From positions 1 to 26,364 of IMG/VR virus record IMGVR_UViG_3300032242_001355: DNA of 26,364 nt, one strand, 5' to 3'. Of this stretch, positions 1-26,364 are shown one piece after another (position 1 is the first letter of the stretch; each line of letters starts with the position of its first letter). The notes under the pieces were generated by a model. The model made no database searches, had not been told where the DNA came from, and saw only the letters and a list, made by a program, of their open reading frames with translations. A program made the position numbers and the translations under genes. Source of the DNA: a virus.

Positions 1-2726
1 ACTTCAGAAAGTGCATTGACCTGACGTTGGATGCTTGCACGTTCTACACGTAGGGCGTCGTAAGTAGTTGTAAAACGTTGAGCATCAATGATTTCAGGGT
101 TGGCGTTTGTTTCCTTAATGATTGTTTTAATTTTTTCAGATGCTTTAGTGTAACCAGCAACTGCTTCTTCACCATGAACACTAAGGCTAATTTTGTTTAC
201 TGCACCAATACGGTCTAATTGGTTTTCAAGACCTAAAGTTTTAGGGTTGTGAAAATCGACAACAGACTGTAATTGTTCAATAGTCATTTGACGTGTGCGA
301 GCAAAGTCGGCTGGTTCTGTCTTGGCAATGTCAATTGCATAGCCACGTACAACATCGGCCAGTCCACGAAGTTCAGCAGTGCGAGGGAAACGTAGTTCAC
401 CTAGGTGGTTAGCACCAATACCTGCGTACCGTTCAATTCCAGTTTCGGCATCGGCAACGATAGAAAGGTCTGCACCGTTGACACCAGCGGCGTAAAGACC
501 AACTGCTCCACCACCGTCAACACCAGTCATCTTTACAACTTCGTTCCAAATGTGGTCAGAAGAAGTACCGATAAAGGTAGCCATTTCAGCACGGTCAAGT
601 CCTGCAGTGGCACGGCGCATGACGGCGTGGTACACAGCGTGACGGTAGACGTTGATGTATTCCTGTGGGTCCTTAGCCTGAAGAAGCAAGTCACCTACAC
701 CCTTAACAACGTTTTCAGGAAGAAGTGAGGCACGTAGGAAGTCCATGATGGCAGGGATAGCGTTAACGCTTCCTGGACGAATAACAGAGTTTTCTACCTT
801 GTTTGTTAGTTCGTCAATGTACATTGAACTGCGAGTAAGGCGAGTAGCCATCCAACGAGCAAAAGCATGCATTGAGCGAGTAAGGACGTTGTTGTCTACG
901 TATAGAAGTTCTGTGTTTGGCTTAACTGGGATTCCACCAGTTCCCTTCATTAGTTCTTTGTCTTTAGAAATCTGCTCTAAGTACTTACCGTCAACAGAGA
1001 ACATCTTTCCTACGGTGCCAAAACGCTCACCTAGTTTGCCCTTAAGTGCGGCTTTAGAAACTTCATACATACTGAGGGTAGGCACCATGCTCTTGGTAAA
1101 AGCAGTGCTTTCAGCAATGTCACGGTGAATCTGCATAACTTCTTCTACAGATTTAGCCTTGCCTAACTGGTCGATAATTGAACCAGCCTTAATGCCTTTC
1201 TTGGCATCGTCAATGTATGTGTTGCGGAATGTGTCAGCAATTGTTGCTGCATCGTTCTTAGCCATGAATTCAAAAGCATTACGAACACGACGGTATTGCT
1301 TTGCTGCAAGGTCAATGCTGTCTGCACCACGAACACCCAGACCACCAAACCAGTGACCTAGTTTTCCAGTAAAACCACCAAACGTACGTGATGCTCCAAC
1401 AGCCTTACCTACAGCACCTAATGGGTCTGTTCCAAGCCATTTAGTGTAAAAGTCAGTTAGACCAGAGACGGGTGAAAAGAACATGTTGCCCTTGTCCATA
1501 CCAAAGTATGAAGCAAGCATCTGGCCGTTAGTGCCCATAGGGCGTCCGTTAGCGTCAATAGCCACACCGTTGCGTACGTTAGGGTCATTCCAAATTGCAG
1601 CGAGTTGCGGATTGGCTTGTGCTGTTGCCTGAGTAATGCCATACATTGTGTTTAGTTTTAGGTCGCTCATTGGCTTACCAAGAGCCTTAGCAACACGTAT
1701 TGCTCCACCCAAAGGCTTTGTAGCGTATTCAAGTGTTTTAGCAGTTGCACGCATAGTACGACTTAATTGGGCTACTCGTCCCGCACGTGTCGCTTGTGCA
1801 ACTTCTTGACCAGCGTCTTGCTTAATACGTGCAATCTGACGTGATGCTGCTTTCTGAACAACTGCTCGGTCTGCTTCAGACAAACTACGTCCTGCTCGGA
1901 AAGCCTCTCCTGCACGTGCAACAGTTGCCGCATCTTCTGCTGCTGTCGCTGCTACGTCTGCTCCAGTAAATGCACCATCGGTTGCAAAACCTGCTGCTAG
2001 TGCAGGTGTAGCGTACCCAATTGCGTATCCCCATCCATAGCGCTTGGCTAGTGAATTGTAGAACGCCATGTTGTGAGACATAAGCATAAAGATGTTACCG
2101 CTACTAAAAGGGTTGACCATGTTGCCAGTTGTTTCAACAAGATTTTTGGTTGTGTTAAAAACGTCACCTAGTCCGGCAAAGTTAGTGTTCCAACCTTTAG
2201 GACCATAAAGACCCAAGGTTGCTAGTTCTTCTACTGAAAGCACTCCACGTTTTTCAATGCTTCCAGCAAAGTCAGCAATGCCTTTAACGCCAGCGCCAAG
2301 ACCTTTAACGGTTGACTCAGCGGCACCAATCATCTCATCTGGGTTAGTCCAGAAATTTGCTACACGCTTAGTTGCGTTGGCTGCGTGGTCCCACATGCCA
2401 CTAACACTGTGGCTAAGAGAACTCCAAAATCCTGGAGCATGCGATGCAAGGGGGTCACCCTGCCCTGCGTCAATTGAGTGTTGCTTTACTCCACCAAACA
2501 TTGTTAGGTACTGAACAGCGTTCGATACCTGGCTTGATGAAAGACCGTTTTGGTTAGCAAAACCGTTAAGTAGTGCAGGGTCGTTAACTAGGTGTGGGTT
2601 GTTCTCGACAATGTTTTTAAGAGAAGATTCAACTGGCTCTTTCATCTGGGTGTAAGCCGATTGGTCTAAAAAGCGTTCACCACGACTGTCTTGGAATCCT
2701 CCGGACTGGGAATCAGTACCAGCCAT
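1..2726 (-). CDS. Large probable virion protein, 3' end outside window
   Basis: The frame is open from the ATG at 2726 to the window edge, giving about 908 residues, and the stop lies outside. The start overlaps the stop of the upstream gene as TAATG. I do not recognise a family. Residues about 1-130 are polar. Residues about 208-250 are hydrophobic and glycine/alanine rich (GNIFMLMSHNM, then YGWGYAIGYATPALAAG). Residues about 250-330 are alanine-rich and look helical and basic (AFRAGRSLSEADRAVVQKAA). The rest looks helical and soluble. Its place after terminase, portal and a disordered protein suggests a structural role, for example an internal or ejection protein, or a MuF-like minor head protein. 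That role is inferred from position only. It is too long to be a capsid protein or scaffold. Confidence 0.85.
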   Translation of the reverse strand, partial: MAGTDSQSGGFQDSRGERFLDQSAYTQMKEPVESSLKNIVENNPHLVNDPALLNGFANQNGLSSSQVSNAVQYLTMFGGVKQHSIDAGQGDPLASHAPGFWSSLSHSVSGMWDHAANATKRVANFWTNPDEMIGAAESTVKGLGAGVKGIADFAGSIEKRGVLSVEELATLGLYGPKGWNTNFAGLGDVFNTTKNLVETTGNMVNPFSSGNIFMLMSHNMAFYNSLAKRYGWGYAIGYATPALAAGFATDGAFTGADVAATAAEDAATVARAGEAFRAGRSLSEADRAVVQKAASRQIARIKQDAGQEVAQATRAGRVAQLSRTMRATAKTLEYATKPLGGAIRVAKALGKPMSDLKLNTMYGITQATAQANPQLAAIWNDPNVRNGVAIDANGRPMGTNGQMLASYFGMDKGNMFFSPVSGLTDFYTKWLGTDPLGAVGKAVGASRTFGGFTGKLGHWFGGLGVRGADSIDLAAKQYRRVRNAFEFMAKNDAATIADTFRNTYIDDAKKGIKAGSIIDQLGKAKSVEEVMQIHRDIAESTAFTKSMVPTLSMYEVSKAALKGKLGERFGTVGKMFSVDGKYLEQISKDKELMKGTGGIPVKPNTELLYVDNNVLTRSMHAFARWMATRLTRSSMYIDELTNKVENSVIRPGSVNAIPAIMDFLRASLLPENVVKGVGDLLLQAKDPQEYINVYRHAVYHAVMRRATAGLDRAEMATFIGTSSDHIWNEVVKMTGVDGGGAVGLYAAGVNGADLSIVADAETGIERYAGIGANHLGELRFPRTAELRGLADVVRGYAIDIAKTEPADFARTRQMTIEQLQSVVDFHNPKTLGLENQLDRIGAVNKISLSVHGEEAVAGYTKASEKIKTIIKETNANPEIIDAQRFTTTYDALRVERASIQRQVNALSE

Positions 2727-3151
2727 TAGATTCCCAAAGACTTAGCGGATGATGCAAGCATCGCTGCTAGACCTGAAGCATTGTGGTCATTAGCGGCACT
2801 AGAAAGAATTTCACCAAGGTTGGCAAAACGTGGTCCCATTGCTTCTGGACCTGCACCTGGGCCAAACGGCAAACCAGTTGTTACTGGCTCGTTAGGACGA
2901 CCAGTTGTTTCAAGGTGTGGTAGTGAACCTGGCTGTGGTAGTGGCTGTCCTTGCGCCTGTGCTGGTCCCATTGACGCTGCTGGCGCTTCTGGAGAAGCAC
3001 CCATAGGTACTGCACGTTGTGCTGCTTGCTGTGCTGCAGCCTTACCGTAGTCTTGTCCTGGAACTGTGCTCATTGGCATGTTTAGGTCAGTACGGTTTCC
3101 GTACGCTGTTCCTGATGTTCCTTGGCGTGCTCCGCCTCTACCTCTTGGCAT
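2726..3151 (-). CDS. Disordered Pro/Gly/Ala/Gln-rich head-region protein
   Basis: This is a 141-residue protein with a basic, glycine-rich start (MPRGRGGARQGTSG). A long stretch rich in Pro, Gln, Ala and Gly follows, with a short helical C-terminus (EILSSAAND...AAMLASSAKSLGI). An AGGAG ribosome-binding site lies about 8 bases before the ATG, inside the end of the portal gene. The stop shares a base with the next start (TAATG). The gene sits between portal and the very large virion protein, where scaffold or head-accessory proteins are often found. No enzymatic motif is visible. A scaffolding or portal-accessory role is inferred from position and composition. Confidence 0.8.
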   Translation of the reverse strand: MPRGRGGARQGTSGTAYGNRTDLNMPMSTVPGQDYGKAAAQQAAQRAVPMGASPEAPAASMGPAQAQGQPLPQPGSLPHLETTGRPNEPVTTGLPFGPGAGPEAMGPRFANLGEILSSAANDHNASGLAAMLASSAKSLGI

Positions 3152-3154
3152 TTA

Positions 3155-5038
3155 TTACACTCCTGCTGGTGCTGGTGCTGGTGCTTGGGCTACTGCAGGT
3201 GCTAGACCACCTTGCGGTGCTCCACCTCCGTGGAGTTGGGCAAGAAGGTCCTGAGCGCTTGGCTGTCCTTGTGGTGCGGCACCTTGAATTGGGTTATCAG
3301 GTGATACACCTAGTCCAGGCTGTTGCTCTGGTGAAGGACCTGCCTGCTGTTGCATTGCCTGTGCCTTCTCCTGCTGTTCCTTTTGCATTTCTTCGTGAAT
3401 CTTAGATACTGCATCTTCAAGCGTCATGTGACGCTGTGCTTTCATCTTAGCAATACGAGCAATGATAGATGGGTCAAGTTGTCCCTGTGAAGCCTGCTGT
3501 TCAAGTCCTGTAAGAAGTGCTTTGCGCAATCCTTCAATTTCAACACGGTCTGCTTCGAGAGCAGGGTCATCAATTGCAGGGTCCATAGTACGAGCAGTTT
3601 CGTTAGACATGATTCCCATACCAACACGCTGACCAATTGAAACGACCATAGCGTTAATGTCTGAGCCTGGCATTGGGTACTTTACAAATGAAGCAGTAGT
3701 ATCGAATGTTGCGTTTGGTACGTAGTCTTCGTTAACAACCTTGCCATCTCCACCCATGAAGAACATAGAAGGCTTAGAGCCGTAGTATGACTTCATAATG
3801 TGAACAGCACGAATGTTCTCTAACTCCATTGAGTTAGCAAAGATTTCCTGGTATTCCTGGAGTGGCATGTCAACTGCGCTAGACAGGACTGATGCGCCAC
3901 GTCGGGCGGTACGAATGTTAGAACCTGACTCGCCTCCAAATTCGGCAGGAATACCAGCCGTAAGGCGCTGTGCTCGCTCAAGGCGGTCAAGTGCCATCGG
4001 TGCGTCCTGTGTTTGCTGTGGGTGAACAATCTGAATCTGACCACGGTCAAGGATTCCTCGAACACCCATCTTTCCATCAGCCTCTTGTACAATACGTGGG
4101 CTTGAAGGAGAGTTAGCAGGAGATACAACCCATTCGTCTGGGAATACGTTGCGGAATACTGCGATTGTGTTTAGTGCGTCCAACTTGGCCTCACGCTGGT
4201 ACATACCAAGCATTTGGTCAAACTGTCCCTGCAAACGGTCAAGCGTAATACGTCCAGCAATAACTACTGGGCAAATACCTGCACGGTTTGGAATACGCTC
4301 AAGAATAATGTGACTAGCGACACCCTTGCCTGTCTCAGTGCTAAATGCCTGAGCCTTTGGCTTTTCTGCACCAATAGCAATAAGTACAGTTTCGTTGTCG
4401 TCTAGGTACTCAAGAATCTCAAACATGTCAGTATCGCTCTTGTCACCACGATACAGAATCGATGTCTGCTTAGGGTAGTTGTCCTTCATCCATCCAAGTG
4501 GACGACGGTCAGCAAAGATGCAGTCAACTGGCTCCATGTTGTCTGGGTCAATCATTGGAGCAGGGAATGTCTGCAATGGGTTACGTACACGCCAGTGTGG
4601 AATATTACGCTTGTCGTTAGGGTCAAGAGATACTGGAGAAAGTGATACCGCAGACATACCGTAGGCTGTAAGGTGACGGCTACGACGACGTACCTTAGTA
4701 GTCATCTTGTTCATGTCCCACCAACCAAGGTTGGCTAAGCGACGGTCACGAGCACGGTTGTCGGCAACCTGGATACCAGGGCGAAGTGAAGGGTACTGAA
4801 TGTCAGGTATAACTGACGCAACTCGCATAGCAAAAGCATCGATACCTTGTGCGATTAAGTTTGGAATAGCGGGCTTTTCGGCCTCGTCTAATTCTGGAAG
4901 TGGAACAATAACGTCACCGTTGTAGTGGTCACGCACTTCTTGCATACGTCGAAACATCCCACTTCGGGACATACGGCGCTCCTGATACATAGTGACAATC
5001 TGGCCAGCGGCCTTGTCGTTGTCAGGGGATAGTGCCAT
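3155..5038 (-). CDS. Portal protein
   Basis: At 627 residues this has the size of a phage portal protein, which forms the dodecameric ring at the capsid vertex through which DNA is packaged and ejected. It directly follows the terminase large subunit, as is usual. The N-terminus is helical and charged (MYQERRMSRSGMFRRMQEV), followed by a mixed alpha/beta core with PNLIAQGIDAFAMRVAS and a PHWRVRNPLQTFPAPMID segment, typical of actinophage portals. The last ~100 residues are rich in Gln, Pro, Ala and Gly (EQQEKAQAMQQQAG) and probably disordered. The ribosome-binding site GAGG lies in the terminase 3' end, six bases before the ATG. Identification rests on fold-like features and synteny. Confidence 0.87.
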   Translation of the reverse strand: MALSPDNDKAAGQIVTMYQERRMSRSGMFRRMQEVRDHYNGDVIVPLPELDEAEKPAIPNLIAQGIDAFAMRVASVIPDIQYPSLRPGIQVADNRARDRRLANLGWWDMNKMTTKVRRRSRHLTAYGMSAVSLSPVSLDPNDKRNIPHWRVRNPLQTFPAPMIDPDNMEPVDCIFADRRPLGWMKDNYPKQTSILYRGDKSDTDMFEILEYLDDNETVLIAIGAEKPKAQAFSTETGKGVASHIILERIPNRAGICPVVIAGRITLDRLQGQFDQMLGMYQREAKLDALNTIAVFRNVFPDEWVVSPANSPSSPRIVQEADGKMGVRGILDRGQIQIVHPQQTQDAPMALDRLERAQRLTAGIPAEFGGESGSNIRTARRGASVLSSAVDMPLQEYQEIFANSMELENIRAVHIMKSYYGSKPSMFFMGGDGKVVNEDYVPNATFDTTASFVKYPMPGSDINAMVVSIGQRVGMGIMSNETARTMDPAIDDPALEADRVEIEGLRKALLTGLEQQASQGQLDPSIIARIAKMKAQRHMTLEDAVSKIHEEMQKEQQEKAQAMQQQAGPSPEQQPGLGVSPDNPIQGAAPQGQPSAQDLLAQLHGGGAPQGGLAPAVAQAPAPAPAGV

Positions 5039-5041
5039 CTA

Positions 5042-6961
5042 TTACCTCAGATTTGATAGTTGGGTATTCTTAACCCATTTGGGTCGCCACGCTGAAACGG
5101 CTTTGCTTTGTGGTGCATAAAGGTTAGGAAGGTTCCACTCAAAAAACCACTCGGCCATAACGCAGTCATCGGTACGCCCATGGGGGTACCTGGTTACTTC
5201 GTCAATAAGTCTCATGGAGCGAACTTTTCCTTCACCCTTACCCATCAATCTTACACGACCGAACTTCCAATGCTGTGAAATTGTCGTAACACCATAATTA
5301 GCGTCTGATTTGTTGCTGTTTGTGTTGTGAGGTATTACCTCGACACTACGCAACTGACGCCAACGTTTGAAGTGGTCATACTGCAAAAGGAAACGCTGTG
5401 CGGCGTTTTGCTCAACAATCCACACCTGGATAGGGCAACCAAGACTTTCGCTTAGGCGTTGCCAATCTTCCATAACCCCAGTGAATTGACCGGTATTGTA
5501 GTTATAGTCCAGGAACTCAGGGGCTTCCATCTTCTGACGGATAAGGTCTAGAAGAAACCTTTGGTTGGATTCTGGGTGGTAGAGCCAGCACTGGACTGAC
5601 CAGTACATTGTTGGAGATGGGTCAGCCGTTGCGACAACGATGCAGTCTCGGGTATTAAGACCTGCTGGTAATTCCCAACGGTCCCGTTCTTTATCGATGC
5701 AACCTGGGCTTGTGCCATGGCCATATACCCATTCGTTCTGTACCAATACCTCATCCAGTGCCAAATCTTCCTGTTGATAAACAACCGCAAATCGCTCACC
5801 TCGGTTGGACATAAGATTAGAAATTTCTCGCCAAGGGAGACGGCGAGGGTCCAGCAAACAGCCGACGGGGTAAGCATTGCCCCCCCGTTTGTGATTCTCC
5901 GGAGAACACCTATCTTCGTAGTGGGCACGGTAGAGTAGGTGTTTGTACTTCTTGTCTTTACGTAATGCAGCAAGTTCTTCATCTGTCATCTCATCCTGTG
6001 CGTCTTCATCTTCCTCGTCTAGAGGTTGAATCATGTCTAAAGCAAATCTATAAAGGTCATCAGGAGCCAAACGCTGGCCAATAAGAGCAAGCATACCTGC
6101 AGGCTCAAGTCGAGTTTCAGCAACGTCTTGGTACCAATCTTCCATGGCTTCTCGCTGTTCAGCACTCCTAACCTTGCGAGGGTCCACAAGGTCGTCCCAG
6201 AAACAGCCATCGAAGCGTCCTCCGATGAAACCACTATCCATACCGTAGGCACTGAGTGTAGGTTCTTTTTCACTAATTGCTCCCTGGTCTTCTGGTTGCA
6301 TAACAATAAATGCTTGGTTGGTCCACTGTTCTTTTTCAAGTGGTTTAAATCTTCCAAAGTCAAGAGCCAACGTTGATTCAGCATCAAGTGCTTGTCCACG
6401 TGCTTTAAGCATGTCGTCAGCAAGTTCTGGAATAACACGTTCTAGTGAACGCTTGACTCGACGTAAGTTGTTTTGTGCCAGGCTCATAGTCGCTGAGCCA
6501 GTCAACAAACGAACAGAACGGTTACGGCAAATAGCCCAACACGTAATGTCGTGGAGAAGGGTGGTCTTACCAGAACCAGGTGGCATGTTCATAACCACGT
6601 ATTCTTTGTCTGGTGATTCTAGTAACGCAACAAGAGCCTTACCGGCTTCTTCCTGCCACGGTGTAGATATACGACCGAAATAACGCATACGGAAATAACC
6701 AAAGTCTTCAAGTGCTTGCTTGGCTTCTTCTGGTAAATCATCATACGCTTTAGGGCCACTAAGTTTGGCCTCTTTTTTTAATTCACGATAGTTGGTGGCT
6801 GAGGTATCAACCGTGTCAGACACACGTAGATTCTGGGCAGCCTTTTCTACACGATAGGCAGTAGCCTCTGAAAACTTTGCCTTACGAGCACTCTCAGCAA
6901 TTGAAAACCCCGCAGTGCGTGCCTCAAAATATTTTTTACGTTGTACTGGTGTTACAGCCAT
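5042..6961 (-). CDS. Terminase large subunit with N-terminal helix-turn-helix
   Basis: This 639-residue protein is the ATPase and nuclease that drives DNA packaging. Residues 1-45 look like a helix-turn-helix (FSIAESARKAKFSEATAYRV) of the sort normally found in small terminase subunits. The ATPase domain carries Walker A MPPGSGKTT at 126-134 and Walker B CFWDDLVD at 253-260. The RNase H-like nuclease domain follows, with candidate metal ligands D447 (ATADPSP), E517 (IVEQNA) and D598/D599 (GRTDDC). The gene starts right after the stop of the 82-residue gene and is followed three bases later by the portal gene. No separate small terminase is recognisable nearby, so the N-terminal domain may supply DNA recognition. 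All core catalytic motifs are present and the gene looks functional. Confidence 0.96.
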   Translation of the reverse strand: MAVTPVQRKKYFEARTAGFSIAESARKAKFSEATAYRVEKAAQNLRVSDTVDTSATNYRELKKEAKLSGPKAYDDLPEEAKQALEDFGYFRMRYFGRISTPWQEEAGKALVALLESPDKEYVVMNMPPGSGKTTLLHDITCWAICRNRSVRLLTGSATMSLAQNNLRRVKRSLERVIPELADDMLKARGQALDAESTLALDFGRFKPLEKEQWTNQAFIVMQPEDQGAISEKEPTLSAYGMDSGFIGGRFDGCFWDDLVDPRKVRSAEQREAMEDWYQDVAETRLEPAGMLALIGQRLAPDDLYRFALDMIQPLDEEDEDAQDEMTDEELAALRKDKKYKHLLYRAHYEDRCSPENHKRGGNAYPVGCLLDPRRLPWREISNLMSNRGERFAVVYQQEDLALDEVLVQNEWVYGHGTSPGCIDKERDRWELPAGLNTRDCIVVATADPSPTMYWSVQCWLYHPESNQRFLLDLIRQKMEAPEFLDYNYNTGQFTGVMEDWQRLSESLGCPIQVWIVEQNAAQRFLLQYDHFKRWRQLRSVEVIPHNTNSNKSDANYGVTTISQHWKFGRVRLMGKGEGKVRSMRLIDEVTRYPHGRTDDCVMAEWFFEWNLPNLYAPQSKAVSAWRPKWVKNTQLSNLR

Positions 6962-7210
6962 TTAGCGATACAGTGCGTCGTGCAATAGTCCTCTAATACG
7001 ATAACCATTGGCGTTTGTGTCTCCAAGTGTGAAGAAACCACCGAGGTCATCCTTGAGGTCCTTTACGGCTACCACAAGGATGTAATCCTCGATGATGGGC
7101 ATAACCCATTCTTGTTCGTCCAACAGTTCAGCGTTGATGCCGTTGAGGAACTTAGGAAGGTTGGCTTCCAACCACTCCTTTAAAGAAACCTCTAAAGCAT
7201 CGCCATGCAT
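6962..7210 (-). CDS. Unknown 82-residue protein upstream of terminase
   Basis: I chose the ATG at 7210 because it overlaps the stop of the holin-like gene as TAATG. The longer open frame upstream runs through that gene and is cysteine-rich nonsense. The product begins MHGDALEVSLKEWLEANLPK and contains an acidic alpha/beta core (EWVMPIIEDYILVVAVKDLKDD). It has no membrane segment and no cysteine motif. It sits where a small terminase subunit might be, but it shows no helix-turn-helix, so I leave the function open. Confidence 0.8.
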   Translation of the reverse strand: MHGDALEVSLKEWLEANLPKFLNGINAELLDEQEWVMPIIEDYILVVAVKDLKDDLGGFFTLGDTNANGYRIRGLLHDALYR

Positions 7211-7479
7211 TATTTTGTTGTTGTTGTTTCTGCCGCAACGTCTTGTGTTGCTGCAGTTGCAAATTGGCCAGCAAGGTGAGTTGCTAGTGCAAGGTTGCTT
7301 TCTAGTTTTGACTTCTTGGCAATGTGGAATACCTCCACAAAGGCAGATGCCAAAACACATAGTGATGCTACAAGGCCCTGTACTCCGACAGGAATCTTGA
7401 AGCCTGGGTGTATTACGGTCAACACAGCGCCTGCTCCTGAGAGCAATGCTGTGAGGTGGGGTGCATATGTTTTCTTCAT
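7210..7479 (-). CDS. Holin-like small membrane protein
   Basis: This 89-residue protein starts MKKTYAPHLTALLSG. It has two hydrophobic stretches at about residues 8-27 and 30-52, separated by a short basic turn (HPGFKIP). A charged helix and a Thr-rich tail follow. Size, two membrane spans and a charged C-terminus fit phage holins, which permeabilise the inner membrane for lysis. I chose the ATG at 7479. An earlier ATG at 7518 would run through the hairpin in the leader and lacks a ribosome-binding site. No strong Shine-Dalgarno precedes the chosen ATG either. It heads the terminase-portal transcript, which is unusual because a second set of membrane and endolysin genes lies at 20601-22496. 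Confidence 0.75.
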   Translation of the reverse strand: MKKTYAPHLTALLSGAGAVLTVIHPGFKIPVGVQGLVASLCVLASAFVEVFHIAKKSKLESNLALATHLAGQFATAATQDVAAETTTTK

Positions 7480-7495
7480 ACTAAAAGCATAGCAT

Positions 7496-7531
7496 GAGAA
7501 ATCCCCCCAGTTATGCACCAGGGGGATTCTC
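7496..7531 (-). promoter_or_regulatory. Stem-loop in leader of holin-terminase operon
   Basis: GAGAA and TCCCCC at 7496-7507 pair with GGGGGA and TTCTC at 7521-7531, giving an 11-bp stem with one bulged A and a loop of about 13 bases. It lies 17 bases upstream of the holin-like start codon. No T-run follows on either strand, so it is not a typical intrinsic terminator. It may be an attenuator, an mRNA stability element or a protein-binding site. Confidence 0.6.
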
Positions 7532-7575
7532 GGAAGGAGGGTTGATACAAGTGAGCATGAGGTTGCTACATAACC

Positions 7576-7584
7576 ACTATAGCA
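7576..7584 (-). promoter_or_regulatory. Candidate extended -10 promoter for late operon
   Basis: On the minus strand the sequence TGCTATAGT contains an extended -10 (TG, one base, TATAGT). No good -35 is visible at the right distance. It lies just after the terminator at 7610-7655 and about 100 bases before the holin-like gene, so it could start the holin-terminase-portal transcript with a leader that includes the 7496-7531 hairpin. Confidence 0.4.
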
Positions 7585-7609
7585 TACATCTAAGACAAAC
7601 CGGCGGAAA

Positions 7610-7655
7610 TCAAAAAATATTTTTAAAATTGAGCACCAAGGTGCAAAGCCTGCTC
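7610..7655 (-). terminator. Intrinsic terminator after the small basic gene
   Basis: Immediately after the stop codon at 7655, GAGCA (7631-7635) and TGCTC (7651-7655) form an outer stem. The internal palindrome GCACC-AA-GGTGC is an alternative inner pairing. On the minus strand this is followed by CAATTTTAAAAATATTTTTT, a T-rich tail. Position and tail fit a rho-independent terminator. Confidence 0.65.
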
Positions 7656-7798
7656 TACGACTGGGACTGGACCCATTCTTCGAAGGGCTGGCCGTTAACA
7701 GTTAGTTTGATACCACGGCGTCGGCGAGTAACCCTGCGTCTGTACTTAGGATTAAAAAGCCAAGTAGAGAGGTCTGTACTATCCCGCCGGATTTTCAT
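7655..7798 (-). CDS. Small basic protein, 47 residues
   Basis: The ATG at 7798 overlaps the stop of the upstream zinc-ribbon gene as TAATG, and the frame closes with TAG at 7655. The product (start MKIRRDSTDLSTWLFNPKYR) has an arginine cluster, RRRVTRRRRG, around residues 20-29. It ends with a GQPFEEWVQSQS segment. Strong basicity suggests nucleic-acid binding. I do not recognise a family. Tight coupling to its neighbour and a terminator straight after its stop support it as a real gene despite its length. Confidence 0.65.
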   Translation of the reverse strand: MKIRRDSTDLSTWLFNPKYRRRVTRRRRGIKLTVNGQPFEEWVQSQS

Positions 7799-7932
7799 TA
7801 CTTCTTTTTACGGACCTTGGACTTGATGGCTTCGAACTTAACCTTGGGGTTGGCGTACTTACGATTAGCCGCTTGTATGTCTTTGGACTCGTGCTTGTTA
7901 AATGGCTGGCCACAGCCGCAGGTAGAACACAT
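7798..7932 (-). CDS. Small CxxC zinc-binding protein, 44 residues
   Basis: The frame opens with MCSTCGCGQPFNKHESKD and ends in the lysine-rich VKFEAIKSKVRKKK. The Cys-x2-Cys-x-Cys start with a downstream His suggests a metal-binding knuckle. Similar tiny CSTCGC proteins are widespread in actinophages next to terminase genes. Their function is not known. The start is the only ATG, about 90 bases downstream of a strong predicted promoter, and the stop is coupled to the next gene (TAATG). Confidence 0.75.
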   Translation of the reverse strand: MCSTCGCGQPFNKHESKDIQAANRKYANPKVKFEAIKSKVRKKK

Positions 7933-7951
7933 GCTTCTAGTGTATCACAGC

Positions 7952-7984
7952 AAAAAGCCCGACCCCATATCCCTACGGTGCCGG
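7952..7984 (-). terminator. Terminator-like hairpin in leader (possible attenuator)
   Basis: On the minus strand CCGGCACC pairs with GGGGTCGG (7 of 8 positions, one G-T) around a 10-base loop and is followed by GCTTTTT. It lies between the predicted start of transcription near 8023 and the coding start at 7932. It could therefore attenuate the transcript or define a leader RNA of about 70 bases. Confidence 0.5.
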
Positions 7985-8029
7985 ACTCTTATTGCCGTTT
8001 AGTGTCTTCGGAAGTAACTAAGTACCTAA

Positions 8030-8058
8030 AATATACACACATCGTATACACCTGTCAA
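8030..8058 (-). promoter_or_regulatory. Strong sigma70-type promoter
   Basis: The minus strand reads TTGACA (8053-8058), 17 bases, then TATATT (8030-8035). The -35 is a perfect consensus and the spacing is ideal. Transcription would begin near 8023 and run into the small zinc-ribbon gene at 7932. It points away from the structured region that starts near 8100. Confidence 0.75.
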
Positions 8059-8081
8059 GCACCTGGCTTGTGAAAAGATTC

Positions 8082-8094
8082 ACACACAAGTTAC
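8082..8094. repeat. 13-bp motif shared with 20566-20578
   Basis: ACACACAAGTTAC occurs here, just upstream of the -35 of the 8030-8058 promoter, and again exactly in the 20527-20600 intergenic gap upstream of the metallophosphoesterase. Both copies have the same orientation relative to the downstream gene. A 13-mer match can arise by chance in a window this size, so an operator role is only a suggestion. Confidence 0.35.
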
Positions 8095-8099
8095 GCCAC

Positions 8100-8900
8100 A
8101 GAGGCTATTTAGGTGGTACTCTTAATACAGCGCCGATGAGAGCGTTCGTGGGTGCAAGTCCCCGCCGAGTGTTAGTCCCAACCGTGAGGTTGCAGATACT
8201 AGCGGTAGTTAGCCGGTTAGAGCGGTATTCGGTCGAACACGCATATACAGCAACATCGTGTATGAATTGTCCAAGTACTTAAAACGCATCGGACTCGCCT
8301 CGTGTTCATGATGGGTTGGATGTCCCAAGTAAGATACTTAAGTCTTTTTTACTTGGTTGGTAAATGCGGGGTTGGTTGTATAAAACAACACGAAGTGTCC
8401 TTTTAGAGGAAGTCAGCAAGTACCCCCTAAAGACAGTGCTTTTAAAAGTGGACTGCGAGGGTTTCCTGATAGGTTGTTTTCTTTTTGTCCAGCATCCCGC
8501 TGTCCCTCTTTTTGCCTTGCTTTTTACCCTTCGCAGCGTAGATGCCAGACGCCCGAATGGAGAGAATGACAGTTCTGTTTTCCCTGGATAACTAATGTTT
8601 AACTGGCATCCCCCTCGGCAGACACCGGGTCAAACGTTCCGTTCGAGTCCGCCGAGTGGAGAGTGTGTCACCTGAGCGAATAAGACAAAACCCCCTGCTG
8701 TTGCTGTAGTTTCGGTAAGAATCACGTGGAATCACAGTGAGAGGGAGACGGAAGGATTAGCATAACCCAATATCTCTCAAAGTTAGTGCTCTCATACTGT
8801 CAGGAACAACTCACCAACTGCACATCACAGGCTATCTCAGACGCTAACAACACTACAACTACAACTACATAGAACGCATGGCAAAGCCATCAAACTATTG
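8100..8900 (+). ncRNA. Candidate large structured noncoding RNA
   Basis: No protein frame on either strand here has a start, ribosome-binding site and plausible composition. Many helices can be seen by eye. In plus-strand order they are: a T-loop-like hairpin (GGG, TGCAAGT, CCC) around 8150-8162; CAACC-GTGA-GGTTG, a GNRA tetraloop hairpin, near 8179-8192; CATATAC/GTGTATG around 8242-8264, whose U-G pair forms only in plus-strand RNA; CCAAGTAA/TTACTTGG (8325-8356); GTTGT/ACAAC (8375-8389); GATGCCAG (8541-8548) with CTGGCATC (8603-8610), a perfect 8-bp pair; a 12-bp interrupted helix from CTCGGC (8614-8619) to GCCGAG (8651-8656); and CAGT-GAGAG (8735-8743) with CTCTC-AT-ACTG (8789-8799). The size and phage setting recall GOLLD/ROOL-type RNAs. 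I cannot confirm membership, and the ends are approximate. Confidence 0.5.
8853..8869. repeat. Short CTACAA hexamer repeat
   Basis: CTACAACTACAACTACA is almost three copies of the hexamer that also occurs as five perfect copies at 11720-11749 in the other large intergenic region. It lies at the downstream end of the structured stretch, next to a small hairpin ATGGC-AAA-GCCAT (8878-8890). Confidence 0.6.
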
Positions 8901-9023
8901 ATTCTCCTGGCTATCTTCTACTCAATACAGCAAGAGTGTGCACCCCAACGTACTTAGGCCTTAACTACGCAATAAAGGGGGAAGGGCGCCGTTTTTCCTG
9001 GGTTTTGCTCCCGCAGGCGTTGA

Positions 9024-9065
9024 CTCGTTGGGCTTCAGAGCCCGCTCGTTAGGCTTTTGAGCCAA
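9024..9065. repeat. Two 21-bp tandem hairpin units
   Basis: Units 9024-9044 and 9045-9065 both begin CTCGTT and each folds into a short hairpin (GGGCT-TCAG-AGCCC and GGCT-TTTG-AGCC). The stems differ but stay paired. Read on the minus strand they lie downstream of the amidoligase operon, after another hairpin, GGGG-A-GC-ATA-GC-CCCC, at 9085-9100. Together they could be a composite terminator for that operon or repeated RNA elements. Confidence 0.6.
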
Positions 9066-9131
9066 GCAAACTAAGTGAGCGGACGGGGAGCATAGCCCCC
9101 CGCCCACGTCGCCAGAATCGCAATCTAGCCA

Positions 9132-9305
9132 CTAATCCGGCAAGATAACGTGAGCGCCTATCTTGTCACCCAGCAACAGGTAGCCACACCCTGCCCGCTC
9201 GGCCTCAAAATTGACCACCCAGCGCCCCACAGTGTCAACCTGCACGCTTAAAATGCGCACCTCTTGAGACTGCAGAAACTCAGTGACATGGCTAGTATCG
9301 GTCAT
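9132..9305 (-). CDS. Small unknown protein, 57 residues
   Basis: The frame starts with ATG at 9305 (MTDTSHVTEFLQSQEVRI), overlaps the end of the preceding membrane-protein gene by 14 bases, and ends with TAG at 9132. The product alternates hydrophobic and charged residues (VQVDTVGRWVVNFEAERAG, then GYLLLGDKIGAHVILPD), suggesting a small beta-rich soluble fold. It is the last gene of the amidoligase operon and is followed by tandem hairpins. I do not recognise a family. Overlap and protein-like composition support it. Confidence 0.65.
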   Translation of the reverse strand: MTDTSHVTEFLQSQEVRILSVQVDTVGRWVVNFEAERAGCGYLLLGDKIGAHVILPD

Positions 9306-9477
9306 CTAGCCACCCCACAATCCAAACCAGCGACAGCGTCACAATCACCCAAACAATGCACGCCCACGGGTCGCTCCTCGAGTCCCCATACCAACCGCCA
9401 GTGAGGTGATTATGCACCCACAAAGCAACGCACCAGCCGGTCACCAGAGCGCCTACAAAGACAATCCACGCCCTCAT
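9292..9477 (-). CDS. Small two-span membrane protein
   Basis: This 61-residue protein starts MRAWIVFVGALVTGWCVALW. It has hydrophobic segments at about residues 3-20 and 38-56, joined by a hydrophilic loop (HNHLTGGWYGDSRSDPW). The start overlaps the stop of the amidotransferase gene as ATGA, so the two are translationally coupled. Its place in the operon suggests it may tether or assist the amidoligase/amidotransferase pair at the membrane. That is inference; no family is recognised. Confidence 0.75.
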   Translation of the reverse strand: MRAWIVFVGALVTGWCVALWVHNHLTGGWYGDSRSDPWACIVWVIVTLSLVWIVGWLDDRY

Positions 9478-10268
9478 CGCTCACCTCCTACGGTCAGGCA
9501 CATGCATTCATCGTAAGCGCTCACACAGTCCAAACACCACCCGCAGAACTCACAATTACTTTCACCATCAGCAACACGAGCACCACAGTCAGGGTTATCA
9601 CACAACCACCAGTGAGACACAAATGAGTCTTTACGTGGCGCAATCCTAAAAGTGTCATACTCATACCCCCAAGCCGAACTGCTGGACATGTAGGACTGAT
9701 TAACGGGCTTATAAGACGAATTAGACCACCAGACTTCAGACGCCGACCAGTGACCGAGACCCTCACCAAGAATCATCAAAGGCATCTCGTCCTCGACGGT
9801 CAGAATCACCACCTTCGACCCAGAGCCCTCCACGAAGCCCTCGAGCACGTCCCAAGCGTGAGGCTTGGACAACCCTGAGACGCCACCAATCAACCCGCCG
9901 AATACCTCACGAGCGAACGTCTCGGAATCAGTCTGGTCACCAGTCGGCTCCAATGGAAGCATGCCATTGTGAGCAATCACAGTGCCACCCGTGCCAACTG
10001 GAAAGCCGTGGCAGTTCTCTAATTTCTTCGAGCCATGTGTGGCGATTCTGGCGTGGAAGAACCAAGCCAACACATCACCACTCACCAACGTCTCGAAGGC
10101 CGAAATTGCCGTTTGAGCATCCATCGAGCGACCAGTGAGCAGACGCCTGATTCCATCCATCTCAACCACTGCACCCCAACCAAACCCATCTGGATTCGAC
10201 TTGCAGGCCTGCTCGAGTTCTGCTCGTGTCGGACGTGCTGAGTCAACCCCAGCGCAAATGACGCACAT
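9474..10268 (-). CDS. Class-II glutamine amidotransferase with C-terminal zinc ribbon
   Basis: This is a 264-residue Ntn-fold amidotransferase. Cys2 directly after the initiator Met (MCVICAG) is the expected nucleophile after Met removal. NPDGFGWG at 25-32, HARIATHG at 72-79 and HNGML at 100-104 match the glutamine-binding motifs of phage GAT-II proteins. Such enzymes hydrolyse glutamine and pass ammonia to a partner synthetase. The C-terminus holds a cysteine-rich zinc-ribbon region (CDNPDC, CEFCGWCLDC) that may bind a partner or substrate. The gene starts at the base where the amidoligase stop ends and overlaps the membrane gene by four bases. Iyer and colleagues described linked amidoligase and GAT-II genes in phages. 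The actual substrate here is unknown. Confidence 0.88.
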   Translation of the reverse strand: MCVICAGVDSARPTRAELEQACKSNPDGFGWGAVVEMDGIRRLLTGRSMDAQTAISAFETLVSGDVLAWFFHARIATHGSKKLENCHGFPVGTGGTVIAHNGMLPLEPTGDQTDSETFAREVFGGLIGGVSGLSKPHAWDVLEGFVEGSGSKVVILTVEDEMPLMILGEGLGHWSASEVWWSNSSYKPVNQSYMSSSSAWGYEYDTFRIAPRKDSFVSHWWLCDNPDCGARVADGESNCEFCGWCLDCVSAYDECMCLTVGGER

Positions 10269-11248
10269 CAGCCCGCCACCATTCCAAAGTTACCACCACG
10301 AAGCAAAACCGACGCCGCAGCTTCTCCTCGAGCATCAACCCAAGCGCTAAAACGTGGCCACTCCAAAGCACCACGCAAAACATCGTGAGCCGTCAGCGTC
10401 CTCGTGTACTCACGAGCAAAATGAACCAGCGCAATAGAACCAAGCACACGCCCAAACTGAAGCGAAGGCCTAAAAATCCTGACCTCGATAGTCTCAGCAT
10501 TGCTAAAGTTCACAGCGTCAAAGTGATTGGCCGAGTAACGAACCTTCACCTTTGTTACAGTTTCGCCCTCGTTGAAATTGGCAAACGATGACGAACGACG
10601 AGCAACACCCTGCCAATCCTTGGCGTTTCGATTGAACAACAAACCAAAACGCACCTGATGGCTGGCAGTCATCCCCTTTCGTGTCATGTGAACATGGAGC
10701 CCGCACTGCGACATGCTCCACGCTTCCATCCCATGCTCCGCAATCTCACGCAACCACGTGCTCCACTGCTCGGCCGATTCCCGCCAAGATTCAAAAGTGC
10801 GAGGGTGACTGACCAACTCGAGGCCATCGCTCGACAGACTGCCATCCTCTTTCATAATTGCAGTATCCGACGGAATAGCGCTGGCGATGTAATCGACAGC
10901 AGACTGACGCCCGCCCCGTGTGTCCATTTCCAACTCGATGCCATAAAACACCGAACCAGCGCCATGCTTCACCCAGCCATCGCTCGGCGTGTAATCGTGT
11001 GACTTCACCAAACGCTCGTCCTCATACGACTCATAACACTCATTGCAAACAGTGTCACCGCTCACCGTGTCGTGTGATTCCATAGATTGACCATACCAAA
11101 CAGCGCACCCCTCACACTCCCAAGCAGAATAAGAAACGCAACTCTCGCACCATTCATACTCACCATGACGAGTCTGCACCGTCATTTCACCGCCGGGCTC
11201 ACTGTGCTCGTCGCACTCATCACACACAAAACATTCCACAACTGACAT
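10268..11248 (-). CDS. Zinc-finger amidoligase (glutamine-synthetase-like fold)
   Basis: This 326-residue protein has an N-terminal metal-binding region (residues 1-75) with CFVCDEC, CESC, CEGC and CNEC. A COG2170/DUF-type amidoligase domain follows. Motifs are GIELEMD at 103-109, EDGSL at 134-138, GLELVSHP at 142-149, CGLHVH at 182-187 and EVRIFR at 255-260. These acidic, His and Arg residues are the expected ATP/Mg and substrate ligands. Such enzymes make amide or peptide-like bonds with ATP. I chose the ATG at 11248 because GGAGG lies seven bases upstream. A frame 33 bases longer exists without that signal. It has its own promoter (11300-11329). The operon is visibly GC-richer than its neighbours (38 of 60 bases in 9781-9840), suggesting separate acquisition. 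Confidence 0.88.
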   Translation of the reverse strand: MSVVECFVCDECDEHSEPGGEMTVQTRHGEYEWCESCVSYSAWECEGCAVWYGQSMESHDTVSGDTVCNECYESYEDERLVKSHDYTPSDGWVKHGAGSVFYGIELEMDTRGGRQSAVDYIASAIPSDTAIMKEDGSLSSDGLELVSHPRTFESWRESAEQWSTWLREIAEHGMEAWSMSQCGLHVHMTRKGMTASHQVRFGLLFNRNAKDWQGVARRSSSFANFNEGETVTKVKVRYSANHFDAVNFSNAETIEVRIFRPSLQFGRVLGSIALVHFAREYTRTLTAHDVLRGALEWPRFSAWVDARGEAAASVLLRGGNFGMVAG

Positions 11249-11299
11249 TTCAAAACCTCCACAATCACGGGAACACCCCAACGGTGAACCACTTCAATC

Positions 11300-11329
11300 A
11301 TTTTAAGCGCAAAACTTCACCCGTGTCAA
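11300..11329 (-). promoter_or_regulatory. Promoter of the amidoligase operon
   Basis: On the minus strand TTGACA (11324-11329) is followed after 18 bases by TAAAAT (11300-11305). Transcription would start near 11293, leaving a leader of about 45 bases before the amidoligase ATG and its GGAGG site. Confidence 0.75.
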
Positions 11330-11539
11330 TAGTATTTCGCTAATTTCTTAAAAATAATACAAATGCCACCAAACACGCTAGAAAACGATTCTAAAGACTT
11401 AGCACCAAAGTGGACCAACCACCCACAAACAACAAAAAAGTCCGCTAGCGAGCAAACACCAAAAAACACCCATTTTTACCCCCAAAGTGGGGAGCCTGCC
11501 CTAAATAAGTAAAACTCACCAAATTGCATAAAAAACCAT

Positions 11540-11564
11540 TAGCACTCACACGCCTCGACTGCTA
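11540..11564 (-). repeat. 25-bp dyad repeat, copy 3
   Basis: On the minus strand this is TAGCA, 15 bases (GTCGAGGCGTGTGAG), TGCTA. The arms pair perfectly and the core is nearly identical to that of the other two copies. It overlaps copy 2 by two bases. Confidence 0.85.
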
Positions 11565-11587
11565 GCAATCACACGCCTCGACTGCCA
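11563..11587 (-). repeat. 25-bp dyad repeat, copy 2
   Basis: On the minus strand this is TGGCA, 15 bases (GTCGAGGCGTGTGAT), TGCTA. One arm position would be a G-U pair in minus-strand RNA. The same position is G-C in copy 1 and A-U in copy 3. Confidence 0.85.
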
Positions 11588-11610
11588 AAAGTAAGTAAGA
11601 ACTGACATTC

Positions 11611-11635
11611 TGGCACTCGCACGCCTCGACTGCCA
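11611..11635 (-). repeat. 25-bp dyad repeat, copy 1
   Basis: On the minus strand this is TGGCA, 15 bases (GTCGAGGCGTGCGAG), TGCCA, with perfectly paired arms. It abuts the -10 of the SOS-box promoter, so the expected start of transcription near 11628 lies inside it. That favours a DNA-binding role at least for this copy. Confidence 0.85.
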
Positions 11636-11662
11636 ACATACGAACAAATGTTCGATTCTCAA
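11635..11662 (-). promoter_or_regulatory. Promoter with LexA/SOS box in its spacer
   Basis: On the minus strand TTGAGA (11657-11662) and TATGTT (11635-11640) are separated by 16 bases. That spacer contains CGAACAAATGTTCG (11641-11654), a perfect match to the Gram-positive LexA box CGAACRNRYGTTCG and one base short of the actinobacterial TCGAAC-N4-GTTCGA. A bound repressor here would block RNA polymerase directly. The first protein gene downstream is the amidoligase, about 380 bases away with its own promoter. Confidence 0.75.
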
Positions 11663-11690
11663 AAAAAAATTTTCCGGGCTAGCGCCCGGC
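11661..11690 (-). terminator. Intrinsic terminator upstream of SOS-box promoter
   Basis: On the minus strand CCGGGC-GCTA-GCCCGG is followed by AAAATTTTTTTTT, a GC-rich stem with a run of nine T. The T-run touches the -35 of the SOS-box promoter, so the terminator insulates that promoter from upstream transcription. Confidence 0.8.
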
Positions 11691-11719
11691 TACGCATCTC
11701 AGACAGTACCAAGCCCTCA

Positions 11720-11749
11720 AACTACAACTACAACTACAACTACAACTAC
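11720..11749. repeat. Five perfect copies of AACTAC
   Basis: Thirty bases of hexamer repeat lie in a gene-free region. A shorter run of the same hexamer occurs at 8853-8869. In one plus-strand frame it would read Asn-Tyr repeats, but I do not believe that frame is coding. Confidence 0.9.
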
Positions 11750-11875
11750 GGGTCCCTAATCGGGACACCATTTCCGGTTCCGCTGGACGCCTCAATCCAC
11801 GCCACAGCAAACTCGACCCCCGCCAAAACAACGGCAACTCCACTATGTGTGTGCAAAAGTCGTAGCGCGAGCCGA

Positions 11876-11945
11876 ATTATCTTTCTAAAGTGCGCCAAAA
11901 ATTGCAGGCCCAAAGATTATCTTTCTCAAGTGCGCCCAAAAAATT
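11876..11945. repeat. Two direct repeats of about 28 bp
   Basis: Copies at 11876-11903 and 11916-11945 share ATTATCTTTCT, one base difference, AAGTGCGCC and an A-run ending in ATT. Starts are 40 bp apart, close to four helical turns, so a protein bound to both would face the same side of the DNA. Confidence 0.75.
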
Positions 11946-11950
11946 ACAAA

Positions 11951-11997
11951 GCCCTTGCGAATGTCTCGCCGGGGGGGACAAAGACACTCACAAGGGC
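11951..11997 (-). terminator. Long imperfect hairpin, second of a tandem pair
   Basis: GCCCTTGCGAATGTCT (11951-11966) pairs with AGACACTCACAAGGGC (11982-11997) at 14 of 16 positions around a G-rich loop. It lies about 45 bases downstream of the stop at 12041. There is no T-run, as is common for actinobacterial terminators. Confidence 0.6.
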
Positions 11998-12007
11998 AAT
12001 GGGGGGC

Positions 12008-12035
12008 GGGGATGGGGCGTTGGGTACCCATCCCC
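12008..12035 (-). terminator. GC-rich hairpin directly after the 12041 stop
   Basis: GGGGATGGG (12008-12016) and CCCATCCCC (12027-12035) form a perfect 9-bp stem with a 10-base loop, starting five bases after the stop codon of the last gene of its operon. It probably ends that transcript together with the 11951-11997 hairpin. Confidence 0.65.
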
Positions 12036-12040
12036 ACGAA

Positions 12041-12253
12041 CTATAGAACGCCGTCCGTAATGGCCCAAGAGCCGTTGCTGACGCTGTATTCAACAGTACT
12101 AGCAGGGTCAATGTTACCTGCTACACGGTCGATACAAAATTCTACAAAACTTTCAACTGTCAATGGGTAATCAAGTCGTGACTCAGAATACTCATTAAAC
12201 AAGTCGAGGTCGATAGTGTCATACGTTGCTGTAATTGTAACAGTGCACTTCAT
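12041..12253 (-). CDS. Unknown 70-residue acidic protein
   Basis: The protein starts MKCTVTITATYDTIDLDLF and contains VESFVEFCIDRVAGNIDP and a C-terminal YSVSNGSWAITDGVL. It has an alternating beta-strand start and no catalytic motif I recognise. The start overlaps the stop of the preceding gene as ATGA, and a strong hairpin follows its stop. It is the last of three coupled small genes transcribed from the promoter at 12713-12741. Function unknown. Confidence 0.75.
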   Translation of the reverse strand: MKCTVTITATYDTIDLDLFNEYSESRLDYPLTVESFVEFCIDRVAGNIDPASTVEYSVSNGSWAITDGVL

Positions 12254-12498
12254 GCTAACGGTCCAATAAATCGAACGTATGTAAGTCGGTTGCCATTCTC
12301 GCCTTTGCGGTAGGCACGTTCGTAACGTGGACCTGCAAACATACGTGGCACCGGTATGTGGTTTGGGTTTTCAATAATCATAGCCCATTCACCTGGTCGC
12401 TCTTTAAGCATTGCATCAACTCGAGCCCACTTGCTTGTGCGCTTGACTTGGCCTTGACTGCTTGGTGGGGGTGTTTCCCATTTAATTTGCTCATTCAT
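12250..12498 (-). CDS. Unknown 82-residue basic protein
   Basis: I chose the ATG at 12498 (MNEQIKWETPPPSSQGQVKR) because it overlaps the stop of the upstream gene as ATGA. A frame five codons longer has no support. The rest includes KWARVDAMLKERPGEWAMII, PRMFAGPRYERAYRKGENG and a YVRFIGPLA end. Many actinophages encode short proteins with a similar ERPGEW segment, of unknown function. It is rich in Arg and Lys and may bind nucleic acid, but this is only composition. Confidence 0.72.
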   Translation of the reverse strand: MNEQIKWETPPPSSQGQVKRTSKWARVDAMLKERPGEWAMIIENPNHIPVPRMFAGPRYERAYRKGENGNRLTYVRFIGPLA

Positions 12499-12668
12499 AG
12501 ACCCACGCCCCAAATGTCACAAACTTCTGCAACTGCATCGTTAAGTTGCTCAAAAAGCGACTCTTTATCTTCTGCACTTAAATTAGCACTGGCTATGAAG
12601 TTCTCAGTTATCTCGGAGAACCAAAGCACTTCTGAATTATCAGCACCAAATGTTTTAATCTCATTCAT
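12495..12668 (-). CDS. Unknown 57-residue acidic protein
   Basis: The frame runs from the ATG at 12668 to TGA at 12495. AGGAGG sits five bases before the ATG, one of the best ribosome-binding sites in the window. The product (MNEIKTFGADNSEVLWFSEI...) is acidic and helical (SAEDKESLFEQLNDAVAEVC). It heads a three-gene operon with ATGA couplings. A small acidic protein expressed from a good promoter and ribosome-binding site could be an early host-takeover factor, but no family is recognised. Confidence 0.72.
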   Translation of the reverse strand: MNEIKTFGADNSEVLWFSEITENFIASANLSAEDKESLFEQLNDAVAEVCDIWGVGL

Positions 12669-12712
12669 TTTACCCTCCTACAGGTAGTTATTTACTGCGT
12701 TATGTACATTTA

Positions 12713-12741
12713 AGCATACAATTTTATGCTTGTCAAGTCAA
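12713..12741 (-). promoter_or_regulatory. Promoter of the three-small-gene operon
   Basis: On the minus strand TTGACT (12736-12741), 17 bases, then TATGCT (12713-12718). The -35 overlaps the end of the WhiB gene. Transcription would start near 12706, about 38 bases before the 12668 start codon. Confidence 0.65.
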
Positions 12742-13124
12742 TTTATTTCTTTTCTTTTCCTATAACGAGCCACACGAATGCGAGTAGCAGAATTATAGGC
12801 ATCAATGCATGGCTGGCATGTAACATGAGATTCGTCCTTTGTCTTTTGGCGTCGATGCCATGCCCACCCTCGCTCGGTCCCGTGTTCGACCTCTTTGCGG
12901 TTAGGTGGTTGGTATCCAAGTGATACCGAAAGAATGCGTAGTTCGTGGTAATCGAGTCCTGCCCAGATTCCCCACGCCTCTCGATGCACGAGCGCCCATT
13001 TAAGACAATCTGCCTTAATGGGACACTCTGAGCAAATCATCTTTGCTCGCATCTGAAAGCGACTGCGGTCGTCAAAGTAGAGTTTAGTTTTACCTAGACA
13101 TCTTGCTCTGGACCAATCAGTCAT
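12738..13124 (-). CDS. WhiB-family protein with Cys/His-rich C-terminal tail
   Basis: This 128-residue protein has the WhiB [4Fe-4S] ligand set: Cys9, then C31-x2-C34-x5-C40. The WGIWAGLD segment is the family's tryptophan/glycine turn. WhiB proteins bind the primary sigma factor and alter transcription in actinobacteria and their phages; phage WhiBs can dominate host copies. After the WhiB domain there is HGTERGWAWHRRQK and CQPCIDAYN, the His and CxxC module common in actinophage small proteins. A basic tail ends RVARYRKRKEIN and could bind DNA. The start overlaps the SSB stop as TAATG. Confidence 0.9.
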   Translation of the reverse strand: MTDWSRARCLGKTKLYFDDRSRFQMRAKMICSECPIKADCLKWALVHREAWGIWAGLDYHELRILSVSLGYQPPNRKEVEHGTERGWAWHRRQKTKDESHVTCQPCIDAYNSATRIRVARYRKRKEIN

Positions 13125-13495
13125 TAAAAGTCGTCTTCGACGGCCTTCTTCTTGGCTCCTTCAAAAGGAGTTCCTGTAACCTGTGCTGTTGCGAATCGAA
13201 GGTCAGGTCCAACAGCCTCAGCGTTAAGGATTACCTTGCTGACGTGTTTGCCTTCCTTGTTCTCGTAACGGTCTTGGTTCAAGTTACCGTTGACTACAAC
13301 TCGGTCACCCTTATGTAGTGAATCAGCAATGCCCTGAGCAAGTGTGCCCCAAGCGGTGCAGTCGAAGTAAGAAACGTATTCTTCCTCGCCCTTCTTTCTG
13401 TTTACTGCAACAGAGAAGTTCACAAGGGCCATGCCGTTGTTGGTGAACTTTAACTCTGGGTCGGCGGTAAGTCTGCCTATGATGGTGGTACTCAT
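13124..13495 (-). CDS. ssb: Single-stranded DNA-binding protein
   Basis: This 123-residue protein has the SSB OB-fold pattern: IIGRLTADPELKFTNNG, VNFSVAVNR, YFDCTAWGTLAQ, KGDRVVVNGNL and a KVILNAEAVGPDL end. The C-terminus is acidic (KKAVEDDF), which resembles the DDIPF-type tip that binds partner proteins, though shortened. It coats single-stranded DNA during replication and recombination, and it is encoded among ERF and nuclease genes. The glycine-rich linker of host SSB is almost absent, a usual phage shortening. Confidence 0.95.
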   Translation of the reverse strand: MSTTIIGRLTADPELKFTNNGMALVNFSVAVNRKKGEEEYVSYFDCTAWGTLAQGIADSLHKGDRVVVNGNLNQDRYENKEGKHVSKVILNAEAVGPDLRFATAQVTGTPFEGAKKKAVEDDF

Positions 13496-13538
13496 TTCTG
13501 TCCTATGCTTTCTCTAATTACTGCTCTGTAAGTGTACA

Positions 13539-13880
13539 TCAATAGCCGGCCATTTGCAACAGTTTCACCATGTCTTCTAGTGTAACTACTGCATAGGCTC
13601 GACCTGCACTTGTGTTACGTCGCTTGATAACTGCTAGGCCGATGTCTGCCTTAGCGTTGTTCTTCTCTACCTCGGTTTCATCCATGATAGAGGCGAGTGT
13701 TATCTTGCCTACGTTCTTGCACTCAATCACAATGGCATGGGCAAACCCGTTAAGGTCACCCTTGTCAATCGTGTTTCCTGCACCGTAACGTCGCTCGACT
13801 TGCGGGTAGCCATTCTCGTTAAAGAACTTAGCAACGTCACGCTCCCATTGGGAACCTTTAGCCTTCTGTGGTGTCGTCAT
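13539..13880 (-). CDS. Holliday-junction-resolvase-like PD-(D/E)XK nuclease
   Basis: The protein is 113 residues from the ATG at 13880; a TTG three codons earlier is also possible. GSQWERDVAKFF (E13), RYGAGNTIDKGDLNGF (D42) and AIVIECKN (E53-x-K55) match the catalytic order of Hjc-like resolvases and related phage nucleases. They cut branched DNA during recombination and before packaging. It lies between a small acidic gene, which it overlaps by 23 bases, and ssb, consistent with a recombination-replication module. Exact substrate (Holliday junction or other branch) is inferred from the family. Confidence 0.8.
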   Translation of the reverse strand: MTTPQKAKGSQWERDVAKFFNENGYPQVERRYGAGNTIDKGDLNGFAHAIVIECKNVGKITLASIMDETEVEKNNAKADIGLAVIKRRNTSAGRAYAVVTLEDMVKLLQMAGY

Positions 13881-14028
13881 CTTCTTCAATCATGTCGTCC
13901 ATCATGTCAGCCAAAGACTTCTGTAATACTTCCTGTGATACGCCATTTAGTATCAAGTGCTTGAACAATGCACCAATGGCTTTGTCCATACCTGCATTAA
14001 CGGCGTCTTCTATGTCCTTATTTTCCAT
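13858..14028 (-). CDS. Small acidic protein, 56 residues
   Basis: The frame starts MENKDIEDAVNAGMDKAIGA, inside the end of the WhiB gene at 14010, and ends with TAA at 13858, inside the nuclease start. The C-terminus is highly acidic (MMDDMIEEDDDTTEG). The middle is a predicted helix (LFKHLILNGVSQEVLQKSL). Overlaps on both sides and protein-like composition support it. Acidic tails of this sort often mimic DNA or bind partners, but the function is unknown. Confidence 0.65.
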   Translation of the reverse strand: MENKDIEDAVNAGMDKAIGALFKHLILNGVSQEVLQKSLADMMDDMIEEDDDTTEG

Positions 14029-14267
14029 GTTGATTTACCTGCTTTCTTTCTATCTTGAATCATACCGTCACGCTTTTTAGCGCTAAGTCCTGCTCGATAA
14101 CCAATCTGAAGAAACTCAGACAACGCTTCATCTAAGCACTGCTCGCTTACTGGGCAAGAAAAACAAATGTTTTTAATTGTTTCCTCAACCTTGTAATGCT
14201 GTCCCTTTGTCGGGTGAAAAATGTTGACATCCATTCCCCTACACTTTGCATCTTCCCTCCAACTCAC
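14010..14267 (-). CDS. WhiB-family transcription factor (compact)
   Basis: This 85-residue protein has Cys9 followed by C35-x2-C38-x5-C44, the full cluster-ligand set of WhiB. The usual GVWGG turn is replaced by GYRAGLS. The C-terminus is basic (KKRDGMIQDRKKAGKSTWKIR). The start is GTG at 14267 in a GTGA overlap with the upstream stop. Compared with the WhiB at 12738 it lacks the Cys/His tail, so the two are not simple duplicates. A likely role is a sigma-factor-binding switch of host or phage promoters. Confidence 0.88.
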   Translation of the reverse strand: MSWREDAKCRGMDVNIFHPTKGQHYKVEETIKNICFSCPVSEQCLDEALSEFLQIGYRAGLSAKKRDGMIQDRKKAGKSTWKIRT

Positions 14268-14788
14268 TTAGCGACTCGTTTCATTAAGCCGTCTTTAAAT
14301 CCTTTTGGCATCGGTACTGATTCCTTCCTTCGTTCCTCAATAACTCTTTCCCACTTATCACTGCGTGGGGTGGTGATAACAGTAGCAGGTTTATTGACCT
14401 TGGCATCTCGCTCACGCTGACCGACCATTGCGTCGTAGTGCTTACGAAACTTTTCGGGAGACAGTATGACCGTGCTCCAGAAGTCGTGACCCATGCACCA
14501 CTTAAGCAACTCAGAGGCATGCGCCTCGTCACGCTTGTCAATGCGAATCATTTTCTCAAGCACTGCCACTGCTGTGTCGTTAACACGTGGTGGGTTCTTG
14601 CCATTGTCTTTAATGCACTGCACCATCTCTTTAAGTAATCTCTCACCAGCAACCCACGTAGGTTGTCCCTTGACGCTCGGTGCCTTGAGATTCTTAACTG
14701 CTTCTTTAGCCTCTGCAACTTGCTCAAGAGTGACTAAACCTTCTTCGATTAGTAGGCAGAGAACCTTACGGTAATCAACTGTTGCCAT
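14264..14788 (-). CDS. Phage replication initiator / helicase-loader-like protein
   Basis: This 174-residue protein carries near residues 103-119 the segment FWSTVILSPEKFRKHYD, the C-terminal signature of many Gram-positive phage replisome organisers and O-like initiators. The N-terminus is helical, with EEGLVTLEQVAEAKEAV and a KGQPTWVAGERLLKEM segment. It is shorter than typical initiators and lacks an obvious winged-helix domain, so it may be a loader or a reduced initiator. It lies with SSB, ERF and nucleases. Moderately sure of the family, less so of the exact step. Confidence 0.65.
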   Translation of the reverse strand: MATVDYRKVLCLLIEEGLVTLEQVAEAKEAVKNLKAPSVKGQPTWVAGERLLKEMVQCIKDNGKNPPRVNDTAVAVLEKMIRIDKRDEAHASELLKWCMGHDFWSTVILSPEKFRKHYDAMVGQRERDAKVNKPATVITTPRSDKWERVIEERRKESVPMPKGFKDGLMKRVAK

Positions 14789-15065
14789 TTATTTCCCTAA
14801 ACAAACAAAGCGCAATAATAGTGTAAGTTGCCAGGTCAAGCAGGGAATCTTCGATAGATTCGTTGACCATCTTTCCTCCTTGTGCGCCCTTCTGCAATCT
14901 TCGCATCTTGTCGTTCGCTCGTGTCATGCAACCAACCCAACCTGGGATACCAAAGTCTTCACTTGCTCGTACGTTTGCAAACGGGTCGTTTGTCTTTCCA
15001 TAGTCGGCTTGCTTCTTGTCATGCATAGCCTGAATCTCTTTAAGTATGTTTGTGAATTCGGTCAT
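14775..15065 (-). CDS. DUF1599/Nmad1-like protein (possible nucleotide metabolism)
   Basis: The ATG at 15065 was chosen because it overlaps the transglycosylase stop as TAATG; a TTG two codons earlier also exists. The 96-residue product contains HDKKQADYGKTNDPFANV, GIPGWVGCMTRANDKMRRL and NESIEDSLLDLATYTIIAL. These match a family common in phages (DUF1599, later called nucleotide-modification-associated domain 1), which resembles MazG-type helical nucleotide-binding proteins. The conserved acidic and Lys residues are present. A role in handling dNTPs or modified nucleotides is inferred from the family name, not shown here. Confidence 0.75.
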   Translation of the reverse strand: MTEFTNILKEIQAMHDKKQADYGKTNDPFANVRASEDFGIPGWVGCMTRANDKMRRLQKGAQGGKMVNESIEDSLLDLATYTIIALCLFREINGNS

Positions 15066-15457
15066 TAGCAACCGTCAGTCCATTCTGGGTACAACCCGTG
15101 GTTTCTTGTCCAGAAAAAATACGCTACTGCGTTTTGTTCTATCTTATTTGCTTGGTTTGGTGTAGCAGGTAAACTAGGCATGTAAGAACGTGCAAACTTC
15201 CAAATCTCAGGCATGAACTGATACATTCCCTGCGCTCCTGATACCACGTTGGTATCAACCAACTTGTTACGACTCTCGGTGTAAGCAATACATTTAAATT
15301 GCAATTGCACACTCGGTGGCAATGCTGTTATGGGGTCGAATAAACGAATCCCATTAGCAACCATTGTCGTAGGTACATCAACCGATGCAGTTGCTGACGG
15401 TTGTATAAAGTTCATGGATAGGAGTAACCCACCCACTACCAGTGTTGAACGTATCAT
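15065..15457 (-). CDS. Secreted lytic transglycosylase / Rpf-like
   Basis: This 130-residue protein has an N-terminal signal-like segment (MIRSTLVVGGLLLSMNF) and a small lysozyme-fold domain. CIAYTESRNKL (Glu61 as candidate acid), GAQGMYQFMPEIW and NQANKIEQNAVAYFFW match SLT/Rpf transglycosylases, which cleave the glycan strand of peptidoglycan. Cys56 and Cys130 could form a disulfide after export. It is encoded among replication genes, far from the endolysin, so it may act at the cell surface rather than in lysis. It overlaps its upstream gene as TAATG. Confidence 0.82.
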   Translation of the reverse strand: MIRSTLVVGGLLLSMNFIQPSATASVDVPTTMVANGIRLFDPITALPPSVQLQFKCIAYTESRNKLVDTNVVSGAQGMYQFMPEIWKFARSYMPSLPATPNQANKIEQNAVAYFFWTRNHGLYPEWTDGC

Positions 15458-15618
15458 TACTCACCTTTGGTCCTTGAAGACGGGTGAATCGCTCTCGCTA
15501 AATTCAACTCTAACTCACGAATCCTTCTGTGCGCATCACGTAGTTCAATACGTGTACGTTCTAACTCACCAACAAGCACCGTGTTTCGGTCCTGTAGGTA
15601 CTCTAATTCACTTGACAT
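15457..15618 (-). CDS. Short coiled-coil protein, 53 residues
   Basis: I chose the ATG at 15618 (MSSELEYLQDRNTVLVGELE) because AAGGAGG lies just upstream; an in-frame ATG seven codons earlier lacks it. The protein is nearly all charged helix with heptad-like spacing (RTRIELRDAHRRIRELELNLARAI), a short coiled coil likely to dimerise. Stop and next start overlap as TAATG. Function unknown; small coiled-coil adaptors or inhibitors are common in phages. Confidence 0.75.
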   Translation of the reverse strand: MSSELEYLQDRNTVLVGELERTRIELRDAHRRIRELELNLARAIHPSSRTKGE

Positions 15619-15739
15619 TTGTATCCTCCTTAGATTCAAATCCAGTTAACTTACTTTTATTGCTCGGACAACGGTGTACTACTTCCTCTGCTCGTGCCTC
15701 AACGAGGAGAAGACATTTTGGACAGACCCACTTTTTCAT
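15608..15739 (-). CDS. Small zinc-ribbon protein, 43 residues
   Basis: The frame from the ATG at 15739 reads MKKWVCPKCLLLVEARAEEV, then VHRCPSNKSKLTG. CPKC plus a later HRC gives a likely single zinc knuckle. It overlaps the upstream peptidase stop as ATGA and the coiled-coil start by 11 bases, so it fills the gap in a continuous coupled series. Its own 3' end carries the ribosome-binding site of the next gene. Function unknown. Confidence 0.7.
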   Translation of the reverse strand: MKKWVCPKCLLLVEARAEEVVHRCPSNKSKLTGFESKEDTNVK

Positions 15740-16209
15740 ATTGTTATAAATGTGAACGGTGGCATGGCCATGTTTGAGTGACGTGCTGTAGTCTTCAGTG
15801 CTACACGCACTGCGTTGTTACTTGCAACTTTTTGTTCTGCAAGAACAGCCAAGCAACCAGTCGCCACAGGGTTACCAGCGCCAACAGAGGCATAATTCTC
15901 CTTAAACTTAATCACCGAGAAGTCATCTGAAATCTCGTAGATGTGCTTCTTAGTGACAACCAATAGGTTCCACTCACCGGCAATGTTAGCCTCTTGTAGG
16001 TGATTACGCAAAGCGTACGGGTCACTAAGACCAGCCTTACGTGCGACTTCGATAACACGGAACGAGCCCGAGCCACCGATAAGTGTGTCGCTTACCTTCC
16101 ATACCTTTGGTTCGGCTGACAACTGGTACAGACCACCTTCGTCGTATGCACCAGCGTCACCGCCAATTGAGTATGTTTTACCATCTGTAAAGCCAACAAT
16201 GCAGGTCAT
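15736..16209 (-). CDS. Proteasome-beta/HslV-like Ntn hydrolase
   Basis: This 157-residue protein starts MTCIVGFTDGKTYSIGGDAG. Removing Met exposes Thr as N-terminal nucleophile. GGDAG places an Asp at mature position 17, as in HslV and proteasome beta subunits, and EPKVW places a Lys near position 34. Later segments NLLVVTKKHIYEISDDFSV and NYASVGAGNPVATG fit the Ntn sandwich fold. Related proteins occur in actinophages and Streptomyces, mostly without a known substrate. No ATPase partner is encoded in the window, so it may act alone or use host factors. A proteolytic role is inferred from the catalytic residues. Confidence 0.82.
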   Translation of the reverse strand: MTCIVGFTDGKTYSIGGDAGAYDEGGLYQLSAEPKVWKVSDTLIGGSGSFRVIEVARKAGLSDPYALRNHLQEANIAGEWNLLVVTKKHIYEISDDFSVIKFKENYASVGAGNPVATGCLAVLAEQKVASNNAVRVALKTTARHSNMAMPPFTFITI

Positions 16210-16352
16210 TTAAAGTTCTCCGGTACTATGCCTCTGTAAGGCATCTGTTGGGGTTGAGGTTTGAAGGATGCTTCGCACTTGGGACAGAACACGTACGGCC
16301 GTTGCGTCAGCGCTACCATCCATTCGTGCTTGCATTCTTTCCACTTACTCAT
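16206..16352 (-). CDS. Small zinc-finger-like protein, 48 residues
   Basis: The frame starts MSKWKECKHEWMVALTQRPY and continues VFCPKCEASFKPQPQQMP. A Cys/His pair (CKHEW) and a CPKC pair form a plausible zinc site. It overlaps the ERF gene stop and the peptidase start, both as ATGA, so it is part of a continuous translationally coupled run. I do not recognise a function. Confidence 0.72.
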   Translation of the reverse strand: MSKWKECKHEWMVALTQRPYVFCPKCEASFKPQPQQMPYRGIVPENFK

Positions 16353-16924
16353 GATAACTCTAGGATTACTCCGACTACTTCTGCTTCGGATAGGTCGTTA
16401 AGTGACTTGAGTTCACGGCCTACTAAACCTTCTACAAACTTCTTACGCTCGACAGGCTCAGCGAACTTTGCTGATAGCAAGTCACGCATTGTCTCTGCCG
16501 ATGTCTTTTCCTTTGGCTTAGCACTAGCCTTGGCTCTAGTTGCTGAGTTGGCGTCGTCGTCCTCATCGGCCACTAGCCCCAAGCAACTCATATATGAGTA
16601 ACGACGAGCATAGGTGCACGCACTACCAAAACTTTGCATGTCCTCTTTGGCAAGGTGTAGTTGCATTGAGTAAGCAATGAACTGACCTGATTCGTGAATC
16701 AAGTAGGTAAGTAGAGAGTCGGTGCCATCTTCTGAGTGAGTGATGAACTGACTAACTGCAAGACCATGCTTCGCTAGAACAGGTGCTGTGTGTTGCACAA
16801 CCTCTGGTAGACCTGCGTACTTGCTCTTAAAGAATGGGTTAACTGAGCCCTTCGGTACTGCACTGAACTCGGCCTGAGCCTTTACCAGTGACATCGCTAG
16901 TTCGTTAATTTCTTGTGATTGCAT
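16349..16924 (-). CDS. erf: ERF-family single-strand annealing recombinase
   Basis: This 191-residue protein carries the ERF core: KAQAEFSAVPKGSVNPFFKS, YAGLPEVVQHTAPVLAKHGL, LTYLIHESGQFI and FGSACTYARRYSYMSCLGL, then an acidic DEDDDAN hinge. ERF proteins form rings on single-stranded DNA and anneal complementary strands during phage recombination and genome circularisation. AAGGAG precedes the ATG. The C-terminus is a charged linker and a short helical end (LSEAEVVGVILEL) that may bind SSB. Its neighbours, the Cas4/RecB-like nuclease and SSB, complete a Red-like module. Confidence 0.93.
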   Translation of the reverse strand: MQSQEINELAMSLVKAQAEFSAVPKGSVNPFFKSKYAGLPEVVQHTAPVLAKHGLAVSQFITHSEDGTDSLLTYLIHESGQFIAYSMQLHLAKEDMQSFGSACTYARRYSYMSCLGLVADEDDDANSATRAKASAKPKEKTSAETMRDLLSAKFAEPVERKKFVEGLVGRELKSLNDLSEAEVVGVILELS

Positions 16925-16933
16925 GTTCTCTCC

Positions 16934-17149
16934 TTAGAACTCTGAGTCAATATCATAGCCGAGTGCAGCGAATGAGGTAATGATGGCGTCCATCGTCTCA
17001 AGGCATGCCTCGTAGTTTTTTAGATGAGCAAGGTACACCGATGCTCCATCCTCTTTAAGTACAACTGCCCAGTCGTTTGCATCTAAGCAATCTGGGTACA
17101 ACTTCAGTTCTACGTCGTTACCTTTTAAGGTGATAATAGGTGAATCCAT
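16934..17149 (-). CDS. Unknown 71-residue protein between nuclease and ERF
   Basis: I chose the ATG at 17149 (MDSPIITLKGNDVELKLYPD) because it overlaps the nuclease stop as TAATG; the longer frame merely reads through the nuclease. The product has an alternating strand pattern and ends in a helix and acidic tail (MDAIITSFAALGYDIDSEF). It is acidic overall. Its position between nuclease and annealing protein hints at an accessory role. No family is recognised. Confidence 0.75.
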   Translation of the reverse strand: MDSPIITLKGNDVELKLYPDCLDANDWAVVLKEDGASVYLAHLKNYEACLETMDAIITSFAALGYDIDSEF

Positions 17150-18030
17150 TACTTGCTCTCTCTTTTTGTCATTGCACTTGTTGTTATTTTTACTACACCT
17201 GGGCCATCGTCCATACACACAGACTTAAAGGCACAATACTCGCACTGCCACGCACGACCGTTAGGGTCAAGCGTCATAAACTTGTTGTCATCGTCCTGTG
17301 CCCATCGGTCAGGTAGGTAACCCGTGTCGATAGTAAAGGCGAATCCTTCAAGTCGCTTTAATTCTTCTATTGCTAAAGGCTCCCATTCTTCACGTGGAAC
17401 TTCAAACTCAGCAAGGAATCGGTTAACGCCTTCGATGCCTAAGTTCTTAGCCTTCTGCTGTGACAGAGCCTCGAAACCAATGCTACCCATAACAAGTGTC
17501 TCAATGCGAATCTCAGGGTTCTCGCCTTCGATGCCTAATGCATTAAGTCCCGCTTGAGCAACAGCCTTACCGGCTGGTCCCTGTGGGTTTGAAATAGTAC
17601 CACGTAGTCTGTTCCATCCGACTTGTTTGTCAAAGGCATACGTTCCCATGGTCTTAAGTTCGTACAAGACGTGAGTGCCACCGTAGTTGCTACCAACATC
17701 GTGAGTACTGATAAGTGCGTCACACGAGCCTGATATGAAATCTCCTATCATCGATGGGACTTCAAACTGGGCAGACGGGAAACGACGACTAATCGCATCC
17801 TGTAGTGCTTCGTGCACAATGGTTCCCAGACCTGTTACCCATGCACCTGCGTGGTCCATTGGTTCAGTTGGGTCAGCGTCGAAAGCCGCATAACCTTGCT
17901 GTCGACCACACGAGAATGTAGACGAATAGCGCAGTGGCGTATTCTTCGCTGTTGGTTTTGGTATCTGCGACTTAACGTGCAGTTCCTCAACAAGCAGTCC
18001 AGTAATAACTGGGTTAGATACTTGATTCAT
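17149..18030 (-). CDS. Cas4/RecB-like PD-(D/E)XK exonuclease with Fe-S cysteines
   Basis: This 293-residue protein has the nuclease residues in order: H73 (GTIVHEAL), D104 (GSCDAL), E124 and K126 (YELKT), then Q159 in AVAQAGLNAL. Cys41 near the N-terminus and C263-x2-C266-x5-C272 near the C-terminus are the four ligands of a Cas4/AddB-type [4Fe-4S] cluster. Phage members are thought to resect DNA ends for an annealing protein, which fits ERF two genes downstream. The ribosome-binding site AAGGAG lies at the edge of an inverted repeat (18040-18072), suggesting control of translation. No other CRISPR gene or array is present. Confidence 0.88.
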   Translation of the reverse strand: MNQVSNPVITGLLVEELHVKSQIPKPTAKNTPLRYSSTFSCGRQQGYAAFDADPTEPMDHAGAWVTGLGTIVHEALQDAISRRFPSAQFEVPSMIGDFISGSCDALISTHDVGSNYGGTHVLYELKTMGTYAFDKQVGWNRLRGTISNPQGPAGKAVAQAGLNALGIEGENPEIRIETLVMGSIGFEALSQQKAKNLGIEGVNRFLAEFEVPREEWEPLAIEELKRLEGFAFTIDTGYLPDRWAQDDDNKFMTLDPNGRAWQCEYCAFKSVCMDDGPGVVKITTSAMTKRESK

Positions 18031-18039
18031 ACAACTCCT

Positions 18040-18072
18040 TCCTAGAGTCCAATAAGATTAGCAACTCTAGGA
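18040..18072 (-). promoter_or_regulatory. Perfect inverted repeat abutting nuclease ribosome-binding site
   Basis: TCCTAGAGT (18040-18048) and ACTCTAGGA (18064-18072) form a 9-bp perfect stem with a 15-base loop. It occupies the short gap between two genes, and on the minus strand its 3' arm runs into AGGAAGGAG, the ribosome-binding site of the nuclease. It may be a translational operator or processing site. Confidence 0.6.
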
Positions 18073-18079
18073 GGGCTTG

Positions 18080-18256
18080 TCAAATACTATCTATTGCTAT
18101 TTCGTCGTGGTAGTCAAAAAGATGGTCCATAATCTCTTGAAGACCATAGATAGAACGCTGAGTTCTACACAATTCGCACTTGTAACCACGAAAGTCACCC
18201 TTGTGCTTCATGACGACTTCGCCTGTTTCTTTGTTCACAATCGTTGCGTAACTCAT
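18080..18256 (-). CDS. Small C2H2-type zinc-finger protein, 58 residues
   Basis: The frame starts MSYATIVNKETGEVVMKHKG and contains CELC followed 18 residues later by HLFDYH, a C2H2-like arrangement. The remainder is charged. The start overlaps the glycosyltransferase stop as ATGA, and the gene ends just before the nuclease leader hairpin. It may bind DNA or simply be a stable metal-held fold. No specific family. Confidence 0.75.
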   Translation of the reverse strand: MSYATIVNKETGEVVMKHKGDFRGYKCELCRTQRSIYGLQEIMDHLFDYHDEIAIDSI

Positions 18257-19485
18257 ATATTTAACAACCCTCCAAAATCGTGTGTCTTCTGCTTTACTGC
18301 AATAAGGTTGGCCTGAACGTAAGGTATGTGGTTCTCTCGATGCCAGTCGCTTGGAAAGAAACTACGTAATGCTGACTGTTGGAACCTGCACTTGAAGTCA
18401 ATGAAGTCCGAGTACTGCTTGTCTGTGTAGTACCAGAAAGAGTTCTCGTTCCAGAACGCAATGTGTGTCGGGTCTTGGAAAGCGCCACGTCCATCACTGC
18501 TTGGGGTCATAGATAGCAACATGCCACCGTGTGCCAACTTGTCGTAGCACCATTCCATGAACGCTGTCTTGTTGGGTAGGTGTTCCATAAAGTCGTACGC
18601 ACGGATAACGCCGACGCTGTTGTCAGCAATGTCCATGTCAAAGATGTCACCCACGTAGTCGACGCCTTCACCAGGGCGTAGGTCAACGCCAAGAAATCCC
18701 TCAGCCTTGTTGTGGTGTGCACCTAGGTCGAGGGCTAGCAGACCCTGATTCTTAGACCAGGCTAAGGCGTGGTCCTGAATAGTCTTGTAGTACATGTCCA
18801 CTGTGCCAACCTGAATGTCTGAATTTCTTACCTTCTGGGTGTTGTTAGAATGGACACGCTGAAGATACAAAATCTCAGGAATGTGGTAAAACTTCGTGAC
18901 CTTGTAGAACTGAGACATTATGTCCTGGTCGTCTAGTATCTCTAGATTGGCACGATACCCCTCTATTTTGGCGTATAGGGCACTCCGGAACGCCCTCAAG
19001 TGGTTGGGAGCGAACCAAATATATGACACGTTGTGGGGGTAGGGCTCAAAGGATAGGGCGCCTAGGTAGCCTTCCTCGTTGTAGTACTTCCACCCGTACT
19101 CTGCATCGAAAGGTGGCACCATGTCAGGCTTGCCATCTCCAAGGACCTGAGCGGTGTCAGAATAGACAAAGCCAACTTCAGGCATGTTGTCGAACACGTA
19201 CTCCACGTCCATAAGGGCGGTAGGCATCAGCATGTCGTCGTGGTCCAGTTCCAGCAGGATGTCACCGGTACATAAAGACACGGCCTCACGCTTTAAGGCA
19301 CCAACGCCAGTCAGGCTTGAGTCAGCGTAGACCAGTTTCACACGGTCATCTTGTGGCTTCTCCCAAATGGCTTCACCATTGAGCAGAACTACCCATTCCC
19401 AGTTCTCATTGGTCTGTTCCTTCAGCGACTTGTAACAGTCGTTAAGGTACCTAGGGTCGTGACTCGGTGTGAATATGCTTATCAC
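18253..19485 (-). CDS. Family-2 glycosyltransferase fused to a methyltransferase
   Basis: This 410-residue protein has two domains. Residues 1-210 are a GT-A glycosyltransferase: MISIFTPSHD start, CYKSLKEQT, and DHDD (81-84) as the metal/sugar-nucleotide motif. Residues 245-400 look like a class-I SAM methyltransferase: ALDLGA (251-256), LGVDLRPGEGVDYVGD and an acidic EHL (301-303) with LAHGGMLLSM. The start is GTG, with GGAGG at good spacing. Sugar transfer onto virion protein, DNA or cell-surface polymer followed by methylation is plausible; the acceptor is unknown. The upstream membrane gene overlaps it by 35 bases. Confidence 0.87.
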   Translation of the reverse strand: MISIFTPSHDPRYLNDCYKSLKEQTNENWEWVVLLNGEAIWEKPQDDRVKLVYADSSLTGVGALKREAVSLCTGDILLELDHDDMLMPTALMDVEYVFDNMPEVGFVYSDTAQVLGDGKPDMVPPFDAEYGWKYYNEEGYLGALSFEPYPHNVSYIWFAPNHLRAFRSALYAKIEGYRANLEILDDQDIMSQFYKVTKFYHIPEILYLQRVHSNNTQKVRNSDIQVGTVDMYYKTIQDHALAWSKNQGLLALDLGAHHNKAEGFLGVDLRPGEGVDYVGDIFDMDIADNSVGVIRAYDFMEHLPNKTAFMEWCYDKLAHGGMLLSMTPSSDGRGAFQDPTHIAFWNENSFWYYTDKQYSDFIDFKCRFQQSALRSFFPSDWHRENHIPYVQANLIAVKQKTHDFGGLLNI

Positions 19486-19687
19486 GTTTCCTCCAATGTA
19501 TTGTGTTCTTTAAGTAAATAGGACCATAAAACAAACTTGCAAGGCAGAACCCGTATTGATGCGTGTGAAAACCGTAAATAGTCCACAAGAAAGCGTTAAC
19601 AAAAAGAATAATCCATGACCACCACAACTTACGGCCTGCTAGGTACGCACCAGTCATACCGATTCCTTCAAGAATGAATGACCACAT
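19451..19687 (-). CDS. Small polytopic membrane protein (PnuC-like appearance)
   Basis: This 78-residue protein has three hydrophobic segments: EGIGMTGAYLAGRKL, WIILFVNAFLWTIYG and FCLASLFYGPIYL, with a basic end (HWRKRDKHIH). Small phage proteins with a TGAYL and YGFCLGS-like pattern resemble part of the nicotinamide-mononucleotide transporter family, but no substrate motif is certain here. It starts as TAATG after the metallophosphoesterase and overlaps the glycosyltransferase gene by 35 bases. It could present glycan substrates at the membrane, but that is a guess. Confidence 0.75.
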   Translation of the reverse strand: MWSFILEGIGMTGAYLAGRKLWWSWIILFVNAFLWTIYGFHTHQYGFCLASLFYGPIYLKNTIHWRKRDKHIHTESRP

Positions 19688-20526
19688 TAAAATGAGTACT
19701 CTACGCCTGGGTGCTTCTTCTTCATGAACTGCACCAGTGGCATCTTCTCATAACGCCGGCATAGGTAGTCCAGGCTGACAAACATAGGGTCGTAACTACC
19801 GTCACGCACCTCGTGCTTAACGATTATTCCTCGCCAGTGGGCGTTCCCCTGCGGGCCTTTATAGTCTTCATCATGGAGGTAGCATGCGCCCGCAACAAGG
19901 CCATGTTGGCTTTTGCCAGCGACGAATCTAAGTCCGTAGGCGAGCGTCTGTTGGTGGCCCATCGTGAAACTATGGCCAATGGATTTAAGTCTCGCTTCAA
20001 CGTTGCCTCCTAGGGGCTTGCCGGTCATTGGGTTATAGAAGTAGTGGCTGTAGGCTACGCCATCAAGCCATAAGATTTCTAAGTAGTTACTTACTTTCCA
20101 TCCGCTTCGGGCGTAGTCGAGGTGGTCTGTGGTAACAACTCCTTCAAGTTGTGCATCCATTGAGACAGCACGGTTGATTCTGTCTTCGTGGTTGCCAAGA
20201 AGGATGTGCCTCTCAGGGTTCCATTTAGCGTGCCTGGTCTTACGACGATTCTTGTTGAAGTCGGTGAGGGCTTGGTTGAGGATTGCCCATGCGTCATTAG
20301 CGGCCTCGATATCTTGCTTGTAACGGCGACCCTCCATAGCCTTCTTGCCCTTGTCATACATCGACAGGGACGGCATGTCTGCGTGGTCACCTAGGTGAAT
20401 AATTTTAATTGGTTTATCGTGGAACTCGTCCACAATGTATTGACCAATCCATTTAAGGTGGTCAGTTGGAGCACCAGGTTTAGCCTGAGTGTCCGGAATA
20501 ACAATGTGTGTTGTTGGTATTTGCAA
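19687..20526 (-). CDS. Calcineurin-like metallophosphoesterase
   Basis: This 279-residue protein shows the family's metal-binding motifs in order: D12 (VIPDTQ), GDH at 46-48 (HLGDHAD), GNHED at 111-115, H161, and GH at 190-191 (TMGHQQ). It should hydrolyse phosphoester bonds with two metal ions. Phage members are variously exonucleases, phosphodiesterases or phosphatases, so the substrate cannot be told. The start is TTG, translated as Met, because AAGGAG sits seven bases upstream and no ATG fits. It begins after a 74-base gap that carries the 13-bp motif at 20566-20578. Confidence 0.88.
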   Translation of the reverse strand: MQIPTTHIVIPDTQAKPGAPTDHLKWIGQYIVDEFHDKPIKIIHLGDHADMPSLSMYDKGKKAMEGRRYKQDIEAANDAWAILNQALTDFNKNRRKTRHAKWNPERHILLGNHEDRINRAVSMDAQLEGVVTTDHLDYARSGWKVSNYLEILWLDGVAYSHYFYNPMTGKPLGGNVEARLKSIGHSFTMGHQQTLAYGLRFVAGKSQHGLVAGACYLHDEDYKGPQGNAHWRGIIVKHEVRDGSYDPMFVSLDYLCRRYEKMPLVQFMKKKHPGVEYSF

Positions 20527-20565
20527 GGTAATACTCCTTGTGTAGTCCGCCCACCAGGCAGTTTA

Positions 20566-20578
20566 ACACACAAGTTAC
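20566..20578. repeat. 13-bp motif shared with 8082-8094
   Basis: This copy of ACACACAAGTTAC lies in the short gap between the papain-like gene and the metallophosphoesterase, 40 bases from its start. On the minus strand it reads as the same motif upstream of a gene as at 8082-8094. An operator is possible; chance cannot be excluded. Confidence 0.35.
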
Positions 20579-20600
20579 CAACAAACAACATTATTGTAAT

Positions 20601-21095
20601 TTATTTTTGAGTTACTGCTCCAGCAACTTCAGAAGGAGTGATGCTGTAAAGGTCTGGCCAAGCCATAGCGCCAGGGAAACCTGCATACCAGAGGGCTCCA
20701 GCCACCAATCCAGAGCAAATCCAAGTACGAGATTTACGTAGGCATATGGCGTCTGGGAGTATGTTATCCAGGGCACATGAAAGTATGCTAAGATAACTGT
20801 ATTTCAGGCCCACCTGAGAGCGAGCGAACCTTAGAACAAGTTCACGGTTCGTTGTACTCGGTAGTTCCACTACCTCGTACGTGCCACCAAAAGCAGATTC
20901 ATCAAGAGTTAAGTTGTCGGTGATACCCTTCGGTTGGGCTTGGATGAGGTACCACTTACCGTCCACGTATCTGTCCAAAATGGCAACGTGATTCCATTTC
21001 GAGTAGTTGGAGTAGGGCATAAAGTGTTGCGCCCAACGGATACTCTTACCGATAATTCCTTTGGTTGAGCAAAATACAAGGTCACCTGGATTCAT
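20601..21095 (-). CDS. Permuted papain-fold (YiiX/C92-like) hydrolase
   Basis: This 164-residue protein has the circularly permuted NlpC/P60 arrangement: PGDLVFCSTKG at the start, then His36 in WNHVAIL, and only later Cys127 in TWICSGLVAGAL. In this family the His comes before the nucleophile Cys, and enzymes cleave amide bonds in peptidoglycan or lipoproteins. It follows a membrane-protein run and probably belongs to the cell-wall module. The start codon overlaps the upstream gene by 14 bases. Substrate unproven. Confidence 0.8.
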   Translation of the reverse strand: MNPGDLVFCSTKGIIGKSIRWAQHFMPYSNYSKWNHVAILDRYVDGKWYLIQAQPKGITDNLTLDESAFGGTYEVVELPSTTNRELVLRFARSQVGLKYSYLSILSCALDNILPDAICLRKSRTWICSGLVAGALWYAGFPGAMAWPDLYSITPSEVAGAVTQK

Positions 21096-21417
21096 CTTTC
21101 CCCTCTAGGTAATCGACACGTGCTTCTAGTGCCGCTAAATCGTAATCTTGACGTTGGTCAGTAACGTCTTCAATGTTCTCGTGACCGTGACGTGTAGCAA
21201 AGTACGTGCTTATGTATGCAGACACAAGACAGAAGCAAACCAATTGCCATGTGAAGTGACTGACTGCTGTCTTAATGCAGAAGATATTGGCAAGCCAGTA
21301 GCCCACCTCGGTCATGCCTGCTACGTGTGGTCGTCCTCGTGCCTCGGCTTGAACCATGAGTACAGAGAATACGTTGGCCACACCAAGTGATAAAGCCGCT
21401 AGTAATGCAATCTTCAT
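21082..21417 (-). CDS. Membrane protein with C-terminal coiled coil
   Basis: This 111-residue protein begins with a signal-anchor-like segment (MKIALLAALSLGVANVFSVL). It has further hydrophobic stretches (VGYWLANIFCIK and WQLVCFCLVSAYISTY) and a charged C-terminal helix (DYDLAALEARVDYLEGKDES). Three membrane spans with a cytoplasmic helix fit holin or spanin-like lysis proteins. Overlaps with both neighbours (ATGA upstream) place it in the lysis run. No family is recognised. Confidence 0.75.
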   Translation of the reverse strand: MKIALLAALSLGVANVFSVLMVQAEARGRPHVAGMTEVGYWLANIFCIKTAVSHFTWQLVCFCLVSAYISTYFATRHGHENIEDVTDQRQDYDLAALEARVDYLEGKDESR

Positions 21418-21767
21418 TTGTCGTCCTTAAGTAGTTTGTGTATTTCTTGCACCAGAGCATGTGTCTCTAGGTCTAGTTGGTAATCCTTAACCGAATGCTC
21501 GGTGTCTTTCTTTTGCATCTCGTCAGAGATACGGTCTGCTCGCTTGGCTGAGATAAGCAACACTGAACCTTGTAGACCAGCCACCATAGAAAGCACTAGG
21601 TTAAGCCTGAAGAATGGTGCAGGGTCAATGCCGAAACCGGCAGAGAGAATCCATAGAACCATGGCGCTACAAAATACAATAAGGAATGTCCAGGTACCCA
21701 TGCCATGACGCATGAGGTCTGCACATTTTTCCCCAAACGTACGTTTCTTATTCGTATTCAAGTTCAT
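21414..21767 (-). CDS. DUF1003-like membrane protein
   Basis: I chose the ATG at 21767 (MNLNTNKKRTFGEKCADLMR). A GTG ten codons earlier is also open, and neither has a strong ribosome-binding site. The 117-residue product has GTWTFLIVFCSAMVLWILS and PAPFFRLNLVLSMVAGLQGS, the two-helix pattern of DUF1003. A C-terminal coiled region follows (SDEMQKKDTEHSVKDYQLD and HALVQEIHKLL). DUF1003 proteins are inner-membrane proteins of unknown role. Its place between lysis genes suggests a holin-like or regulatory part. Confidence 0.8.
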   Translation of the reverse strand: MNLNTNKKRTFGEKCADLMRHGMGTWTFLIVFCSAMVLWILSAGFGIDPAPFFRLNLVLSMVAGLQGSVLLISAKRADRISDEMQKKDTEHSVKDYQLDLETHALVQEIHKLLKDDK

Positions 21768-22017
21768 TAAGGTGGGCTTCGAGGTCTTTGGTGACACGCT
21801 TAATGGCTTTCTTGTTCTTCTTTTGTTCTTCGATAATTTCTATTACTGCTTTTTCTATTCTGTCCACGGCGTCCCGCAGTGAACTACCGTGATTTGGCGA
21901 CAACTCAGCCGTCACTTTCTTCCATACAATTCTGCCTACAAAGAATAAAACGGGGAACACAAAAACGGCAAGCAACTGTGCGATGCTGGCCGCTTTGTTC
22001 ACGTCAAAGGCAATCAT
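21748..22017 (-). CDS. Single-span membrane protein with coiled coil (holin-like)
   Basis: This 89-residue protein has one hydrophobic segment at residues 12-33 (IAQLLAVFVFPVLFFVGRIV). A long charged helix follows (DAVDRIEKAVIEIIEEQKKN). One membrane span near the N-terminus plus a cytoplasmic coiled coil is typical of class-III holins or antiholins and of actinophage DUF2746-type proteins. It starts as ATGA after the endolysin, a classic lysis-cassette order. Confidence 0.78.
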   Translation of the reverse strand: MIAFDVNKAASIAQLLAVFVFPVLFFVGRIVWKKVTAELSPNHGSSLRDAVDRIEKAVIEIIEEQKKNKKAIKRVTKDLEAHLNELEYE

Positions 22018-22496
22018 GCGGGCGGAGTGTGTATGTTCTTGTCGCTTGTAGCAGTAGTGTTAAAGCGAAGGTATGTTTGTGGAAGTCGTCCATCTTGTGA
22101 CACGTGGCAGTACGAGGGGTCCCCGGCCTGTCCATGGGAGATGGTTAATGGGTTCTTGCTACCGTCAACACCTACAACAAGTGCAGTGTGCCAACCGGTT
22201 CCTGGTCCGTACACAATAACGTCGCCAGGCTGTACGTCCTTGAGTGCAATCTTCTGACCGTGAGAAAGCAGTGTGCCTGTGTAACCGGTGTGGTTGTAGC
22301 CCATGCCGTTAGGGTCTGGTGCGCCAGCCCAGTTGTAGCAGAGGGTCACGAAGGCAGAGCAGTCAGCGTTGACAGGCAACTTACCTGGCTTATCAATACC
22401 ACTCATGCGTAATGGACCTTCGGTGTAATTGAACTTAGTGTGGTTAGCCGCAGCCCACTTAGCCCATGCAACAATGTTCTGTCTTACGTCTGTCAT
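22014..22496 (-). CDS. NlpC/P60 endolysin
   Basis: The ATG at 22496 (MTDVRQNIVAWAKWAAANHT) overlaps the stop of the upstream zinc gene as TAATG; the longer frame lacks support. This 160-residue single-domain enzyme has the catalytic Cys46 (NADCSAFV), His103 (GWHTALVVG) and His121 (ISHGQAG) of NlpC/P60 peptidases. These cut peptide bridges in peptidoglycan, usually D-Glu-meso-DAP. There is no signal peptide and no separate cell-wall-binding domain, so it needs a holin, and the next three genes encode membrane proteins. Likely the main lysis endolysin. Confidence 0.9.
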   Translation of the reverse strand: MTDVRQNIVAWAKWAAANHTKFNYTEGPLRMSGIDKPGKLPVNADCSAFVTLCYNWAGAPDPNGMGYNHTGYTGTLLSHGQKIALKDVQPGDVIVYGPGTGWHTALVVGVDGSKNPLTISHGQAGDPSYCHVSQDGRLPQTYLRFNTTATSDKNIHTPPA

Positions 22497-22663
22497 TACA
22501 CTCCTTTGATTTCTGTGATGCATGATGCTCCGCAGAGAATCAATGCGTGAGGGTATGTCGATGCGAGTGGTCCTACTGCGTCAAACGAGACACGTAGGTA
22601 TCCTGCCGATGGTTCGATAACCTCGTTGCACCCATCGCATGTTGCTGTAGTCGTGAACCCCAT
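22496..22663 (-). CDS. Small CxxC zinc-binding protein, paralogue B
   Basis: This 55-residue protein from the ATG at 22663 (MGFTTTATCDGCNEVIEPSA) has CDGC and a distal CGASC, with a beta-rich centre. It starts as TAATG at the end of paralogue A and shares its Cys spacing and overall layout, so the two look like a tandem duplication. Four Cys could hold one zinc. Small proteins of this kind occur near tail-fibre genes in actinophages, with unknown function. Confidence 0.75.
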   Translation of the reverse strand: MGFTTTATCDGCNEVIEPSAGYLRVSFDAVGPLASTYPHALILCGASCITEIKGV

Positions 22664-22842
22664 TAGGCCAACTTTGAAGCCCATGCCTTGAGGCATGTGG
22701 TGTCGCAGAAAGCAATGACGTTTGCAAACGGTGGTGCAACAGTTCCAACTGGCTGTGTTTGCATGTAGAAAAAGTTCATGCCTTCGCCAAGTGTCTCGTT
22801 GCAGTCGTCACATGTGATTACTGTTGTTTGTGCTATTCCCAT
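22663..22842 (-). CDS. Small CxxC zinc-binding protein, paralogue A
   Basis: The frame runs from the ATG at 22842 to TAA at 22663 (59 residues). AAGGAG lies five bases before the start. The product contains VITCDDCNETLGEGMNFFYM and later FCDTTCLKAWA. The CDDC and CDTTC pairs correspond to CDGC and CGASC in paralogue B. It lies directly after the tail-fibre gene. Function unknown; a metal-stabilised accessory or assembly factor is possible. Confidence 0.75.
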   Translation of the reverse strand: MGIAQTTVITCDDCNETLGEGMNFFYMQTQPVGTVAPPFANVIAFCDTTCLKAWASKLA

Positions 22843-22851
22843 AATTTCTCC

Positions 22852-24195
22852 TTAAGAAATTCCTATTACTGATATATTTCCGTTGTAAAACGTACCTGTT
22901 CCCGAACTCATGTAAACAGTTCCAGACATAGTTAAAGATGTTGTTGGACCATAAGTATTTACTAAGTGCGTAGATACAACTGTTGTTGCAATTCCTGATG
23001 CGTTAGCAGGTACAGTCACACCAGAGTCAGGGCTGTACCCACCAGAATTAACTAAAAGACCAACAGAAACAGTTGTGTTGGCAGTTGTTCTTACGGTTCC
23101 GGTAACGGTGACAAGGTAGTTACTAAAACCAATAATGCCACTAATGCTCCAACCAGAAGGTGTTGATGCTGATGTTGTTACAGATGCTCCAGGGCCTTGG
23201 TTTGTAACAGCCCATGCTTGGTTAGTCGCTCCACCACCCGTAGGAGTTGTAGCGGCCCACGCAGTTCCGTTCCATGATGGAACTTGACCAACGCTAGGTG
23301 ATGCAGCCTGTGGTACCCAAGCGTTTGCTGCTCCTGAGTAAGCCAGAATAGAACCAGTTGATACGGTTCCAGAAGCGCTGACTGTGTTGCCTTGCAACTT
23401 TGCAATGGAGGGGTTAGGGTAACTGCCGGTTAGGTCGCCACTGCTAATGCTTGAACTGGTTGTAATGGCAGTAACAGATGAGTACGACGAGCCATTCCAT
23501 TGCCAAACGTTTCCGCTTGTAGGTGCTGGCGTCGAAGTCCAGGCGGTACCGTTCCAGTACATCATTGAACCAGAAAAAGCAGTGCCACCACCAGGTTGCC
23601 AACTGCCACCACCAATTAAAGAACTGTACGTTAAGAAGTTACCGTTGGTGGGTGCAGAGATTCCTGAAACATTAAGTGGTGTGTTCTGTAGAGCACTGAC
23701 TGTTGTCTGTCCAGCGTTAGTAAATGTGATGTCACCATAGACAGACTTAGGAACCCATGAACCGCCACTGGCGCTATTCCATACAAGAATCTGAGCATTG
23801 GCTGTTGGCACTGCTGCAGATGTCCAGGCATTACCGTTCCAATAGTTAATTGCACCAGCACCCAGAGGATTGCTCATTCCAATCCATTGGTTTCCCAAGA
23901 CTGTTGAGTAGGCAAGGATACCACCGCTAAAAGGAACGTAAGAACCTGTGGTGTTAACAGCAACGTTATTAAGTGCTGTGACAATAGCAGAAACTGAACC
24001 AGTACCCGAAGCCGTAACGTCTCCCGTTAAGGCTGTAATGCCACCTGAAGAAGTACCGATGTTGGGTGACTGGACAGGTGCGAACACCTTGGGGTTAACC
24101 CACTCAACGTCAGTGCCGTGTCCTTTCGATGCAAGGACACTTCCCTTGGCCGTTGTAGGCGGTGGCGTCCATATAGGATGCGCTTGTTTTTTCAT
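22852..24195 (-). CDS. Tail-fibre / receptor-binding protein with repeats
   Basis: This 447-residue protein is rich in Ser, Thr, Gly and Asn, as expected for trimeric fibres. It repeats two motifs: G-D-(V/I/L)-T at about residues 58, 154 and 253 (GDLTGSYPNPSIAKLQGN is typical of phage fibres) and W-N-G near 119, 214, 233 and 308. The C-terminal ~120 residues lack these repeats and may be the receptor-binding head. It starts as ATGA after the large tail protein. Such genes evolve rapidly by repeat exchange. Host receptor unknown. Confidence 0.85.
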   Translation of the reverse strand: MKKQAHPIWTPPPTTAKGSVLASKGHGTDVEWVNPKVFAPVQSPNIGTSSGGITALTGDVTASGTGSVSAIVTALNNVAVNTTGSYVPFSGGILAYSTVLGNQWIGMSNPLGAGAINYWNGNAWTSAAVPTANAQILVWNSASGGSWVPKSVYGDITFTNAGQTTVSALQNTPLNVSGISAPTNGNFLTYSSLIGGGSWQPGGGTAFSGSMMYWNGTAWTSTPAPTSGNVWQWNGSSYSSVTAITTSSSISSGDLTGSYPNPSIAKLQGNTVSASGTVSTGSILAYSGAANAWVPQAASPSVGQVPSWNGTAWAATTPTGGGATNQAWAVTNQGPGASVTTSASTPSGWSISGIIGFSNYLVTVTGTVRTTANTTVSVGLLVNSGGYSPDSGVTVPANASGIATTVVSTHLVNTYGPTTSLTMSGTVYMSSGTGTFYNGNISVIGIS

Positions 24196-26364
24196 GTCGT
24201 AGACGGCGGGTTGTAGGAGTACTGACCAATAGTCTTCATGCTGATTACTAAGTCTCCTTCGTAACCATTCTCAAAGTTGTCACGACGCTTGTGAGGAATC
24301 CAGTCAAGTGAATCGATAACTGCGGTAGAAGACAACGGACCTTCTGTGTAGGTAATGATGTCTGCGTTCTGACGACGTTGCTCAAGCCAGTAAAACTCTG
24401 CGTATGGGTCCTGGTAAATCTCCAGGCCGTCTACTACTGCTACTGAGAACAGTTGTACAACTACAGAAATTTCAGTTCCCTGAACAACGCCAGGCCATGA
24501 TTTAACAACCCATCGGTGCAACTTAGGAGTGTTGGCTGTGTTGGTAGTAGACAGAGTTATTGTTGTCTGGAACTGATTAGCACGGACATTAGGGAAGTCG
24601 TATGTGCTAGGTGTTTTAGTGTCTACGGTAAGAGTTGGAGTTGTGCTACCAGTAGTTCCAGGTTCAAGAACAACGCTAGGCAAAACAGAAGTACCACTAG
24701 GCGTTTCGGCATTGTACTGAACGTAGACCGGAATCTTTGGGTCAGCAATACCGTAGTCGAAGATACCCGATGTAATGGTTCCGCTAGATACGTATTGGCT
24801 TACTGAAATACCAGAGCCCATGTTAGTTGCGTACGGTCCGTAGATTCCTAGACCTGCAACAGCCATGATAGGCGTGTTGGTAATTGGGTCCCAGTCAAGA
24901 GAGTTAATGATTCCCTGACCTGTAACCATAATGTCAGAAGCGTATGCAGGTGCTAGCGGGTCACCGTTAATAAACGTACCAAGGTCAAGACGACCAAGAC
25001 CGGTGCTAACACTGTCGTAGTTGTTCCATGTGAACCATACGTAACGACCGTCACCAACAATGCCTGTAACAGGTGTGTTGATTGGCTGAAGGATGTTAGG
25101 AATCAATGGACCGGACTTAAGGTCACCACTCGCTGTGGCACTTGGGTCATAGACAGAAAGAGTCTGAGCCATGCGTACACCACGGTTGGTACCAATGAAT
25201 ATGAAGTTCAAGTACGAACGAAGAACTGTCGGGTACTCGTCAGGAGACATCGGCAAAGCCTGGACAGGAACGTCAAGGTTCCAAGGTTGTGTAACAGATG
25301 TAGCGGTAATGGTTTGGATGCCGCTACTACTTGTGGTAGATGCACCGAGCATGTCAGAGCGGTAAATACATCCACTGCCCTTGTTACCCAAAGGCGACTT
25401 TACGTATCCACCAAAGTACACCTGTGTTGGTCCACCTGTAGCGGTTGACCATACCCAGTTAGGGTTGTCATGCGTTACAAGAACGTCTGGCGGGATAGAA
25501 CTGGTTACAGTTCCACCAAGGCCAACCTGATAGTTAGCAGGAATAAGCGATGTGTCTGTGTTGTAAATAGTAAATACAGTGTTACTGATAACAGTGTTTA
25601 CAAGAAACTTGGCGTTGAAGGGACTAGAGTTGCCAGCATTCTGCAAAACGTCAACTGTTGAACCGTAGTACGTTCCACCGTTAACTAGGTAACGCCAGTC
25701 AGCCGAAGGAATCGTAGAGTTGGCATACGAAAGCGATACTGCGCTTGCATTGGTAACTGTAACGTTAGAGTCAGTAACAGGAGTGTAATGACCAGACGAA
25801 GTTTCAATGTTGTATTTAACGTTGATTACATCACCAATAGAAAAAGGATTGTCTGCGTAGGTAAAACTAAGAGTGACCGTAGCGTCTGTAATAGAGGTAA
25901 CAGTGACAAGAGGCGAAAGCATATAGGTGCTTGAGTTGTCAATAGTAATTGGTTGCCCTGGTGCTAAATTGTGAGGAGTTTTAGTAACCACTGTGGCAAC
26001 TCCGGTGCTACCAACAGTGGCATTAGCAGTGACTGTTTGGATAGGAGCAGATACGTCACCAACGCTAGGAACGTTACCGAAGAATGGGTAACTGGTTGAT
26101 GTACGTGGCTGGAAAGCGTAAAGGCGTCCAAGCGAAGCAGCGAGCAATTGGTCATTAGCCCAAGAAATCATTTGGTAACCAGCAGTGCTGTATGGAGCGT
26201 TCAGGTCGTTTGCGGCGTAAAGAGCAAAGGTGTTCACTGTCCCTGGTGTCGCATAGTAGATACCGGTGTCTGTTGCAAGGTACACAACTGTGTCGTTGGT
26301 AGTAATGTCATAAACAACCGATGGGCCAGAAAGCGGCATTGAAATTGCAGTCCAAGTTCCGCTA
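24192..26364 (-). CDS. Large tail or baseplate protein, 5' end outside window
   Basis: The frame is open across the window edge. An ATG at 26339 exists, but the preceding codons (SGTWTAIS) read as natural protein, so the true start is probably upstream. The visible ~723 residues are beta-rich with Thr, Ser, Gly and Asn (YLATDTGIYYATPG, HNLAPGQPITIDNSS). Repeated TDTG- and WSTATGG-like turns suggest a beta-propeller or carbohydrate-binding surface. It lies just upstream of the tail fibre. Baseplate, minor tail or second receptor-binding protein are all possible. Confidence 0.8.
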   Translation of the reverse strand, partial: SGTWTAISMPLSGPSVVYDITTNDTVVYLATDTGIYYATPGTVNTFALYAANDLNAPYSTAGYQMISWANDQLLAASLGRLYAFQPRTSTSYPFFGNVPSVGDVSAPIQTVTANATVGSTGVATVVTKTPHNLAPGQPITIDNSSTYMLSPLVTVTSITDATVTLSFTYADNPFSIGDVINVKYNIETSSGHYTPVTDSNVTVTNASAVSLSYANSTIPSADWRYLVNGGTYYGSTVDVLQNAGNSSPFNAKFLVNTVISNTVFTIYNTDTSLIPANYQVGLGGTVTSSIPPDVLVTHDNPNWVWSTATGGPTQVYFGGYVKSPLGNKGSGCIYRSDMLGASTTSSSGIQTITATSVTQPWNLDVPVQALPMSPDEYPTVLRSYLNFIFIGTNRGVRMAQTLSVYDPSATASGDLKSGPLIPNILQPINTPVTGIVGDGRYVWFTWNNYDSVSTGLGRLDLGTFINGDPLAPAYASDIMVTGQGIINSLDWDPITNTPIMAVAGLGIYGPYATNMGSGISVSQYVSSGTITSGIFDYGIADPKIPVYVQYNAETPSGTSVLPSVVLEPGTTGSTTPTLTVDTKTPSTYDFPNVRANQFQTTITLSTTNTANTPKLHRWVVKSWPGVVQGTEISVVVQLFSVAVVDGLEIYQDPYAEFYWLEQRRQNADIITYTEGPLSSTAVIDSLDWIPHKRRDNFENGYEGDLVISMKTIGQYSYNPPSTT

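Follow-up and report, generated by a model that had tools for sequence, protein, structure and literature searches.

The locus described here raises the question of whether an amidoligase and a glutamine amidotransferase, with two small genes behind them, make up a self-contained modification or anti-host system, and of what such a system would act on. The window, that is, the whole stretch of DNA that was analysed, is IMG/VR virus record IMGVR_UViG_3300032242_001355, which comprises 26,364 bases and may be a fragment. It carries tailed-phage markers (portal, large terminase, SSB, RusA-like, Erf-like, and Cas4-like genes), and two WhiB-like genes, one of them called by eye, suggest an actinobacterial host. 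The operon, read from the minus strand, has WhiB/SSB genes (12.7-13.5 kb) to one side and terminase genes with a probable holin (5.0-7.5 kb) to the other, the holin being a by-eye call that no family matched.

The operon and its control signals

The features of the locus and of its surroundings are as follows.

8985..9120, minus strand: hairpin array just downstream of the operon (-58.8 kcal/mol, z -3.0)
9132..9305, minus strand: 57-aa protein, optional fourth gene, overlapping the 61-aa gene
9292..9477, minus strand: two-span small membrane protein, 61 aa, whose start overlaps the GAT-II stop as ATGA
9474..10268, minus strand: class-II glutamine amidotransferase (GAT-II), 264 aa, the protein beginning MC
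10268..11248, minus strand: amidoligase, 326 aa, with an ATG start and GGAGG 8 nt upstream
11300..11329, minus strand: promoter-like site TTGACA-18-TAAAAT upstream of the amidoligase (11/12 consensus matches)
12738-13124: WhiB-like gene
14010-14267: second WhiB-like gene, called by eye
18253-19485: 410-aa protein, family-2 glycosyltransferase joined to a methyltransferase-like part

The original prediction placed an amidoligase, a GAT-II, a two-span protein, and a 57-residue protein at 9132-11248, and all four ORFs were found there, on the minus strand, the two small ones with overlapping starts behind GAT-II as described. Judging from their identity to the nearest relative, from dN/dS and from homologues of the 57-aa protein, they are not chance ORFs. 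None of the four operon proteins had a useful match in PADLOC or NCBIfam, a DNA-level search in phage records gave no match, and Rfam and tRNA scans were empty. By eye, proteins of 157-163 aa resembling Ntn-hydrolase/proteasome-type subunits occur in the window (15736-16209, without Pfam match) and in three other contigs (L195:7187-7678; L202:4277-4765; L229:7581-8069).

The operon was said to have its own promoter, and the near-consensus site listed above agrees with this; it is kept in the nearest relative, L002, as TTGACA-18-TAGAAT. At the other end, the tandem hairpins are indeed stable, the first alone reaching -28.9 kcal/mol (z -3.7), and the array is nearly identical in L002. They have no U tract, so the terminator role given to them is putative; the array is probably the operon's transcription end. 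The GC shift also proved real. The operon block has 54.0% GC vs. 48.0% to the left and 47.3% to the right, and its GC3 is 0.55-0.69 vs. mostly 0.36-0.53 elsewhere (up to 0.62). Across relatives, the GC of the amidoligase/GAT-II pair exceeds that of its flanks by a mean of 0.055 in the window's clade vs. 0.000 elsewhere, the rise being mainly a feature of this clade.

GTAGTT repeats and a GTCTGAGAT word stand on both sides of the operon (8834-8869 and 11696-11750). This arrangement is found in the window, largely in L002, and in none other among 27 loci checked, and the repeats were rejected on that ground as the driver of cassette exchange. A 27-nt direct repeat is also present in three copies between the WhiB-side genes and the operon (11539-11636) and in a single copy in the nearest relative.

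The enzyme pair

The amidoligase combines an N-terminal zinc-finger region (residues 9-71) with a ligase domain of glutamine-synthetase fold. It matches an unnamed PHROG family at 2.6e-25 and the PHROG "amidoligase enzyme" at 6.1e-5. Taken alone, it reaches 15.8 bits against Amidoligase_2 (PF12224), for which the cut-off is 22; 38 of 40 aligned members of its family match PF12224 at E 0.01 or better, the best at 4.7e-9. Casein-kinase matches of the amidoligase profile were weak and judged to be due to chance. The AlphaFold model (pLDDT 89.8) has glutamine synthetase, YbdK, and GmaS (gamma-glutamylmethylamide synthetase) as its best folds, with Dop and PafA lower; Foldseek gives E 8.9e-6 to glutamine synthetase, and residues 96-326 give a VIA Z of about 12 to glutamine synthetase and YbdK. 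The ligase motifs GxExE, KxDxS, GxHxH, and ExR are kept in the family, with G103, E105, E107, K133, D135, S137, G183, H185, H187, E255, and R257 invariant in 40 sequences.

GAT-II is made up of a Cys2 glutaminase domain and a C-terminal eight-cysteine zinc domain. PF13230 (GATase_4) is matched by 38 of 40 family members, and the model (pLDDT 84.9) resembles the GlmS glutaminase 1xff, of Ntn fold (E 1.1e-7, TM 0.49/0.53). M1, C2, R74, N101, G102, and D114 are invariant in 40 sequences. Families, predicted folds, and adjacency all support the pair as it was originally read, and its catalytic residues, whose loss would have spoken against that reading, are conserved in both proteins. The zinc cysteines likewise show little or no variation among 40 relatives of each enzyme. 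From the families, a glutamine- and ATP-dependent amidation is very probably the chemistry. The core would be a split glutamine-dependent amide synthase, in which GAT-II, through Cys2, would free ammonia from glutamine, and the amidoligase would couple this ammonia to a carboxylate that it has activated with ATP. Both proteins would probably be held together, or onto the target, by the zinc domains.

Compared with L002, GAT-II is 94% identical, with dN < dS, and the amidoligase 78% identical, with dN < dS in all windows except the last 26 codons, where the two are level. Divergence in the first half of the amidoligase gene (10680-11230) is far above that of the surroundings, synonymous sites included: dS is 0.5-1.4 in 50-codon windows over the first 200 codons and 0.1-0.4 after codon 175. 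Diversifying selection in the N-terminal half was therefore rejected, since the raised dS makes DNA exchange likelier, and the comparison suggests that the first half of the gene was exchanged.

Pairs of this kind are not new among phages. Scanning viral contigs with a profile returned at least 593 relatives, and in a first round of analysis GAT-II lay directly downstream of the amidoligase in 83 of 86 loci. Both genes also occur together in isolated phages, among them the mycobacteriophage Marvin, further members of its cluster S, and the OM43 phages MEP401 and MEP402. Marvin gp105/gp106 (JF704100) share the layout of the window, with an amidoligase carrying N-terminal CxxC zinc fingers followed by a GAT-II with a C-terminal cysteine domain, at about 31% and 30% identity. 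The metal-binding extensions, first taken to be unusual, turn out to be common to this phage subfamily. As in the window, GAT-II of Marvin is followed by a small coupled ORF whose N-terminus is hydrophobic; unlike in the window, it has one span and sits in a different phage backbone, and no homologue of the 57-aa protein was found in Marvin. This 81-aa ORF (L004:6308-6553) has a GTG start, overlaps the gp106 stop, and is unannotated in JF704100. In MEP401 and MEP402, which infect OM43 (Methylophilales), adjacent and overlapping genes again encode an amidoligase (PF12224) and a class-II GATase; however, the amidoligase has a long, different N-terminal region, GAT-II has no C-terminal zinc domain, and there is no coupled membrane gene.

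Peptidoglycan cassettes of phiEco32, LUZ24, tf, RIO-1, PSA-HP1, and similar podoviruses, proposed to alter the envelope against superinfection, also contain an amidoligase and a glutamine amidotransferase, but they include further enzymes, namely a second carboxylate-amine ligase, an ATP-grasp enzyme, or a cyclotransferase. None of these three was seen among the window proteins scanned, in a record that may be a fragment, so that the window shares the core pair only and not the full peptidoglycan-modification cassette. The peptidoglycan amidation systems MurT-GatD and AsnB/LtsA work in a like manner, by coupling a glutaminase to ATP-dependent carboxylate amidation. Their ligase folds differ from that of the amidoligase, GatD is a class-I glutaminase, and as systems they are not homologous to the window pair. 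MurT-GatD is described in these terms in PMC5871853. For phage amidoligase/GAT genes such as those of phiEco32, cell-wall modification against superinfection is an earlier proposal cited in two papers (PMC10580990, PMC5498523). Our literature survey found no tested substrate of a phage amidoligase/GAT pair.

The small coupled genes

The ATGA overlap with GAT-II, together with the overlap between the 57-aa and 61-aa genes, indicates from sequence that translation of both small genes is probably coupled. The 61-aa gene has dN < dS against L002. Throughout the window's amidoligase clade (100/100 support), GAT-II is directly followed by a small ORF that has one hydrophobic span or two, mostly with an ATGA overlap. 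The clade has 16 lineages, one of which (L094) ends at a contig end and is not testable; the coupled membrane gene is present in 14 of the 15 testable lineages, one of them (L112) judged by eye, and absent from L116. Outside the clade, it occurs in none of about 45 lineages, Marvin aside, whose one-span version is the exception and whose position in the amidoligase tree is unsure. The two-span sequences have a common topology and little else, apart from a DPxA motif ahead of the second span in a subset. As a control, genes of at least 120 aa were surveyed in ten clade loci: a coupled membrane ORF follows 16 of 74, with two spans in 9, both figures being totals that include GAT-II.

The 57-aa gene is less constant. 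In five other contigs, the two-span gene is immediately followed by a homologue 40% identical to it, and a C-terminal ILPD of the 57-aa protein is kept in both known sequence types. It is cleanly missing in L002 and also missing in most other relatives. In the window, GTGGCTAGAT flanks the ORF on both sides, and L002 has a single partial copy, GGCTAGAT; the gene was apparently deleted there between short direct repeats. On these comparisons, the 57-aa gene is real but optional. The recurrence of the small genes at homologous loci, on which the original prediction depended, thus comes out by half, the 57-aa gene being missing in the nearest relative.

A variable slot and the purpose of the cassette

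The position of the operon was compared among terminase relatives whose contigs span WhiB/SSB to holin, 11 with the pair and 6 without. The cassette runs in the terminase direction in 3 of the 11 pair-bearing slots and is inverted in the other 8, and phages with 74-95% identical terminases carry it in either orientation. The amidoligase alleles are mostly 34-45% identical, whereas the terminases of the same phages are mostly about 85% identical. In the pair-free slots (L164, L165, L177, L195, L202, and L229; terminases 76-88% identical), other small genes are found: L177, L195, and L202 each have one for a beta-clamp-like protein (Pfam E 1.9e-9 to 1.2e-11), L195 in addition encodes the antirestriction protein ArdA (E 1.7e-10; ArdA is also present in L197), and L229 has an Api92-like protein (E 8.6e-5). 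At L195:3700-4864, the beta-clamp-like protein, ArdA, and a 71-aa membrane-type protein form one run at the cassette position. In these comparisons, the cassette behaves as cargo that can be exchanged and that brings its own control signals.

In each of the six pair-free slots, a small gene of membrane type either abuts its predecessor or overlaps with it, the spans of L202 and L229 being below the hydrophobicity threshold and judged by eye. The L164 and L165 membrane proteins align with that of the window over most of their length at E of about 2, and homology of the pair-free-slot membrane genes with the window's is not established. That the small genes define the system holds only in part, in that the two-span gene marks one amidoligase-cassette clade, and is weakened by the similar genes at pair-free slots. 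The view that all four genes are one fixed system was rejected as regards the 57-aa gene, which is missing in L002, and is weakened by the pair-free slots as regards the membrane gene. What is new at this locus is the clade-specific coupled gene and the swappable slot, the enzyme pair itself being known; for the clade-wide coupled membrane gene, slot exchange, and inverted orientations, no description was found in the open-licence papers searched.

We propose that the cassette is an autonomous, moron-like element of an actinobacteriophage and would be one interchangeable cargo of the slot between the SSB/WhiB and holin/terminase genes. Its most likely purpose would be the amidation of an envelope component, for example a peptidoglycan precursor carboxylate, or of a host defence target. 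The two-span miniprotein would probably bring the activity to the inner membrane, or act beside it as a separate envelope effector. Taken as a whole, a swappable cassette amidating a host-envelope or host-defence target has, in our estimate, an even chance of being right. That the pair trades places with other genes in the slot, one of them for antirestriction, speaks for phage-host conflict, and a part in such conflict is somewhat favored; an anti-host role, as first supposed, would fit the locus. The coupled membrane gene argues for a link to the envelope; however, this type of gene also follows other cargo and need not serve the amidoligase, which makes the envelope argument weak. It also counts against the proposal that Marvin's coupled protein has a single span and that, beyond the clade, a membrane gene is not coupled to most amidoligase/GAT-II pairs. 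An envelope target is put forward tentatively, at somewhat less than an even chance; what the cassette acts on and what the small proteins do are only weakly indicated.

Among other explanations, the one that survives best is a counter-defence enzyme, in which the pair would amidate a host protein or DNA within the cell and so disable a defence, the membrane gene being an independent neighbor in the slot. ArdA at the same slot, small coupled membrane genes where the pair is lacking, and the high divergence of the alleles are all consistent with it. Zinc-finger domains, moreover, commonly bind proteins or nucleic acids. Against it, a recognised antirestriction gene occurs in one of the six pair-free slots examined, PADLOC matched none of the operon proteins, and no DNA-modification partner was recognised among the proteins scanned, and we regard it as rather unlikely.

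A metabolic enzyme is harder to sustain. The pair would then make a small amide, such as a glutamine-like compound or a secondary metabolite, supplying the phage or conditioning the host, in line with the closest folds of the ligase. One paper lists the OM43 phage amidoligase/GATase genes as auxiliary metabolic genes and cites a suggestion of secondary-metabolite synthesis or phage-host interaction for the Marvin pair (PMC10580990). Yet a scan of 84,980 bacterial and archaeal genomes found only 2 relatives, both with GAT-II alongside, so that this is hardly a host metabolic gene, and the pair is accessory and highly divergent at the locus; we consider this reading improbable. Least of all do we expect that the 57-aa or two-span protein is itself a substrate amidated by the pair: coupling to the pair and the kept ILPD terminus favor it, but the 57-aa gene is missing from the nearest relative and most others, the two-span sequences share little beyond topology, and small membrane genes also occur where there is no pair.

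The preferred reading thus remains a swappable amidation cassette directed at the host envelope or a host defence. In a bolder form, which we hold to be doubtful, freshwater actinophages would keep a plug-in slot for host-takeover cargo, in which the coupled membrane protein would be a constant anchor or effector and the pair a rapidly diversifying amidation weapon, interchangeable with antirestriction of the ArdA type. Phage amidoligase/GAT pairs are widespread, and the exchange at this locus gives a testable clue to their role, with the coupled membrane gene as a recurring companion. Finally, Marvin shares the zinc-domain architecture and can be propagated on Mycobacterium smegmatis mc2 155, which makes the question experimentally tractable.
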